Shown: in pieces, positions 1 through 64,000 of the stretch
How the letters are laid out: every line of letters begins with the position of its first letter
How positions within the stretch are numbered: the first letter of the stretch is position 1
DNA from: Desulfobulbaceae bacterium
GTDB taxonomy: Bacteria > Bacteroidota > Ignavibacteria > Kapaibacteriales > UBA2268
Assembly: GCA_018335795.1 (NCBI GenBank)
Contig: JAGXRP010000036.1
Location: forward strand, 1-64,000
Length of the DNA stretch: 64,000 nucleotides
Reading direction: 5' to 3'
Made by a program: the position numbers and the translations under genes
Notes under the pieces: generated by a model
The model's input: the letters and a program-made list of their open reading frames with translations, nothing else
Databases searched by the model: none
What the model was told of the DNA's origin: nothing

Positions 1-3000
1 CACTTTCACTTCGTCGTTGATAATCGCGTCTTCGATTGGTTTGCCATTTACGTGTGCTTCAAACCATAAAGTAGCAAGACCACCATTTTCAGCAAATTCA
101 TTTTCTGAGTAACGAGTGATTTCAGTTGGGCGTAATACATAAACTGCAACAGGTGCCGAATATACATGAGGAGTTGCACCCGGACCGCCGATACGAGCAT
201 GATAGAGACCTGCTTGATGATGCTTCAAATTATTGAAGAACAAAATCGGGTCAGTAGCACCCGGCACAGGAACGCCGTCTTTGTACCATTGGTAATTCAT
301 CGGAGCATCGTAACCGATTGCTGATGTAACCGAAATGTAATTGTTTGTGGAATTAACGCAATTTACGATACCTTCGCTTTGGGTTATGAGTGAAACAGAC
401 AATGTTAATTCATGAGAACCTGCATAATAGGATATTCTATTCAAACCGTCAAAATCAGATGATTCAATAATATATGCATAGCCATCAGAATAATCGAAAA
501 GTGCGGGTCCAAAGAGTAAGCTGGGGGAATATATCTTAATATGCAAATCTGCCGTATTAATGAATTCGATGAATTCAACACGCGAATCTTTGTCGTAACC
601 TTTGTCTTGCCATGATTCCAAATCACGATTAACACCTTTATCGGAAATCAAAGTTCCACCGTTTGTAAAGAAAATATTTTGATTCGAATTCATGACCATA
701 CCAACTTGAAGAGCAGGTGCAGTTCCAATATTCATGAAAATATTTCTCATGATGCTTCCTGCATTGCTCGACATAATTGTAGGATAGAAACTACTTTCAG
801 TTACTACAGAATTGTAGAATACACCCAAGTTCGGAGAATTGATTAAATTCAAACCGTAAATGTTCGAGCCAGCCAATTGATTGTTACCAATGGCGCCGGC
901 AGCGTTTTCAGCTTTCAAAAGTGCATATCCGTAGTTTACGGTTTGGCTAATGTTGACATAGTTTTTATCAACTAATGTGTGAGCACCCATAACGTAAATA
1001 CCGTTAATGTTAGTACATCCGACAATCGAATTTGAAATAATTTCAGCCGGATTGTTAGGATTTTGCGTAGCATGATTAACAAAAATCACAGCATCGTTTG
1101 GTGCACCTGTACCACTTATACCGGAAAATTCGTTATTTGCAATCATAGTAGAATTCCACGATGCAATACCGCCGACAGGAGCAGTACCTGAAAGATAGCT
1201 GAATTTATTAAATGAAATATCAACATTACTACCAACAACGTTTGGAGTGATTTGGTTGTAAACACCAAGCCATGAGAAATTAGCAAAATCATTATTGCCA
1301 ATTATGATTGATGGATTGTTAACACTGTTTACAAGGTTATAAATACCAACAGAACCATTCATAAAATTACAATGTGATACATTGATAGGTGAACAGTTTG
1401 ATACGTCCATAATCGCAAATCCGTTGTTGTATCTTGGTGAATTTGCAACGCCCATGAAACTTACATTTGTAAAATTCAATCCTTTTGCATTTTTTGCGGA
1501 TACAATTACACCGGCTCCGGCTGCCACATTATTGTTATTACGTATAGTCATATTGCGGAAAGTAACATTTTCCAAGCCTTCCAATAAAATCACAAAATTA
1601 TTTTGAGCAGTTGTATTAGCAGCTAACACTATATTTTCGGGGAATGATGAGCCACCGATAAATTCAATCTCGTTTTTATTTGGTAAGGGACTGTTCAACA
1701 CAACTTGACCGGTGTATGTTCCGGGGCGTATTTCAAATGTCACTTTGCCTGGTCCGAAAACACCGCTCGAGTTGATATAAGAAGCTGCTTCCGCCGGTGA
1801 TGTGAATTGTGAATTTGTAGCGCCAATATAATAAAATCCTGCTGCGAGAGATGGACCTATACCACCGACATATTTATCATTAGTGGCGTCTTCATCTGCG
1901 ATTCCGTTAGGATTAGAAGTTGCACATTCGACAGCAAAAGGACCTAAAGGTGATTTTGCGTAAAAATTATATGTACCGAGAACTAAGTCAGCTACTTGGT
2001 CACGAGGAATATTTATTCCGGTCAAAGTAACGGGGGTTTGGTTAACTCCATCCATAGACCAATTAATTGTAACACTTGTCAATGGTTTTGGTGCATAATT
2101 ACGTACGCGTGCTCTGACTTGAGTGACACCGGGTCCAAAACCTTCGGGCGGACCAAAAAAGCCAATAACACCGGCATCGTTTAATATTGGTGTAACAGAA
2201 CTTGTATAGGTGTCATTCGTTGGGTTGCCATCTTTTTCTAAATCGTTAGCTTTACGTACAACTGTTTTAATTTGGAAAGCTCCCCATGGACCGTTAGCAG
2301 GATAATCAAAATTGTATGAACCAATTGACACGTTTGTGGAATTGTCTTTAGCCAAGTTACCTGTCCAAGGGTAAGTTCCTTGTAAAACATCATTAACATA
2401 CCAATCAATATTAACTTTGGCTAATGCTAAGTCACCACTATTACGAAGTGTAGCAGTAATATTGTGAGTTCCTACTCTCCAGGGTTTGGTTGGGCTTGTT
2501 ATTGCAGTAACATGTGCATCGGGTAGTGGCTCAACTATATTTACTAAAAAATCAATTACATTGCCATAACCTGATATTGAGTTACCACATGGCGCCGGAG
2601 TCTGCCCCCATTCCATTCTCATTCTCATACCAGTAACACCGGGTTTAATACCGGAACCTGTAGGTATTTTAATATCGCCTGATGTTGAAGCTCCATCTTG
2701 TTTCATAGTGAATGACTCGCCGGTATCAGTAAAACTACCATTTTGATTGAAGTCTATCCACACCGTTACGTTGTCATTGTTGTCCCAGCTTCCGATACCG
2801 ATTTTCATAGTATAAGTTTTACCCATATCAAGGTTAGGAAGATAATCATTCTTTAAATCAATGTAAGTCTTACAGGACATCGTACCTGTTTCAATGCCTT
2901 CAAAGTCAACACTTGCGATGTACTCATAACTACAAGTACCGTTCGCGGTACAATAGCTCGGTTGAGCCTTTGAGGTCGTAATGTTCCATAAAAATGCTAT

Positions 3001-3036
3001 AACTAATAGCATACTAAATCGTACGTAATTTTTCAT
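1..3036 (-). CDS. secreted GEVED / CARDB-like / beta-helix protein (C-terminus cut by window edge)
   Basis: An open frame of 1012 codons runs from an ATG at 3036 to the window edge without a stop, so the C-terminus is missing. The product starts with a signal peptide (MKNYVRFSMLLVIAFLWN, then SKAQ). A GEVED-type module follows at about residues 40-160, with a VWIDFNQNGSFTDTGE segment. Next come two CARDB-like beta-sandwich stretches at about 170-380. A long region of short Asn-rich turns (about 400-780) with repeated NN and IxxN patterns looks like a right-handed parallel beta-helix. An Ig-like module with YQWYKDGVPV follows near 910. In this group of bacteria such proteins are usually exported by T9SS, and the missing end probably carries the sorting domain. 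It is transcribed divergently from the next Ig-rich protein. The exact role (adhesin or surface coat) is inference. Confidence 0.85.
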   Translation of the reverse strand, partial: MKNYVRFSMLLVIAFLWNITTSKAQPSYCTANGTCSYEYIASVDFEGIETGTMSCKTYIDLKNDYLPNLDMGKTYTMKIGIGSWDNNDNVTVWIDFNQNGSFTDTGESFTMKQDGASTSGDIKIPTGSGIKPGVTGMRMRMEWGQTPAPCGNSISGYGNVIDFLVNIVEPLPDAHVTAITSPTKPWRVGTHNITATLRNSGDLALAKVNIDWYVNDVLQGTYPWTGNLAKDNSTNVSIGSYNFDYPANGPWGAFQIKTVVRKANDLEKDGNPTNDTYTSSVTPILNDAGVIGFFGPPEGFGPGVTQVRARVRNYAPKPLTSVTINWSMDGVNQTPVTLTGINIPRDQVADLVLGTYNFYAKSPLGPFAVECATSNPNGIADEDATNDKYVGGIGPSLAAGFYYIGATNSQFTSPAEAASYINSSGVFGPGKVTFEIRPGTYTGQVVLNSPLPNKNEIEFIGGSSFPENIVLAANTTAQNNFVILLEGLENVTFRNMTIRNNNNVAAGAGVIVSAKNAKGLNFTNVSFMGVANSPRYNNGFAIMDVSNCSPINVSHCNFMNGSVGIYNLVNSVNNPSIIIGNNDFANFSWLGVYNQITPNVVGSNVDISFNKFSYLSGTAPVGGIASWNSTMIANNEFSGISGTGAPNDAVIFVNHATQNPNNPAEIISNSIVGCTNINGIYVMGAHTLVDKNYVNISQTVNYGYALLKAENAAGAIGNNQLAGSNIYGLNLINSPNLGVFYNSVVTESSFYPTIMSSNAGSIMRNIFMNIGTAPALQVGMVMNSNQNIFFTNGGTLISDKGVNRDLESWQDKGYDKDSRVEFIEFINTADLHIKIYSPSLLFGPALFDYSDGYAYIIESSDFDGLNRISYYAGSHELTLSVSLITQSEGIVNCVNSTNNYISVTSAIGYDAPMNYQWYKDGVPVPGATDPILFFNNLKHHQAGLYHARIGGPGATPHVYSAPVAVYVLRPTEITRYSENEFAENGGLATLWFEAHVNGKPIEDAIINDEVKV

Positions 3037-3409
3037 TACAAAACTCCTAAAAATGTAAAATAATAATTAATCAATAATGAATTTTCTATTAAAATATAAT
3101 AATTCGCACTATCATCATCCTAAATTTACCAAATAATCTACATTCTGCAAAAAAAAAATACTAAAAAGCAAGATATTTCTTGCTTTTGAAGAAAAAAACA
3201 CATATTATCGTGCAATTTCTAATTATTACAGACAAATCAAAATTCATTTTGTTACATTTTTGTTTATTATTCTTGATTATCTTAACTGAAAAAACATTAT
3301 TTTTTTGTGTTCTCTTTTCTTAGTTTTGTATACAAACCTGTTGGCAATTTTGCCTAACTTATTTTTTGTTATGCTAATACTATTTTTTTCAGTTAAATTG
3401 AGGTTTTTT
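3037..3409. other. AT-rich divergent intergenic region
   Basis: These 373 bases separate two divergently transcribed secreted-protein genes. They are very AT-rich and contain no convincing gene. A perfect 10-bp hairpin lies at 3164-3187. A sequence matching the Bacteroidota -7 element (TAGTTTTG, 3321-3328) sits 82 bases before the ATG at 3410, but no TTTG lies at the right distance upstream. I see no promoter clear enough to assign. Confidence 0.6.
3164..3187. repeat. perfect 10-bp hairpin in divergent intergenic
   Basis: The arms AAAAGCAAGA (3164-3173) and TCTTGCTTTT (3178-3187) are exact reverse complements around a 4-base loop. Read on the minus strand the hairpin is followed by a T-rich run, so it resembles a terminator. 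However, no gene is known upstream of it on that strand. A short transcript or a regulatory structure is possible. Confidence 0.5.
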
Positions 3410-6400
3410 ATGAAATTTTCTTCTCAGAGATATGCTTTAATCGTGTTTATGTTTTTATTGATGACAAGCATGAGCCAAGCTTGGGACTTCGTAGAAACAT
3501 TCGAAAAGCATAATGCACCACCAAATAGTTATGCAAACGGCAGCTATGTCGGTGACAATGGTATAACATGGAACTATGTAACCGGCAGAGGCGATGCAGG
3601 ATTTCCGATTAATGGCAAAGGCTTAATGCTCCGTGACTACCCAAGTTACAATGCGACTTTATTTTCAAGTTCTGTTCCTAATGGAATTGTTAATTTCAGA
3701 TGTTTACTCAAAAAAGCATTTACGGGAGCCGGTTCACGCCAAGTCGAACTTTATATTAATGGTGTATCCATTGCTACCTCGACTGCTTTTGACAACACTC
3801 AAACTCAAGTGTTTGAAGTTAACAATATCAATATCGAAGGCAATGTTGTTATCGAGCTTCGTAATCGTGGTCGCCAAATTGTGATTGATGATTTATCTTG
3901 GACAACCTTCGGCAAAGACCACGGTAACACACCAACAAGAATCGAGATTGTTACTCTTGCACCGGCTGAACCGATGAAGAATGTACCTTTCACAGCTATC
4001 GTACAATTCCTTGATAACGACGGACTGACTAACTCATTTGACAATGACACACAACTTCAGTTAATGCTTCGCGACGGCTCAGGCAATTTAACAGGAACAA
4101 AATTTGTGACTGTTCCTGCAGGACAAACTTATTATACCTTCAAAGATTTATCATACGACAAAGCAGAACAAATCCGTATTCGTGCACACGTAATTAATAA
4201 CTATGCACCGGAAGAAAAATATTTCGAAATTGACCGCATATTCAATGTTTCGGAAACGCCTGTTCTGATGGCTGATGTTTATAAGCGAGGTCATGTAGGA
4301 GCAGTTCATCCAACTTTGGAAGTTTTTGCATTGAACAGTTACGGAATGCCAAACACGAATTATGATGGCTTCAATGCTACAATCAATGTATCAGGTGGCT
4401 CATATTCCGGAAGTTCAACAGCACAGTTCAAAGAAGGTATTGCAAAATTCGAAAATATCGTGTTCAGTAATGCTGCTACGTATAGCGTATCATTTTCTGC
4501 ACCACATCTCGGAAACTCCAATATTACAAATGTCAGTAATATTACCCAACCAACCATGTCTGAAATCATTGTTCCACGCTATATCAAAGGCGAAGGAACA
4601 TTCTTAGACCAAGGAGGCAACGGCAGAATCCCCCATTTCGCTTTGGTACAAGTTAATGGGCTCCATCCTAATACTGTTTATAGATACGTTTCAGGATGGG
4701 TTAAAGATATTCCGAATGTAGAAGAATTAGTTTTCACCGGCGGACGAAATATGCATAAGCAATACTTCAGCAATAACTATACATATAATAGCGGTAAATT
4801 CTTGAATAACTCATTTGAATCATCATCTTTGATGTCAGATAATTCAGGCACTGCCAAAGTGTGGATGGCTGTAGTATCCGATAATGATTTCGATGTCAGA
4901 TATGCAGGAAATAGAGTGAATTGGATTTTGGGTCTCGGTTCCGAAAAAGGCTCCGAGGTTACAAGATTATTCACTAATACTCAATCTGCAGTATTGCGAT
5001 TCGCTACAGCACAAAACGACTTTAATTGTGATGACTATAATGGCGGTGGTGATGAAGAGCAATCAGCAGGAGCTAAAAAAGATACTGACGAATTCCAAGT
5101 TGATGTCCCAAATGACCCTTCATGTGTGTTGTATGCGTCAGGTATTTACGACGCAAAAAGCCCTGCTACACCGATGAATTTCGTTGTTTTATACGATTCA
5201 GATGATGAAGTTGTTTCCTCTGCTATTGTACAGTTTGCAGGTTCACAACTCATTACTCTGGGTTTCCCACATCAAGCACCATGGTTTTATGCTGATTACG
5301 AACAAAACCCGGGCGCTTTTGCTACAATGATTCCTAATAATTTACCGGGCGGTATTCAAAAAGTTGTCGAATACGATGCAAAAGGTAATATTGTAAATCA
5401 ATGGACTGACGAAGATGGATTTTGGGCTGGATATAATACTTCTAATAGCAATTGGGGAATGAATCCACCTCACGAAGGCAATTCGCAAGGACAAATTGCC
5501 TTCCAATTGCCACACATTCAAATCGAATCACCTATGAGTTACGATGATATTTGCAACAACGGCGATGAATTCCCAATTCAATTTGATGCTCGTGGCACAA
5601 GCCAAGTAAATATTTGGATACAACGCGATGAAATGCCTTGGGAAGTGATTGCCGCAAATGTTGATGCAAGAAACGGTTATTATGATTGGTATATTTATCG
5701 TGAAATTTACACAGGTACTGAAAATAGAATCAGAATTACATCAGTCGAACATGGATATGTTTTGGCTGAATCAGGTCTGTTCAGAGTTTTTGATGCGCCA
5801 ATTCATTTGGGTAATTCAGAATCAGCAATTTATTGCCCCGATGAAGTTATCCAAATTTCAGTTACAGCAGACGGTTCAGACATGCAGTATCAATGGTTCA
5901 AAGACGGCGTTCCAATGAAAGACGGTACACGCATAAATGGTTCGCAGACCGAAATTCTTACTATAAATGGTGTTCGTCATCATGATGCAGCTGTTTATAC
6001 TGCAATTGTAAAAGGTAATTCTACTTGCGACCCGATTTATTCAGGCGATATCGCAGTTTATATTGCTCGTCCACTTGGATTTATTCTTCCAATCTCCGAC
6101 CAAACAATTGGTGAAGTTATTGGACAAACAGCCACTTTAACCTTCCGTGCTCATGTAAACGGGTTTGAAAGAGAGCACCCTCTTTACAAACAATATGATA
6201 TAAAAGTTCAGTGGTACAAATATGTTGACGGTCAAAACGACCTCAAACTTGTTGATAATGACCGTATATCAGGCTCAAAATCGGATTATTTGACTATTAG
6301 AGATTTGAGAAGTTCTGATTTAGCGTCTTATTATGCAATTATTACCGGAAGATGCGGTACAAGCGCCAAATCTTACATGTTCAATCTTATCGAAATGGAC

Positions 6401-7249
6401 ATCAAAATCACAAAAGAGCCGGGTGCGGTTGTTACTTGTCTTGGAGATGAAAGTGTACAATTCAGTGCCGAAGCTACTACAGCACAAGGTTTGGACATTG
6501 TTTACCAATGGCTGAAAAACGGCAACCCGATTATGGAAAATGACAATTACAAAAATGTCAAAACTTCAACACTTACAATTTTGGCTCCGACAAAGGCTCA
6601 TGAAGGCAATTACAGCCTCAGAGCAAGCATTAACGGTGGTGGGGCTTTTGTTTTATCATCTTCGGCATCTTTGAAAGTCAATACAATACCTGAAATCACT
6701 ATGCAACCTGAATCTGTAACCACAGAAGAAGGAAGTTCGATTATGCTTGAAGTTGCCGCAATAGGCAATGACGCTCTTGAACCACTTGTCTATGCTTGGT
6801 TTAAAGATGGCGTTGAAATTGATGGTGAAACTGCACCTGTATTGCTAATCGAAAACGCTCAGATTGAAGATAATGGTAGCTACTATTGCACTATTTCAAA
6901 TGATTGCGGCGCTGTAATGAGTTCGGAAGCAACAGTTGAAGTTGCATCGGGCACTACAGATGTTCAAGCTCAAATGCGCAACGGCTATATACTTAACGCT
7001 CCTATTCCGAATCCTGTGATTGGAAATTCCGAAGTTAAATTCTTCGTTCCACAGACAAATCATGTCAAAGTGGCTTTGGTCAATGAAGCAGGACAAGAAG
7101 TAGCAATACTCTTGAATGAATTAAAGTCCGAAGGAGCGCATTCGCTCAACATTGATTCTAAAGCTCTGAACTTAGTGTCAGGCACCTATTATATTACTTT
7201 ACTGACTAATGATGTTCAATTATCTAATCGCATGATTGTAATCAGATAA
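3410..7249 (+). CDS. secreted multi-Ig-domain protein with T9SS-type C-terminal sorting domain
   Basis: I place the start at the ATG at 3410, preceded by GAGG. It gives a normal signal peptide (MKFSSQRYALIVFMFLLMTS, then SQAW) and a 1279-residue product; an upstream in-frame start at 3305 would add 35 unlikely residues. The N-terminal part (about 25-200) looks like a beta-sandwich carbohydrate-binding fold. The middle contains several beta-sandwich modules. From about residue 835 there are four Ig-like modules with the repeated signatures YQWFKDG, VQWYKY, YQWLKNG and YAWFKDG. The last 80 residues start IPNPVIGNSEVKF and end in a GTYYITL...LSNRMIVIR pattern, typical of the T9SS type A sorting domain. 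It is expected to be exported and anchored to, or released from, the cell surface. Its ligand is unknown. Confidence 0.88.
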   Translation: MKFSSQRYALIVFMFLLMTSMSQAWDFVETFEKHNAPPNSYANGSYVGDNGITWNYVTGRGDAGFPINGKGLMLRDYPSYNATLFSSSVPNGIVNFRCLLKKAFTGAGSRQVELYINGVSIATSTAFDNTQTQVFEVNNINIEGNVVIELRNRGRQIVIDDLSWTTFGKDHGNTPTRIEIVTLAPAEPMKNVPFTAIVQFLDNDGLTNSFDNDTQLQLMLRDGSGNLTGTKFVTVPAGQTYYTFKDLSYDKAEQIRIRAHVINNYAPEEKYFEIDRIFNVSETPVLMADVYKRGHVGAVHPTLEVFALNSYGMPNTNYDGFNATINVSGGSYSGSSTAQFKEGIAKFENIVFSNAATYSVSFSAPHLGNSNITNVSNITQPTMSEIIVPRYIKGEGTFLDQGGNGRIPHFALVQVNGLHPNTVYRYVSGWVKDIPNVEELVFTGGRNMHKQYFSNNYTYNSGKFLNNSFESSSLMSDNSGTAKVWMAVVSDNDFDVRYAGNRVNWILGLGSEKGSEVTRLFTNTQSAVLRFATAQNDFNCDDYNGGGDEEQSAGAKKDTDEFQVDVPNDPSCVLYASGIYDAKSPATPMNFVVLYDSDDEVVSSAIVQFAGSQLITLGFPHQAPWFYADYEQNPGAFATMIPNNLPGGIQKVVEYDAKGNIVNQWTDEDGFWAGYNTSNSNWGMNPPHEGNSQGQIAFQLPHIQIESPMSYDDICNNGDEFPIQFDARGTSQVNIWIQRDEMPWEVIAANVDARNGYYDWYIYREIYTGTENRIRITSVEHGYVLAESGLFRVFDAPIHLGNSESAIYCPDEVIQISVTADGSDMQYQWFKDGVPMKDGTRINGSQTEILTINGVRHHDAAVYTAIVKGNSTCDPIYSGDIAVYIARPLGFILPISDQTIGEVIGQTATLTFRAHVNGFEREHPLYKQYDIKVQWYKYVDGQNDLKLVDNDRISGSKSDYLTIRDLRSSDLASYYAIITGRCGTSAKSYMFNLIEMDIKITKEPGAVVTCLGDESVQFSAEATTAQGLDIVYQWLKNGNPIMENDNYKNVKTSTLTILAPTKAHEGNYSLRASINGGGAFVLSSSASLKVNTIPEITMQPESVTTEEGSSIMLEVAAIGNDALEPLVYAWFKDGVEIDGETAPVLLIENAQIEDNGSYYCTISNDCGAVMSSEATVEVASGTTDVQAQMRNGYILNAPIPNPVIGNSEVKFFVPQTNHVKVALVNEAGQEVAILLNELKSEGAHSLNIDSKALNLVSGTYYITLLTNDVQLSNRMIVIR

Positions 7250-7270
7250 GTTGATTTTGCTTTTTAAATT

Positions 7271-7310
7271 AAAATGGCTGACTCTTAATTGGGTCAGCCA
7301 TTTTTTTTAT
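7271..7310. terminator. terminator between convergent genes
   Basis: A 12-bp perfect stem (AAAATGGCTGAC, 7271-7282, with GTCAGCCATTTT, 7293-7304) is followed by a T run on the plus strand. It is preceded by A residues that serve the minus strand. It lies 21 bases after the stop at 7249 and before the convergent stop at 7342, so it can act for both genes. Confidence 0.85.
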
Positions 7311-7341
7311 AGTAATAATTTTGGAATTTTTGAAAAGCTTT

Positions 7342-8442
7342 TTAATCTATTTGCGAAAGCGGGCTGAGTCTGTGATTTTTGTTTGATTTGGCATGATTGA
7401 AAGTTATGCCTTCGAGTTTTTGTCTGAGATGATTATTTATTTTGCGACTGATTTCATCATATCGAGTAGCGTCGGCTTTGATTTGTCCACGCAAAATTTT
7501 GTAGTTGAATTTGTCGAATGTGAAATCATTGCGGATGAGCAAATCATTTAGCGAATTATGATAACATTCTGCGCTGCAAAATCCGAAATGGCTTTTGTAT
7601 TCTTCGGGCAAAGCGATTATTTGGTCATTGCATGGTCCATAACGGCAGTTGAAATATATATCAGCCTCTTTGCCGGTATAATGGCAATTGGTTATTACGA
7701 TTTTCTCCTCGCTATCGGCAACGGGGCAACTCACTCGTTCATCAAAAGTGTATAAATTGCCAAGCCAATGCGTGGTTTGATATTTATTGACGTATTTGAC
7801 AACTCCGCCGTCCAATTGGAAAACCTTTGGCATACCTGCTTCTTCGAGCATCGCCGAAAGCTTTTCACACCTAATTCCACCCGTACAATACATTATGACA
7901 GGCTTATCGCCGAATTGACTTTTGTAATTATTTACCAATTCGGGTACTTCTCTGAATTGGATAGTTCCTGCAGGAATTGCGTTTTTGAAATGACCGAGCT
8001 TATACTCGTAATCGTTTCGCATATCGAGTATCACATGCGAATCAATATCGTTTTCGAGAATTTTCTTGAATTCATCTATAGAAATTTTGTGTGTAGCTTT
8101 TTCGATTTGCTCTGCACTATATCTTTTGCCCAGAGCAACAATTTCCTTGCGGTATCGGACAATCATTTTGTTGAATTTATGGCTATCCACTCGGCAAGAT
8201 TTATCGTCAATATCGGGAATATCTCTGAAATAGGGGATGCTGTCAAGATAGAGGCGATATGCCTTGATTTGTCCGTTTTTGCCTGTTAGAGTAGCACTAA
8301 TGCCCTCTTCGCCGATGAAAATTCTGCCTTTTAATCCAATATCATCGCAAAATTCTTTGTGCTCAGCAACAATTTCTGTTGGATTTGGAATATCTACAAA
8401 CTTGTAAAACGTCAAAAGTGTATAGCTCAAGTCAAGATTCAT
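7342..8442 (-). CDS. trhO: tRNA uridine(34) hydroxylase, rhodanese family
   Basis: The 366-residue protein (ATG at 8442; a TTG at 8451 is an alternative) has the full architecture of TrhO/YceA. It has an acylphosphatase-like N-terminal domain (about 5-95, with GRIFIGEEGISATL), then a rhodanese domain (about 120-235) with the loop YCTGGIRCEK. The catalytic Cys is near residue 186. A Cys-rich C-terminal segment (NCRYGPCNDQ, FCSAEC) follows. The family hydroxylates U34 of certain tRNAs in an oxygen-independent, prephenate-dependent way, giving ho5U; the reaction is known from E. coli, not shown here. It is the last gene of a minus-strand run with msrB and an unknown gene and ends at a shared terminator. 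Confidence 0.93.
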   Translation of the reverse strand: MNLDLSYTLLTFYKFVDIPNPTEIVAEHKEFCDDIGLKGRIFIGEEGISATLTGKNGQIKAYRLYLDSIPYFRDIPDIDDKSCRVDSHKFNKMIVRYRKEIVALGKRYSAEQIEKATHKISIDEFKKILENDIDSHVILDMRNDYEYKLGHFKNAIPAGTIQFREVPELVNNYKSQFGDKPVIMYCTGGIRCEKLSAMLEEAGMPKVFQLDGGVVKYVNKYQTTHWLGNLYTFDERVSCPVADSEEKIVITNCHYTGKEADIYFNCRYGPCNDQIIALPEEYKSHFGFCSAECYHNSLNDLLIRNDFTFDKFNYKILRGQIKADATRYDEISRKINNHLRQKLEGITFNHAKSNKNHRLSPLSQID

Positions 8443-8460
8443 TTTATTCAAACACTTTTT

Positions 8461-9063
8461 TTAAAGATTACTGATACCATCTTCGGTGATTTTGCCGACA
8501 ATGTATTGTTTGCCACCGTCAAAACCACACCCGACGTAAATCTGCGGATAATAGATAATGAATTCGTGCTTTATAATATCAAAACCGGAATTAATCAATA
8601 TAATTGTGAATGCCGGCATAACGAAATTCAGTAGCATCTCAGCATCATCAGGGTTGTTTTTAATAGCGTTCGAGATTGTTTTGAATGCTTTGATTTCAGA
8701 TGATTTGCCGGTAGCATCCCACAAATCAACCGCATACCAATCGTTAGGTTTGGTTTCAGGAGTTTGCTTCGAGCCTTTCACTACAAGTTGAATTTCAGAT
8801 GGAGCGTCTTCTTTTGATGAATCGGTAATTGCAAACCAAATTGACTTTATTGAGCCAGGCAATGGGTCTTCTGTGATAGTTTGGACTAGCCAATTTTCGA
8901 ATTCGATTAAAGTGCGGTCAAAATCCACTGATTTGAGTGCAGCCAAATTGAATGTAGGCATCACTTTCTTAATTGCTTCGATAAGTTCCTTTTTGGAAGT
9001 ATCAAAATCGCTTTTGTTTGCGATTAAATCGTTTAAAATTTCTTCAGCCTTATTTTTCATCAT
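8461..9063 (-). CDS. conserved-looking hypothetical protein
   Basis: I do not recognise this protein of about 200 residues. The frame opens at a TTG at 9084, but adjacent ATGs at 9063 and 9060 are more likely starts, and both overlap the end of msrB (stop at 9050-9052). There is no signal peptide or membrane segment. The N-terminus is Lys-rich and helical ([15 protein letters not shown]). The centre has alternating strands ([21 protein letters not shown]) with a Trp-rich NDWYAVDLW stretch. The C-terminus ends in a hydrophobic strand region ([18 protein letters not shown]). It lies between msrB and trhO with an overlap on one side and 18 bases on the other, so it is probably co-translated with a redox-repair and a tRNA-modification gene. 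Function unknown. Confidence 0.75.
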
Positions 9064-9565
9064 CTTCTTTGTTTTTTTCGACAAAATTAATTGAAACTGA
9101 ATTTATGCAATATCTCAGACCCGTTGGAGCAGGCCCATCATTGAAAACGTGCCCAAGGTGCCCACCGCATTTTGCACAGACTACTTCTGTGCGAATCATG
9201 CCATAACTTGAATCCTCAATTTCCACAATTGCCGACGTATCGGCAACATCAGAAAAGCTGGGCCAACCGCAATGAGCATCGAATTTGGTGTCTGACTCAA
9301 ACAAAGTACTACCACAAGCTTTGCAAGCATAGATACCCTCTTCGAAATGTAAATTATACTTTCCTGTATGTGGGCGTTCCGTGCCTTTTTGACGCAAAAC
9401 CATGTAGGATTCGTCATCAAGGAATTTTCGCCATTCTTGTTCAGTCTTTTGTATCTCAAATTTCATATCATTCTCGGTATTATTTTTCTTTTCTTGCTTT
9501 TCTTCAGAATTACAAGATGTTCCGAAAAGCAAAAAAGTTACAAATAAAATGCATACTTTCATCAT
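9050..9565 (-). CDS. msrB: peptide methionine (R)-S-oxide reductase, lipoprotein
   Basis: The start is the ATG at 9565, with AAGAGG 8 bases upstream; a GTG at 9574 overlaps that site and is less likely. The product of 171 residues begins with a lipoprotein signal (LLFGTSC, lipid Cys18), so it acts outside the cytoplasm. The SelR/MsrB domain spans about 38-160. The structural zinc pairs are Cys81/Cys84 (CKAC) and Cys130/Cys133 (CAKC). The catalytic Cys153 lies in RYCINS, and Cys99 in HCGWPSF is at the place of the usual resolving Cys. MsrB reduces methionine-R-sulfoxide in damaged proteins. It is followed by overlapping genes, suggesting one transcript with the unknown gene and trhO. The electron donor for an envelope MsrB is not evident nearby. 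Confidence 0.95.
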
Positions 9566-9617
9566 ATTCGTCACCTCTTATTCTAAAACATGACATAAAA
9601 CGTTTAGTACATTGGTA

Positions 9618-10538
9618 TTATTTTGAAGGTTCTGAATTATCGGATTCTTTTATTGCTTTTGATAATATTCTTCGTTCATAAATATATTTGCTGACTTCTG
9701 CTGCCAATAAAATGATTAGTGCCGAATAATAAATCCATATAGCCATAGATATCAAAACTGCATAAGTACCATAAAACTTGCCATAATCCGAAATCGAAAC
9801 TATATACCAAGCAAATATGAATCGCGCAGCTTCTATTCCAAATACACATATAAGTGTACTGACAACACGAACAAAACGGGGCAATTTTTTATTCGGTACA
9901 AATTTGAATATCAGGTAAAATAGTGCAAACGATGTTCCTACTGATACCGATAAAAGGACCATATCACTAAGTAAGGTACTAATAATTTCAGGCAAATAGT
10001 CGCCCATGAAATCTATGATAAAGTTGACAAGTGGAATTGCATACGAATATACCAAGAATAATACTGAAAATACAATTGTAAGAAGCATATCTTTCAATCT
10101 GTATAATATGAAAATTTTTGGGGATGCCAAGTCAAAAATTGCATTGAGTGATGTCCGTATAGAACTTATTAAAATAGACGAAATCCAAAGTAGCCCTATA
10201 ATTCCAATGGAACCAAACAGTGTGCTATGATTGAAAATTTTGTCTATCTCATCTAATATTGTTCGACTAATTTCTTGAGTCGCTTGCGTTTCGGGTAAGT
10301 AATCGTTTAGTAAACTTTCTAAAGTGATTGAAATCGAGGCTGTATCAAAAATCATTCCTAAAGTGAAAATCACTAATAGCATAAGCGGAATCATATAAAT
10401 CAAGATGTTGAATGCGATTCCGGCTGCCAACATATACAAATGGTGTTCCTCAATTCTGTCTGACACTCTGTCTAAGTGCATATAAACATTATAAATCCAA
10501 CCTTCTTTCTCTCGAAATTTCTTAATTATTGTCTTCAA
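9618..10538 (-). CDS. YihY/BrkB-family inner-membrane protein
   Basis: The 306-residue protein has about six hydrophobic segments and the family signatures: AAGIAFNILIYMIPLMLLV near residue 40, then SLNAIFD, a PNKKLPRF loop near 220, and YGTYAVLISMAIWIYYSALI near 260. Members were once called ribonuclease BN, but the enzyme is another protein; the family's function is not settled. The gene is 52 bases upstream of msrB on the same strand and may be the first gene of that run. No signal other than the membrane segments is visible. Confidence 0.88.
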   Translation of the reverse strand: MKTIIKKFREKEGWIYNVYMHLDRVSDRIEEHHLYMLAAGIAFNILIYMIPLMLLVIFTLGMIFDTASISITLESLLNDYLPETQATQEISRTILDEIDKIFNHSTLFGSIGIIGLLWISSILISSIRTSLNAIFDLASPKIFILYRLKDMLLTIVFSVLFLVYSYAIPLVNFIIDFMGDYLPEIISTLLSDMVLLSVSVGTSFALFYLIFKFVPNKKLPRFVRVVSTLICVFGIEAARFIFAWYIVSISDYGKFYGTYAVLISMAIWIYYSALIILLAAEVSKYIYERRILSKAIKESDNSEPSK

Positions 10539-10604
10539 AGTTCCATCGCATAATAATTTTACTTATTTTTATTGGCATTTTTAATTGACTAAAATAAAAA
10601 AAAA

Positions 10605-12275
10605 ATGAAAAAAATCGCTTTTTTCTTTTCTATAATGTCTTTGTTCTGGGCATGTGCCAATATTCAAGCACCTTCGGGCGGTCCACCAGATAAAACGCCA
10701 CCTGAGATTGTGACGTATTCGCCTGAAAACAATTCTATAAATTTCGAAGATAGGGAAATTAGGATAAAATTCAACAAATACATGAACAAGGCTAAAGTAA
10801 TCGAGAACCTAAGTATTTCGCCTTTTGTTGATTTGAAACACAGTTGGTCGGGTAAAGAATTACGTATTGAAATTGAAGGTGATTTGGACACAAATATTAC
10901 ATATTTGATAAATCTTGGCACTGAATATAGCGATTTGAACGGCAACAAGCCTGAAGCGGCTTTCAACTTGGTTTTTTCTGCCGGAAGCAAGATTGACAGT
11001 GGCATGATTCATGGTAAATCGCCAATCGTAACTACCGGTTATGTCGCCTTTTTATATAATCTCAACAACAAAAGCGGCGATACAATTAATCCTGCACACA
11101 CATTACCCGATTACCGTGTTCAATTAGGAACTTCGGGTGAGTTCACTTTTGCGGCTCTAAAGGATGGTTTATATAGACTGATGCTTGTTAAAGATGAATT
11201 TAAGAATAATCTCTATGACCCGGTTGACGCTTATTCATCTGCTATCAATGATATCGAAGTGCTTAATTCCATCTCAAAGCTCGTTTCTATCAAACCCGGA
11301 GCGATTATTGATGTTCGAGGTCCCGAGTTACGAGAAGTTTATCCTGAATTTTCCGATTTAATTGTTCTCACTTTTGACGAACCGCCTAGCCCAAAAGCCT
11401 TAAACAAAAAGTACTTTACTCTGAGTGATTCTATCGGAAATCAATTTGATATAGCTTCGGCTTTTAACTATCCGGATGAACCAAACAAAGTTCTCATTTC
11501 TATGGAACAGAGCTTAGATACAGGGAAAACTTACATTGTAAGAGCTGATAGTAACATTATGAGCGATACTCTTGGAAATAAAAGTATTGACTCTATGGTC
11601 ACGAAACGGTTCAATACTCCATTTGGTAATGACCCTGCCCCACTTAAGATTTTTAGCTTTGATTTATCTGATAGCGCCGGTAGTGTTCCTACTATGCCCG
11701 TTTTTAGGATGGTTTTCAATCGTGGCATTAATTTTGATTTATCACAGGTTGTCTCAAAAATCACTAATACGACTGATAGTTCGACTATTGAAATGAAATA
11801 TAGCTGGGAAACATCGAATATTTTGGAGTTTTCTCCTAAGGACTCATTAAAGGAGCGAGTTGCTTATGATTTCAATCTTTCCCTGAAGCTCAAAGGAAGC
11901 AAAACAACACAGAGTCTCGATACCAATGTAAATCGTTATTTTACGACAGGTGGGAGAAAGACAATTGGGTCTGCTAGCGGTACAATAGAGATGAGCGATA
12001 ATTTTTGCGATTCTAACGTCTATTTAGTATTCATGAATAAGAGCAATGACAAGTATTTGACAAAAGTATCTAACCGAACGTGGAGTATCAAAGATTTACC
12101 CGTAGGCGAATATACCGTTGAAGCATTTTGCGATATTGACGGCAATGGCACGTACTCTTTCGGCTATCCGTATCCATATGCCTTCTCTGAACCTTTCGTC
12201 ATATTCGAGAACCTTATTTCTATCAAAGCTCGTTGGAACATTGAAGATATCAATTTGAAAGTGAATGAAAACTAA
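10605..12275 (+). CDS. Ig-like (SbsA-type) domain lipoprotein
   Basis: The 556-residue protein has a lipoprotein signal (LFWACAN, lipid Cys17). It continues with APSGGPPDKTPPEIV, the usual opening of a Bacteroidota family with an N-terminal big Ig-like domain (about 30-130). Further beta-sandwich modules follow, and the C-terminal domain has the pattern DLPVGEYTVEAFCDIDGNG then RWNIEDINL, resembling carboxypeptidase-regulatory-like folds. It should sit in the envelope facing the periplasm or surface. Its role is unknown. The stop overlaps the start of trkH by 11 bases, so the two are translated from one message, an odd pairing with potassium uptake. Confidence 0.85.
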   Translation: MKKIAFFFSIMSLFWACANIQAPSGGPPDKTPPEIVTYSPENNSINFEDREIRIKFNKYMNKAKVIENLSISPFVDLKHSWSGKELRIEIEGDLDTNITYLINLGTEYSDLNGNKPEAAFNLVFSAGSKIDSGMIHGKSPIVTTGYVAFLYNLNNKSGDTINPAHTLPDYRVQLGTSGEFTFAALKDGLYRLMLVKDEFKNNLYDPVDAYSSAINDIEVLNSISKLVSIKPGAIIDVRGPELREVYPEFSDLIVLTFDEPPSPKALNKKYFTLSDSIGNQFDIASAFNYPDEPNKVLISMEQSLDTGKTYIVRADSNIMSDTLGNKSIDSMVTKRFNTPFGNDPAPLKIFSFDLSDSAGSVPTMPVFRMVFNRGINFDLSQVVSKITNTTDSSTIEMKYSWETSNILEFSPKDSLKERVAYDFNLSLKLKGSKTTQSLDTNVNRYFTTGGRKTIGSASGTIEMSDNFCDSNVYLVFMNKSNDKYLTKVSNRTWSIKDLPVGEYTVEAFCDIDGNGTYSFGYPYPYAFSEPFVIFENLISIKARWNIEDINLKVNEN

Positions 12276-14040
12276 GCTACTAAATGAAAAGGTCGCCATT
12301 TGGAAAAAAATCTTCGATATTACTTTTGTTATATCCGGATTGCTTGTACTTATTTGCCTGATTTTATTAATCGGTTTTTACCTGCCCGACACAACAATAG
12401 ACTTAATAATTATCATAGCTGATGTTGGGCTTTTAGCTTATTTAATACAAGAGTTTGGCAGATGGTTTATAGTTGCTAACCATAAGCAATATTTTCAAGA
12501 GCGTTGGATTGAGAACCTTATCGGTGTGCTCATAATATTCCAACTGATGTTTCCCGATGTCACAATGTATTTGCTATCATTTGTTTTGCCGAAATTAGCA
12601 TTTCGCGACTTTTTGATGATATATATGGCATTGATGTCGTTGACATTACTACTTCTTTTTGCGATTAAACTACTGAGATATAATCATCTTATAGCTAAAA
12701 TAAATATGCATCCGGGCGCAATCATCTCTATAAGTTTTTTTGTAGCTATTATGGTTGGAAGTTTATTGCTTATGCTACCGCGAGCTACACCACAAGATAA
12801 TCCGATAAGTTACATTGATGCATTGTTTACTTCTGCCAGTGCTGTTTGTGTTACCGGTCTTGTTGTTGTTGATACCGGGCGAGATTTTACTACAATTGGG
12901 CATGTGATTATAGCATTTTTGATTCAAATAGGTGGTCTTGGTGTTATGACATTGACTACCTTTTTTGCATTTGCAATCGCAGGCGGACTAAGTTTGAAAG
13001 TTCGAATAATGATGCGAGATTTGCTTTCCCAAGAAAGTGTTGATGAAGTAAAAAGTCTTTTGCTAAAGATTTTGGGATTTACATTACTTGTAGAAATTGC
13101 AGGTAGCTTCATCATGTATTTTTCTTTGGGCAAATCATTAGCAAATTTTGACAAAGTCGAATATTATTACTCCCTTTTCCATGCAATATCTGCTTTTTGT
13201 AATGCAGGATTATCTCTGTATTCAGATGGTTTAATGTATTTTACAATCAGAGATAATCATATTTATATTTGGACTATTGTTATACTCGTGGTAATAGGTG
13301 GGCTTGGTTTCACTGTTATAATGAATTTGACGGCTAAAATGTTGACCCAAAGGACTAAGCGAAATTATAGATTAACATTGACTACAAAACTGACTATTCT
13401 CACAACACTAATACTAATTTTTGGTGGTACGGCTTTGATTATGGTTTTTGAGCCTTGGGGCTACTTGATAGGCGATACCTTGTATGAAGAATTCTACCAT
13501 GCTACTTTTATCTCAGTATGTGCTCGAACTGCAGGATTCAACACTGTTCCGACTGATATGCTTTCGCACGCAACTTTGATTCTGGTTATGTTTTTGATGT
13601 GGGTAGGAGCCTCTCCGGGTTCTACCGGTGGAGGTATCAAGACTACTACTTTCGCTGTTACTATATATTCTTTATATTCAATGATTGTTGGCAAAGAACG
13701 AATTGAAGTTTTTAAACGTGAAATTCACTATAATACAGTCAAACAAGCATTTATGGTTGTAATTGCTTCAATTATGTTTATATTCGTCGGGTCTGTATTG
13801 CTTGTTTGGTTAGAACCTAAAATGGATACAACAGATTTAGTTTTCGAAGTGGTTTCGGCTGTTAATACAGTCGGGTTATCTCGCGGTGTAACACCTGATT
13901 TTAGTAATTCATCAAAAGTTCTGATTATTATTCTTATGTTTGTGGGTAGAGTTGGAGTTCTAACATTTTTATTATCATTACATATTCCGCGTCAGGAGCC
14001 AAAATATAAACTTCCAACGGAAAATGTAATAGTAGGATGA
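12265..14040 (+). CDS. trkH: Trk/Ktr-type potassium uptake channel subunit
   Basis: The 591-residue membrane protein has the four pore repeats of the TrkH/KtrB family. Their selectivity-filter segments are readable: SASAVCVTGLVVVDTG, SAFCNAGLSLYS, CARTAGFNT and SAVNTVGLSRG. The N-terminal 145 residues add four or more extra hydrophobic helices before the first pore repeat (MHPGAIISISF), as in several long Bacteroidota homologues. It moves potassium across the inner membrane together with the RCK protein encoded 8 bases downstream. The start overlaps the preceding lipoprotein gene. Confidence 0.93.
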   Translation: MKTKLLNEKVAIWKKIFDITFVISGLLVLICLILLIGFYLPDTTIDLIIIIADVGLLAYLIQEFGRWFIVANHKQYFQERWIENLIGVLIIFQLMFPDVTMYLLSFVLPKLAFRDFLMIYMALMSLTLLLLFAIKLLRYNHLIAKINMHPGAIISISFFVAIMVGSLLLMLPRATPQDNPISYIDALFTSASAVCVTGLVVVDTGRDFTTIGHVIIAFLIQIGGLGVMTLTTFFAFAIAGGLSLKVRIMMRDLLSQESVDEVKSLLLKILGFTLLVEIAGSFIMYFSLGKSLANFDKVEYYYSLFHAISAFCNAGLSLYSDGLMYFTIRDNHIYIWTIVILVVIGGLGFTVIMNLTAKMLTQRTKRNYRLTLTTKLTILTTLILIFGGTALIMVFEPWGYLIGDTLYEEFYHATFISVCARTAGFNTVPTDMLSHATLILVMFLMWVGASPGSTGGGIKTTTFAVTIYSLYSMIVGKERIEVFKREIHYNTVKQAFMVVIASIMFIFVGSVLLVWLEPKMDTTDLVFEVVSAVNTVGLSRGVTPDFSNSSKVLIIILMFVGRVGVLTFLLSLHIPRQEPKYKLPTENVIVG

Positions 14041-14047
14041 GGTTAAT

Positions 14048-14752
14048 ATGGCTACTAATAACAGATTTTGTGTAATTGGATTAGGCTATTTCGGATTGAA
14101 TTTGGCACTAAATTTAGCCGATGACGGTGCCGAAGTTCTTGCGATTGATATCAGTGAAGAAAGAGTTGATTTGATGCAAGATAGAGTCAGCTTAGCTGTG
14201 ACAATGGATTCGACCGATATAAAGGCTATAAAAAGTCTTGGCATCAAAGATATGGATGCCGTAATTGTAGCTATTGGCGAAGGTTTTGAGGCATCAATCA
14301 ATACTACTGCTATTTTGCAGGAGTTAGGTTGCAAAAGAATCATTGTTCGTGCGATTTCGCCTGTACATGAAAGATTGCTGAGACTGATGAATATTCAAGA
14401 ATTACTCGTCCCCGAAGCTGAAGCTGCAGAACATTTGGCAAGCAGGCTCATGATGCCCGGATTGCTCGAATCTTACGAAATAAATCGTGATTATAGCATT
14501 TTTGAAATCAAAGTGCCAAAGCGATTTATTGCCCAAACTTTGTTAAGCATCAATTTACGTACAACTTATAACATCAATCTTGTTACTGTGAAAAGAATCG
14601 TCAAATCTCGTGGACTTTTGACTAAAGGCGAAAAGGAAGTTGTAGATGTGATAGGTGTGCCATCACCGACTTATCTTTTCCATCCTGAAGATATTTTAGT
14701 GCTTTTCGGCAAAGAAGCTGATTTTATGAAAATTCTGGAATTAGACCAATAA
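14048..14752 (+). CDS. trkA: Trk/Ktr potassium system NAD-binding RCK subunit
   Basis: The 234-residue cytoplasmic protein has an RCK_N Rossmann fold beginning IGLGYFGLNLALNLADDG (residues about 10-27, GxGxxG) with the acidic end AIDIS for NAD(H) binding. An RCK_C domain covers about 145-230. It gates the TrkH/KtrB channel just upstream in response to nucleotides. A GAGG site lies before the ATG. The single RCK pair is of KtrA size, not the doubled E. coli TrkA, so ktrA would be an equally good name. Its stop overlaps the next start (TAATG). Confidence 0.93.
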   Translation: MATNNRFCVIGLGYFGLNLALNLADDGAEVLAIDISEERVDLMQDRVSLAVTMDSTDIKAIKSLGIKDMDAVIVAIGEGFEASINTTAILQELGCKRIIVRAISPVHERLLRLMNIQELLVPEAEAAEHLASRLMMPGLLESYEINRDYSIFEIKVPKRFIAQTLLSINLRTTYNINLVTVKRIVKSRGLLTKGEKEVVDVIGVPSPTYLFHPEDILVLFGKEADFMKILELDQ

Positions 14753-16587
14753 TGATAAGAGTGCTTCCTATTATTTTACTTATTTTCTTTTGTTCTATCT
14801 CCATTTCAACCGCTTATCAAATAGGCTTGAATGTAGAATCGGAACCTGTTAACCTATTTGAACTGAACACCAAAGCCGATGAGTTCGCTCCGAAATGGAA
14901 TCAATGGGAAAAGAAATTGTATTTCAACAGTTCAATCTCAGGTAGCTCTCTATTCTATACATCAGGATTTGCAGACAAGTTTTCTTCTCCAATTTTAGTA
15001 AAAAGTCCACTCAACCAATCCGGCGATAGCCGCTCTTACATTACATTCGCGAATTCCGGTGAAGCCTTCTTGGCTAAATTCACTAATTATGGGCGAAGAC
15101 CATATCTTAATTTGCATCGCAGTATTTATGTCAAAAACGGTTGGTCTGCTCCTGAAATTATTCAATCGCTTAAATTTGAAACTTTCGTGTCCCATCCGAC
15201 TATTTCGCCAGATGGTAATTTGCTTGTGTTCGTAACAGATTTGTATAATGAAAATAATGAAACAGATTTGTGGATGTCTTGGAGAAAGGAAGACAACACT
15301 TGGACTGAACCTATTCCAATTGATGAATTAAACTCTCATGGTAGTGAAATTACTCCTTTTTTGATGTCTTCGGATACTCTTTTGTTTGCTTCCAATGGTT
15401 ATGAAGGTCCCGGAGGTTATGATATTTTTTACTCAGTTTTTATAGAAGATAAGTGGGAACGACCTCGTCCGATTGCTGGAGTCAATACCGAATTTGATGA
15501 ATCTGACCCTTGTGTGTTCAATGTCGAGAATTTTCTGTTTGCTTCAAATCGCCCCGGCGGCGTTGGCGGACTTGATTTATATTCTACCAAGCTGGCACAA
15601 ATTGACCCAATGTACACCGATTTAGATGAAATAAAATTGAATCTTCAATTTCAAGTTTCGAATATTAACATCGAACGGCAAACTATCAACTATTCATACC
15701 CGATGCTGAACAGTATCCCGAAGTTCTTGATAGATAAATTAAGTGATGAGGCGCAAAGCAAAGGCAATATTTTCGCACAATTCTTACTATATTTATCCAA
15801 ATTATTAAAAAACAATCCTGATATGCAGTTGATTATAGAATCCAACGAGCATGGAAGGCGTCTTGCGGAAATGCTTATAAATTGGGATGTGAAAGCAGAG
15901 CAAATCAAAAATGACGCATCCGATGGCAATAACACCGTACTTTCGATAAATGTTTTAAACTGCGACGAATGTAATACCATCTCCACTAAAAATCTGATTT
16001 ACAATCTTAAGCCTAAAATGCTTGATGTTGCGATGTCAGTTGTTAATGCACCTGCTTATTTCGATATAGAGTTTATAGCAGAATTTAAAAATAAGTCAGA
16101 AGTGGTCAATTTAGATGCCGATACCCTCCCACAAAGATTCTTTCTGCCTTTGGCAAATTATGAGAACGAAATTTATAATTCCGACAACGTCGAATTCATA
16201 CTAAAAATTAAACAAAATGATGAAATCTTGAGTTCAATCTTCAAAAATCTTTTTGTGACACTTGCCGAAACTAACGAAGATTTGAACTATATTTATAATA
16301 ATAGTTTGTACTTATTGTTTTTAATTCCATGCTTTGACAGCAAATTATTATGCTCAACGGAAAACCTGAACCAATTGTTAAATTCTATTGTCTCAAAAAA
16401 TACAAATAAGGGCAAGTATGTAATTTTCTATACTGAAGAAATAAATGCAGGCTCTGCCCGCAATTTAGCTTCTCAACTTAAATCGCAATTTTCATCTCGC
16501 CAAGTTTCAATTCAAAAAATTAAGTCCGAAGACTTGCCTTCCGGTATTGACTCTCAAAATGCTGTTTTTATCGGTTTTGCGAACTAA
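14752..16587 (+). CDS. secreted PD40/TolB-like beta-propeller protein
   Basis: The 611-residue product has a signal peptide (MIRVLPIILLIFFCSISIST, then AYQ). From about 35 to 290 it has PD40/TolB-type propeller blades with the recurring cores HPTISPDGNLLVFVTDL, LFASNGYEGPGGYDIFYS and LFASNRPGGVGGLDLYSTKL. The second half (about 300-611) is mixed; its stretch LLKNNPDMQLIIESNEHGR...LAEMLI weakly recalls an OmpA-type peptidoglycan-binding fold, but the key motif is not clear. Similar propellers occur in T9SS-associated and OmpA-family envelope proteins. It is translationally coupled to trkA and overlaps the convergent subtilase gene by 20 bases at its 3' end. Confidence 0.8.
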   Translation: MIRVLPIILLIFFCSISISTAYQIGLNVESEPVNLFELNTKADEFAPKWNQWEKKLYFNSSISGSSLFYTSGFADKFSSPILVKSPLNQSGDSRSYITFANSGEAFLAKFTNYGRRPYLNLHRSIYVKNGWSAPEIIQSLKFETFVSHPTISPDGNLLVFVTDLYNENNETDLWMSWRKEDNTWTEPIPIDELNSHGSEITPFLMSSDTLLFASNGYEGPGGYDIFYSVFIEDKWERPRPIAGVNTEFDESDPCVFNVENFLFASNRPGGVGGLDLYSTKLAQIDPMYTDLDEIKLNLQFQVSNINIERQTINYSYPMLNSIPKFLIDKLSDEAQSKGNIFAQFLLYLSKLLKNNPDMQLIIESNEHGRRLAEMLINWDVKAEQIKNDASDGNNTVLSINVLNCDECNTISTKNLIYNLKPKMLDVAMSVVNAPAYFDIEFIAEFKNKSEVVNLDADTLPQRFFLPLANYENEIYNSDNVEFILKIKQNDEILSSIFKNLFVTLAETNEDLNYIYNNSLYLLFLIPCFDSKLLCSTENLNQLLNSIVSKNTNKGKYVIFYTEEINAGSARNLASQLKSQFSSRQVSIQKIKSEDLPSGIDSQNAVFIGFAN

Positions 16588-19408
16588 CAATGAACTTTTT
16601 GTATTCAATGCTTCCGTCAGTATAGCTAAAGGCAACGAAATAGATTCCGGAGGCTAATTTAGATGTATTGATAGAACTCATATGATTATTCGAACTTATC
16701 ACTTCTATTCCCAAAATATCAAATACTTTTATTGAACGCACAAGTTTGCCTTTAGGAGTTGTGAAGTTGAGCAACCCGAATGCAGGATTTGGGAATATAT
16801 TTGCGCTAATAATTTCATCTTCATCTTCAACGTTTGTACTAAGAGCCAAGCAATCAGCTAATTTTTTATCTAATCCTTCCAAAACTCCACCACCGATACA
16901 GAACCAACAAATTTTCTCTTCACTTGGCAGAATTGTACCATCGAAGCGCATTGCAATTACCGTACTTATATCATATATAGTATCTGTCTGCATACTTGTA
17001 TTGCTGTTTAGAGAACTGACGCGTTTTAATTCGTCAAAGTTACGAGTATTTCCATAATGCAATCCTGCCGCTTGAGCAGTTACATTGCCTCCTTGTGCTG
17101 CCACACCTGCCGCCATGACAACATAATTTTCATCTTCAGTATTCCAGGCTAATTGAGCCGCTGCATTTGATTCAGGCATATGGCTTGGTATTGCTTCGGG
17201 GAATAATCTCGTTTTATTCTTTTGGGCATTGACTCCGACATCCCAATCAAGCCAGTATCCTACGGACAAATCAAGCAGGGGTGAAGAACTTATATTCTTG
17301 ATTTTAACCCCAATCCGCACGAAATCGCTGTTTGGGTGGGGGAATGTTACGTCTTGAGTGATTTCCACGCCAATTTGTCTCATACCTGCAAATGAATCAT
17401 CAATTACAGAGATATGTTGGTCAGGGTTGATAAATCTCTTAATTGGCTTGAAATCGTACAATGATGCAGAGCCGTAATTATAAACAGCCCGATTTGATGA
17501 TTCGGAAACCATTATCGTTGAGTTTCTGTATAATTGATTGCCAACACTTTTGATTTTGAAACCGCTTCCTTGTGGTGTATTACCAGATGTTTCGAAGCCG
17601 AATTCTCCAATATCGCTCAATGAAAATTCAATTTTATTGTTCTCAAAGGTGCTTATTGTCTTATACGGAGTGAATGTGAATTTGAAAAAATCAGGTTCTT
17701 CATTGTCTGCATGAACTTCAAGTCTGAATATAACTTCACCTGTGTAATTTGCAAAAATCATAAATGCGAAATCTCCAATCCCGAAATCACTCTGTGCATC
17801 GACACTTTCGATTGCTAATACACTATCTGTCACAAATACAGCATTTGCAGGGTCATATGCCTCTTTTAGGACAAATCTTACATTGCTCGCAGAGCCAAGG
17901 TAATTTCGCAAATCTATAGACACTTTAACTATATCGTCGGCTACAAATCGGTCGGTTTTTGTGCCGCTAATATCCTTGAAAGTGTAATTTATAGGGACAA
18001 TACCATGAATATCGCTTGGTGTGCGATTGAACATTTTCGACATATTTAGTCTTCCGGGCGTTATCAAATAGTTGGCATGTGAAGAGTTTGCAATTGGGTC
18101 ATTACATCTTCTCACGAAATGAATTGATTGCAAAGCGGTTAATTCCGGATAGTGCGACCTTGCTAATGCGACTGCACCGGATACAACCGGAGCTGAGAAA
18201 GATGAACCCCCACCTGAACCTCCGTAGCCGTTATTTTGAGTTGTATAGAGATTACCGGGTGCGAGAATATGGGCTTGTATCCCGAGAACTGTACCGTTAT
18301 CAGGGAGGTCATTGATAGTAGATTCGCCAACACCGAGTACCCCGAAATATGCTGCAGGATAGTATGTGCTATATTTTGTACCACCACCTGAACCAATATT
18401 GCCGGCTGAAGAAACTATTGCAACATCTCTTGCAACTGCAAAATCTATGATTGATTGGTCAATATACGAAAATGGTTTAGGAGAACCCCAACTCAAATTC
18501 AAGACTTTGCAACCGCGTATTGCTGCATAAATTATGGAAGGATAAGCATGTGTCAAACGATTGTTTTCAATTATTTTGATTGGAATTAGAGTGGAGTTGA
18601 ATCCGACTCCGGCAATTCCAATGCTATTGTCTGATGTTGCAACTGCAATTCCGGCAACTTCTTGACCATGAGAGTTGGAGAAATTAGCTGTGTAATCCCT
18701 ATCTGTACCTTCTGATTCCCAGGCAAAATTATAACCCGCATAATCATCAATATAACCGTTCCCATCATTGTCAATGCCATCTCTAATTTCTCCTCCATTT
18801 TTTGAAATCGAACCGCTAATATCTTCGTGCTCTTGATTGACTCCGCTGTCACTAATTCCAATAATAACATTTGGGTTGCCTCTTTCAATTTCCCATGCGT
18901 CGAATGCTTTTACCAATTCCAATGCTGTCACTTGATTGTTTATTCGAGCATCATTAGGCATATAAATCATAAATTCGGGCAAATAGTAAGGCTCTGATAT
19001 TTCGATGAAACTATGCTCTTTCCGAAAATCATGAGCGAATGCGTTTGGTTCAAATTTGTCATGAAATTCGATTATATAAGTTCGGAGAAGTTTTTCCTCC
19101 GCTTTGATAATTTCAGAAAAGTTTTTGTGAGATGGATATTGGAATAGTTTTGACATCTTATGAGTCAAACTGATGCTATCAGGCAACATTTGTGATATTT
19201 TGCTAACTTTTGTATTTTTATCGGCAAATGTTGCCATATCAAACGCCGAAATACCGTACTTCACACGCACAATCAGCATATTATTTATGATTTTTATGCC
19301 GTTGTACTCAACTACATTTCCATCTTTTAGCTTATCATTTCCGTATAAATTTGAGCATGAAAGTGCAATTATCAAAGCACAAATCGCTAATCTAAAAAAA
19401 ATCAACAT
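16568..19408 (-). CDS. secreted subtilisin-family (S8) serine protease with T9SS sorting domain
   Basis: The ATG at 19408 (946 residues) is preferred to a TTG at 19420. A signal peptide is followed by an inhibitor-like propeptide (about 30-150), then the S8 catalytic domain. The triad residues are Asp187 (GISDSGVNQEHED), His247 (SHGQEVAGIA) and Ser403 (GSSFSAPVVSG), with the oxyanion Asn337 in SSAGN. A DNDGNGYIDD insert near 215 resembles a calcium loop. Beta-rich modules follow, and the last 80 residues (IFPNPAFGLLNF ... ASGIYFVAFSY ... YKKFIVS) form a T9SS type A sorting domain. It should be a secreted or cell-surface endopeptidase. The 3' end overlaps the convergent propeller gene by 20 bases. 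Confidence 0.92.
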   Translation of the reverse strand: MLIFFRLAICALIIALSCSNLYGNDKLKDGNVVEYNGIKIINNMLIVRVKYGISAFDMATFADKNTKVSKISQMLPDSISLTHKMSKLFQYPSHKNFSEIIKAEEKLLRTYIIEFHDKFEPNAFAHDFRKEHSFIEISEPYYLPEFMIYMPNDARINNQVTALELVKAFDAWEIERGNPNVIIGISDSGVNQEHEDISGSISKNGGEIRDGIDNDGNGYIDDYAGYNFAWESEGTDRDYTANFSNSHGQEVAGIAVATSDNSIGIAGVGFNSTLIPIKIIENNRLTHAYPSIIYAAIRGCKVLNLSWGSPKPFSYIDQSIIDFAVARDVAIVSSAGNIGSGGGTKYSTYYPAAYFGVLGVGESTINDLPDNGTVLGIQAHILAPGNLYTTQNNGYGGSGGGSSFSAPVVSGAVALARSHYPELTALQSIHFVRRCNDPIANSSHANYLITPGRLNMSKMFNRTPSDIHGIVPINYTFKDISGTKTDRFVADDIVKVSIDLRNYLGSASNVRFVLKEAYDPANAVFVTDSVLAIESVDAQSDFGIGDFAFMIFANYTGEVIFRLEVHADNEEPDFFKFTFTPYKTISTFENNKIEFSLSDIGEFGFETSGNTPQGSGFKIKSVGNQLYRNSTIMVSESSNRAVYNYGSASLYDFKPIKRFINPDQHISVIDDSFAGMRQIGVEITQDVTFPHPNSDFVRIGVKIKNISSSPLLDLSVGYWLDWDVGVNAQKNKTRLFPEAIPSHMPESNAAAQLAWNTEDENYVVMAAGVAAQGGNVTAQAAGLHYGNTRNFDELKRVSSLNSNTSMQTDTIYDISTVIAMRFDGTILPSEEKICWFCIGGGVLEGLDKKLADCLALSTNVEDEDEIISANIFPNPAFGLLNFTTPKGKLVRSIKVFDILGIEVISSNNHMSSINTSKLASGIYFVAFSYTDGSIEYKKFIVSSQNR

Positions 19409-19472
19409 CACTTTTCCCAAAATATTTTCATTTTATAACATAAAGACACATCAAAAGCAAAAAAGTCACAAA

Positions 19473-21470
19473 TTATTTGAGCGATTCCAAAATAATTTCC
19501 GAAACGTCTTTAACTTTTACATCTTCAACATCTTTAGCCTTTACACCATCGCTAATCATAGTCATACAGAATGGGCAATTGACGGCGATTGTCTTAGCGC
19601 CTGTTTCGAGCAATTCTTCAGTACGTTCGATATTTACCCTTTTGCCTTTAGTTTCCTCCAAGAACATTTGTCCACCGCCTGCACCGCAACAAAGACCCTT
19701 GTCCTTATTTCGTGCCGTTTCTTTGATATTCAATCCGGGCACAGAAAGCAATGAATTTCGCGGTTCGTCATAAACATCGTTATAGCGACCCATATAGCAA
19801 GAGTCGTGATAAGTGAGCGATTCAATATCTGTAGCACTGTCTTTCAGCGATAATTTACCATCTTTTATCAAATCCATAATGAATTGAGTGTGGTGAATCA
19901 CTTCATATGTTGCTCCAAACATCGGGTACTCATTTTTGAAAGTATTGAAACAATGTGGGCAAGTTGCCACAATTTTTTTGAAATTGTATTGATTTAATGT
20001 TTCGATATTTGCTTTCACCATCATATCGGCTAAATATTCATTTCCTGTACGTCGGGCGACATCGCCGTTGCATTGCTCTTCAGTGCCGAGTATAGCGAAG
20101 TTTACGCCCGCTTTTTGCATCAACTCCGAGAATGCTACTGATACCTTTTTAGCTCTGTCGTCAAAGCTACCGGCGCATCCAACCCAAAATAGTATATCAA
20201 AGTCTTGCTTTTCGGCGGCGGTATCAATATTTTTGCCTTCAGCCCAATCAGCTCGTTCAGCTTGCGAAAAAGCCCATGGCGAGGCATTGTTTTCCATATT
20301 CCCGAATGTGGTCTGGAGTAAATCCGGAAATTCGGCATCCATCATCACAAGTGAGCGTCGCATTTCGATAATCGCCGGAACGTGCTCAATATTTACCGGA
20401 CACTCTTGCATACAAGCGCCACAAGTTGTGCATTGCCACAGTGCTTCAATATTTTGATATTCACCAATGAATTTTTTATCCAATTTTGCTTGTTCGGCTT
20501 CGGTAATTTGGCTTTGGTCATCTTTCGCAAGAATCGGCATTTTATCCATCGTACGTTCGCGTATTTGGATTACTACTTCGCGTGGGTCTAAAACCTTGCC
20601 TGTGATATTCGCCGGGCATACGCTCGTACATCTACCGCAATGAGTACATGTGTAGCCATCGAGCAGAGTTTTCCATTTGAAATCTTCTACATCGCTAACG
20701 CCAAATTTTTCGTTACTCTCATCTTCAAAATCAATTGTATCAAGCTTGTTCGTAGGTCCCAAGTTCGAGAAGAATACATTCAGTACTGAAGTCAATACAT
20801 GCAAATGCTTTGAGAACGGCAAATAATTCATGAATGCTAAAATTAACAAGATATGTACCCAAAAAGCTATTTCGTGTATCACATATACAGAGCTTCCAAA
20901 TATTGGAGCTAACATTGCGGCAAATGGTCTGAAAGCCCAAGATGCGTCACCATTCATTGCAATCAAAGTGGAATTTTCGATAAACAAAAATGTAACGATT
21001 AGGAAAATCGTGAGCAAAATCATTGCTGCTTCTACTTTTTCAGCTTCAACTTGCAATCGTTTGACCTTAGAAATATATCTGCGATATAGAGCGAAAAAGA
21101 CTGCAAATATGATTGCAACGCAGAATACATCCGTCAATAAGGTGATAACTGAATAAATTGGACCCAAGAAATTGAATAACTGGTTTATGCCGAACCCTGT
21201 GAAGATTGAGTTCAACGCAGAGAAAATCAGTATAAGGAATCCCCAAAATATTCCTGCATGGATAGGACCTGCTTTCTTGTCGCGTAAGATTTTTGTCTGA
21301 GCAAATGCAACAAGCAGTGTTTGAATGATACGTTCGGGGATATTGCCAAACCGGTTATCGGGTTTTGCAAGTTTGAGGTAGCTGATTAGGGTAAGAACAT
21401 TCTTTGTGAAATAGACAAATGCTGCGATTAAAATCACAACAAAGATTATATTTTTTAATCCAAAATCCAT
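19473..21470 (-). CDS. membrane heterodisulfide-reductase-like Fe-S oxidoreductase (EtfD-like)
   Basis: The 665-residue protein joins an N-terminal membrane part of about five helices (residues 5-225) to Fe-S domains. The helices carry His71, His199, His206 and His222, possible heme ligands as in NarI-type domains. Two [4Fe-4S] motifs follow: Cys275/278/281/285 (CTHCGRCTSVCP) and Cys347/350/353/357 (CTTCGACMQECP). Two CCG domains complete it (FWVGCAGSFDD...TCPHC; HDSCYMGRYN...LCCGAGGG...NCPFC). This is the layout of EtfD-like proteins, which pass electrons from electron-transfer flavoprotein to the quinone pool. No etfA/etfB gene lies in the window, so the partner is inferred. It is followed by no obvious operon mate. 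Confidence 0.88.
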   Translation of the reverse strand: MDFGLKNIIFVVILIAAFVYFTKNVLTLISYLKLAKPDNRFGNIPERIIQTLLVAFAQTKILRDKKAGPIHAGIFWGFLILIFSALNSIFTGFGINQLFNFLGPIYSVITLLTDVFCVAIIFAVFFALYRRYISKVKRLQVEAEKVEAAMILLTIFLIVTFLFIENSTLIAMNGDASWAFRPFAAMLAPIFGSSVYVIHEIAFWVHILLILAFMNYLPFSKHLHVLTSVLNVFFSNLGPTNKLDTIDFEDESNEKFGVSDVEDFKWKTLLDGYTCTHCGRCTSVCPANITGKVLDPREVVIQIRERTMDKMPILAKDDQSQITEAEQAKLDKKFIGEYQNIEALWQCTTCGACMQECPVNIEHVPAIIEMRRSLVMMDAEFPDLLQTTFGNMENNASPWAFSQAERADWAEGKNIDTAAEKQDFDILFWVGCAGSFDDRAKKVSVAFSELMQKAGVNFAILGTEEQCNGDVARRTGNEYLADMMVKANIETLNQYNFKKIVATCPHCFNTFKNEYPMFGATYEVIHHTQFIMDLIKDGKLSLKDSATDIESLTYHDSCYMGRYNDVYDEPRNSLLSVPGLNIKETARNKDKGLCCGAGGGQMFLEETKGKRVNIERTEELLETGAKTIAVNCPFCMTMISDGVKAKDVEDVKVKDVSEIILESLK

Positions 21471-21550
21471 ATATTATTCCGTTTGTATAGTAAATTTCAA
21501 AAAATTGCAAAAAACAATTAAGCAAATTAATCATGATTGACCAAACGGCA

Positions 21551-21598
21551 AAAAAAATCCCGATTGAAATTGCATTTTACAATTCCAATCGGGATTTT
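21551..21598 (-). terminator. rho-independent terminator after dnaA
   Basis: On the minus strand, 19-base arms (21598-21580 and 21572-21554, one mismatch) enclose a 7-base loop and are followed by a run of seven T. The hairpin lies 11 bases beyond the dnaA stop and isolates dnaA from the downstream Fe-S protein gene. Confidence 0.88.
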
Positions 21599-21608
21599 AT
21601 AAAATATT

Positions 21609-23099
21609 TTAGGATTCTCTTTTGAGTTGCTTCATGAAGGTATCTATAGAATTTTTCACCTTTTTATCGGTTACTATATAGTTGTCTATTGTTTGGCATG
21701 AATGTAATACTGTCGAATGATCGCGGTTACCGAAATGAGAGCCGATTGTCTTGAGCGAACTAGTAGTAAATTTCTTAGCCAAATACATGCAAGTTTGTCT
21801 TGCTAAAGCAATTTCGTGTTTGCGGGATTTTGATTCGATATCCTTGATGTTGAGTTTATAGTATTCGGATACTAAATTTTTAATTTCATCAATCGTAATA
21901 GGCTGATTGTTCTTAGTTTTGGACCCATAGACAACTTCTTTGGCAAGTTCCAAAGTCATTGGTTTGCGGTCGAGAGTAACTTTGGCAATCAAACCGATAA
22001 GAGCACCTTCTAATTCTCTAACACTTGTTTTTACATTTCGAGCGATGTATTCAATTACATCCGAAGTTAATTCTATACCTTCGTCTAAGCTTTTTCTGAG
22101 CAAAATCGCCATTCTTAATTCAAAATCAGGTGACTGAACATCAGCGTTCAAACCCCATTGGAAGCGAGATATTAGCCTGTCATCAACGTCTGCAAGTTCA
22201 CGTGGTGCCTTGTCGGATGTAAGAATAATCTGCTTACCTGCTTGATAAAGTGTATTAAAAGTATGGAAAAAGTTGTTCTGAGTGGCTTCTTTACCTGCAA
22301 AGAACTGAATATCGTCAACCATCAAAACATCAATTGAACGATAGAAATTAACAAAATCGCTAATTTTATTGTCCTTAATAGAATTTACAAACTCATTTGT
22401 AAACATATCGCTTGTAATGTAATAGACTTTTAGTCGCGGGTTGTTTTCGGTAATATGGTTGCCGATTGCTTGGATAAGATGTGTCTTGCCCAAACCCGGA
22501 CCACCATAAATCACAAGAGGGTTGAATCGAGTCTTGCCGGGATTGTCTGCAACTGCTTTGGCAGCGGAATAAGCCAATTGGTTACTTTCGCCGGAAATAA
22601 AATTATCGAAACCGTATCGTGTATTGAGATTTGTTGGGAAATTGTCTTTATTGATTGAAATAGGTTCAAAAGGAATGTGATTTTGGTTTTCGCTTGCTTT
22701 TTTCTTCAAACCCGGCATTTTGATATATGTTTTTTCATGACTCAAAGAATCATCAAATACAATCTTATATTGCAGTGATGCACCTTCGCCGATTATTTTT
22801 TTGATTGTGGCTCGCATCAAATCATAGTAATGCTCCTCAATCCATTCGTAATAAAATTGGCTCGGAACCGATAGTGTAAGTTCCTTGTTTGAATATTCAA
22901 GAGCTTGAATAGGCTGGAACCAAATTTTGAATACCTGAGCAGCTACATTATCTTTGATGAATGATAGACATTTTGACCATATATCAATTGACTTGCTGTT
23001 TTTTATGGAATTGCTACCATTAGATGCAATATTTATTTCAGTTCCGATGGCTCCGTTGGGAGTCGCACCTTCATTAAATTCAGTCGAATTTTTGCTCAC
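21609..23099 (-). CDS. dnaA: chromosomal replication initiator protein DnaA
   Basis: The 496-residue protein starts at a GTG at 23099. Domain I begins near residue 38 (IWSKCLSFIKDNVAAQVFKIWF) after an unusually long, low-complexity N-terminal lead of about 37 residues. The AAA+ domain III has Walker A (GGPGLGKTHLI, about 199-209) and Walker B (VLMVDDIQFF, about 258-267). Domain IV carries the DnaA-box recognition signature NRDHSTVLHSCQTI near the C-terminus. DnaA binds and opens the replication origin. The usual partners dnaN and recF are not beside it. A 580-base AT-rich region lies upstream and a strong terminator downstream, so it is a single-gene unit. Confidence 0.97.
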   Translation of the reverse strand: MSKNSTEFNEGATPNGAIGTEINIASNGSNSIKNSKSIDIWSKCLSFIKDNVAAQVFKIWFQPIQALEYSNKELTLSVPSQFYYEWIEEHYYDLMRATIKKIIGEGASLQYKIVFDDSLSHEKTYIKMPGLKKKASENQNHIPFEPISINKDNFPTNLNTRYGFDNFISGESNQLAYSAAKAVADNPGKTRFNPLVIYGGPGLGKTHLIQAIGNHITENNPRLKVYYITSDMFTNEFVNSIKDNKISDFVNFYRSIDVLMVDDIQFFAGKEATQNNFFHTFNTLYQAGKQIILTSDKAPRELADVDDRLISRFQWGLNADVQSPDFELRMAILLRKSLDEGIELTSDVIEYIARNVKTSVRELEGALIGLIAKVTLDRKPMTLELAKEVVYGSKTKNNQPITIDEIKNLVSEYYKLNIKDIESKSRKHEIALARQTCMYLAKKFTTSSLKTIGSHFGNRDHSTVLHSCQTIDNYIVTDKKVKNSIDTFMKQLKRES

Positions 23100-23680
23100 T
23101 ATGACTACCTTTATACTTTGGTAATAAAAAAAAATTATAAAGAACAGTACATGTATTTCGTTTTAACAAATACTTAATATATTTTGAAAATTAGAGAACA
23201 TCTAAAAGCACTCAAATTTAGATATTCTTTGACTCGAGTGAATAATCATTTATCAAAATTCAAATTCACTACATTGTAAAAATGAAGTTTTTTGAACAAA
23301 CAAGCAAGAACTTTATTTTCAAAATTGAAACTTTTTTATTTGGAAAATTCAAGTATGAACTCTTTCAATGATTTACAAAATTCATGTTTCTTTCATAAAA
23401 TATTCATTTTTTGGATTGTAGATATTATAGGTACTTTGAGTGATAATTGTTAATTTTTGATTAAGATGCAATTTGAAAATGCTATAAGCAATTGATAAAT
23501 AAACATGTTGGTGTATCATCTTATTCTATATGACATTTTATGACGTAATAGGCAAAGCTAAACAATGAAAATATGCTCATAAATCAATTAAATTGACCAA
23601 AATCACGAATATAAACAAATGTGTAACTTTTTCGTTACTGATTACATATACTATCAAGACTGTTAATATTTTGAAAAAAG
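23100..23680. other. AT-rich intergenic region between dnaA and a divergent gene
   Basis: These 581 bases are strongly AT-rich, and I see no gene in them. I looked for DnaA boxes (TTATCCACA and close variants on both strands) and found none convincing, so I do not call an origin. A -7-like element for dnaA on the minus strand (CAAATTTA as read on plus, 23213-23220) lies about 114 bases before the GTG, without a good -33. The region may hold dnaA regulation or a divergent oriC with non-consensus boxes. Confidence 0.5.
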
Positions 23681-26056
23681 ATGAAAAAAATTAATATTTC
23701 AATCATAATCATTTTTCTTTTTGTACTCGCTTTGAGCGAGAGTCAATCCGCATGGAAGCAAAATACAAATATGCCAAATGCGTATATAGGCAAAACTTAT
23801 CTTGATGTATATTTTTTGCCGACTAATCGGCAATTGGGGTGGATTTGCGGTTTTGAAGGCAGAGTACTTAGAACGACTGATGGTGGTCAATCATGGCTTG
23901 GTGTAAAATTGGAACCGTCAGAAGGAGTACAGATTCAATTGGAGAGTATTCATTTCATCAATGAAAAAGTCGGCTTTACATCAGGACCTGAATATGCCGG
24001 TGCCGGGAATAGCCGTTCATATCTATTCAAAACTACTGACGGTGGAGTAACTTGGTCAACAATAACTCCTCAGGGAGCTACAAATCTTTGGGGTACTTAC
24101 TTTATTGACGAGAATATTGGCTATATTGTCGGTGGCGGTTGTACTGACCCACAAATGTTTTGGAAAACGACGAACGGTGGCACCTCTTGGACTTTTGTCA
24201 GATATTTTGAATTAGAATCAAAATTGTCCGATGTTATCGTCTATCCCGATGGTACAGGATTCGGAGCCGGTAGCGGTGCTTTGTGGTTTACTCTTGATAC
24301 GGGGAATACTTGGAGCATCCTTTCTCGTACAGGTAATTTTGATTGGCACGAAGAAATAACCCATATTGGTCAAACACACTTCCTACCTTATTCCGGTGGT
24401 TGCGACGGTACAAACGATATAAGCTACGGTGGCGTGGCATATACTATTGACGGCGGTAATTCATGGAAACGTTATTCTACGCAAGAACCAATGTACGGAA
24501 CTTTTCTTCATGACGAAAAAAGAGGATGGGCTGCAGGATTTAACAGAGCTGTCATATATACAGATGATGCAGGGGAATCTTGGGTTTATGACAATTGTGG
24601 GGTTCCTCTTGGAGTCAATCTTGACGATATTTGGTTTATTGACGATACTACCGGATGGGTAGTTGGCGATGGTGTTTATGAGTATTTCGTACCTCAATTC
24701 CCAAAACCACTTATCACTGCTCTTACTGATACAATAATTTGCAAAGGGCAAGCAGCTATACTTACATTGGATGAAGAATACGATAATATTCTATGGTCAA
24801 CAGGTGAGCGTAGCAAAACAATTTATGTTACTGAGGAAGGTGAATATTCAGCTTCGATATACATTGACTCTATTTGTTACAAAGGTTTCACGAATACAAT
24901 CAAAGTCACTCATTTCCCCAAAACTGATTTTGCTCTTTCAATTGTAGGAAATAAAATCCCCTGCGAAGGTGAGCAAGTCGAAATCTCTGTTTCCGGCATA
25001 TTGAAAAATTATCGTTGGGATGACGGTACTAGTAAGCCGACTTTGACAGTAAAAAGCTCAGGTACATACTATGTCACTGTTGTGGATTCAAATGATTGTG
25101 TTTATTCAGATTCCATACAGATTCAATTCAATCCAATTCCTTCACCTGAAATAAAATTGAGCAGAACAAGAAATATCTGCGTCGGAGATACTATATCATT
25201 ATTCGCAAGTGATGGTCATTCTGATTATTTTTGGTTCAAAGATGACGAGACTGAGCATTTCTCCCGCGAAAAAACTGTTATAGTTTCCGAAAGTGGTGTT
25301 TATTATGTTGTAGTGACAAATGAATTTGGTTGTACCGGAATTTCCAACAAAATTGATGTCTTGTTCAGAGATGAAACCGATGCTTTTTCATTTTCATTCG
25401 AATTGGCTGAAGAATTCGAAATTGATACTACTCACTACAAAACTGTTAGATGCGGAAATTTAGAAATAACAAATCTTTTAGATGAGAGTGTTGTACTCAA
25501 GGATTTGTATTTCTTTCGCAATATTGCATTTTCATCACCACTAAAGCAATTCCCACTCACAATAGGTGCAAATTCTACAGTACAAGTCAAAGTTTGTTTC
25601 TCCCCATTAGAACTTGGATTTGACAGAGATACAATATTGATAGTTGATAATTGTACGGACCGAAAAATTAATTTAGTATCTTATGGCACTTTGTCCGGAG
25701 CTTCGAGCAATTCAAGATGCGATGTACCACTGTATTTCACACCTTTGGAACTTGGGGACAAGTATCTGTATATTAGTGATGCTTATCCCAACCCCGCATC
25801 AGGCATGGTATCGCTCGACTATCAATTCGAGGATGATGATTCAAAATCTACGATTCAAGCCACTCTTACAGACAGGTACGGAAATGAATTGGCGAGCGGA
25901 AATGTTGATGTAGAATTTGATGTCACCGACGATGAAGGGCATTTCTCCTTAGGCAAAATCAAATTCGATACATCACATCTGAACACGGGTTTTTACTTTA
26001 TAAAAATTATTTCAAATTCTCATATTGAATTACGAAAAGTCATAATCAACAAATAA
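23681..26056 (+). CDS. secreted Ycf48/BNR-repeat protein with T9SS sorting domain
   Basis: The 791-residue protein has a signal peptide (MKKINISIIIIFLFVLALSE). A beta-propeller of Ycf48/BNR type covers about residues 25-330, with repeats such as VLRTTDGGQSW, LFKTTDGGVTW, FWKTTNGGTSW and IYTDDAGESW. Several short Ig-like or PKD-like modules follow at about 345-570, each starting near a Cys and ending in a YYVTV-type strand (SGTYYVTVVDSNDC, SGVYYVVVTNEFGC). The C-terminus (DAYPNPASGMVSLDY ... TGFYFIKIISNSHIELRKVIINK) is a T9SS type A sorting domain. It is probably a surface or secreted adhesive protein; no enzymatic residue set is visible. Confidence 0.88.
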   Translation: MKKINISIIIIFLFVLALSESQSAWKQNTNMPNAYIGKTYLDVYFLPTNRQLGWICGFEGRVLRTTDGGQSWLGVKLEPSEGVQIQLESIHFINEKVGFTSGPEYAGAGNSRSYLFKTTDGGVTWSTITPQGATNLWGTYFIDENIGYIVGGGCTDPQMFWKTTNGGTSWTFVRYFELESKLSDVIVYPDGTGFGAGSGALWFTLDTGNTWSILSRTGNFDWHEEITHIGQTHFLPYSGGCDGTNDISYGGVAYTIDGGNSWKRYSTQEPMYGTFLHDEKRGWAAGFNRAVIYTDDAGESWVYDNCGVPLGVNLDDIWFIDDTTGWVVGDGVYEYFVPQFPKPLITALTDTIICKGQAAILTLDEEYDNILWSTGERSKTIYVTEEGEYSASIYIDSICYKGFTNTIKVTHFPKTDFALSIVGNKIPCEGEQVEISVSGILKNYRWDDGTSKPTLTVKSSGTYYVTVVDSNDCVYSDSIQIQFNPIPSPEIKLSRTRNICVGDTISLFASDGHSDYFWFKDDETEHFSREKTVIVSESGVYYVVVTNEFGCTGISNKIDVLFRDETDAFSFSFELAEEFEIDTTHYKTVRCGNLEITNLLDESVVLKDLYFFRNIAFSSPLKQFPLTIGANSTVQVKVCFSPLELGFDRDTILIVDNCTDRKINLVSYGTLSGASSNSRCDVPLYFTPLELGDKYLYISDAYPNPASGMVSLDYQFEDDDSKSTIQATLTDRYGNELASGNVDVEFDVTDDEGHFSLGKIKFDTSHLNTGFYFIKIISNSHIELRKVIINK

Positions 26057-26090
26057 TCCTTATTTTTGCCTCATTAGAGAGAGCAATGAA

Positions 26091-27215
26091 TTGATAAAGA
26101 AGATTTGTTTTATAGGATTATTCGATGCCAAAACTGACGGGCGTTCGCTAAATATGGCGCAATCGCTTGCTCGATTGGGGCATGAAGTAACTATTGTTAA
26201 TACAGGCGATACTACCACGAGTAAAATTATTCGTGAAAGTGGGCATAATTGTATTAACATAGCCGTAGATTTACGTCCAAAATTACGCTACATTTGGCTT
26301 GAGTATCAACGAGAAGTAATTAGCAAACTCCAAAAACTGAAATTTGATGTCATCCTTGCATGCGATGTTTATTCGCTCGGAGCTGCTTCAAAACTTACAA
26401 AAAAGATGAAATCAATGCTTGTGTATGATTCGCGTGAGATTTACTCTGCATTGGGGAGTTTGCACGGCAAGGAATTTCAGCAATATTTCATAACATTGAA
26501 TGAAAAAATGAATCTCAAGCGAGTTAACAAAATAATCGTTTCGGGTGATTTAGATTCAGTTTATCTCAAAAAAAATCTTACTTCGAAAGTCCCTTATTAT
26601 ACAGTTATGAATTTGCCCTATTCTCGCCCAAAAGTTGAAAGTAATATCATTCGTGAAAAATTCAACATACCCTCGAATACAAAAGTAATATTGTATCAAG
26701 GGATGATAATGAAAGGTCGCGGACTGATAAACGCTATAATTGCAGTTGCTAAAATTGAGAATGCAGTACTGTGCATTATGGGAGTTGGGAGCTATCGTCA
26801 CGAAATTCAAAAATTTATCGAAAAAAATAATTACAGCGATATAGCTTTTATAGCCGACCCGGTCCCATATGTTGAATTGCACGATTGGACATGCTCTGCT
26901 GATACCGGAATACTACTATTCGAGCCTGTCAGCAAATCATATCAATTGGCTTTACCGAATAAGCTTTTCGAGTATTGCATGGCAGGAATACCATCTGTCG
27001 CTACAGATTTGCCGGCAATAAGACAAATTACCGAAAAAGATAAGATATCGCTCTTAGTGGGTAAAGAATTAGAAATTACCGAAATAGCAAAAGCAATCCA
27101 AAAAACTTTCGAACCTGAATTCCGTAATGAATTCAATTCCAATTCTTCAAAATATTCATCCAAATATTGTTACGAAACTCAATATGGTACAATTAATGAA
27201 ATATTCGAAATATGA
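26091..27215 (+). CDS. glycosyltransferase family 4-type protein
   Basis: The 374-residue protein starts at a TTG at 26091, preceded by GAGAGAG. A -7-like TATTTTTG lies at 26061-26068. It has a GT-B fold. The N-terminal Rossmann part opens KKICFIGLFDAKTDGRSLNMAQSLARLGH. The C-terminal half contains VILYQGMIMKGRGLINAI and ALPNKLFEYCMAGIPSVATDLPAI, the latter being the family's nucleotide-sugar-binding loop with the conserved FEY...G.P motif. It probably adds a sugar to a cell-surface polysaccharide or LPS. The acceptor is unknown. It overlaps the downstream EamA gene by 4 bases (ATGA). Confidence 0.85.
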   Translation: MIKKICFIGLFDAKTDGRSLNMAQSLARLGHEVTIVNTGDTTTSKIIRESGHNCINIAVDLRPKLRYIWLEYQREVISKLQKLKFDVILACDVYSLGAASKLTKKMKSMLVYDSREIYSALGSLHGKEFQQYFITLNEKMNLKRVNKIIVSGDLDSVYLKKNLTSKVPYYTVMNLPYSRPKVESNIIREKFNIPSNTKVILYQGMIMKGRGLINAIIAVAKIENAVLCIMGVGSYRHEIQKFIEKNNYSDIAFIADPVPYVELHDWTCSADTGILLFEPVSKSYQLALPNKLFEYCMAGIPSVATDLPAIRQITEKDKISLLVGKELEITEIAKAIQKTFEPEFRNEFNSNSSKYSSKYCYETQYGTINEIFEI

Positions 27216-28075
27216 TACATTTTTTGATTTTGCTCCAACAAGTTATTGCATCTTCTACCCATATAGTGGCTAAAGGGCTTACTTTTGGTGTTGTTCCGTC
27301 AGTAGTTTTGTTCTATCGAGCAGCAATTTCTTGCCTCGTCTATATTGTTTGGATGTCATTCAAACGAAAGGAAATCAGGAAAATTGACCGCAAGGACATT
27401 AAATATATAATCATGCTGGGCATTATAAACATTCCTCTGAATCAATTCCTGTTTCTCAATGCCATAAGTATGACTACTGCTCCAAACGTATCGCTTGCAT
27501 ATGCACTAACACCTGCTTTTGTGTTCGTGATAGCAGTTGTGTTTCTTGGCGAGAGAATGAATATGTTGAAGACTACCGGTATAGTCCTTGCCATTATAGG
27601 AGCGGTAATATTACTATCTGAAAAAGGATTCAATTTCACTTCTGAAGGTTTCAAAGGAGATTTGCTGGCATTATCGGCAAGTTTTGCATGGGCATTATAT
27701 ACAATCTTAGGGAAAAAAATCACTCGCAAATATGGCGCTATATACGCTACCACTCTTTCGATGGTAACAGGATTTATCTTTTACGTTCCGATTTTCTTCC
27801 TCTTGCCGGGAGAGAATAATTTAACCGCTGACCTTACAGAAATGAATTTATTAGGTTTTCTGTATTTGGGTGCTGTCACTTCAGGAATCGGATATGCAAT
27901 TTGGTATTACGCATTGACTAAAATTGATGCATCCAAACTCGCAGTTTTTAATAATTTACAGCCCGTTCTGACTGCAGCTATGGCATTTTTTATTTTCGAT
28001 ACTCCGATTACACTTTATTTCATCAGTGGTGCAGTGACAGTTATTACAGGAGTTGTTTTAACCCAAAAGGGATAG
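27212..28075 (+). CDS. EamA/DMT-family transporter
   Basis: The 287-residue membrane protein has about ten hydrophobic helices arranged as two EamA repeats. The first ends with APNVSLAYALTPAFVFVIAVVFLGERM and the second with SKLAVFNNLQPVLTAAMAFFIF, the typical family endings. Members of the drug/metabolite transporter superfamily export small metabolites; the substrate here cannot be told. The ATG overlaps the stop of the glycosyltransferase gene, so the two are co-translated. Confidence 0.9.
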   Translation: MIHFLILLQQVIASSTHIVAKGLTFGVVPSVVLFYRAAISCLVYIVWMSFKRKEIRKIDRKDIKYIIMLGIINIPLNQFLFLNAISMTTAPNVSLAYALTPAFVFVIAVVFLGERMNMLKTTGIVLAIIGAVILLSEKGFNFTSEGFKGDLLALSASFAWALYTILGKKITRKYGAIYATTLSMVTGFIFYVPIFFLLPGENNLTADLTEMNLLGFLYLGAVTSGIGYAIWYYALTKIDASKLAVFNNLQPVLTAAMAFFIFDTPITLYFISGAVTVITGVVLTQKG

Positions 28076-28145
28076 CTTTCGGTAAATTAATAATAATGGA
28101 CGTTATTTAGCGTCTTGAACTTTTTTTTGGTGTTAGTGGAAATTT

Positions 28146-28667
28146 ATGACAAATAAAAGCTCCTATAGCTACGATGAATTAATCAAATCTGCCAACGGCG
28201 AACTGTTTGGCAAGAATTTCGGTAAATTACCATTACCAAATATGTTGATGATGGATAGAATCACTCACATATCCAATACTGGTGGCAAATATGGCAAAGG
28301 CGAAGTTGTTGCCGAGCTTGATATCAAGGATGATCTATGGTTTTTCGGTTGCCATTTCAAAGATGACGCCGTTATGCCGGGTTCGCTCGGATTGGATGCA
28401 CTATTCCAATTGACAGGGTTTTATCTTACTCACATGGGTTTCGAAGGCACAGGTCGCGCCTTGGGCTGTGACGCAGTACGCTTTTTCGGTCAAGTTCTGC
28501 CTGAAAATAAACTCGTTACTTACGTAATAGATGTCAAAAGAATTATAAATCTGAAACTTACGATGGTTATTGCCGATGGCAGAGTTATCGTTGACGGCGA
28601 AGAAATTTATACTTGCGACTCTATCAGAGTTGGTCTATTCGAAAAGGACTCTCAACCAAGTGATTAA
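28146..28667 (+). CDS. fabA: 3-hydroxydecanoyl-ACP dehydratase/isomerase (FabA-type)
   Basis: The 173-residue protein aligns by eye with FabA along its length, including residue numbering. The catalytic His70 lies in [17 protein letters not shown] and Asp84 at its end. The opening ([14 protein letters not shown]) and the segment [21 protein letters not shown] are also FabA-like. FabA dehydrates 3-hydroxydecanoyl-ACP and isomerises the trans-2 double bond to cis-3, the branch point to unsaturated fatty acids. A FabB partner is not in this window. Because FabA and FabZ share the dehydratase step, the isomerase activity is inferred from the close match. The kdsD-type gene starts inside its last codons. 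Confidence 0.9.
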
Positions 28668-29634
28668 TAAATCAGATTTGACTGACGAGATTGTTCGTGT
28701 CTTTAGTGAAGAAATCAAATCACTTCAAGATGCATTAGAAAAAATTGACGAAAACTACTCGGAAGCAGTTGAACTGATTTCAAATTCTCACAAAGTAGTT
28801 CTTTCAGGTGTTGGCAAATCAGGTTTGATTGCCCGAAAAATTGGTGCAACACTATCCAGCATAGGTGTATCATCTACATTTCTGCATCCCGTTGAAGCAC
28901 TTCACGGAGACATCGGTTTAGTCCAGAAAGATGATGTCGCTATTTTGCTTTCCAAAAGCGGTAGCACAGAAGAAATTGTAAGATTAGTGCCATATCTGAA
29001 AATGCGGCAATGCAAAATCATCTCCATTGTCGGAAATATGAATTCTTTTCTTGCTCGAATTTCGGATATTGTTTTAGATGGCTCGGTCGAAAAGGAAGCC
29101 TGTCCTTTCAATTTAGCACCAACCTCGAGTTCTACTCTTGCAATGGTAATAGGTGACGCATTGGCTATGGCTGTAATGAAAAGCCGTCATACGAGCTTAG
29201 AGGATTTTTCCAGACTTCACCCTTTGGGGCAAATCGGGAGAAATATCACAGTAAAAGTTGCTGATGTAATGCATACTGATAATAATATTCCCGTCATCAA
29301 TCCTAAAGCATCGTTTAGAGATGCTCTAATCGAAATCTCGAACAAAAAACTTGGTTGTGTTTGTGTAGTGGATAACGAAAATAAATTGCTTGGAATCATT
29401 ACTGATGGCGACGTAAGGAGAATTTTGCACAAAAATGAAAATTTACAAGGATTGATTACCGAATCTGTGATGACTAAAAATCCTATCAGCATTAACCCCG
29501 AAGCTTATTTGCATGAAGCCTTGGCAGTAATGGAAAACAGAAATAGTGAGATTAATGTGTTGCCTGTTCTAACGTATTCAGGTGAGGTGTTGGGAATAAT
29601 AAGATTGCATGATATAATAAAAGGTGCTGGCTGA
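28660..29634 (+). CDS. kdsD: D-arabinose-5-phosphate isomerase (KpsF/GutQ/KdsD type)
   Basis: I choose the GTG at 28660, 8 bases before the fabA stop, giving 324 residues, close to the 328 of E. coli KdsD. The frame is open further upstream (28570) only because it reads through fabA. The SIS domain (about 40-180) shows [22 protein letters not shown] and [14 protein letters not shown]. The conserved His in [10 protein letters not shown] is present, and the [19 protein letters not shown] helix follows. Two CBS domains fill the C-terminal part ([28 protein letters not shown]). The enzyme makes arabinose 5-phosphate for Kdo, implying a Kdo-containing LPS. The stop abuts the stop of the convergent rodZ-like gene with no gap. 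Confidence 0.92.
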
Positions 29635-30603
29635 TTACTGAGGTGATTCGTTACCCTCTTCTCTATTAAAAATATTCTTATCCGTATTAATTTTTGACTC
29701 CTCAATCAATCTCGGCTTTTTCTCTATAGTATCGGGAGCCTTCTTCCGCACTGCTTTCCTTGTCAAAGTTGTATCTTTAAATTCCATTGGATTGATAATT
29801 TCAGACATTGTAATTTTAATATTTTTGACAACTGTACCCGGTTTGCCAAAAGAAGGTAACAACTGGTTATTTCTGTAGAATTGAATTGCTCCGGCATTAC
29901 CTTGGTCGAGAATGAAATACTTAGATGCAGCCCAACTCTCTTCGTTTCCGGGACGCATCAAAATTTCGATGATTTGTTTCCCGTCAATCAAAAGTCTTAT
30001 CCATGCCGAATCTTTCGCTTTAGCGGTTAATACTAATGAATCTGCTTTATCGAAATAGGAGAACAAACTACTTGGCTTTTCATCGGATACTACTGCCGTA
30101 TCAGCGTTTTGCAAGAAATCTGTATTGCTTCGACTAACGCCATTACCGTATAATGATGTGATTGTGAAATAAATCGCTGCGATGACAATAATCGCTAAAA
30201 TTGAAATCAGGGCATAGTTATAAATTATTTTCTTATCACGTCGTTTGATATTCTTCTTCTTAAAAATCTCTGCAAAGTCTGCCACGTCTTTACTAACGTG
30301 TGGTTTTGGTGTTGGAGCAACGAATTCTTTTCCTTTAATTTCCGGAGTTTGAGTTTTGGGTGTCTCATGCTTTGGTGTTGATTTTGATTCTTTCACGACT
30401 TCAGCAGTGCTTATATCAATTTTGAGAGTAGTGGCAAGGGTTTTGAGAAAGGAATTCATATATACTTCAGGCATAACAGAATAATTTTCAGCTTCGATAG
30501 CTTCTATTATATGAGTACGAATTTTAGTTCGTTCACTAAGGTCTTTGATGCTTAAATTCTGTTTACGTCTCGCATCCGATATTTGTTTACCAATGTTTCT
30601 CAT
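29635..30603 (-). CDS. RodZ-like helix-turn-helix membrane protein
   Basis: The 322-residue protein has an N-terminal HTH_25 domain (residues about 1-65; IGKQISDARRKQNLSIKDLSERTKIRTHIIEAIE). A charged linker follows, then one membrane helix at about 128-150 (YALISILAIIVIAAIYFTI). A C-terminal DUF4115-type beta domain covers about 185-265 (SLVLTAKAKDSAWIRLLIDGKQ). This is the domain order of RodZ, which links MreB to the cell-wall elongation machinery. No mreB/mrdA gene is nearby, so I keep the name as RodZ-like. A Thr/Lys/Pro-rich C-terminal tail is present. The gene is convergent with kdsD without spacing. Confidence 0.88.
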   Translation of the reverse strand: MRNIGKQISDARRKQNLSIKDLSERTKIRTHIIEAIEAENYSVMPEVYMNSFLKTLATTLKIDISTAEVVKESKSTPKHETPKTQTPEIKGKEFVAPTPKPHVSKDVADFAEIFKKKNIKRRDKKIIYNYALISILAIIVIAAIYFTITSLYGNGVSRSNTDFLQNADTAVVSDEKPSSLFSYFDKADSLVLTAKAKDSAWIRLLIDGKQIIEILMRPGNEESWAASKYFILDQGNAGAIQFYRNNQLLPSFGKPGTVVKNIKITMSEIINPMEFKDTTLTRKAVRKKAPDTIEKKPRLIEESKINTDKNIFNREEGNESPQ

Positions 30604-30785
30604 CTATCCAATTTTAAAAGACTCTCAAATTTTTCATACTACAACTTATCAATATATTAAAATATTTTTAATTTCCAAAACAAATTGAACAAAATTAACA
30701 TTTTCAGCTCAATTCTAATTCATATATTTGTATATAAATAAAAATACTTTATGAAAATATCAAATATCATACCATAAATTAAAAT

Positions 30786-31859
30786 ATGAACACAATACGA
30801 TGTCATTTTGCAATCACATTATTGTTAATCTATCTTATTTGTTTCACAAATATTTACGCACAAACCGATTCGACGGATGTTTCTGCCGATTCAACATACA
30901 AAGACTCGCTACAAGTTGAATCAAGAGACCCTTACGCTAATCTACCGAGAATAAATATCAAAGACTTCACTATTGCTGATAACCCGAGATACACATTCAC
31001 AGGCGAACTTCCCTTTCTCGAAACAAATGTCAGGCCTGTTAGAGCGGCGATTGCCGGCAGTGTGGTGGGCACATTTTATGTTACTCAACATATCATTCAA
31101 GTCAACACTATCTGGTCTGAAACAGGCGAGTTCAGATTCATCGAAGATTCTGACTATGCACTTTATAGCGACAAAATCGGTCACTTTTACGGAACTTATC
31201 TTGCCTCATCATTATACACAGAATTGTTTTTATGGTCAGGATTCAGCTATGATGCTTCAGTTTTGTTTGGTTCCTTAATGGGACTTGCATATACGACTTA
31301 TGTTGAAGTAATGGATGGTTTTGCCGCAGGTTGGGGATTTAGCCCTTCGGATTTTTATTCTGATGTCGGTGGTGTAGCTTTCCACTTATTGCAACATTAT
31401 GTACCCTTTTTCCAAAATTTTACTCCAAAATTTATTTACGTTCCTGCTGATTGGCACGGAGAGCGAAAAAGGCAGCCTTCGACAATGTTTATTGACGATT
31501 ACAGTTCACACGCTTTTTTTTTGTCGGTCAATGTCGAGAATATTTTACCAAAGGATATGAAAGACTATTGGCCCGATTGGTTACAACTTAGCGTGGGATA
31601 TACAGCTCGAAATCTTTGTGCACCAATTGATTTCGGTTGCGACTATGATGATGTTAATTATTACAATCCATGGTTGGCAGGAAGCCCGCGTTACATTATT
31701 GCACTTGATTATGATTTCGTTAAACTTTTGCCCGATGGTCCACCTCTTTGGAATTGGTTCAAACAAGCGCTTAATCATATCAAATTCCCTGCTCCGGCTA
31801 TTGAAGTTGGTAACGGTACAAGATTTATGCTTCTTTATCCGTTTTTGAACCTAAATTAA
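30786..31859 (+). CDS. DUF2279-family exported protein
   Basis: The 357-residue protein has a signal peptide (HFAITLLLIYLICFTNIYAQ). Its central region (about 80-215) has DUF2279 features: RAAIAGSVVGTFYVTQHII, then DKIGHFYGTYLASSLYTELF and EVMDGFAAGWGFSPSDFYSDVGG. The family, described as predicted periplasmic or membrane lipoproteins, has no established function. A beta-rich C-terminal stretch ends the protein. A -7-like element, TATATTTG (30723-30730), lies 56 bases before the ATG, with a weak -33. Confidence 0.8.
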   Translation: MNTIRCHFAITLLLIYLICFTNIYAQTDSTDVSADSTYKDSLQVESRDPYANLPRINIKDFTIADNPRYTFTGELPFLETNVRPVRAAIAGSVVGTFYVTQHIIQVNTIWSETGEFRFIEDSDYALYSDKIGHFYGTYLASSLYTELFLWSGFSYDASVLFGSLMGLAYTTYVEVMDGFAAGWGFSPSDFYSDVGGVAFHLLQHYVPFFQNFTPKFIYVPADWHGERKRQPSTMFIDDYSSHAFFLSVNVENILPKDMKDYWPDWLQLSVGYTARNLCAPIDFGCDYDDVNYYNPWLAGSPRYIIALDYDFVKLLPDGPPLWNWFKQALNHIKFPAPAIEVGNGTRFMLLYPFLNLN

Positions 31860-31931
31860 GCCCTTAGCATACTTTTTTGTATCTTTGTATCTGTAAAAAA
31901 ATGAAAATTTCTTGTTTAAAATGGGTTTGGT

Positions 31932-32747
31932 TTGGCTGAGATAAAAATTAAAAATAAATACGAGAAACCAACGGAAGCAAACGTTAATAATATAGATTTC
32001 AAAAGTGTCAGAATTACAATGAGTGTAGTTATTCCGGTATTGCAGGAAGAGAAAATACTCGAAAAACACCTGAAAATTTTGAAAGAATTTCAGAATAAAT
32101 TCAAATTTGAAATTATTGTCTCCGATGGAGGTTCAACTGACGAAACTGTTGCAATCGCTCGAAAGTTTGCCGATAAAGTTGTTATTCACTCCGAGGAGAA
32201 AAGGCAAACAATCGCCGAAGGAAGGAATATGGGAGCTAAACAGGCAAATTCAGGTATCCTTGTATTTTTGAATGGTGATTCAATTCCCGTCGATTGCGAA
32301 ACATTTTTTAGTACAATCATAGATTTCGCAAATAAACGTGGTAAATATGCCAGGTATGGTGCTTTAGCTTGTAAAGTAAGTTCATTTCCCGAAGAAGAAT
32401 TATTGAAAGATAGAATTTTTTATGCCATCCACAACAATTATGTTTGGTTTCTAAATATTATTGGACTTGGGATGGGGCGTGGTGAATGCCAAGTTATTAG
32501 AAAAGAAGTCTTTGAAGCTGTGGGCGGGTTTAACGATAAAATTATAGCTGGTGAGGATTTTGATTTATTCCATCGTATAACTAAAATCGCAAAAATCAAA
32601 TATGACCCAAAAATCAGTGTGCACGAATCGCCACGACGGTTCAGAAAATACGGCTATATCCGCACTATTGCTATTTGGCTCATCAACTCTTTGAGCGTAT
32701 GGTGGTTTGGCAAATCATTTTCGAGTGAATGGGAAGCTGTCAGATAG
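31932..32747 (+). CDS. glycosyltransferase family 2 protein
   Basis: The frame opens with a TTG at 31932 (271 residues); an ATG at 32019 would give 242 residues starting MSVVIPVL and is the main alternative. A -7-like TATCTTTG at 31880-31887 fits the TTG start. The GT-A fold has VVIPVLQEEKILEKHL, the acidic VSDGGSTDETV and FLNGDSIPVD loops (DxD position), and a C-terminal GEDFDLFHRI acid pair followed by VHESPRRFRKYGY. The family transfers sugars to lipid or polysaccharide acceptors. No anchor helix is clear except near the end (AIWLINSLSVWWFG). Confidence 0.85.
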   Translation: MAEIKIKNKYEKPTEANVNNIDFKSVRITMSVVIPVLQEEKILEKHLKILKEFQNKFKFEIIVSDGGSTDETVAIARKFADKVVIHSEEKRQTIAEGRNMGAKQANSGILVFLNGDSIPVDCETFFSTIIDFANKRGKYARYGALACKVSSFPEEELLKDRIFYAIHNNYVWFLNIIGLGMGRGECQVIRKEVFEAVGGFNDKIIAGEDFDLFHRITKIAKIKYDPKISVHESPRRFRKYGYIRTIAIWLINSLSVWWFGKSFSSEWEAVR

Positions 32748-32821
32748 AATAATATTTTTCATTCTTTACAATTCGTTTCTTAAATTTATATTATTGAAAT
32801 TTACACTATTCGAATCAAATT

Positions 32822-35800
32822 ATGAAAAAAGGTTTAGGTTTCTGCCTTGGCGCCTCTTCAGTATCTCTTGCCATTGTTGAGAATCATGGCAACGGGTTTG
32901 AAGTCGTGTATTCATCTTCTGTTTTCCATCAAGGCGACCCGAAAATTGTTTTCACACAGTTGCTCGAAAAATATTACCAAAGCGATATAAGTGTTGTTGT
33001 TACCGGACGAAAATTTCGTTCTTTAGTAGCATTGGAAAATATTTCCGAACCTGAAGCTACCGAAACTGCATTCCTGGAGTTAATCTCTGATAACCACGAT
33101 TTTACCGGAATCGCATCGCTCGGTGGCGAGACTTTTTTGGCTTATACACTCGATAACGAATGTAGAATCAATAATGTAGTAGCGAAAAATCAGTGCGCCT
33201 CCGGCACAGGTGAATTCTTCCTCCAACAAATCAAACGAATGGATTTGACAGTCGAAGAAACAATCGAAATCGCCAAAGATGCCAATCCATACAAAGTTTC
33301 GGGGCGTTGCTCTGTTTTCTGCAAATCCGATTGCACTCATGCCCTGAACAAAGGTACCCCAAAATCTGAAGTTGCAGCCGGTTTGGCATATATGATTTCC
33401 GAAAAAATTGACGAGTTATTGAATAAAGTTCCTAAAGGAAAAATCCTGATTCTTGGTGGAGTAACTCGCAACTCAGTTGTAATGAATTTTGTCAAAGCAT
33501 CTCATCCGAATATTTTTATCCCTGAAAATGCCGATTCATTCGAAGCAATTGGTGCTGCAATTTATGGAATCAAAAAAGACATCAAACCATTAAGTTCGCT
33601 TGAAAATATCATAATCGAGAAAAGTTCTTCTTTCTCATATCATCGAGCTCTTCAAAATTTCGCCCATAAAGTTACATTCAAGCCATCGAAACGTTCAAAC
33701 GCGATTTCCGGGCAACGCTGCATCTTAGGCTTGGATGTTGGCTCCACGACTACCAAAGCAGTTGTCATTTCCGAAGATGGAGCCGAAATTCTCGCAGATG
33801 TTTATCTATACACAAATGGCAATCCTATTGCCGCTTCGCGAGAATGTTACGCTCGTTTGATGCAACAATTGCCTAACAATATTAATATTATCGGTATCGG
33901 GACAACCGGCTCGGGCAGGCAAATTTCGGGCATTCATGCTCTGACAGAAGGAGTGGTAAACGAAATTGTAGCTCATGCCACTGCTGCCGTATTTTTCGAT
34001 GACGAAGTTGATACTCTCTTCGAAATTGGCGGTCAAGATGCAAAATACACATATATTGTGAACAAAGTCCCTGCCGATTATGCCATGAACGAGGCTTGTT
34101 CCGCCGGTACAGGTTCGTTCATTGAGGAATCAGCTTACGAAACCTTGGGCATAAAAGTCACCGAAATCGAATCAATTGCCTTGAATGGTATGAAACCGCC
34201 AAATTTCAGCGACCAATGCGCTGCATTCATAAGTTCGGATATTAAAACAGCTTTGCAGGAAGGCATCAGCAAAGATGATATTGTGGCAGGTTTGGTCTAT
34301 TCGATTTGCTTGAATTATGTTAATCGAGTCAAGGGCAACCGCACAATTGGCAAAAAAATATTCATGCAAGGTGGTGTATGCTATAATAAGGCGATTCCAA
34401 TTGCTATGGCTGCTTTGACAGGTGCCGATATAATCGTTCCGCCCGACCCGGGCTTGATGGGTGCTTTCGGTGTAGCACTTGTTGTGAGAGAAAGGCTTGC
34501 TCTCGGTCTGATGGAGGAAGAGGATTTTGATTTACAGTCTCTTGCAGGCAGGGAAGTGACATACCGCAAACCATTTATTTGTTACGGTGGTAAAGAAAAG
34601 TGCGATAGACGTTGCTCGGTAAATATCATCGAGATTGAAGGGAAGAAACTTCCCTTTGGTGGTGCTTGCAATAAGTATTATAATCTAAAGGGCGAACAAA
34701 GCTTCGATTACGACAAATATGACTATGTCAAAAGACGCCATTTGTTAACTTTCGATATATTTGCTCCTGAACGTCCGCTTGGTGATAATCCCAAACGCGT
34801 CGGGCTGAATGCGTCTTTCCATACTTTCACTTTGTATCCGCTATTTTATAATTTTTTCAATTTATTGGGATTTGAAGTTGTAATGCCCGATGAGATTGAT
34901 AGTGAAGGCATTGAGCGGGAAAATACATCATTTTGCTATCCGGCACAGCTCTCATTGGGATTATTCAAAAATTTGATTGACAAAGCCCCTGATTTTTATT
35001 TCGTGCCTACAATTCTTGAAATGCTTGTTGACGACAGCGAATACCAACGGTTAGATTTCAATTGTACTTGCGTTTTTGTTAGCGGCGAGGCAATGTATTT
35101 GAAGCAAGCATATAAGGATTTGATTTCCGACAAAAGAATCTTATCGCCAAATCTAAATTTTGGGAACGGTTATCTCAAGGAGTTAAACAATTTCATCCAA
35201 ATCGGTCTGGACTTGGGCGTAAGTGCAAAAGCCGCCGAAAAAGCGTATTTAGATGCTATCGAAATGCAAAATAGTTATCAAAATGAGCTTTTGAATTTGG
35301 GAAATGAAGCTCTCGAAGAGATTTATTCCAAGCCCGACAACTTAGCAATTGTCTTGGTCGGACGCCCATATAATGCGTTTACCGACATTGCAAACAAAGG
35401 CATTCCTCGCAAATTTGCTTCACGAGGAATTTATGTTTTGCCGAATGATATTTTCGATTTGCACGATGACAAAGTGGACGACCATATGTATTGGGAAGGT
35501 GGCAAGAAAATCCTCAAATCTGCAAAATTTATCAAGCGTGATGACAGGTTGTTCGCAACATATATTTCTAATTTTTCCTGCGGACCTGACTCGATGATTT
35601 TGTCATCATTCCGTGAAATCATGGGCACAAAACCTTCCCTGACCTTAGAACTCGACGGTCATACCGCAGATGCCGGAATAAATACAAGAATTGACGCTGC
35701 AATTGACGTGATTAAAAATTATATTAAATTAAAATCCAACATTAAAGACCCTGATAATAGTGACTTCAAATCAGCAGATGTAGAATTCGGCAAAGAAGGG

Positions 35801-37132
35801 AATTATTATATTACTTCCGAAGGCGAACGAATCCCGATGAGTGACCCGAGAGTGAAAATTCTGATTCCTTCAATGGGCGATTTGAACTCTGAGATGTTTG
35901 CTGCTGCTTTCAGAAGTTTAGGCTTCAATGCTCATGCATTGCCACCCTCAAATCCTGAAATAATCAAATACGGCAAAGCTGTTTCAAGCGGTAAAGAGTG
36001 TTTACCATTGATAATTTTAGCCGGCTCGCTCTCTGATTATATTGAGAACCAAAAGAAGGAAGAATACGTCGCATTTTTCACTGTAGAGGGTGCCGGAAAT
36101 TGCAGATTGGGACAATATCCCGTATTTTTGAGACAGTTGATTAAATCAAAAAAATGGCGAAACGTGACCCAAATCACTTTAATGAATGAAGACGGTTTCG
36201 CCGGTTTCGGTTCAAAATTCGCGATGAGAGCCATTCAAGCTATTATGATAGGCGATGTATTGGACGATGTCCGCTCGGCAATTATGGCTTATGCTAAAAA
36301 TCCGGAACTTGGTGTAGAAATTTTCGATAGCGAATTCAAAATTGTCAGCGAAGGATTTGAACGAAATCCCGATAATATCTACAATTTGTTAGAGCATTTC
36401 TCAGAAGAAATTGCCGAAAAAGTACCCGTTGAGACACCTATTGAAAAAGCAAGATACGTAGCTTTGCTTGGAGAAATTTATGTTCGTCGAGACTTATTTT
36501 CGCATAAATATTTGAATGAAATTTTTGCAAAAAAGGGATTTGTACTCAAAATCGGCTATATCAGCGAATGGATTTACTACGTTGATTATTTGCTGAAAAT
36601 CGGATTGCTTGAGCCGGAAAACTCACTCAGGAAAAAATTGGAACGCGAGATTCGGCATTATTTTATGCGTTCGGCTGAGAAAAAAATCAAAAAAGCATTA
36701 TCTAAATCGGGCTATTACAAATATTCATTGACCGAAATAAAGCCACTGCTCGAACATAGCAAGCATATTATTCCATTGGATTTCAAAGGAGAACCCGGAT
36801 TGACTTTGGGCATTTCGATGTTCGAAACATTAGAAAAATACTGTGGAATCATCAATCTCGGACCTTTTGGCTGTATGCCGACTCGATTTACTGAAGCAGT
36901 TTCAATTCCCGAAATGACCGTAGAGAGAAAAATAGCCATCAGACAAGAATTAGAACCCGGCTTTAAGTTGTCGAGCCTCTTCAACGGAAAAATGTCTATT
37001 CCATTTCTGACAATAGAGGTGGACGGAAACGTCTTTCCTCAAGTTATTGAAGCAAGATTGGAAGCATTCACTTTACAAGCAGAGCGAACTGCCCAAATAA
37101 TGGAGACTGCTAAAAATGGGAATAAATCATGA
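32822..37132 (+). CDS. giant acyl-CoA dehydratase activase (BadF/BadG/HgdC-type), tandem ATPase
   Basis: The 1436-residue cytoplasmic protein has two ASKHA-fold activase modules in tandem, about 5-250 and 300-560. In each, both Fe-S-ligand Cys positions of HgdC are kept: Cys125 (NQCASGTGEF) with Cys163 (GRCSVFCKSDC), and Cys426 (NEACSAGTGSF) with Cys466 (SDQCAAFISSD). Phosphate loops are visible (LGLDVGSTTTKAVV at about 302). The second half holds DUF2229/CoA-dehydratase-related regions (GACNKYYNLKG, FCYPAQLSLGLFKNL). Related proteins are annotated as 2-hydroxyglutaryl-CoA dehydratase activases that use ATP to inject electrons, but no separate dehydratase subunits are present here. It overlaps acyP by 4 bases. 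Confidence 0.9.
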   Translation: MKKGLGFCLGASSVSLAIVENHGNGFEVVYSSSVFHQGDPKIVFTQLLEKYYQSDISVVVTGRKFRSLVALENISEPEATETAFLELISDNHDFTGIASLGGETFLAYTLDNECRINNVVAKNQCASGTGEFFLQQIKRMDLTVEETIEIAKDANPYKVSGRCSVFCKSDCTHALNKGTPKSEVAAGLAYMISEKIDELLNKVPKGKILILGGVTRNSVVMNFVKASHPNIFIPENADSFEAIGAAIYGIKKDIKPLSSLENIIIEKSSSFSYHRALQNFAHKVTFKPSKRSNAISGQRCILGLDVGSTTTKAVVISEDGAEILADVYLYTNGNPIAASRECYARLMQQLPNNINIIGIGTTGSGRQISGIHALTEGVVNEIVAHATAAVFFDDEVDTLFEIGGQDAKYTYIVNKVPADYAMNEACSAGTGSFIEESAYETLGIKVTEIESIALNGMKPPNFSDQCAAFISSDIKTALQEGISKDDIVAGLVYSICLNYVNRVKGNRTIGKKIFMQGGVCYNKAIPIAMAALTGADIIVPPDPGLMGAFGVALVVRERLALGLMEEEDFDLQSLAGREVTYRKPFICYGGKEKCDRRCSVNIIEIEGKKLPFGGACNKYYNLKGEQSFDYDKYDYVKRRHLLTFDIFAPERPLGDNPKRVGLNASFHTFTLYPLFYNFFNLLGFEVVMPDEIDSEGIERENTSFCYPAQLSLGLFKNLIDKAPDFYFVPTILEMLVDDSEYQRLDFNCTCVFVSGEAMYLKQAYKDLISDKRILSPNLNFGNGYLKELNNFIQIGLDLGVSAKAAEKAYLDAIEMQNSYQNELLNLGNEALEEIYSKPDNLAIVLVGRPYNAFTDIANKGIPRKFASRGIYVLPNDIFDLHDDKVDDHMYWEGGKKILKSAKFIKRDDRLFATYISNFSCGPDSMILSSFREIMGTKPSLTLELDGHTADAGINTRIDAAIDVIKNYIKLKSNIKDPDNSDFKSADVEFGKEGNYYITSEGERIPMSDPRVKILIPSMGDLNSEMFAAAFRSLGFNAHALPPSNPEIIKYGKAVSSGKECLPLIILAGSLSDYIENQKKEEYVAFFTVEGAGNCRLGQYPVFLRQLIKSKKWRNVTQITLMNEDGFAGFGSKFAMRAIQAIMIGDVLDDVRSAIMAYAKNPELGVEIFDSEFKIVSEGFERNPDNIYNLLEHFSEEIAEKVPVETPIEKARYVALLGEIYVRRDLFSHKYLNEIFAKKGFVLKIGYISEWIYYVDYLLKIGLLEPENSLRKKLEREIRHYFMRSAEKKIKKALSKSGYYKYSLTEIKPLLEHSKHIIPLDFKGEPGLTLGISMFETLEKYCGIINLGPFGCMPTRFTEAVSIPEMTVERKIAIRQELEPGFKLSSLFNGKMSIPFLTIEVDGNVFPQVIEARLEAFTLQAERTAQIMETAKNGNKS

Positions 37133-37407
37133 GCGATTGCATCAGAGCTACATATAAGATTCACGGACATGTCCAAGGTGTTGGATTTCGTTATTATGTC
37201 CAACGGAAAGCCATCGAAATGGGTTTGAAAGGTTATGTGAAAAATTTGTACGACGGCACAGTCGAATGCGTGGTCGAATCTGATTTATATACAACCGAGC
37301 TTTTCAAAAGCATTCTAAAAAAAGGAAGCTCGCGCTCGCACGTGACAAATATCGAAATAATACTCTCGGAGTGTAAGAATAATCACAATTCATTCGAGAT
37401 AATTTGA
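37129..37407 (+). CDS. acyP: acylphosphatase
   Basis: The 92-residue protein shows the two active-site motifs of acylphosphatase: HGHVQGVGFRYYVQ, with the phosphate-binding loop and Arg21, and GYVKNLYDGTVECVVE, with the catalytic Asn39. It hydrolyses acyl phosphates such as acetyl phosphate or carbamoyl phosphate. It is translationally coupled on both sides (ATGA with the activase gene, TTGA with the patatin gene), which suggests a joint, still unknown role. Confidence 0.93.
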   Translation: MSDCIRATYKIHGHVQGVGFRYYVQRKAIEMGLKGYVKNLYDGTVECVVESDLYTTELFKSILKKGSSRSHVTNIEIILSECKNNHNSFEII

Positions 37408-40094
37408 AAAAACTGATTCATATTAATTTTCTTCGTCTATGCTTACTTTCCGTATTCGGATTTGTATGTTCAGCTGAAATGCTTGCCCAAAACAAACAAA
37501 CATACCGTTTACCATCACAAGATGAATTATACCCCAAAATCACATTAGTATTGAGTGGTGGAGGCGCCAGAGGCATCAGCCAAATTGGCGTACTGAAAGC
37601 CCTCGAAAAGAATAATATCAAAATTCATTCAATTACCGGAACAAGTATAGGAGCAATAATTGGCGGACTTTATGCAACAGGTAATAATGCTGATGAGTTG
37701 ATGAATTTGATTGTTGATTATGATTGGAATCGTATTGTAGCACTCAATGAATTCGGTAATCGTAGCGATTTGTTCTTCGACCAAAAAGAGCTATACGACC
37801 GCAAATTAGTTACAATGAAGTTTAATAATTTTCAATTTACGCCACCACAAGCAATAAGTACTGGTTCGGGCTTCGATTCTTTCATCCAAAGTATGATTTG
37901 GAGCTCACCTTATATGCCGACAACAAATTTTGATTCATTAAAGTATCCTCTGAGAATAATTGCCACCGATTTGGTTCAAGGCAAGTCGGTATCTTTGAAA
38001 AGTGGCAATTTAGCCAGAACCATCAAAGCGAGCGCCACTATTCCGCTTCGTTTCCCAACAGTCAGGATTGATTCGATGATTTTGGTTGATGGTGGTATCT
38101 TGGCAAATATTCCTGTCAAATCTGCATTTGAATTTAATCCAGATATTATTATAGCCGTTAATTCATCTTCTCCGCTTTTGGAGAGATTCGATTTAGTCAA
38201 TCCTTGGAATATTGCTGACCAAGCAATATCTACTGCTATGAAAAAAATATCCGATGACGAAATGTTGCTCGCAGACTTTATTATAAGTCCTAACCTTGGC
38301 AACAAAAAGAATATAGACTTTACTGATTTGGAATTTACTGCAGAACTTGGCTATGACGTTGCAATGGATTCTATCAAAAGCATTATCAATAAAATAGAAC
38401 TTATTAAAAAAGCAAAATTAGATAGTCTTTCAAATTTTTTATTTGGTAATATTACTGAAGCAAAGTTAAGTGTAAAAGGCTTCGATTCTATGGATTCGCA
38501 ATTATTACTTAGTAATAATGATGACCAATTACAAAATTTACGTGACGCATTGCTCGTAATTTATAATCAGGATTCATTCGCTAAATATAAATCTATTGAT
38601 ATCGAAATCAATGCTGATGAAATCGAAATCATTGCAGAAAAATTCATTGAAATCCAGACAATCCAAGTTAAAGTTAATCCCGGTTATGAATCAATAGCCG
38701 ACTCTTTGTCCATTATTTTAGGCGAACAATTCATAGGGCAAAGATTTGATAATGAAGTGCAACATCAGATTTTTGAGAACGCTTCAGAACTTTTGACTCA
38801 ACACAATTTCCCTCTATCCAAAATCACAAGTATTTCTATACTTAATGACATTTTGATGCTTGAATGTAATCTTGGAATAGTTTACGAAATTGGTATTACT
38901 GGGAATCATCAAACAGCTTCATACCTGATTGATAGAGACCTAAACTTTGCAAAAGGTGAACTTATTAGTCCTGAAAAAATAATAGAATCTAGAGAAAATC
39001 TCATATCTACAAATCTTTTTGATGATGTTGATATCTATCCGTTCATAGATAAATTTGGGAATATGGTAATACGAGTCCATGTCCGTGAAAGCGGCACCCA
39101 AACTATTAGCATAGGAGCTAGAGTGGATAACGAACGAAATGCCCAAGTTGGACTAGATTTGATTCAAGATAATATTATGAACACAGGGTCGCGATTTTTG
39201 TTCAGATTTGCGGTTGCAAATTCATTCCTTCTTTCAGAATTATCACTCACGAATCCTCGTTTTTTTAGGACTAACCTAACGACATCTTTTCTTGCATTTT
39301 ACAATAGAACCGATAGGAATAGCTTCACACCTGAAGTGCCTAATCAACCAAATAGGTTCTCTAATCTCAAGACTCGAGATATGAGAGAGGAAGACTACGG
39401 ATTAACTGCATTAGTTGGTATGCAGCTCGAAAGGCAAGGGCGACTTTATGTTCAACTTCGATATGAAAAACAACGCTATTACAAAATGTCAAATGTCATT
39501 CCTGATTTTTATACTGTTTCGACTATTAAATTCGGTACTGTCTTCGACAATCGCAAATCATTAGATTTCCCTAAAGATGGTAGAGTAATTGATGTATCTC
39601 TTGAGACAAATTTATTGCCTGTTACCAAAGCAGTGGCTTTTTCTAAAGCCTTATTCAGCTACTCTTCGAATAGGTCAATAGCAGACCATACCTTGAATAC
39701 GACTCTGACTTTCGGTGTTGCAGACGTTACAGTCCCTTATCCCGAGTTTTATTCTCTCGGTGGCGAAGATTCATTTTTTGGGATGTTTGAAGATGAAGAA
39801 CGCGGACGACAACTTTTTCGAGGTTCTGTCGGATACCGCTACTTATTGCCATTTCAAATCTTTTTCGATACTTATTTTAGCGTTCGATATGATTTTGGCT
39901 CAACATGGCTTATACCCGACGATATAAAATTCAGTACATTCAAACACGGCATTGGTAGTACTGTTGCATTAGATTCTCCTCTTGGTCCACTTAAGTTTAG
40001 CATAGGCAACAGCTTCTATTTCCGGAAGTCTCCCGATAGAGTAATTTGGGGCGAGACTCATGTTTATTTCAGTCTTGGAATGAGAGTAATCTAA
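37404..40094 (+). CDS. patatin-like phospholipase fused to POTRA and outer-membrane barrel (PlpD-like)
   Basis: The frame starts at a TTG overlapping the acyP stop and codes 896 residues. After a signal peptide (about 1-29), a patatin domain covers about 45-340: oxyanion loop SGGGARG, nucleophile Ser81 in GTSIG, and Asp229 in VDGG. A POTRA-like segment (about 420-560; VYEIGITGNHQTASYLIDRDL) follows. The last 300 residues form a BamA/TamA-type beta-barrel with alternating strands and a terminal aromatic motif (ETHVYFSLGMRVI). This is the layout of type Vd autotransporters such as PlpD, but in Bacteroidota-type homologues the lipase may face the periplasm. It acts at the outer membrane on lipids, by inference. 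The next start overlaps its stop (TAATG). Confidence 0.9.
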   Translation: MKKLIHINFLRLCLLSVFGFVCSAEMLAQNKQTYRLPSQDELYPKITLVLSGGGARGISQIGVLKALEKNNIKIHSITGTSIGAIIGGLYATGNNADELMNLIVDYDWNRIVALNEFGNRSDLFFDQKELYDRKLVTMKFNNFQFTPPQAISTGSGFDSFIQSMIWSSPYMPTTNFDSLKYPLRIIATDLVQGKSVSLKSGNLARTIKASATIPLRFPTVRIDSMILVDGGILANIPVKSAFEFNPDIIIAVNSSSPLLERFDLVNPWNIADQAISTAMKKISDDEMLLADFIISPNLGNKKNIDFTDLEFTAELGYDVAMDSIKSIINKIELIKKAKLDSLSNFLFGNITEAKLSVKGFDSMDSQLLLSNNDDQLQNLRDALLVIYNQDSFAKYKSIDIEINADEIEIIAEKFIEIQTIQVKVNPGYESIADSLSIILGEQFIGQRFDNEVQHQIFENASELLTQHNFPLSKITSISILNDILMLECNLGIVYEIGITGNHQTASYLIDRDLNFAKGELISPEKIIESRENLISTNLFDDVDIYPFIDKFGNMVIRVHVRESGTQTISIGARVDNERNAQVGLDLIQDNIMNTGSRFLFRFAVANSFLLSELSLTNPRFFRTNLTTSFLAFYNRTDRNSFTPEVPNQPNRFSNLKTRDMREEDYGLTALVGMQLERQGRLYVQLRYEKQRYYKMSNVIPDFYTVSTIKFGTVFDNRKSLDFPKDGRVIDVSLETNLLPVTKAVAFSKALFSYSSNRSIADHTLNTTLTFGVADVTVPYPEFYSLGGEDSFFGMFEDEERGRQLFRGSVGYRYLLPFQIFFDTYFSVRYDFGSTWLIPDDIKFSTFKHGIGSTVALDSPLGPLKFSIGNSFYFRKSPDRVIWGETHVYFSLGMRVI

Positions 40095-40621
40095 TGAGTA
40101 TAGTTACTATCTTCGGAAGCGGGAATTTGAAATTTGATGACAAAAACTATCTTTATGCTACAGAACTTGGAAATGCTTTAGCTGAAAGTGGTTTTGATAT
40201 TGCTACAGGCGGGTATAGCGGTATCATGGAGGCAGTTCTAAAAGGAGCATCAGCATCTAATACACGACGTATCGGAGTGTTAACATATGATTTTAAAGAT
40301 AAACATCCAAACCCGTTTGTCACCGAAATCATTAAAACAAAAGACTATTTAGAACGTTTGAAAAGATTAGTAGAGATTGGCTCTGTGTATATTGTATTTG
40401 ACGGAACATGGGGTACTATGCTCGAAATTGCTACTGTCATAGCTTTGACTGAGAGGCAATTATTGCAAAAAAAACCGTTCATTTGCGTCGGTAATAAATG
40501 GCAATCTATTATTGATGGTATAGATGATGGCAATGAGTTGTTATTTACAAATATAATCTACGAAAATAAGGTTGAAAACATAATTTCAATATTAGAAGAA
40601 CATGTGGCAAATAATAAATAG
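40094..40621 (+). CDS. LOG-like / TIGR00725-type Rossmann protein
   Basis: The ATG at 40094 overlaps the previous stop (TAATG) and gives 175 residues. The protein has the fold signs of the LOG/lysine-decarboxylase-like family: VTIFGSGN at the start, TGGYSGIMEAVLKGAS near 37-52 (nucleotide loop), and FDGTWGTMLEIA near 113. Bona fide LOG phosphoribohydrolases carry PGGxGTxxE at the last place. Here it reads DGTWGTMLE, so the first Pro-Gly-Gly is altered. It may bind nucleotides with a different activity. It belongs to a run of overlapping genes. Confidence 0.75.
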   Translation: MSIVTIFGSGNLKFDDKNYLYATELGNALAESGFDIATGGYSGIMEAVLKGASASNTRRIGVLTYDFKDKHPNPFVTEIIKTKDYLERLKRLVEIGSVYIVFDGTWGTMLEIATVIALTERQLLQKKPFICVGNKWQSIIDGIDDGNELLFTNIIYENKVENIISILEEHVANNK

Positions 40622-40994
40622 AATTTCAAAATTGGTTCAATCAAATAGCATCAGGAGTAACGATGCTTATCAAGTGCTCAATCAAGAAGATGAGGAATTG
40701 AAGCGGATTATTGATGAACTGAATAATAAGAAGGAATCATCGGAAAAAAAGAGTGAGAATATTCCAAATAACCATAAAATCAACGATGATTTAAAAAAAG
40801 CTTTTACCGAACTTGGTGTATCTCCAAATGCCGATTCTGCAACTATTAAATCCGCATATCGTGCCAAGATGAAAGAATTTCACCCCGACCGATTCGTGAA
40901 ATTGAGTCAAGACTTGCAGGAGAAATCCAGAAAAAAATCGCAAGAATTGAATTCAGCCTATGAAACTTTGGAAAAAGCGGGATATGTAAAATGA
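40602..40994 (+). CDS. J-domain (DnaJ-like) protein
   Basis: The 130-residue protein has a single J domain at the C-terminus (about 70-130): FTELGVSPNADSATIKSAYR, then EFHPDRF with the essential HPD. It lacks the zinc-finger and substrate-binding parts of DnaJ, so it is a specialised co-chaperone for an Hsp70. The N-terminal part is a charged coiled stretch (LNQEDEELKRIIDELNNKK). Its ATG lies inside the end of the LOG-like gene (20 bases overlap), and it overlaps the rhodanese gene by 4 bases. Confidence 0.88.
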   Translation: MWQIINRISKLVQSNSIRSNDAYQVLNQEDEELKRIIDELNNKKESSEKKSENIPNNHKINDDLKKAFTELGVSPNADSATIKSAYRAKMKEFHPDRFVKLSQDLQEKSRKKSQELNSAYETLEKAGYVK

Positions 40995-41659
40995 AAATAG
41001 ATTTTAAAGAAATAGCTTTGATATTGATTGTAGCTATTGTTATTGCATTTGCTTATAACCTATCTAAACCTAAACCGATACCTCTAATTTGGGAACCGAA
41101 AGAGATTAAAGTTTTGAGCGACGAAGACGTATTCGGCAATATGGAACAATCAAAAGAACAAATCGACAATGATTTGACTGACGCCTCAATCACTGAGCCC
41201 GAGACTTTTCAACCAAATGAAGAAAAATTAGTTGATGACAAAATAGCTGAAAAGAAAATTGAAGTTGCTGAATCAAAAAAAGCAGTCGTTGAAAGGGAAA
41301 AGAAAAAAGAACCTGATTCGGAATTGCCAACCAATACAGAATTTACCGTATCATATGAGCAGATGAAAAAAATCATCAGTAATCCTGATTTCATAATTAT
41401 TGATGCAAGAAATCCTGAGTTATACGAAAAAAGTAAAATCGGTAAGGCTATAAATATATTTCCTTATGATGAAGAAGCAGTTTTTATGCCCAAAATTCTT
41501 GATTTACCAACCGACAAGCGGATTGTAATTTATTGTGATGGTGGAAATTGCGATGCAAGCCATAAATTAGCCGAAGCAATCAAATCTTTTGGATATAAAA
41601 AAGTTTTTATATATACCGGTGGATGGGATGATTGGACAAAACATCAGGGACTGAAATAA
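40991..41659 (+). CDS. membrane-anchored rhodanese-domain protein
   Basis: The 222-residue protein begins with a membrane helix (about 6-24, EIALILIVAIVIAFAY). An acidic and Lys-rich linker follows, then a rhodanese domain from about 118 to the end. The active-site Cys182 lies in IYCDGGNCDASHKLA; the signature DARNPELYEKSKIGKAINI is also present. The active loop CDGGNC lacks the usual Arg of CxxGxR, so the transferase activity is uncertain. The orientation suggests the domain faces the periplasm. It overlaps the J-domain gene and is 3 bases before the sigma-54 activator gene. Confidence 0.85.
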   Translation: MKIDFKEIALILIVAIVIAFAYNLSKPKPIPLIWEPKEIKVLSDEDVFGNMEQSKEQIDNDLTDASITEPETFQPNEEKLVDDKIAEKKIEVAESKKAVVEREKKKEPDSELPTNTEFTVSYEQMKKIISNPDFIIIDARNPELYEKSKIGKAINIFPYDEEAVFMPKILDLPTDKRIVIYCDGGNCDASHKLAEAIKSFGYKKVFIYTGGWDDWTKHQGLK

Positions 41660-41662
41660 CTC

Positions 41663-42877
41663 ATGGATAGCTACTACAACGAAGGTACTTTAGTTAACGA
41701 GATAAAAAAAACATTCTCAATTATCGGGAATTCATTCGAAATTGATAATGCCGTCAGATTGCTTATTCAAGCAGCCCCTACCGATTTGAGCTTATTAATA
41801 ACCGGCGAAACAGGCACAGGAAAAGAAGTCTTCGCCAACGCCGCTCATGGTTTATCAAAACGAAAAGGCAAAGCATTTGTGAGCGTTAATTGTGCTGCAA
41901 TTCCCGAAACTTTGCTCGAATCCGAACTTTTTGGGCACGAACGAGGAGCATTTACCGGAGCTGTTGACCAACGAATAGGTTTTTTTGAAACTGCCAACAA
42001 AGGGACAGTTTTTCTTGATGAAATTGGCGATATGCCTATTGGTACTCAATCGAAATTATTGAGAGTACTCGAATCAGGCGAATTTACTCGTCTTGGTTCT
42101 TCGCAAACCAAAAAAGTAGATGTCAGAATTATAGGAGCCACAAATAAAGATTTGAACAAGGCTTCCGCCGAAGGAAAATTCCGCTCCGATTTATTTTATC
42201 GTCTCAATACCGTACACATAGTTTTGCCACCTTTGAGAAATCATGCTCAAGATATTCCGCTTTTGGTAGAGCATTTTGCTCGCAAAACTTGCCAAAAATT
42301 GAATCTCCCCTATCAAGGATTTTCAGATGATGCGATGAGTGTTTTGAAAAGTCTTCCGTGGCCCGGTAATATTCGTGAACTGAAGAATATGATTGAAAAA
42401 GTAATTACATTTCATAAGGGCGAACACGTTACTCCCGATATTCTTCGTAAATATATACCACCTGCATTGCCGGCTTTTGAAATCCGAAATATCGAACACG
42501 ACAACTCACTCATGACACTTAATGAACCTGAATATACGGGAACTCCCGAGCTTTCGCTAATTTTCAGAACTTTGCTTGAATTGAAGAGTGATTTGACCGA
42601 AATCAAAAGATTCATGCACAACGTCGCAGTTGTTATTGACGAGATGAATCGGAAATCGGAATCTACGCATTTGCAGACGGTAGAAGAAGTACAATCATTA
42701 GAAGATTTGATGGAAAATACTCAAGACTTGAACCTTGAGGAATTTGAAAAGCAAATTATTCAATTTGCGATGAAAAAATACAAAGGTAATCGCCGAATGG
42801 TGGCTGAATCACTGGGTATAAGCGTCCGGACTTTGTATAGGAAAATATCAGCATTGAATTTAGAAAGTGATTTTTAA
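41663..42877 (+). CDS. sigma-54-dependent transcriptional activator without receiver domain
   Basis: The 404-residue protein consists of a short lead and a sigma-54 AAA+ domain. Walker A is GETGTGKE (residues 48-55), the sigma-54 contact loop is GAFTGA (95-100) and Walker B is GTVFLDEIGD (about 114-123). A linker with ELKSDLTEIKRFMHN leads to a Fis-type HTH (RRMVAESLGISVRTLYRKI) at the C-terminus. There is no N-terminal receiver, GAF or PAS domain, so the input is probably protein-protein contact or expression level. It needs RpoN, which is not in the window. It ends 5 bases before the convergent murI stop. Its target promoters cannot be named from this sequence. Confidence 0.93.
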   Translation: MDSYYNEGTLVNEIKKTFSIIGNSFEIDNAVRLLIQAAPTDLSLLITGETGTGKEVFANAAHGLSKRKGKAFVSVNCAAIPETLLESELFGHERGAFTGAVDQRIGFFETANKGTVFLDEIGDMPIGTQSKLLRVLESGEFTRLGSSQTKKVDVRIIGATNKDLNKASAEGKFRSDLFYRLNTVHIVLPPLRNHAQDIPLLVEHFARKTCQKLNLPYQGFSDDAMSVLKSLPWPGNIRELKNMIEKVITFHKGEHVTPDILRKYIPPALPAFEIRNIEHDNSLMTLNEPEYTGTPELSLIFRTLLELKSDLTEIKRFMHNVAVVIDEMNRKSESTHLQTVEEVQSLEDLMENTQDLNLEEFEKQIIQFAMKKYKGNRRMVAESLGISVRTLYRKISALNLESDF

Positions 42878-42882
42878 TATTT

Positions 42883-43713
42883 TCACAAGCTTATCAGTTC
42901 AGGTTTTTCTGATTCGAATCCAAGAAACATGTTTGCCTGTTCTGCAAAATTTACAGGTAAATCAGTCACGTAAAACTTAACATTGGGTTTCTCGATAAAT
43001 TCCTTTCGCTGTTCTTGCAATTGTCTTGCTTCAGCTAATATTCTTAATGCTGTCACCGAAGCATGTTCACCCGAATCAATCAAAGTCACTTCAGGCATGA
43101 TTTCCTGTAACAATTGGGAAAGCAAAGGATAGTGTGTACAGCCTAATACAAGCGTATCAACGTGAGCGTCAATCATATCGCGTAAGTAATCAATCGCAAT
43201 CAATTTTGTAGAAGGGTGCTTCATCATCCCTTCTTCTACAATCGGAACAAATAACGGGCAGGGTTTGGAAAAAACTTTCAGATTTTTATTTCCACTTAAT
43301 TTTGTTATTTCATTTTCGTATGCTTTACTCGATATTGTCGCTCTTGTACCGATGATGCCTATCCTTGCATTTGAGGATTCTCTTAATGCTGCTGATGATG
43401 CAGGTTCAATCATACTTATTACGGGAATATTTCCAGCATGGTTACTTACAACATCTAAAGCGACTGATGAGACAGTATTACAGGCTGCTATAACTAATTT
43501 GACTTGTTTCGACACCAAAAAATCGGTACATTCTGCGGCATATTGTCTCACAATTTCCGGTGATTTGTTGCCATAAGGAACTCTTGCAGTATCGCCCAAG
43601 TATATGTAGTTTTCTTGCGGCAAAAATCGGACTAATTGCTTGAGTACACTCAAACCTCCGATTCCGGAATCAAAAACACCAATTGGAAGTATGTTATTGT
43701 GATTTTTTTCCAT
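42883..43713 (-). CDS. murI: glutamate racemase
   Basis: The 276-residue enzyme makes D-glutamate for peptidoglycan. The substrate loop IGVFDSGIGGLSVLKQL is at residues 11-27, with YLGDTARVPYGNKS following. The two catalytic cysteines are Cys78 (AACNTVSS) and Cys192 (LGCTHYPLL). The gene stands alone on the minus strand between the sigma-54 activator and the giant repeat protein. A consensus Bacteroidota-type promoter (43783-43813, minus) lies about 70 bases upstream. Confidence 0.97.
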   Translation of the reverse strand: MEKNHNNILPIGVFDSGIGGLSVLKQLVRFLPQENYIYLGDTARVPYGNKSPEIVRQYAAECTDFLVSKQVKLVIAACNTVSSVALDVVSNHAGNIPVISMIEPASSAALRESSNARIGIIGTRATISSKAYENEITKLSGNKNLKVFSKPCPLFVPIVEEGMMKHPSTKLIAIDYLRDMIDAHVDTLVLGCTHYPLLSQLLQEIMPEVTLIDSGEHASVTALRILAEARQLQEQRKEFIEKPNVKFYVTDLPVNFAEQANMFLGFESEKPELISL

Positions 43714-43782
43714 TATTTTACGCTTTTTCTTGTTTTTTACGAAACGATTCCGTAATTTAAGTGTTGTAAAAATTATTATTTA

Positions 43783-43813
43783 CAAAAGTATGTGATAAAA
43801 ATGAATAAACAAA
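43783..43813 (-). promoter_or_regulatory. murI promoter, Bacteroidota type
   Basis: Read on the minus strand, the sequence is TTTG, then 19 bases, then TACTTTTG, an exact fit to TTTG-N19-TAnnTTTG. Transcription would start near 43775 and leave a leader of about 60 bases before murI. The -33 end lies inside the first codons of the divergent gene starting at 43801. Confidence 0.7.
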
Positions 43814-46800
43814 TATTCTTAATCCTAACGATATTGTTCTTAACTGTTTTTAATGCCAAGGCACAATATTGGTTTGGAGCTTACCCAAAATCTCAAAGTG
43901 ACACAATCAATCAAAATCGAAATTTTTATGAATTCCAAAATGATTTCAATAATTATTGGGGAAATAAGGAAATAACTCCCGAAACTCCCAGAAACGAAAG
44001 AGGCGGATGGAAACAATACAAACGATGGGAATGGTTTTGGGAGCAAAGAGTATATCCGACTGGAGTTTTTCCCACACCCGATATTCTTTGGAAAGAGATT
44101 CAGAAGCTGAAAGCAAATCGTGGCAAAGACGAAGATAGATTACATAGCTTTAGTTGGCAACAAGTAGGGCCATCAACGTCTGGTGGTGGATATGCCGGAT
44201 TAGGGCGACTCAATGTAATTGCTGAAGACCCCAATTATAATGGCACCTCTAATCAAACTATTTGGGTAGGTTCAGCTTCCGGCGGACTTTGGAAGACTAC
44301 TGATGCCGGCTCAAGTTGGACTACAAATACCGACCAACTTTCGACACTTGGAGTAACTGCAATCGCAATTGACCCCGACAATACAAACATAATGTACATC
44401 GCAACAGGAGATGGAGACGCCAATGATACTTACTCAGTCGGAGTTTTGAAATCTACTAACGGAGGTTCCACATGGAATACAACAGGCTTGAATTGGACTA
44501 CGACCCAAACACGTACAATTCGCGAAATGAAAATGCACCCTACAAACAGTAGTATCCTATATGCAGCAACTTCAATCGGTGTTTTCAAAACTACCAACGG
44601 AGGCACGAATTGGTCTCAGCAATCAATCCCGTTAAATGTAAGCTCAGGATATTGGGACATTGAAATCAATCCGAGTGACCCGAATATAGTTTATGTCACA
44701 AGTAATTATGAAATTGCCAAAACAACAAACGGCGGCACAAATTGGTCTATACTCTCAAGTGGATTGCCAAGTTCTTCAGCGAATATTTATCGCGTAGAAA
44801 TGTCGCTGTCACCTGCAAATAATAATCATCTCTTTGCTGTTTACGGCTACTATAATTGGAGCGGTGGCAACAGTCAAAATAATTATGGTTTGTACGGTAT
44901 TTACGGCTCTACAAATAGTGGCACAAGTTGGGATGAAATCACTCGATGGGACGAAGATAGCCTTAATTTACTAGGTTGGAATTACGATGCATCTGACAAG
45001 GGTGGTCAGGCATTTTATGATTTGGATATATTAGCGGATAAAAATTCTACAAACACCTTCTTCGTTGGTGGGGTAAACGTTTGGCGTACAACTAATCGTG
45101 GAATTGATTGGAGTTGTGTCGCTCATTGGTATGGCGGTGGAGGCAATCCCGAAGTTCATGCAGACCATCATCATCTTTATTTTGGCGGTTCAAACAGAAT
45201 GTATAGCGGTCACGATGGTGGTATAAATAGAACTACAAATGGAGGTACATCATGGGCTTGGATTGGCTCGGGGCTGAGAATCACACAGTTTTACCGTTTT
45301 GGAATTGCTCAAAAAGACTCAAATTTGCTGATTGCAGGTGCACAGGACAACGGCACTAAGCAAATGACCGGAAGTAATTGGAGAGATGTAATTGGTGGTG
45401 ACGGCATGGAGTGTATTGTTAATTACAACAACAGTAATTATATCTATGGTTCTCTCTATTATGGCAGAATATTCCGTTCTACCAATAAAGGCAATAGTTT
45501 TCAAGAACTTAATACTCCTAAAGCTACCGGGAATGACAATGGCGCTTGGGTTACACCTTATATACTTCACCCCTCAAATCCTGAAATTCTATACGCCGGG
45601 TATAAAGAGATATGGAAATCCACAGACCACGGCTCTACCTGGAGCAAGATTTCTAACTTCGGGCATAATAACAGACACACAGTTCTTCATATTTCAGAGT
45701 CAAATCCATCGTATATATATGCAGGGTATTCAAGTACATTAAGGCGAACGACCAATGAAGGTTCGTCATGGTCTGTCATCAATTTGCCAATTTCCAACAC
45801 TCTGACATATATGGCAGTTCATCCCGAAGACCCCAATAAAATATGGGCTGCATTTTCGGGATATTCATCAGGGAATAAAGTTTACTACTCTTCAAACGGC
45901 GGAGCAGGATGGACAAATATTTCTAAGAGTTTGCCTAATATACCTGTTAACTGCATAACATACCAAAAAAATTATAGTAATCGCGTTTATGTAGGCACGG
46001 ACATCGGAATCTTTTATATTGATGATACAATGACTGATTGGGAAGAGTTCAACGACGATTTGCCTAATGTAATTGTTAATGAAATCGAAATCAACTACGA
46101 TTATGAGCTAATTTACGCTGCAACTTATGGTCGCGGTGTCTGGAAAAATTCTCTCCCGATTGAAGTTATAGAAACACCGGCGCTTTTGCTGCCTCCCAAT
46201 AATACAAGCAATGTGCCATTAGCACAAATTTTGAAATGGTCATCGGTCGCCAATGTTGATAATTATCAAATCCAAATTTCGACTAATTCTACTTTTACAA
46301 ATATTGTCAAAGATTCGGCCGGGATTGTTGATACAACTTTCTCATTTGCAAATTACAATTCCCAATATGACACACAATATTATTGGCGAGCAAGGGCTAA
46401 GAAAGGTTCTAAGACCAGTGCTTGGTCAAGTACTTTCAATTTTACGACTGAACCACGATTACTGCCACCGGTCTTGACTTCTCCGAGCAATAATGCAACG
46501 GGCATTACTATTAATGCCAATTCGCAATGGAATTCGGCAACAGGAGCATCAAACTATGACTTGGAAATCGCTACTGATGTGAATTTCAATAATATTGTCA
46601 AAAGCATCAATAGTCTGGTCGCAACGTCATATTCCTTAACAAATATTCCTGCTGATTACGGCAGCCAATATTTTTGGAGATTACGTTCCAAAAGTGCCAC
46701 TCAAACAAGCGATTGGTCAAGCACTTTCAATTTCACGACTGAACCGCGACTATTGCCACCTGTTTTGACCTCTCCGAGCAATAATGCTACTGATATCGCA

Positions 46801-49800
46801 ATTGATGCAAATTTACTTTGGAATTCAGCAACAGGTGCATCAAACTATGACTTGGAAATCGCCACTGATGCGAATTTCAATAATATAATTAAAAATGTGA
46901 ATAGTTTAGTAGCGACGTCATATTCTCTGACAAATGTTCCTGCTAATTACGACAGTCAATATTTTTGGAGATTGCGTTCCAAAAGTGCCACCCAAACAAG
47001 CGATTGGTCAAGTACTTTCAATTTCACGACTGAACCGAGATTACTGCCACCGGTCTTGACTTCTCCGAGCAATAATGCAACGGGCATTGCTATTAATGCC
47101 AATATGCAATGGAATGCAGCAACAGGTGCATCAAACTATGACTTGGAAATCGCAACTGATGCGAATTTCAATAATATAATTAAAAATGTGAATAGTTTGG
47201 TAGCGACGTCATATTCTCTGACAAATGTTCCTGCTAATTACGACAGTCAATATTTTTGGAGATTACGTTCCAAAAGTGCCACCCAAACAAGCGATTGGTC
47301 AACCACTTTCAATTTTACGACAGAGCCGCGACTATTGCCACCTGTATTGATTTTACCCGCAAATAATGCGACTGATATTGTAATTGATGCAGATTTTCAA
47401 TGGAATGTAGCAACAGGAGCGTCAAACTATGACTTAGTAATAGCCACAGATGCCGATTTCAATAATATAATTAAAAATGTGAATAGTCTGGTCGCAACGT
47501 TTTATTCCTTATCAAATATTCCTGCTGATTACGGCAGCCAATATTTTTGGAGATTACGTTCCAAAAGTGCCACCCAAACAAGCGATTGGTCAAGCACTTT
47601 CAATTTCACGACTGAATCGAGATTATTGCCGCCTGTTATGACATCTCCGCAAAACAATGCAATAGATATCGCAATTGATGCAAATTTACTTTGGAATGCA
47701 GCAACAGGAGCGTCAAGCTACGACTTAGTAATAGCCACAGATACCGATTTCAATAATATAATTAATAATGTGAATAGTCTGGTCGCAACGTCATATTCCT
47801 TAACAAATGTTCCTGCTGATTACGGCAGCCAATATTTTTGGAGATTACGTTCCAAAAGTGCCACCCAAACAAGCGATTGGTCGAGTGCTCGCAATTTCAC
47901 GACTGAACCGAGATTATTGCCACCTGTGATGACATCTCCGCAAAACAATGCAATAGATATCGCAATTGATGCAAATTTACTTTGGAATTCAGCAACTGGA
48001 GCGTCAAGCTATGACTTAGTAATAGCCACAGATGCCGATTTTAATAATATCGTCAAAAGCATGAATAACCTTGCTGCAACAATGTATTCAATCTCTAATA
48101 TTCCTGCGGCGGATGAAACCCAATACTATTGGAGATTACGCTCAAAGAGTGCCACCCAAACAAGTGATTGGTCGAGCGTCTTTAATTTCACTACAATAAT
48201 GGAATTGAATCCCCCGGATTTGATTTACCCGGGTAATAATTCCAACAACATATCAAAAATAGTGCTTTTGAATTGGAATGATGTCGCCAAAGCCGATGAA
48301 TACAAAATTCAAGTAGCAGATAATATAAATTTCACAAATATGAAAATTAATCTGGTGGTTTCAGAATCTGAATATCAGGTGCCAAACGGCTCATTGAAAG
48401 GCAATGTCACATATTATTGGCGTGTAAAAGCTTTGAACGATGACATTGAGAGCGAGTTCTCTACAATTTTCAATTTCAAAACCGAAAACAAAGTCCCCGA
48501 TACTTGGTCATTTGTTGAAAATACTCCAACAAAATCCAAAATCGTAGTACCAACTTCAATTAATCCGCAAATAGGCGGTAGAAATATTGCGGTCGGTGAT
48601 GCAATCGGATTGTTTTATGATGATGCCGGAACAAAAAAATGCGCCGGTTATGCATATTGGACAGGTGTGATTCTCCAGATTACTGTGTGGGGAGATGACC
48701 CTTTGACAATTGAAAAAGACGGATTCTCTACAAACGAACTATATTCATTCAAACTATGGGATTCCCAAACTGATTTGGTTTATACTGCTGAAGCCACATA
48801 TTCGAATGGTCCGAATAATTTTCAAAACAATGCCACTTCTATTCTTGCTTCTCTCAATTCTTTGACCGATATTCAGGTCATCAATTTAAGTCAAGGATGG
48901 AATATGATATCATCATACATTGCTGCCGATTTACCTTCTATGGAGGATGTTTTTGGCGTTATTGACGATAAACTCGTAATATGTAAAAATGGCAGCGGTA
49001 ATGTTTATTTGCCCGAATTCGAAATTAATGATATTGGAGATTGGAACAAATACGAAGGCTATCAAGTTTATATGAATCATGCTGGAACTCTTATCTTGAG
49101 CGGTACAGCAGCAGAGCCTGAAAATGAACCTCTTAACTTGAGTTCAGGTTGGCATATAGTTTCATATTTAAGAAAAACTGCAATGGATATTTCAATCGCT
49201 ATGGAAAGCATTGACGATAATTTGATAATTGCTAAAGATAATTTGGGGAATGTATTTTTGCCTGAATTCGAAATTAATACCATCGGCGATATGCTTCCGG
49301 GACAGGGCTACCAGATTTATCTCTCATCGGGCGATGCTTTAACTTATCCACCTAATTCGGCAGGGAAATACATTTCACCAATTTATCGCTATTCAAGAAG
49401 CATAAACCCTGTTTTGCCTCAAATTTCGGGAACCGGAAATAGTATGACAACTATAGTCGAATTTGATGAACGATACAACGGACATTTGTTCCTTGCACAT
49501 GATAACAAAGGCAGACTTGTAGGTTCGGCGATTATCGAAAACGGTATATGCCCAATTGTTATATGGCAGGATGATGAGCGGAATAGCAATTATTCTGCGA
49601 ATTCAACAATTCAATACAGCGTAATTGACCAAACCACTAATCTCGAAATTTCGGGATTTGTAATCACTCGTCAAACAGATTTGCTTACAAAGCAACCAAA
49701 TGATATTTCGAAATATGGCAAAAATTCAGTGAATTACGGAAAAGCATTATTGCCAACCGGAATCAGGATGATTCAAAATATTATGCCTATTCCTGCAAGT

Positions 49801-50022
49801 TCGGAATTTTCGATTGAATACGCCGTTGCCGAAAATAGTAATGTTAGAATTAAACTATTTAGCATCAGCGGACAAGAAGTATCAGTCTTGAAAGATGCGC
49901 CAATGCAATCGGGAATTTATACTGAGACTTACTCAACAGGCATTATCGGCTCAGGTGAATACATTATCATGATGGAACAAGGCAGCGAACTTGATACAGA
50001 ACGAATGATAATCAAGAAATAA
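43801..50022 (+). CDS. giant secreted BNR / fibronectin-type repeat protein with T9SS sorting domain
   Basis: The ATG at 43801 gives 2073 residues; a GTG at 43792 is an alternative. A signal peptide (KQIFLILTILFLTVFNAKAQ) precedes a long BNR/sortilin-like propeller region (about 100-780) with repeated KTTNGGTNWS-type turns. Then come eight fibronectin-III-like modules of about 97 residues. The central six are almost identical (TEPRLLPPVLTSPSNN ... WRLRSKSATQTSDWSS) and are exact 291-base repeats in the DNA. After these, two copies of a GWNMISSYI / GWHIVSYLR module of about 80 residues follow. The C-terminus (MPIPASSEFSIEYAV ... SGEYIIMMEQG) is a T9SS type A sorting domain. It is likely a large cell-surface or gliding-type adhesin. 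Confidence 0.9.
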   Translation: MNKQIFLILTILFLTVFNAKAQYWFGAYPKSQSDTINQNRNFYEFQNDFNNYWGNKEITPETPRNERGGWKQYKRWEWFWEQRVYPTGVFPTPDILWKEIQKLKANRGKDEDRLHSFSWQQVGPSTSGGGYAGLGRLNVIAEDPNYNGTSNQTIWVGSASGGLWKTTDAGSSWTTNTDQLSTLGVTAIAIDPDNTNIMYIATGDGDANDTYSVGVLKSTNGGSTWNTTGLNWTTTQTRTIREMKMHPTNSSILYAATSIGVFKTTNGGTNWSQQSIPLNVSSGYWDIEINPSDPNIVYVTSNYEIAKTTNGGTNWSILSSGLPSSSANIYRVEMSLSPANNNHLFAVYGYYNWSGGNSQNNYGLYGIYGSTNSGTSWDEITRWDEDSLNLLGWNYDASDKGGQAFYDLDILADKNSTNTFFVGGVNVWRTTNRGIDWSCVAHWYGGGGNPEVHADHHHLYFGGSNRMYSGHDGGINRTTNGGTSWAWIGSGLRITQFYRFGIAQKDSNLLIAGAQDNGTKQMTGSNWRDVIGGDGMECIVNYNNSNYIYGSLYYGRIFRSTNKGNSFQELNTPKATGNDNGAWVTPYILHPSNPEILYAGYKEIWKSTDHGSTWSKISNFGHNNRHTVLHISESNPSYIYAGYSSTLRRTTNEGSSWSVINLPISNTLTYMAVHPEDPNKIWAAFSGYSSGNKVYYSSNGGAGWTNISKSLPNIPVNCITYQKNYSNRVYVGTDIGIFYIDDTMTDWEEFNDDLPNVIVNEIEINYDYELIYAATYGRGVWKNSLPIEVIETPALLLPPNNTSNVPLAQILKWSSVANVDNYQIQISTNSTFTNIVKDSAGIVDTTFSFANYNSQYDTQYYWRARAKKGSKTSAWSSTFNFTTEPRLLPPVLTSPSNNATGITINANSQWNSATGASNYDLEIATDVNFNNIVKSINSLVATSYSLTNIPADYGSQYFWRLRSKSATQTSDWSSTFNFTTEPRLLPPVLTSPSNNATDIAIDANLLWNSATGASNYDLEIATDANFNNIIKNVNSLVATSYSLTNVPANYDSQYFWRLRSKSATQTSDWSSTFNFTTEPRLLPPVLTSPSNNATGIAINANMQWNAATGASNYDLEIATDANFNNIIKNVNSLVATSYSLTNVPANYDSQYFWRLRSKSATQTSDWSTTFNFTTEPRLLPPVLILPANNATDIVIDADFQWNVATGASNYDLVIATDADFNNIIKNVNSLVATFYSLSNIPADYGSQYFWRLRSKSATQTSDWSSTFNFTTESRLLPPVMTSPQNNAIDIAIDANLLWNAATGASSYDLVIATDTDFNNIINNVNSLVATSYSLTNVPADYGSQYFWRLRSKSATQTSDWSSARNFTTEPRLLPPVMTSPQNNAIDIAIDANLLWNSATGASSYDLVIATDADFNNIVKSMNNLAATMYSISNIPAADETQYYWRLRSKSATQTSDWSSVFNFTTIMELNPPDLIYPGNNSNNISKIVLLNWNDVAKADEYKIQVADNINFTNMKINLVVSESEYQVPNGSLKGNVTYYWRVKALNDDIESEFSTIFNFKTENKVPDTWSFVENTPTKSKIVVPTSINPQIGGRNIAVGDAIGLFYDDAGTKKCAGYAYWTGVILQITVWGDDPLTIEKDGFSTNELYSFKLWDSQTDLVYTAEATYSNGPNNFQNNATSILASLNSLTDIQVINLSQGWNMISSYIAADLPSMEDVFGVIDDKLVICKNGSGNVYLPEFEINDIGDWNKYEGYQVYMNHAGTLILSGTAAEPENEPLNLSSGWHIVSYLRKTAMDISIAMESIDDNLIIAKDNLGNVFLPEFEINTIGDMLPGQGYQIYLSSGDALTYPPNSAGKYISPIYRYSRSINPVLPQISGTGNSMTTIVEFDERYNGHLFLAHDNKGRLVGSAIIENGICPIVIWQDDERNSNYSANSTIQYSVIDQTTNLEISGFVITRQTDLLTKQPNDISKYGKNSVNYGKALLPTGIRMIQNIMPIPASSEFSIEYAVAENSNVRIKLFSISGQEVSVLKDAPMQSGIYTETYSTGIIGSGEYIIMMEQGSELDTERMIIKK
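46450..48195 (+). repeat. six tandem 291-bp repeats encoding fibronectin-III-like modules
   Basis: Unit starts are at 46450, 46741, 47032, 47323, 47614 and 47905, exactly 291 bases (97 codons) apart, each opening with a version of GAACCGAGATTATTGCCACC. More diverged copies flank them (about 46171-46449 and 48196-48480). Long stretches, such as the one coding for YFWRLRSKSATQTSDWS, are nearly unchanged between units even at synonymous sites. This points to recent duplication or gene conversion. Confidence 0.95.
48880..49360 (+). repeat. two diverged copies of an approx. 80-residue module
   Basis: Copy one (from 48880) and copy two (from 49132) share the order NLSQGWNMISSYI / NLSSGWHIVSYLR, then IDDKLVICKNGSGNVYLPEF / IDDNLIIAKDNLGNVFLPEF, then GYQVY / GYQIY. 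They lie between the fibronectin-like array and the sorting domain. Confidence 0.85.
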
Positions 50023-50077
50023 ATCGTCAGAGTATCGTCTAAAAAACTGTATTTTTGAGTATATTTTAATCATTAAA

Positions 50078-51175
50078 TTGGAATTTATTTTGAACGAAAC
50101 AACAATCAGAGAAAAAATCGGCTCTATCAAAGACCCCGATTTAGCAAAAAGTCTGAATGAATTAGATTCGATAAAAAAAGTCGTTGTCAAAGATAATGCA
50201 ATTCAAATATATGTTGAATTAGTCGGTCCTTTTCATTGGGTTTATGCTGATATCAAAGCTCAAATCAAAACGGCTTTGCATGAAATTGCATCCGATTATA
50301 CTCATGAAATTTTCATCACTGAAAGACCGTACCAACTCACTAATCGTCCAAGTTTGAAGCGCGTCAAAAATATTATTGCCGTAGCATCAGGTAAAGGCGG
50401 AGTAGGCAAATCATCAATTGCTTCAAATCTTGCAGTGGGTTTGAGCTTGAGCGGCGCTAAAGTTGGCATCATTGACGGAGACGTTTACGGTCCAAGCCAA
50501 CCGACAATGTTTGGGATTTCGGATGGTAGATTGAACGCTATGCAAAATGAAGACGGAACTGTTTCAGCCGAGCCATTAGAAAAATATGGTGTCAAAATTG
50601 CTTCAATGGGTTTCATCATTAATCGTGACGAAGCTGCGATTGTTCGCGGTCCGATGCTTGCGGGATACTTTTCCATGCTTTTTGAACAAGTCAGTTGGGG
50701 AGAGTTAGACTTCCTTATTTTCGATTTGCCTCCGGGAACAGGTGACATCCAACTTACTTTGACGCAGAAAATTCCATTGACAGGTGCAGCGATTGTGACT
50801 ACACCACAGGAAATTTCACTTGCTGATGTTCGCCGCTCAATTACTATGTTCAATCGCGTAAAAGTAGATATACTTGGTATCGTCGAGAATATGAGCTATT
50901 TCATTCCTCCGGATATGCCCGATAAAAAGTACTTCATTTTTGGTCAAGGTGGGGGAGAAGAAATTGCTCAAGAATTCGGCGTTAATGTATTGGGTAAAGT
51001 GCCTTTGAATATTGAAATGCGGGAAGGCAATGACGGAGGAAGACCTGTAATTCTTGACCCAAATAATGGTTTGCAAGCGCAAATTTTGCAAGAAGTTACT
51101 GCTAATTTAGTCTCTCGCGTGCGACAAGTGAATTACGACAAATCATCAACAGTAATGCCCGAGATTTCGCTCTAA
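50078..51175 (+). CDS. mrp: Mrp/NBP35-type P-loop Fe-S cluster carrier ATPase
   Basis: The 365-residue protein starts at a TTG at 50078 (or TTG 50090). An N-terminal MIP18/DUF59 domain covers about 1-85. The ATPase has the deviant P-loop SGKGGVGKSS (about 104-113), then DGDVYGPSQPTMFG, and DFLIFDLPPGTGD. The family carries [4Fe-4S] clusters to target proteins. The usual C-terminal CxxC between ENMSYF and IFG is absent; here the segment reads ENMSYFIPPDMPDKKYFIFG, as in many Bacteroidota Mrp proteins. The nfu gene overlaps its stop, which supports a role in cluster delivery. A -7-like TATTTTTG lies at 50050-50057. Confidence 0.93.
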   Translation: MEFILNETTIREKIGSIKDPDLAKSLNELDSIKKVVVKDNAIQIYVELVGPFHWVYADIKAQIKTALHEIASDYTHEIFITERPYQLTNRPSLKRVKNIIAVASGKGGVGKSSIASNLAVGLSLSGAKVGIIDGDVYGPSQPTMFGISDGRLNAMQNEDGTVSAEPLEKYGVKIASMGFIINRDEAAIVRGPMLAGYFSMLFEQVSWGELDFLIFDLPPGTGDIQLTLTQKIPLTGAAIVTTPQEISLADVRRSITMFNRVKVDILGIVENMSYFIPPDMPDKKYFIFGQGGGEEIAQEFGVNVLGKVPLNIEMREGNDGGRPVILDPNNGLQAQILQEVTANLVSRVRQVNYDKSSTVMPEISL

Positions 51176-51414
51176 TGTTTGAGGAACTACGTCATAGGGT
51201 CGAAATCGAATTAGATAAAATTCGCCCTTATCTTGAAAAAGACAAGGGCGGAGTTGAATATGTTCGCTTTGAAGAAGAAACCGCCACCTTAGAGCTCCGG
51301 ATGACCGGAAACTGTGGCATTTGCCCACTTTCTTTAATGACTTTACGCGGTGGAATCGAAAGATTTTTGCTTATTTCAATTCCCGAAATCCGAAGAGTTG
51401 AAAAAGTTCAATAA
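51175..51414 (+). CDS. nfu: NifU-like (NFU) Fe-S scaffold protein
   Basis: The 79-residue protein is a single NFU domain with the cluster-binding pair Cys47/Cys50 in GNCGICPLSLMTLRGGIE. NFU dimers bind a [4Fe-4S] cluster through this CxxC and hand it to apo-proteins. Its ATG overlaps the mrp stop (TAATG), so the two are made together. The first residues (RHRVEIELDKIRPYLEKDKGGVEYV) match the family start, so the protein is complete. Confidence 0.93.
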   Translation: MFEELRHRVEIELDKIRPYLEKDKGGVEYVRFEEETATLELRMTGNCGICPLSLMTLRGGIERFLLISIPEIRRVEKVQ

Positions 51415-51421
51415 AATAGTT

Positions 51422-51451
51422 TTGTATATTAAAAATATTTCGTATTTTTGT
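51422..51451 (+). promoter_or_regulatory. tRNA-Val promoter, Bacteroidota type
   Basis: TTTG (51422-51425), 18 bases, then TATTTTTG (51444-51451) lies 12 bases before the tRNA-Val gene. This is one base shorter than the standard 19-base spacer. Confidence 0.7.
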
Positions 51452-51463
51452 AGTCTGTTTACG

Positions 51464-51538
51464 GGCGATTAGCTCAGCTGGTCTAGAGCACCTGCCTTAC
51501 AAGCAGGGGGTCGGGGGTTCGACTCCCTCATCGCCCAC
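51464..51538 (+). tRNA. tRNA-Val (anticodon TAC)
   Basis: The acceptor GGGCGAT pairs with ATCGCCC (51531-51537), followed by discriminator A. The anticodon stem CCTGC/GCAGG encloses the loop CTTACAA with anticodon TAC. The T-arm GGTTCGACTC is present. CCA is not encoded. Confidence 0.95.
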
Positions 51539-51561
51539 AGAAAAATAATTTCTTAGATTTG

Positions 51562-51593
51562 AAAGCTGTCCAAAGGGGCAGCTTTTTTTTTTT
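51562..51593 (+). terminator. terminator after tRNA-Val
   Basis: A 10-bp stem (AAAGCTGTCC with GGGCAGCTTT, one G-T pair) with a 4-base loop is followed by a run of T. It lies 23 bases after the tRNA. Confidence 0.88.
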
Positions 51594-51607
51594 GTGGTGG
51601 GGTTGTC

Positions 51608-51630
51608 CTGTCAGTTGTTACAACTGACAG
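51608..51630. repeat. 23-bp perfect palindrome
   Basis: CTGTCAGTTGT and ACAACTGACAG are exact reverse complements around one central base. It lies between the tRNA-Val terminator and the 41-bp inverted repeat. It could be a protein-binding site or part of a repeat element. Confidence 0.7.
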
Positions 51631-51651
51631 CCACGAAATGTAGGGACTGCA

Positions 51652-51692
51652 ACAGCGTTCTGTCCGAAACATAGCCCATGAATTTATTCGTG
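51652..51692 (+). repeat. left copy of 41-bp inverted repeat
   Basis: These 41 bases (ACAGCGTTCTGTCCG ... TTATTCGTG) are the exact reverse complement of 53372-53412. The two copies face each other across the secreted-protein gene at 51782-53032. Confidence 0.9.
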
Positions 51693-51728
51693 GGTCAGGA
51701 TTGTCAATCTATTTTAGGATTATAAAAC

Positions 51729-51779
51729 AAATCCCCCTGCTCGCAAGCTCGCTTTGTAAAGGGGGATTAAGGGGGATTT
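51729..51779. repeat. intergenic repeat rich in GGGGGATT / AATCCCCC
   Basis: AAATCCCCC (51729-51737) is inverted at 51771-51779 (GGGGGATTT), with a further GGGGGATTA between. Such C5/G5 arms are typical of small dispersed intergenic repeats. It ends 2 bases from the stop of the next gene. Confidence 0.65.
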
Positions 51780-51781
51780 CT

Positions 51782-53032
51782 TTAATTCACCACACAAAAT
51801 TTACTAACATATTCTTTGCTTCCATCCTTGATATGTAAAAAGTAAATACCACTTTGGAGCTTTATTGGTATGCGAATTTCATTAGTTGATGTATTCAAAT
51901 TCAAATTACGAATCATTCTACCATTTATATCTGTAATAGTACAATTGATAGAATTGGTTACAAATGCATAGTTACGGATACTAAGACTATTGTTTATATA
52001 TTCAACCAGAAAAGGATTTGCTATTTCAGGCTTTATACTTGCACCTGTTAAAATTTTTTCAAAGTCGTAACAATAAATAACACCATAATTGACTAACATT
52101 GTATTTTTAGCTTCGTTGTAATCAGATATTCCTGATGAATTGTTTTTTGTGAAAATTATTTGGTCATTATTTAGATTCACAAGATTAAAAACTGGTGGTT
52201 GTGCATACCCATTACCTAAAGCAACATATTCATTCGTAATAAAACCAAAACCCGATGCTTCATTATAATATTTATATAGTTGTAAGTTTTCTGTACTATA
52301 TATATATAGATTACTTGCATACACCTGAAACCCCACCAACTTTGAATCATGCGAGAATTTGATTGAGCGGACTTCTCTGGAGTTCTCGAATTCACCCAAT
52401 ATTTTGATTGGTTCAAGTGTTTCAGCGTCCCACAATATTAATTGAGTATAATTTTTGCCTGAAGGACCAAAGTATGTTCCTCCTGTAGCAACGTATTTTC
52501 CATTAGGTGAAACTGCTATCATTCTTGTTGTAGTATATCTTATTAAAGTTTCACTTGTTTTATACTCTCCTGTCTCAATATTATATGACTGTAATCTGGT
52601 ATTGCCATTAAGTTCATCGATTGGCTCAATAAAAACATAAACCAAGGTACGACTGTCCGGCATAAATTTAGGATAGGTTTCTTCTTTTGTCAATCGTGCA
52701 ATTACTTTTCCTGTTTCATAATCTAATACACATCTCTGAAATGACTCATCCATTGCGGAAATGTATTTACCATCGGGGCTTATATCGAAAAAATACAAAG
52801 GGGACACAAATTCCCTTAGTCTCGTTCCTGTATTGCCGTCAAGTTCACATTCAAAACCACCTTCATCAACATATCCTTTGCCTGCAAGTATATTACCATT
52901 TGGGTGTACAAGGAATCGGTCATACGAATTCTCTGTCTTCCAAAGCAAGTTTGGATCGGGGTCAGGTTCTTGAGCCAGTGTAAAGTTGCAATACAGTATT
53001 GCTACAGTGAATAACAAAAATGCTCTTTTCAT
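51782..53032 (-). CDS. secreted WD40/YVTN-like repeat protein with T9SS sorting domain
   Basis: The ATG at 53032 has a good AGGGAG site (53039-53044) and gives 416 residues; an ATG at 53053 would add seven. The signal peptide is MKRAFLLFTVAILYCNFTLA. The body (about 25-330) has propeller-type repeats such as FFDISPDGKYISAMD, MIAVSPNGKYVATGG and IKFSHDSKLVGFQV. The C-terminal 75 residues (TITDINGRMIRNLNL ... LQSGIYFLHIKDGSKEYVSKFCVVN) are a T9SS type A sorting domain. The gene stands alone between two tRNA genes and is bracketed by inverted and palindromic intergenic repeats, as if it were a passenger gene at a tRNA hotspot. Confidence 0.85.
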   Translation of the reverse strand: MKRAFLLFTVAILYCNFTLAQEPDPDPNLLWKTENSYDRFLVHPNGNILAGKGYVDEGGFECELDGNTGTRLREFVSPLYFFDISPDGKYISAMDESFQRCVLDYETGKVIARLTKEETYPKFMPDSRTLVYVFIEPIDELNGNTRLQSYNIETGEYKTSETLIRYTTTRMIAVSPNGKYVATGGTYFGPSGKNYTQLILWDAETLEPIKILGEFENSREVRSIKFSHDSKLVGFQVYASNLYIYSTENLQLYKYYNEASGFGFITNEYVALGNGYAQPPVFNLVNLNNDQIIFTKNNSSGISDYNEAKNTMLVNYGVIYCYDFEKILTGASIKPEIANPFLVEYINNSLSIRNYAFVTNSINCTITDINGRMIRNLNLNTSTNEIRIPIKLQSGIYFLHIKDGSKEYVSKFCVVN

Positions 53033-53217
53033 AAAATTCTCCCTGAAATACATGTTCCGTATATACTCTATGACACATGAATATGCAATTTATCTCAAAA
53101 TTAGGGAAAAAAGTTGGGAAATGGGAAAAAAAACAAAATCCCTCACCCCGACCCTTCGACAGGCTCAGGGAGCGGATTGATTTTGTAGGGACAGATCAGC
53201 GTTCTGTCCAAATATTG

Positions 53218-53289
53218 GTCATTCTGAGCCGAAGGCGAAGAATCAAGTTTTCATAAAATACATGGATTCCTCACTTCGTTCAGAATGAC
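53218..53289. repeat. REP-like palindromic element
   Basis: GTCATTCTGA (53218-53227) is repeated inverted as TCAGAATGAC (53280-53289). The inner arms GGCGAAGAATC and GGATTCCTCACTTCG also partly pair. The sequence resembles small dispersed palindromic repeats that are common in genomes of Bacteroidota and relatives. Confidence 0.75.
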
Positions 53290-53300
53290 ATAGTTTATCT

Positions 53301-53348
53301 GATGTGCCACACCTAAAAATAAATTGCATTTGCGAGGTGTGGCACATC
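53301..53348. repeat. 14-bp perfect stem-loop
   Basis: GATGTGCCACACCT (53301-53314) pairs exactly with AGGTGTGGCACATC (53335-53348) around a 20-base loop. No T run follows, so it is not a simple terminator; it is one more small repeat in this island. Confidence 0.8.
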
Positions 53349-53371
53349 TACAACGTCAATTTCCCTTACCT

Positions 53372-53412
53372 CACGAATAAATTCATGGGCTATGTTTCGG
53401 ACAGAACGCTGT
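53372..53412 (-). repeat. right copy of 41-bp inverted repeat, with nested palindrome
   Basis: The exact reverse complement of 51652-51692. Its inner end runs into a perfect palindrome at 53399-53419 (GGACAGAAC-GCT-GTTCTGTCC), which the left copy shows only in degenerate form. Confidence 0.9.
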
Positions 53413-53484
53413 TCTGTCCTTACAACACGATTCTTTCTCTCTCTCATTCTGAGGTTGTTGGGGGTGTAACGGTCAATTTTCTGC

Positions 53485-53524
53485 AAAAAAAAAGCCCTTG
53501 TAATTAGCTATTACAAGGGCTTTT
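53485..53524 (-). terminator. terminator after tRNA-Leu
   Basis: On the minus strand the 15-bp perfect stem (53524-53510 with 53504-53490, core AGCCCTTGTAAT) and 5-base loop end in a run of T (complement of the A run at 53485-53493). It lies 14 bases beyond the tRNA. Confidence 0.88.
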
Positions 53525-53537
53525 GAGTGAATGTTAG

Positions 53538-53622
53538 TACAGAAGGCGGGAGTCGAACCCGCACGGGTGTTAAGCCCACTGGATTTTGAGTCCAGCGCGT
53601 CTGCCAGTTCCGCCACTTCTGC
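53538..53622 (-). tRNA. tRNA-Leu (anticodon CAA)
   Basis: Read on the minus strand, GCAGAAG pairs with CTTCTGT, followed by discriminator A. The anticodon loop is CTCAAAA (anticodon CAA) between CTGGA and TCCAG. The long variable arm (TGGGCTTAACACCCG) is typical of class II tRNA-Leu. CCA is not encoded. A -7-like TATATTTG (53637-53644 on the complement) lies 14 bases upstream. Confidence 0.95.
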
Positions 53623-53683
53623 TCAAATTCAGAGTACAAATATAGCAAATTTTGTTAAATCAAAAGCCAAAAAATTTTCAAAA

Positions 53684-54142
53684 TTAACTTAATGCCTCAA
53701 TTACATCTTTTGGAGCTTGCACGAGTTCTACTAATACACCTTCCGAACTGAGCGGAAATTCTTCGTTTCCTTTGGGATGAATGAAGCACACGTCATATCC
53801 TGCGGCGCCTTTGCGGATTCCACCGGGAGTAAAACGCACTCCTTGTGCAGTAAGCCATTCCACACATTTTTCCAAATCGTCTATCCACAAACCTATGTGA
53901 TTTAACTGAGGTTCGTGCACTTTGGGCTTTTTCTCGGCGTCTATCGGTTGCATCAAATCAATTTCTACAGCAAAAGGACCTTTGCCCATACGCAAAATGT
54001 CCTCATCAACGTTTTCTCTTTCGCTCGCAAATGTGTGGACTTTTTCCAATCCCATAATATCTACCCAAAAGTTTGCTAATTTGTCCTTGTCCAATCCACC
54101 GATTGCTATTTGTTGGATTCCTAATACTTTAAATGGTCGCAT
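53684..54142 (-). CDS. VOC-family (glyoxalase fold) protein
   Basis: The ATG at 54142 ([16 protein letters not shown]) gives 152 residues; an earlier ATG at 54178 is less likely. Two beta-alpha-beta-beta-beta units are visible. Possible metal ligands are Glu in [10 protein letters not shown], His in [10 protein letters not shown] and Glu in [10 protein letters not shown], while the first usual His is a Gln (GIQQIAI). The family includes glyoxalase I and methylmalonyl-CoA epimerase; the pattern is closer to the epimerase side, but I do not assign a substrate. It is the downstream gene of a minus-strand group with a methyltransferase and a glycosyltransferase, 68 bases apart. Confidence 0.85.
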
Positions 54143-54210
54143 AATGTTTTCAATTTTTAAATGATAAATACAGTACAAAAATAATAATAAAAAGCTGCAT
54201 TTACAATATA

Positions 54211-55002
54211 TTATGGTACGATTGTGACGTTTTTGTTTCGGGTAAGCACGAAAATGAAGTCATCTTCTATACCATATTTAATAAAGTCGCTTTCGTTTGT
54301 CAGTTCTCGAGTAGAAATCATCTCGCAATTCAGCTCCGTTTGCTTGATTCGTTTTGCAAAATCCATTCCGTACAATCGCACGTGGTCGCTTTGTCCGAAA
54401 TGTTTAAGCCTTTCCTTGGGCGATATTATGCTTTTATCTTCATAAGTCGTCGCCAAATCTTTTTCAATCGGAATCATTATAAGAATTTTGCCCTCTTTTT
54501 TGATTACGCGTCCCATTTCCCGAATTGCCGCAATATCATCATCTACGTGCTCGAGTACGTGGCTGCATATTATCAAATCGAAACTTTCATCTTCAAATTT
54601 AAGTTGCTCTACATCCATTTGCAAAACTGATTTTGGATAAGCATATCCGGAAGCAAATTTGTCAATGGCTGAATAATTTTGCATTTTGGACATAACATTA
54701 AACACTGAAGGTTCAGGAGAAACATGCAAAATTCTGATTCCGGATTTAAGCAAATTATTGTGTTGGAGATAGAGCCACATCGCTCTATGGCGCGGAAATG
54801 AACTGCAAAATGGGCAATGAATAGCTTTTCGCTTTTTCCCGACAGGTAAGAAGAAAGCAATCTCCTTAGTGCAAATCGGACATTGCTTTAGTTTTATGGG
54901 CTTATTAATGTTTAAATGATAAGCATACTTTATATACCGTTTGATTTTACCGACTTCAATTCTCAATCCATAAGGCAATATCTTCAGTAGAAAATTTCTC
55001 AT
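54211..55002 (-). CDS. class I SAM-dependent methyltransferase with zinc-ribbon-like lead
   Basis: The 263-residue protein starts with a basic helix. Then come two CxxC pairs ([22 protein letters not shown], about 38-75), which look like a small zinc-binding domain. The methyltransferase core follows: [16 protein letters not shown] (motif I region), [27 protein letters not shown], and [15 protein letters not shown]. The substrate is unknown. It overlaps the upstream glycosyltransferase gene by 4 bases, which suggests a role in modifying a surface glycan. Confidence 0.87.
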
Positions 55003-55874
55003 TTTACAATTTTATAATTCTTATATTCACCAATTCTGTAACCTGTAAGACTTTCAATTAAGCGTTTAATTTTTTCTTTTGCTGAATAGTTCCTCTGGGA
55101 AATATCATGAGAAAATTTCCAATTCATCTTTTCAATTCTTTCCAACATAACTTCAGGGTGAGTGCCATCAAACAGACTAAGCGAATCAATTTCCGAATAA
55201 TCAAACTCTGAATCATTCGCGATATTGTTTTCAATCCATTTGTCATCATGCCAAAGTCGGTTGAAATCTAATTGCTTGGCTTGTTGCTTGCGCGGGTCTT
55301 TGACCCATCCGTAATGATAAATATATGCATCAATCAGCTTCACATTTAACTTTTCATCATTATTCTTTCTAAATCCTTGGGCATCGCCATGCGAATAAAT
55401 GCTCTTGTCGTTGCGAACAATTCTAATTTCGCGACGATACCATTTATACGATTCGCCGACATAATCATAAGAGCCGTAAAAATGCTTGTAGTTGAACAAT
55501 AGCCCATCAATAGCTTTATTGTGTAGTTCATTTTGCATCTCAAAATTAATCGTTTCTATGTATTTTTCATGCAAAACTTCATCAGCTTGAATATAAAAAG
55601 CCCAATCAAAATCACCGGGAATTGCATTGAACGCCTTATTAGTTTCAACAGCTAAGACTTTTCCACCATGCCTCAAATTATCGTCCCAGACAGTGTTTAT
55701 GATGTGAATCTTATCATCACCGATTGAGCGAATTAGATTTTCGGTGTCATCTTCGGATTGCCCGACAGCCACGAACACAGCATTGCAGACTGGTAATATA
55801 GATTTAATAGCTTCGACAACGGGGTAATCGTACTTTATAGCATTTCGTGCAATTGTAAATCCTGCAACTTTCAT
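54999..55874 (-). CDS. glycosyltransferase family 2-like protein
   Basis: The 291-residue protein has a short GT-A core beginning VAGFTIARNAIKYDYPVVEAIKSI. The acidic site is DFDWAFYIQADEVLHE, and a GQSEDDTENLIRS loop lies near 40. It resembles the GT2 enzymes that begin with a FxxxRN motif. A -7-like element TACTTTTG (complement of 55900-55907) lies 25 bases before the ATG, with a partial -33. It overlaps the methyltransferase gene, so it is the first gene of a short surface-polysaccharide run. Confidence 0.82.
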   Translation of the reverse strand: MKVAGFTIARNAIKYDYPVVEAIKSILPVCNAVFVAVGQSEDDTENLIRSIGDDKIHIINTVWDDNLRHGGKVLAVETNKAFNAIPGDFDWAFYIQADEVLHEKYIETINFEMQNELHNKAIDGLLFNYKHFYGSYDYVGESYKWYRREIRIVRNDKSIYSHGDAQGFRKNNDEKLNVKLIDAYIYHYGWVKDPRKQQAKQLDFNRLWHDDKWIENNIANDSEFDYSEIDSLSLFDGTHPEVMLERIEKMNWKFSHDISQRNYSAKEKIKRLIESLTGYRIGEYKNYKIVK

Positions 55875-56190
55875 AGATATTCCATTTTTATATTAATTAC
55901 AAAAGTACATACCATTGTTGATTTGAGCAATATTATAAAAAATATGTGAAAGAATTGATTTAGTCTGCATTAAATTTAAAATTTAATGTGATAAATGTAA
56001 TTTTATTTATTTGTAAATAAAATTAGTCATTTTTTTTCATTATAAGCAAATGCAAGTTATAGTAAGACTCTCTTCTACATTGATAATGAAAAATTATTCA
56101 TAAAATAGTTATACGATAATAAAATGACAACAATTAATGTTTTTTGTTAAAAAAAATATTTTTTTATTTATACAAAATGTGTTAATTTGG
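55875..56190. other. AT-rich intergenic region before the cytochrome locus
   Basis: I see no gene. The region separates the minus-strand glycosyltransferase from the plus-strand cytochrome locus and carries start signals for both: a -7-like element for the minus gene near 55900 and the cytochrome promoter at the far end. Its AT content is high throughout, with T/A runs at 56145-56170. Confidence 0.6.
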
Positions 56191-56221
56191 TTTGTGATTA
56201 ATTTGTATTTCTATAAATTTG
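56191..56221 (+). promoter_or_regulatory. promoter of the cytochrome locus, Bacteroidota type
   Basis: TTTG (56191-56194), exactly 19 bases, then TAAATTTG (56214-56221) matches TTTG-N19-TAnnTTTG fully. The start of transcription would be near 56228, about 60 bases before the ATG at 56287. Confidence 0.75.
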
Positions 56222-56273
56222 ATTAAATCGTAACTAGATTTTACTTGTTCTTTAAAATTAATGTTTAATAAAT

Positions 56274-56278
56274 GGGAG
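56274..56278 (+). promoter_or_regulatory. Shine-Dalgarno site deciding the hexaheme cytochrome start
   Basis: GGGAG lies 8 bases before the ATG at 56287. An earlier in-frame ATG at 56272 overlaps it and would spoil the lipoprotein signal, so 56287 is preferred. Confidence 0.7.
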
Positions 56279-56286
56279 ATTTTTAT

Positions 56287-57369
56287 ATGAAATCAATACA
56301 CTCTAAAACAGTGTGGCTCTCTATATGGGGAGTTTTAATATTTGCGACTATGCTTTTCGCTAGTTGTGAAGGACCAGCGGGTAAGGATGGACTCGCCGGT
56401 AAAGACGGTAAAGATGGTAAAGATGGAGCTGATGGCACTCAAAACTGTGGTACTTGCCACGATGCCTCAACTGACCTTTTTGCAAAACAACTACAATGGG
56501 CAGCATCAGACCACGCTACAAATACATCATTCGAGCGCTCTGGTGCATCTTGCGCCGCTTGTCATACCAGTGACGGTTTCCGTGAAGTAGCTGTTACAGG
56601 CGAGTCTAATACTGCTGCTGCAATTAGCAACCCTACAGGACAAAATTGCCGTACATGTCATACGATACACGAGACATATACAAATGATGACTACAAGCTT
56701 ACATACGAAAAGAAAGCAAAATTGAGAACAACCGGTGTAGAATTTGATTTCGGTAAGGGTTCTCTTTGTGCCCAATGCCACCAAGCTCGCACAACTACAC
56801 CCGCACTTGACTTAAACGCTGAGACTTATACTTTAGCAAACTTTCGTTTTGGGCCTCACTATGGAGCTGCTGCAAATGTAATTGCCGGCTCGGGAGCATT
56901 CGAATTAGCGGGAAGTCTGCCGTATGCAAATACCGGTGCTCACCAAAATATTCAAAATTCTTGCGTTTCTTGCCATATGGGAACCGCTTATGGAAATCAA
57001 GCAGGCGGACATACAATGAAAATGAAATATTCTTATAACAGCGCTATGGTTGATAACGTTGCTGTTTGTACTCCTTGTCATTCAAGTGCAAAAGACTTTA
57101 ACATAAGTGGTTACCAATCTGAAATGAAAGATTTGGCAACATTAGTAAGAAAAAGATTACTTGAGTTAGACATGATTACTCCTACTGATGGTGTTGATAC
57201 TGACCCTGTTAACTATAATCACGATTATGCAAAAGTTGGGACATATCCATCTAAGCGGGCTGCAGCTTTATACAATTATATATTCATTATGCGCGATAAG
57301 AGTTGGGGTATTCACAACCCAAGATACACCAAGGCTGTATTGCAAAATGCATTAGAAGCTTTGAACTAA
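56287..57369 (+). CDS. hexaheme c-type cytochrome lipoprotein with collagen-like linker
   Basis: The 360-residue protein has a lipoprotein signal (MLFASC, lipid Cys27). Immediately after it comes a Gly-x-y stretch (GPAGKDGLAGKDGKDGKDG, about 29-50) that looks like a short collagen-like stalk. Six CxxCH heme motifs follow: CGTCH (54-58), CAACH, CRTCH, CAQCH, CVSCH and CTPCH. The C-terminal 100 residues have none. Extra His residues (HETY, HMGT, HTMKMK) could be distal ligands. It should be anchored by lipid, in the outer membrane or facing the periplasm or outside, and pass electrons. A strong promoter precedes it and a terminator follows, so it can be expressed on its own. Confidence 0.9.
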   Translation: MKSIHSKTVWLSIWGVLIFATMLFASCEGPAGKDGLAGKDGKDGKDGADGTQNCGTCHDASTDLFAKQLQWAASDHATNTSFERSGASCAACHTSDGFREVAVTGESNTAAAISNPTGQNCRTCHTIHETYTNDDYKLTYEKKAKLRTTGVEFDFGKGSLCAQCHQARTTTPALDLNAETYTLANFRFGPHYGAAANVIAGSGAFELAGSLPYANTGAHQNIQNSCVSCHMGTAYGNQAGGHTMKMKYSYNSAMVDNVAVCTPCHSSAKDFNISGYQSEMKDLATLVRKRLLELDMITPTDGVDTDPVNYNHDYAKVGTYPSKRAAALYNYIFIMRDKSWGIHNPRYTKAVLQNALEALN

Positions 57370-57400
57370 GAGTTTTTTTAGTAATGAAGAAATTATTATG

Positions 57401-57440
57401 AAAGATATGGAGGATAATTTTTCCTCCATGTCTTTTTTTT
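57401..57440 (+). terminator. terminator after the hexaheme cytochrome gene
   Basis: AAAGATATGGAGGA pairs with TCCTCCATGTCTTT (one G-T pair) around a 7-base loop, followed by T residues. It is 31 bases after the stop. Confidence 0.88.
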
Positions 57441-57512
57441 ATTTTGAATTTGATTTTTACAAGAAAAACATATATATTGCTAACTGAGATTTAACAATTA
57501 CGAGAGACTGAT

Positions 57513-58760
57513 ATGAAAAAAACAATCCTGATTCTACTCACTTTTTTCCTTGTGAGCGAGTACGCTATTTCCCGTCCACAATATTCTATTTTGCAAACGT
57601 ATGGTACAAAATGTACTAATTGCCATGCAAATGCTAATTATGGTGGAGCAAGGAACTTTGGCGGCTTTTTAGCCCGAAAAGATATTGGACTAATCCAACC
57701 TGATGACATCGGTTTGCAAGGACTTTATGATTTCCTTGGCGAAGGTACCGAATTGTTTGACGGAAAAGTTAATTGGGGACTCGATATGAGACTCCAAAAT
57801 GCACGTTGGGCTCAAACTTCACGCAAAGAAGAAGTTAGAGTGGATACAAATGTTGTAAGACCGACGATTGAACGCAAGACAATGCTAATGCAAATTTCTC
57901 CATATTTACAGGTTCAAGCTGCAAGTTGGCTCAGAATCGAAGGTATGTACAACTTTGCTTATGATATACATGACGACATGCGCTATCCCGGGCAACAAGC
58001 TTTTTATGCAGGAGTAACTATCCAACCATGGCAAGATTTGCCATCAATTCGGGTCGGGTATTTGAATCCACCAATCAGCCTTGATTTCGATGACCATACT
58101 ATGCTTGTTCGCCAAGTTTCAGGTTTGGGTAGAAGTATGCCACTAATTCCTGCTGATTATGCTGAGTTGGGCTTTGAAATTAATTATGACGGACTATCAT
58201 GGCTTAATGCGTCCTTTGGGATGTATGAATCCAAAAACATGGCTAAAATTAAAACAGAAGGCGTTCCAATAGTTAATGAAAACACTATGTCGTCGGTTGT
58301 GAATCTTTCTGTTCACCCACAACTACCTTACGGATTGCAAGGCTTTATGGGTTTGAGTCACTTCTTTAACAGTTCATTAAAAACTGATGACGGGATTTAT
58401 TTCGGAAACAACTATTTGACAATTTCATCTGTTTATTTGGGTATAGGACTTGCCGATAGAGTGGCTCTTATGGCTGAATACATTAATTCGACTAAACAAA
58501 GCTTGCAGGAAGTTAATAATTACTCGCTCGAACTTACTTATCAATTCATGGAACCAATATATGTTTTTGGACGTTATGAAAGCGGCAAGACAGACATAAT
58601 GAGGTCAGGTCAAATTTGGGAAGCCAAGCAATACGTCTTAGGAGCTCACATTTATCCGCTCCCGTTTATTGACCTAATTCCGGAATACAGAATTTACGAC
58701 AGAGCAGACGTCCCGGGCACAAGTGCGCAATGGGCATTCCAAATACATGTATTTTATTAA
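57513..58760 (+). CDS. outer-membrane barrel-like protein with one N-terminal heme-c motif
   Basis: The 415-residue protein has a GAGAG site (57502-57506). Its signal peptide is MKKTILILLTFFLVSEYAIS. It has one CxxCH motif, CTNCH (Cys34-His38), followed by GGARNFGGFLARKD. The rest alternates polar and aromatic residues in strands of about 10 (WGLDMRLQNARW, WLRIEGMYNFAYDI, GFMGLSHFFNSS, YVLGAHIYPL) and ends in WAFQIHVFY, a terminal aromatic typical of outer-membrane barrels. The combination of a porin-like barrel and a heme suggests an electron conduit across the outer membrane, as in porin-cytochrome complexes, but this is inference. It is the first gene after a terminator and is followed by the Rieske gene after 23 bases. 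Confidence 0.8.
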   Translation: MKKTILILLTFFLVSEYAISRPQYSILQTYGTKCTNCHANANYGGARNFGGFLARKDIGLIQPDDIGLQGLYDFLGEGTELFDGKVNWGLDMRLQNARWAQTSRKEEVRVDTNVVRPTIERKTMLMQISPYLQVQAASWLRIEGMYNFAYDIHDDMRYPGQQAFYAGVTIQPWQDLPSIRVGYLNPPISLDFDDHTMLVRQVSGLGRSMPLIPADYAELGFEINYDGLSWLNASFGMYESKNMAKIKTEGVPIVNENTMSSVVNLSVHPQLPYGLQGFMGLSHFFNSSLKTDDGIYFGNNYLTISSVYLGIGLADRVALMAEYINSTKQSLQEVNNYSLELTYQFMEPIYVFGRYESGKTDIMRSGQIWEAKQYVLGAHIYPLPFIDLIPEYRIYDRADVPGTSAQWAFQIHVFY

Positions 58761-58783
58761 TAGAACAAGCAAGGAGAATAATA

Positions 58784-59266
58784 ATGAAAAATAATACTGA
58801 AAGAAGAGATTTTCTGAAGAAAGCCGGAACCGTATTTGGTGTGGGTATTTTTGCAAGCGCCTTTGGCTCAGTAATTACATCATGCGAGCGTGACGAAATC
58901 GTTGCCGCACCCGACCCCGAAACTATTGACCTTGATATGTCAAAATATCCTCAAGTTTCAGCCGTTGGCTCAATGGCAATCATACAAATTTCGCGTTTGG
59001 ATGGTTCACCATTGAAATTATTTTTGAAACGTGCTTCCGAAGACCATTACATCGTCCTTGAAGCTCTTTGCCGCCACCAAACAGGTCCGCTCGAATTACC
59101 AAGCGCTGATGGTGGTCCGTTAAGATGTATTCTCCACGGAGCTACATTTAATACCGACAATGGTTCACTTATTACCAACCCGACTTCGGATACTATTCCC
59201 GATTTGGTTAAGTTTAGAGTTTTTGAATTTAACAAACAAACAAATATTTTACGCATAGAAGTTTGA
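58784..59266 (+). CDS. Tat-exported Rieske [2Fe-2S] protein
   Basis: The ATG at 58784, preceded by AAGGAG (58771-58776), gives 160 residues; a more upstream start reads through the previous gene. The N-terminus is a Tat signal (ERRDFLKKAGTVFGVGIFAS) ending in ITSC, so it may also be lipidated at Cys34. The Rieske cluster ligands are Cys96/His98 (CRH) and Cys115/His118 (CILH), 16 residues apart. Rieske proteins of quinol oxidases take electrons from quinol, but no bc1/b6f cytochrome b with the Qo motif lies in the window, so this one may serve another cytochrome. It lies between the barrel gene and a monoheme cytochrome. Confidence 0.9.
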   Translation: MKNNTERRDFLKKAGTVFGVGIFASAFGSVITSCERDEIVAAPDPETIDLDMSKYPQVSAVGSMAIIQISRLDGSPLKLFLKRASEDHYIVLEALCRHQTGPLELPSADGGPLRCILHGATFNTDNGSLITNPTSDTIPDLVKFRVFEFNKQTNILRIEV

Positions 59267-59346
59267 TTATGTTACAAATTTTGCGTAATTTCGTTATATA
59301 AATATACGGTAATATATTAATTAAAAATTATACATAGGAGTATAAA

Positions 59347-59700
59347 ATGTTAGGTAAATTTTTGACTTTCGCAATAGTGCTCGGATTGAGCATCAGCTTT
59401 ATGAATACAGCCAATTCAACAGAAGCTAAAGACGGCAAAACGATTTTTGAAGAATCCAAATGCACTACTTGTCATTCAATTGACTCACAAGGCGTCGAAA
59501 CTCGCAAAAAAACTCCCAAGACAGTAGATTTGTCTAAATTGGAAGGCGATCATGATGCTGCTTTTTGGATGGGATATTTGAAGAAAGACCAAACCTTAAA
59601 TGATAAGAAGCATCCGATTGCATTCAAAGGTGATGATGCGGAGCTTGAAATTATGATTAATTGGTTGGTATCAATTTCTGCCGAACCTGCTGCTGAATAA
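59347..59700 (+). CDS. small monoheme cytochrome c
   Basis: The 117-residue protein has AGGAG at 59336-59340 before its ATG and a signal peptide (about 1-25). There is one heme motif, CTTCH (Cys39-His43), in the class I context IFEESKCTTCHSID. A Met for the sixth ligand may lie in the helix DAAFWMGYL. It would act as a soluble periplasmic electron carrier in the locus. A clear terminator follows. Confidence 0.92.
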   Translation: MLGKFLTFAIVLGLSISFMNTANSTEAKDGKTIFEESKCTTCHSIDSQGVETRKKTPKTVDLSKLEGDHDAAFWMGYLKKDQTLNDKKHPIAFKGDDAELEIMINWLVSISAEPAAE

Positions 59701-59717
59701 TTTGTCTTTAAACTTTT

Positions 59718-59764
59718 AAAAAGGGCGTTTGTGATTAAATGATAATTGCTCCGCCCTTTTTAGT
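59718..59764 (+). terminator. terminator after the monoheme cytochrome gene
   Basis: AAAAAGGGCG (59718-59727) pairs perfectly with CGCCCTTTTT (59752-59761), with a 24-base loop. It divides the locus into two units. Confidence 0.82.
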
Positions 59765-59859
59765 TTAAAACGTAAAAAGCAAAGAGGTTATTTTTGCAAC
59801 ATTTTTGCTTATTACGTTAGAATAACAAATAAAACTTGTTAGTACATGAAGGAGATAAT

Positions 59860-61320
59860 ATGAAAATTGTATACACTATTGTTATTTGCATTTTTTGCTT
59901 CTTTGCACATTCGCTAAACTTGCATTGTCAAAGCGATGAAGATTGCATGGAATGCCATTCCGACCCCGATATTTCGATGGAAAGGAAAGGTGTGCTTCGT
60001 CCCTTAACAGTCAAAAAATTTATTTTGGCACGTTCGGTACATGCCAGTTTAAAATGCGTTGACTGCCACGCTGGATTTGACCCTTATGATATTCCTCATA
60101 AATCACCAATGACATTAATCAATTGTTTGGATTGCCACAAAAATACAGTCCAAATTCATAGATTTCATCCTCAAATGGTAGGTTCAAAAGGCACAGAAGG
60201 CAGCCCAAATGTAAATTGTAAGGGGTGCCACGGCACTCATAATGTATCATCGCCCAAAGACCCAACATCTCCGAAGCATTTTGCAAATTCAACTCAATAT
60301 TGTGGGAAATGTCATGCTGACATATTGACAGACCATCTGCAATCCGAACATCATGTCGAAGTCGAACACAATAATCCCAATGCGCCAACATGTATTTACT
60401 GCCATTCGAAACCAATTACCAAAGGCAATTTGCTTGATAAAGCACAGTTAAAAATTAATCAAGAAAAGCTCTGCTTGGATTGTCATTTGAATGACCCACA
60501 CAATCCGAGCAAATTTGCTAAAACTTTAGTTGATTATGAAAAAAGTGTTCATGGCTTGGCAATATTGAGCGGCAATCAAGATGCAGCTGTTTGTGTGGAT
60601 TGCCATGGTGCCCATAAATTGCAAAAAGCAAGCGTTCCGACCTCATCGGTTCATAAAAATAATATTGCTGAATTATGTGGCAAATGCCATGGTGATATTA
60701 CAAAAGAATATCTGAGCAGTGTCCATGGTCGAGCTATGAAATTCGGAGTTGGCGAATCACCCTCTTGCACATTTTGTCATGGTGAACATAATATTACAGC
60801 TGTCCCTCATATCGAAAAGCAAGTATTCACTGCAACAGGAATGAAGTTTGAAAAAATGGTAGATAATCAAATGGTATGGTGCATAAGTTGCCATAGCGAC
60901 CAAGCTATGATGACAAGACGCGGTTTGTTGACTATCGAGGAGGCACATAAATGGCTTCCCGCAGCTGCCACACATTATAATACAGTGCGTTGCGTAGATT
61001 GCCATTCATCATACGACCCACCAAACTTATCTCATAACATTTTGAATCGGGAAGAAACTATCAAAAAATGCGAGGAGTGCCACTCTCAAAATTCTGTACT
61101 AATGTCTAAATTATATGTACATGAGAAAGAAAAATCTCGTAATCTAATGGGTTTCATCAATGGCACCTTGCTTAGTAATGCATATGTAATAGGTACAACT
61201 CGAAATGTTTATCTCGATGTTACTAGCGGAGTTATATTCGTATTTACAGTCTCTGGAATTTTTATTCACGCATTTTTAAGATTTCGTTCACGTAAAACAC
61301 GCAATGTGGAGCAAGCATGA
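59860..61320 (+). CDS. 13-heme c-type cytochrome with C-terminal membrane anchor
   Basis: The ATG at 59860 with AAGGAG (59849-59854) gives 486 residues; an earlier start at 59836 is less likely. A signal peptide precedes 13 CxxCH motifs: CMECH, CVDCH, CLDCH, CKGCH, CGKCH, CIYCH, CLDCH, CVDCH, CGKCH, CTFCH, CISCH, CVDCH and CEECH. Many are paired with nearby His in HGxH or VHxxH contexts, suggesting bis-His hemes. The C-terminus has one helix (TSGVIFVFTVSGIFIHAFLRF) and a basic tail that leaves the hemes on the periplasmic side. The next gene, a cytochrome b, overlaps by 4 bases, so the pair is probably one complex that exchanges electrons with quinones. A -7-like TATTTTTG lies at 59789-59796. 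Confidence 0.92.
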   Translation: MKIVYTIVICIFCFFAHSLNLHCQSDEDCMECHSDPDISMERKGVLRPLTVKKFILARSVHASLKCVDCHAGFDPYDIPHKSPMTLINCLDCHKNTVQIHRFHPQMVGSKGTEGSPNVNCKGCHGTHNVSSPKDPTSPKHFANSTQYCGKCHADILTDHLQSEHHVEVEHNNPNAPTCIYCHSKPITKGNLLDKAQLKINQEKLCLDCHLNDPHNPSKFAKTLVDYEKSVHGLAILSGNQDAAVCVDCHGAHKLQKASVPTSSVHKNNIAELCGKCHGDITKEYLSSVHGRAMKFGVGESPSCTFCHGEHNITAVPHIEKQVFTATGMKFEKMVDNQMVWCISCHSDQAMMTRRGLLTIEEAHKWLPAAATHYNTVRCVDCHSSYDPPNLSHNILNREETIKKCEECHSQNSVLMSKLYVHEKEKSRNLMGFINGTLLSNAYVIGTTRNVYLDVTSGVIFVFTVSGIFIHAFLRFRSRKTRNVEQA

Positions 61321-62120
61321 AAAAATTGTTTTTATATCCTTTTTGGCTTAGATTTTGGCATTGGTTAAATGCCGCGTTGTTTATACTTTTGATTCTAACC
61401 GGGATTAGCATTCATTATTCAGCTTCCAATGATTTACTAATGCCTTTCGAATATGCAATTGTAACGCATAATGTAGCCGGAATAATCTTGAGTTTTCTGT
61501 TTTTAATTTTTACTATAATGAATATCAAATCCGGGAATTACAAGTATTATATTCCCTTGATGCATGGCATATATGAACGACTGGTGAAGCAGGGTAGATA
61601 TTACGTTTATGGTGTATTCAATGGCGAACCGCACCCTTATCATATTTCGGAAAAAGACAAATTCAACCCTCTCCAACAAATCTCATACTTCGGAATTATC
61701 TTTTTTATGATGCCGACTATCATAATTAGCGGATGGTTATTGTTGTTCCCGGAATTAGCTCCCGGCGAAATCATGGGGATGGGTGGAGTATGGCCCATGG
61801 CAGTATTGCATAGTGTGGTCGGATATTTACTTAGTATTTTCATGTTCGGACATATTTATTTAGCAACTCATGGTGATACAATCGGTGCCAATTTCAAATC
61901 TATGATTGATGGCTATCATCACGTTCATGAAGACGAACATGCTGGTAATGGTAACGGAACTCCAATTAATTATGAGTTGCTATCTGATGAAGTCGCTTAT
62001 GGAAATGAAATTGTGGGTACAAATCACATTCCTGCAAAAGAAGAAGTTATACCAGATATTGAGTCTGAATCGTTATCAGAAGATGAATCAACCGATGATA
62101 GAAGCGAAAAAAAACAATAA
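61317..62120 (+). CDS. di-heme cytochrome b (b561/Ni-Fe hydrogenase cytochrome b type)
   Basis: The 267-residue protein has four hydrophobic helices. Its likely heme-b His ligands are His15 (RFWHWLNA), His51 (YAIVTHNVAG) and two in VLHSVVGYLLSIFMFGHIYLATH. This is the pattern of the b561-like subunits that connect periplasmic redox enzymes with the quinone pool. A long acidic tail (EEVIPDIESES to the end) is unusual for the family. Its ATG overlaps the stop of the 13-heme cytochrome gene, and a terminator follows. Confidence 0.9.
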   Translation: MKKLFLYPFWLRFWHWLNAALFILLILTGISIHYSASNDLLMPFEYAIVTHNVAGIILSFLFLIFTIMNIKSGNYKYYIPLMHGIYERLVKQGRYYVYGVFNGEPHPYHISEKDKFNPLQQISYFGIIFFMMPTIIISGWLLLFPELAPGEIMGMGGVWPMAVLHSVVGYLLSIFMFGHIYLATHGDTIGANFKSMIDGYHHVHEDEHAGNGNGTPINYELLSDEVAYGNEIVGTNHIPAKEEVIPDIESESLSEDESTDDRSEKKQ

Positions 62121-62135
62121 ACATTAATGTTTGTT

Positions 62136-62180
62136 AAAATGAATCAATAGGAAACATTCTTTATTGATTCATTTTTTTTT
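62136..62180 (+). terminator. terminator of the cytochrome locus
   Basis: AAAATGAATCAATA (62136-62149) pairs exactly with TATTGATTCATTTT (62162-62175), followed by T residues. It directly abuts the convergent GT2 stop at 62181. Confidence 0.88.
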
Positions 62181-63296
62181 CTATTTTCCGAAAACTTGCC
62201 CTTTCCACACAATTTTTTTGTCTATCAACATCGGCGGTATAATCAATTCGATTAGCATGAAATATAGAATTGATGAAAGTATTCTACTCTGAAGATGCTC
62301 GTGTTTTAGTTTGCCGATTGAAGTCATAATAAGAGAGAAATCGCCGAAAAGCCTTACAAAAAGCACTGCTAATATCCAAATCAGATTTACTGAAAATATA
62401 CCGATAATTAATGCAGCCCAAATTAATACAGAGCTTAAAACAAAAACAGGCGCAACCCAACCCAAACCCAAACCTCCAATTGCCCATCTTCGATGTTGCG
62501 AAATATATTCGGCGAATGTTATGCAGGGTAGAGTTGTCACACTTGATTCGGAACTACAAGGATAATGAACCTTATATCCTGACTTATGAACTGCTTGAAT
62601 CAAAGCCAAATCCTCTGTTACAGAGAATTTGATATTTTCATAGCCGCCTACTTCATCATAAACACTTCGTCGAATACTCAAATTATTGCCAAAACAGCCC
62701 AGAGGTTTGCCCAGAGCAAGTCCTGCACTTGCCATTGTGTGCATATAAATCCATTCGATAGCTTGAATTTTTTCAAATTCACTATTATGCTTAACCATAG
62801 TAAAAGCAGCAACGAGCCCAACCTCAACATCGGAAAAATATCCAGAAATTGATTTAAGCCAAGTTTTGGGTACAACGCAATCAGCATCAGTCATCATGAC
62901 TATTTCACCCTTTGATTCTAATATACCTCTATGCAATGCTCCGGGCTTACCTTTCAAATTGGGGTTCGAAGTGGCTTCGCTAATCTCAACAATTTTGAGA
63001 TTACTATAAAGCTGTAAAAGCCGCCTTAAAATTTCCCCCGTTTTATCTGTCGAGCGATCATTAACTGCAATAATTTCAAATTTGTCAATCGGGTAATCAG
63101 TTTCCATAAGGGAATGTATGCAAGTTTCGATATTGTTTTCTTCATTTCTCGATGGGACAATGACTGAAACAAAAGGGGTAAATTCTTGAGAAAGCTTAAT
63201 ATTCTGAATTTGTTTTGATTTTAGCGAACCGGCAAACATAATCGCAGAGCGAAGGAAATAGACTACAATGGCGATAATGACAACATATAAAAGCAT
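62181..63296 (-). CDS. membrane glycosyltransferase family 2 (processive type)
   Basis: The 371-residue protein has an N-terminal helix (MLLYVVIIAIVVYFLRSAIMFAG). A GT-A core follows: VSVIVPSRNEENNIETCIHSL, VNDRSTDKTGEI, MMTDADCVV (DxD) and VTEDLALIQAVH (ED). The QHRRW motif near residue 270 is the QxxRW signature of processive and lipid-linked GT2 enzymes. Three C-terminal helices complete it. It may build a surface polysaccharide or glycolipid; the product is unknown. Confidence 0.88.
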   Translation of the reverse strand: MLLYVVIIAIVVYFLRSAIMFAGSLKSKQIQNIKLSQEFTPFVSVIVPSRNEENNIETCIHSLMETDYPIDKFEIIAVNDRSTDKTGEILRRLLQLYSNLKIVEISEATSNPNLKGKPGALHRGILESKGEIVMMTDADCVVPKTWLKSISGYFSDVEVGLVAAFTMVKHNSEFEKIQAIEWIYMHTMASAGLALGKPLGCFGNNLSIRRSVYDEVGGYENIKFSVTEDLALIQAVHKSGYKVHYPCSSESSVTTLPCITFAEYISQHRRWAIGGLGLGWVAPVFVLSSVLIWAALIIGIFSVNLIWILAVLFVRLFGDFSLIMTSIGKLKHEHLQSRILSSILYFMLIELIIPPMLIDKKIVWKGQVFGK

Positions 63297-63376
63297 TTAA
63301 CACCTACATTCAACAATTTGGTTGAAAAAACGTTTACTTTCACTTCTATGTCGTTTTTACCAATATATAATTTCAA

Positions 63377-64000
63377 TTGAAAAACAGGAACGTTGATTTA
63401 GTTAACGGCAACATTGATTCATCATTGCGCGAATATGCTCTGCCACTTGCTTTAAGTTTCATCATACACATGGTCTATTCATGGGTGGATTTGTTCTTTG
63501 TTAGTAGGCTCGGGGCGTCGGCGGTTGCAGCATTAGGTATTAGCGAACGAATCTGGTTTTTTACATTTGCCATTGGCAGCGGATTTGCAATAGGTACCTC
63601 AATTATTGTAGCTCGACGAGTTGGTGAGGGAAACTTTGACAAAGCAGGTGAAACATCTGTTCAGGGGTTACTTTACATGTTTTCATTCGGCATATTGCTT
63701 GCAATCCTCCTTTTTGTCAATTTAGACCCGATTTTAAATCTTCTTGGTATAAGTGGTGAAGTAAAAGTTCTGTCAAAACGTTACTTCGAAGCATTGTTTT
63801 GGGGTATTCCGTTCAACTTCTTGATTTTTCAAATCAATGCTTTAATTCGGGCTTCGGGAAACACATTTTATCCGATGTTGATTTTGATTACTGCAAATGT
63901 GCTTAATTTCATTTTCACACCTTTATTAGTATTCGGTATAGGACCATTTCCCCGACTTGAAATTTATGGTGCAGGCATTGGAACAAGTATAGCCCAGATA
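63377..64000 (+). CDS. MATE-family efflux transporter (N-terminal part, cut by window edge)
   Basis: A frame from a TTG at 63377 stays open to the window end (208 codons); the first stop upstream is at 63368. It reads MKNRNVDLVNGNIDSSLRE, then YALPLALSFIIHMVYSWVDL, FFVSRLGASAVAALGISERI and GFAIGTSIIVARRVGEGNFD, the usual opening helices of MATE (NorM/DinF-type) transporters. Helix and loop features such as IPFNFLIFQINALIRASGNT continue the pattern. MATE proteins export drugs or metabolites by Na+ or H+ exchange. No Shine-Dalgarno site is clear. The C-terminal half lies outside the window. Confidence 0.9.
   Translation, partial: MKNRNVDLVNGNIDSSLREYALPLALSFIIHMVYSWVDLFFVSRLGASAVAALGISERIWFFTFAIGSGFAIGTSIIVARRVGEGNFDKAGETSVQGLLYMFSFGILLAILLFVNLDPILNLLGISGEVKVLSKRYFEALFWGIPFNFLIFQINALIRASGNTFYPMLILITANVLNFIFTPLLVFGIGPFPRLEIYGAGIGTSIAQI

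Follow-up and report, generated by a model that had tools for sequence, protein, structure and literature searches.

A putative trans-envelope electron conduit with a monoheme porin in an uncultured Kapabacteria-type bacterium

In a 64,000-nucleotide stretch of DNA (the window) from an uncultured Kapabacteria-type bacterium, we identified six plus-strand genes, g1 to g6 in that order (56272–62120), which probably (at roughly 60%) encode a trans-envelope conduit carrying electrons between quinones and the cell surface, with a monoheme porin as its outer-membrane piece. The analysis showed the genes with their heme and Fe-S motifs, a barrel prediction and a conserved gene neighborhood. Cyc2-type fused porins and multiheme porin-cytochrome complexes are well-described electron routes across the Gram-negative outer membrane.

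Gene models and transcript signals

The features of the locus are as follows.

56287..57369, plus strand: g1, hexaheme c-type lipoprotein; lipobox, then a collagen-like GxxGxD stretch; PF22113 (MtrC/MtrF domain II/IV)
57400..57436, plus strand: stem-loop between g1 and g2 with a T run 3′ of it; terminator- or 3′-end-like (z −6.1)
57513..58760, plus strand: g2, monoheme cytochrome fused to a porin; signal-like stretch at the N-terminus, CTNCH motif (residues 34–38), 16 strands between residues 86 and 414
58784..59266, plus strand: g3, Rieske [2Fe-2S] protein exported by Tat and probably a lipoprotein; ORF open from 58730
59347..59700, plus strand: g4, small monoheme cytochrome c; PF00034
59860..61320, plus strand: g5, cytochrome with 13 hemes and, by eye, a single hydrophobic anchor at the C-terminus; reading frame open from 59836
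61317..62120, plus strand: g6, b-type cytochrome; PF01292; 4-base overlap with g5

The likely starts of g3 and g5 were corrected to 58784 and 59860, the end of g6 lies at 62120, and g1 likely starts at 56287, with 56272 as a possible earlier start. The translations of g1 to g6 contain 6, 1, 0, 1, 13 and 0 CXXCH motifs, respectively, and when each protein was shuffled 2,000 times, the observed count was never reached for g1 or g5, once for g2 and twice for g4. Open reading frames, CXXCH counts and Pfam matches bore out the six plus-strand genes, their order and their motifs as named in an earlier note on this DNA.

The hairpin between g1 and g2 is strong, so the six genes need not form one even transcript. 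It is also present in a congener (locus L034); terminator-like sites were about as frequent as expected (4 found versus 4.1), and the hairpin was distinguished only by its stem length and stability. The promoter scan returned 30 sites versus 25.7 expected.

The heme-bearing barrel and its relation to Cyc2

The protein that the earlier note had called barrel-like was indeed predicted to be a barrel: the AlphaFold model of g2 (pLDDT 86.7, pTM 0.83) has 16 strands, with the heme motif N-terminal to them. The top structural matches of this model were OprP (2o4v; Z 25.3, rmsd 2.7, 287 residues aligned) and OprO (4rjw; Z 25.2, rmsd 3.3, 292 aligned), followed by ordinary 16-strand porins at Z 21–23. 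A sequence search of solved structures with g2 gave no useful match, and PADLOC matched neither g2 nor g3. We retrieved 43 barrel relatives by a C-terminal peptide, so that the heme site played no part in their selection, and the CXXCH was invariant in all 44 aligned members, the window included.

As described in the available text of PMC8406198, Cyc2, found in Acidithiobacillus, Mariprofundus and Chlorobium, is a fusion of more than 365 residues that joins an N-terminal monoheme cytochrome to an OprO/OprP-like porin of 16 strands, for which OprP and OprO are the published templates; it bears an AXPXFAR[Q/K][T/Y] motif before the heme site and PXL shortly after it, and Cluster 3 of its tree is very divergent. 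Likewise, g2 has a single N-terminal CXXCH and a 16-strand OprO/OprP-like porin and is longer than 365 residues. Among the 44 aligned barrel members, the first motif occurred in none (the published motif itself being searched, with no Cyc2 protein as positive control), a looser [AS]xPx[FY] in 33, PXL shortly after the heme site in none, and a GGGxR-like stretch of the group's own after the heme in 39. Judged by these two published motifs, both absent, membership of g2 in Cyc2 was rejected, and the group is thus at least distinct among fused cytochrome-porins. It further differs from Cyc2 in its Rieske neighbor and in the surface-type multiheme lipoprotein encoded upstream.

These results revised the earlier view that the gene set matches no nameable conduit. 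A heme on a barrel has precedent, since this is the published Cyc2 layout; what remains unusual is that the barrel lacks the Cyc2 motifs, most often has a Rieske protein as partner and is accompanied by both a quinone-type module and a multiheme lipoprotein of the surface type. The accessible portion of PMC9342728 locates Cyc2 in Chlorobium and names Kapabacteria only as a class. Cyt572/Cyc572 of Leptospirillum, compared with g2 by description only, is likewise a cytochrome-porin fusion and is very divergent, at 11.4% identity to Cyc2 (PMC10654088, in part), indicating that such fusions can drift very far.

The Rieske protein and conservation of the neighborhood

The g3 protein contains the Rieske ligand pairs C-x-H and C-x-x-H, matches PF00355 above its cut-off and carries a Tat-like RRDFLKK; by eye, a TSC follows the Tat region, making it a probable lipoprotein. 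Against solved structures it matched only oxygenase-system or other Rieske proteins (best E 0.0016). Rieske proteins of the bc1 type carry an extra cysteine pair, which is absent from the window's g3; both cysteines were present in 36 of 54 non-redundant relatives, and this mixed pattern permits no conclusion on direction from the Rieske sequence. A bc1-type complex was rejected, as g6 matched PF01292 and no other Pfam family at E up to 1, and hence no bc-type cytochrome b. Rieske proteins and class I cytochromes c are often high-potential carriers.

The barrel was matched in 79 of 100 relatives and, at the level of the phylum, in 73 of 395 genomes, counting the window's own. For the window's family we compared 21 loci, taking a single locus per genome from the top barrel matches; barrel identity to the window ranged from 34 to 49% (96% in one congener). 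The g1 gene lay directly upstream of the barrel in 20 of them, and directly downstream was a Rieske gene in 17 or one for a lipoprotein designated C4lip in 4, three of which contain CXXCH (that of L051 is without a heme motif); CX2-4CH was found in 18 of 20 non-redundant C4lip proteins overall. The gene-order check suggested in the earlier note therefore came out in its favor: order was kept at 34–49% barrel identity, and the homologues were not always apart, as parts of a known respiratory complex.

A Rieske or c-type protein was encoded within four same-strand genes of 66 of 86 non-redundant barrels, and a Rieske protein at 48. Any such redox neighbor, and a Rieske protein in particular, accompanied 22 and 18 of 22 barrels in the own family, 14 and 12 of 18 in other families of the order, 21 and 17 of 28 in further named records, and 9 and 1 of 18 in other families of the class. 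For background, 3 of 248 single genes (at least 100 amino acids, at least 8 places away) encoded a Rieske or c-type protein, which puts chance at about one in ten for up to eight neighbors. With simple gene calling, 20 of the 86 barrels had no redox neighbor, including 9 of the 18 at class level. Outside the window's family but within its order, the usual companions of the barrel are YceI, a small protein and a Rieske protein, with no multiheme cytochromes, and these may therefore play no part in its central function. A tree of the 86 barrels, built by a quick method, implied 16 changes among Rieske, monoheme and no partner, and at least 5 when Rieske and monoheme alone are considered. Because barrels at contig ends or with poor gene calls fall into the "none" class, and "monoheme" takes in some C4lip proteins without a heme motif, the tree gives no more than a hint of partner exchange. 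No description of the locus was found in open-licence PMC papers, searched by title and start of abstract (weak evidence of absence), and Ignavibacteria and Kapabacteria are not mentioned in the available part of PMC12442345.

Proposed electron path and alternative readings

From these features we infer localization, docking order, direction and substrate. Together, g6 and the anchored g5 would form an inner-membrane module exchanging electrons with the quinone pool, g4 would serve as the periplasmic shuttle, and the Rieske lipoprotein g3 would dock where g2 opens to the periplasm. Sitting at the periplasmic end of the 16-strand pore, the g2 heme would give electrons to, or take them from, a partner that enters the pore from the cell exterior. 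That partner may be part of g1 or, in line with the proposal for Fe2+ in Cyc2, a small solute; alone, this single heme probably cannot span the outer membrane. The gene set can thus be read as the quinone-to-surface path that the earlier note had suggested, and outward flow to an extracellular acceptor appears somewhat likelier than inward flow.

The g5-g6 part resembles CbcL, MtrH and MtoC in combining a multiheme c part with a HydC/FdnI-like b cytochrome, and those proteins are proposed to swap electrons with quinones for extracellular transfer (PMC6295460, available text). They are one chain, whereas g5 and g6 are separate genes overlapping by 4 bases, with 13 hemes, and in relatives an NrfH-like extension follows the b cytochrome. 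In many relatives g6 runs on into this multiheme part, which in the one protein scanned matched NapC/NirT and NrfH models. Invariant g6 columns (7 sequences) include H15, H51, H165 and H179; a sequence search of solved structures with g5 gave nothing useful.

This pair is modular and separable from the barrel. By our own reading of the relative-genome searches, 34 genomes matched g5 with at least 500 bits; the gene adjoins a barrel in 20 and lies elsewhere in 11, its position is undecidable at a contig end in 1, and 2 genomes lack a barrel match. A second g5-g6-like pair, without a barrel, occurs in the window's genome. Of the places with g5-g6 away from the barrel, three were fetched (L179–L181); none has a barrel near, and one continues into a 19-heme cytochrome. 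Such separate occurrences, together with barrel loci of other families that mostly lack g5-g6, would suit two neighboring systems, a barrel/Rieske/surface-cytochrome system (g1-g4) and a quinone-linked one with several periplasmic partners (g5-g6). We consider this somewhat unlikely, as 13 of the 21 family loci have g5 downstream of the barrel in the same orientation, no more than four genes away, at 50–56% identity outside the congener, a linkage hard to keep without a functional tie, and a shared quinone module would feed the conduit anyway.

Also unlikely, and a little more so, is an inward, Cyc2-like oxidation of Fe(II) or metal, in which dissolved Fe2+ would go into the pore and reduce the barrel heme, the Rieske protein and cytochrome c would lead to terminal oxidases, and the 13-heme/cytochrome b pair would serve uphill quinone reduction. 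Architecture and fold templates are shared with Cyc2, and the genome encodes two heme-copper oxidases, a bd oxidase and an NrfD protein, the last in a cluster that we take to be alternative complex III-like. However, no published Cyc2 motif occurs in the 44 members, and while a barrel match was found in 75 of 92 relatives having a COX1 match, it was also found in 4 of 8 without one; the oxidases thus do not settle direction. Neither COX1 nor bd was matched in two of these four relatives: G032, at 88% completeness, has g5 next to a fragment of a barrel, and G025, at 91%, has a partial barrel match and lacks g5. Incomplete assembly could account for the missing oxidase matches. MtrC-like surface cytochromes, moreover, are more usual in outward systems.

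The g1 protein matched PF22113 with 58.8 bits (cut-off 30), and 12 of 18 aligned members also matched this domain; g1 is, like MtrC, MtrF and OmcA, a lipoprotein with this domain; it differs from them in having six heme sites, those proteins being decaheme with two pentaheme domains. At E 1e-20, g1 was matched in 35 of 100 relatives, all of family f1, and in 31 of these 35 genomes it lay within 2 kb upstream of a barrel (read from search matches). A collagen-like stalk follows the lipobox in 25 of 26 non-redundant members and would fit a surface tether. The fold comparison of g1 was weak: with a model at pLDDT 68, Foldseek gave no match at E < 0.001, the surface cytochrome 6qvm aligned at Z 9.5 (rmsd 4.7, 239 residues) and NrfA-type enzymes were level at Z up to 9.4; MtrC and OmcA were not among the fold matches listed, which excludes nothing.

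A match to PF02335 (residues 216–357), weak matches to octaheme nitrite reductases (E 0.002–0.004) and NrfA-type structures at Z 8–9 might suggest that g1 is an NrfA- or octaheme-like, outward-facing multiheme enzyme that reduces or oxidizes one particular dissolved compound and is fed via the barrel, and not part of a general wire. This is improbable, since CXXCK, the NrfA catalytic heme site, is absent, conserved candidate second His ligands for all six hemes leave no obviously open heme, and the stalk would fit a tether; on the first two grounds an NrfA-type enzyme was rejected. That g2 is an ordinary solute porin, as its structural matches are, with a structural CXXCH and incidental redox neighbors, is highly implausible given the invariant heme site (44/44) and the redox neighbors at 66/86 barrels versus 3/248 distant single genes.

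The preferred reading, a conduit with a monoheme porin, resembles MtrCAB, MtoAB and Pcc in that genes for an outer-membrane barrel, a surface multiheme lipoprotein and cytochromes of the periplasm lie together. Mtr and Mto barrels have 26 strands (PMC8406198, available text) versus 16 in g2, the heme is on g2 itself whereas those systems hold a separate multiheme cytochrome in the barrel, and g1 would bring six surface hemes, not ten. In PioABC, too, the gene for an Fe-S protein accompanies those of an outer-membrane conduit; PioC, however, is a [4Fe-4S] HiPIP (PMC10654088, in part), in contrast to the Tat-Rieske [2Fe-2S] protein g3, and the two barrels differ in kind.

Tentatively, the locus may represent a third kind of conduit, in which a monoheme porin passes electrons between a surface hexaheme lipoprotein inserted in the pore and, on the periplasmic side, a lipoprotein of the Rieske or monoheme type, one lineage adding the 13-heme/cytochrome b quinone module. 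If true, this kind would be intermediate between Cyc2 and Mtr-type conduits and common across Kapabacteria and relatives, and the g2 group would allow a test of whether one heme and a surface cytochrome suffice as a conduit. Searches by the published Cyc2 motif would overlook g2-type proteins (0/44), and another widespread heme-porin group, mostly in uncultured bacteria, would widen the range of organisms possibly exchanging electrons with minerals or electrodes.

The six genes and their heme proteins

The earlier note had claimed six plus-strand genes for cytochromes, a Rieske protein and a barrel-like protein, and all six are present, from 56272 to 62120, with CXXCH counts of 6, 1, 0, 1, 13 and 0 for g1 to g6, respectively.

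56287..57369, plus strand: g1, hexaheme lipoprotein
57400-57436, between g1 and g2: hairpin with a T run, 15 pairs, very stable (z -6.1)
57513..58760, plus strand: g2, monoheme cytochrome-porin (barrel)
58784..59266, plus strand: g3, Tat-Rieske protein
59347..59700, plus strand: g4, monoheme cytochrome c
59860..61320, plus strand: g5, 13-heme cytochrome
61317..62120, plus strand: g6, b-type cytochrome, overlapping g5 by 4 bases

When each protein was shuffled 2000 times, the observed CXXCH count was never reached for g1 and g5 (0 times); for the single-heme proteins g2 and g4, one or two shuffles attained it. Pfam assigned MtrC/MtrF domains II/IV to g1, Rieske to g3, cytochrome c to g4, PF01292 to g6, and cytochrome c7 along with other multiheme families to g5, and gave nothing above the cut-off for g2. 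Only one frame of at least 80 codons in the rest of the window contained CXXCH, at a single site. An Omp85 barrel fused to a patatin phospholipase domain is encoded at 37404-40094.

Six CX2-4CH sites were found in 17 of 18 aligned g1 members, together with five invariant extra histidines and a sixth, 5-7 residues ahead of the fifth heme site, in 17/18; as read from sequence, this pattern fits an all bis-His wire rather than an open-heme enzyme. The hairpin downstream of g1 is kept in a congener, and the g1-g2 gaps of three further relatives revealed other hairpins in two (z -2.7 and -4.0) and none in one (z -1.2). It may give an excess of g1 over the remaining genes, or terminate the g1 message.

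All full-length close relatives of g5 listed carry 13 CXXCH, and the same cluster includes a distant 11-site member and larger 19-site ones. The b-type cytochrome g6 has four conserved histidines of the kind found in diheme b cytochromes; in many relatives it continues into a six-CXXCH part, and NapC/NirT and NrfH models matched in the one protein scanned. Among 54 non-redundant Rieske proteins, the ligand pattern was found in 53 and the Tat motif in 45. The window's genome (G000) holds further multiheme genes: a second g5-g6 pair (L174 613-4202, G000:C39), in which a 13-heme gene precedes a 730-aa cytochrome b protein with 6 CXXCH, with no barrel on its 9.4-kb contig; a g5-related cytochrome of 960 residues with 19 CXXCH (L176 5122-8004, G000:C12); and neighbouring cytochrome genes for 749 aa with 8 CXXCH and 312 aa with 7 CXXCH (L175 3649-6838, G000:C45).

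The barrel and its likeness to Cyc2

The 44-member g2 alignment (the window and 43 sequences from the named-record scan) served as AlphaFold input, and the resulting model (mean pLDDT 86.7) contains 16 strands between residues 86 and 414, preceded by the CTNCH site (34-38). Structure comparison placed OprP 2o4v (Z 25.3, 287 aligned at rmsd 2.7) and OprO 4rjw (Z 25.2) first, ahead of ordinary 16-strand porins at Z 21-23, and Foldseek ranked OprP and OprO 1 and 4. The available text of Keffer et al. 2021 (PMC8406198) describes Cyc2 as a monoheme domain plus a 16-strand porin, modelled on the OprP and OprO structures, with a very divergent Cluster 3. Since the model's top matches are the same templates as for published Cyc2, g2 has the Cyc2 layout, namely, an N-terminal single heme site fused to a 16-strand OprP/OprO-like porin.

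Neither of the two published Cyc2 sequence motifs occurred in any g2-family member (0/44), as scored from the published motifs without a Cyc2 sequence alongside; a looser [AS]xPx[FY] precedes the heme in 33/44. Given that scope and the divergence of Cluster 3, the g2 family may be a distant branch within the Cyc2 tree. Invariant positions in the 44 sequences include G31, C34, C37, H38, R47, G51, D193, D194 and H195.

Distribution and neighbours of the barrel

Counting the window's own genome, g2 matched 79 of 100 relatives, and its profile matched 73 of 395 phylum genomes, many of these being class-level genomes in which the match was partial or scored much lower. A scan of named records with one C-terminal peptide pattern yielded 48 barrel loci, mostly from Kapabacteria, Ignavibacteria and 'Bacteroidetes' assemblies, and some labelled Myxococcales or Deltaproteobacteria. 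Locus L109, labelled Ectothiorhodospiraceae, is perhaps mislabelled; the phylum search from that record gave places in the window's phylum.

Neighbours were examined in 21 own-family loci (20 genomes and one more), in 19 loci from the order's other families, and in 20 stretches representing further families of the class, a barrel being called in 18 of these stretches. In the own family, where barrel identity to the window was 96% in one congener and 34-49% in the others, a g1 homologue lay immediately upstream in 20/21 loci, and the gene immediately downstream encoded a Rieske protein (17/21) or a lipoprotein of the C4lip group (4/21), three of the four with CXXCH; a g4 homologue was present in 19 loci, and g5 lay at most 4 genes away in 13. 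The homologues of the monoheme lipoprotein C4lip in L051, the fourth of these loci, and in L080, right after the barrel in the Rieske place, have no CX2-4CH. In the other families of the order, where each neighbour type was domain-scanned in a single example, the genes after the barrel often encode a small protein of no known family, a YceI-like protein and a Rieske protein, and in some loci a protein that combines CXXCH with a choice-of-anchor V domain and a type IX sorting tail. In L054 (8159-9171), L096 (11199-11498) and like loci, the YceI-like protein and the small Pfam-less protein (C7) regularly stand between barrel and Rieske. The 918-residue protein at L065 7774-10530, found near the barrel in several loci, has a type IX sorting tail and CXXCH within its N-terminal choice-of-anchor V domain; such a protein is a possible other surface heme partner of the barrel. 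At class level, some barrels had C4lip or anchor-V neighbours, one had Rieske, and half had none.

Among 86 non-redundant barrels, Rieske was encoded within 4 same-strand genes in 48, and Rieske or a c-type protein in 66 (missed neighbours are expected with the simple gene calling). These counts, either type and Rieske, were 22 and 18 of 22 in the own family, 14 and 12 of 18 in the order, 21 and 17 of 28 in further named records, and 9 and 1 of 18 in the class. Such proteins made up 3 of 248 single genes at least 8 places from the barrel, a rate that, with ~7.6 neighbours per barrel, predicts about one barrel in ten by chance. Because the C4lip group was defined from these very neighbourhoods, the tallies of Rieske and CXXCH give the cleaner measure.

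Across whole genomes, the g1 profile (E 1e-20) matched 35 of 100 relatives, all in the window's family (f1); the match lay within 2 kb upstream of the barrel in 31, with no barrel hit in three and the barrel elsewhere in one, as read from the table. Matches to g5 of at least 500 bits occurred in 34/100, again all f1, adjoining the barrel in 20 (a contig-end barrel fragment in two of them) and lying elsewhere in 11; one was undecidable at a contig end, and two genomes gave no barrel hit. Thus, the tight core in the window's family is g1-g2-small lipoprotein, the wider core is barrel plus Rieske, and g5-g6 is an attachable module.

Respiration and the candidate electron conduit

The window's genome encodes two heme-copper oxidases, a bd oxidase, two NrfD proteins and one molybdopterin-family match, and from this oxidase and NrfD content the host is probably capable of oxygen respiration. 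At L172 (G000:C6), a heme-copper oxidase adjoins an NrfD cluster that we take to be alternative complex III-like, and another oxidase lies close by. Genes for a Tat-like-start protein, NrfD and a 13-CXXCH cytochrome stand in a row at L177 5392-8791 (G000:C63), another possible quinone module. The same genome that holds these oxidases encodes, at window 32822-37132, a protein of 1436 residues whose domains, BadF/BcrAD and DUF2229, are of the CoA enzyme activase type. Barrel presence tracks oxidase presence only loosely: hits occurred in 75/92 relatives with COX1 and 4/8 without, and two of these four also had no bd match (completeness 88% and 91%).

The locus would form a quinone-to-surface electron conduit in the order g6-g5-g4-g3-g2-g1, outward flow being slightly favoured over inward. 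Its weak point is the membrane crossing, g2 having a single heme that would lie close to the periplasmic mouth. Electrons would need either a solute that enters the g2 pore, which is what Keffer et al. suggest for Fe2+ in Cyc2 (PMC8406198), or one of the g1 hemes reaching into it.

In the accessible text of Arbour et al. (PMC7399161), Ignavibacteria porin-cytochrome clusters were found with MtrB, OmbB, ExtB/ExtE and ExtI models, which would not be expected to catch a fused porin of the g2 kind; among open-licence papers, we found none describing this gene set. With Cyc2 the locus shares the fused monoheme porin, and with the Mtr/Pcc conduits a surface multiheme lipoprotein and a CbcL-like quinone module (PMC6295460). 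By the features tested it appears to belong to neither type, and it would work like a hybrid of the two.
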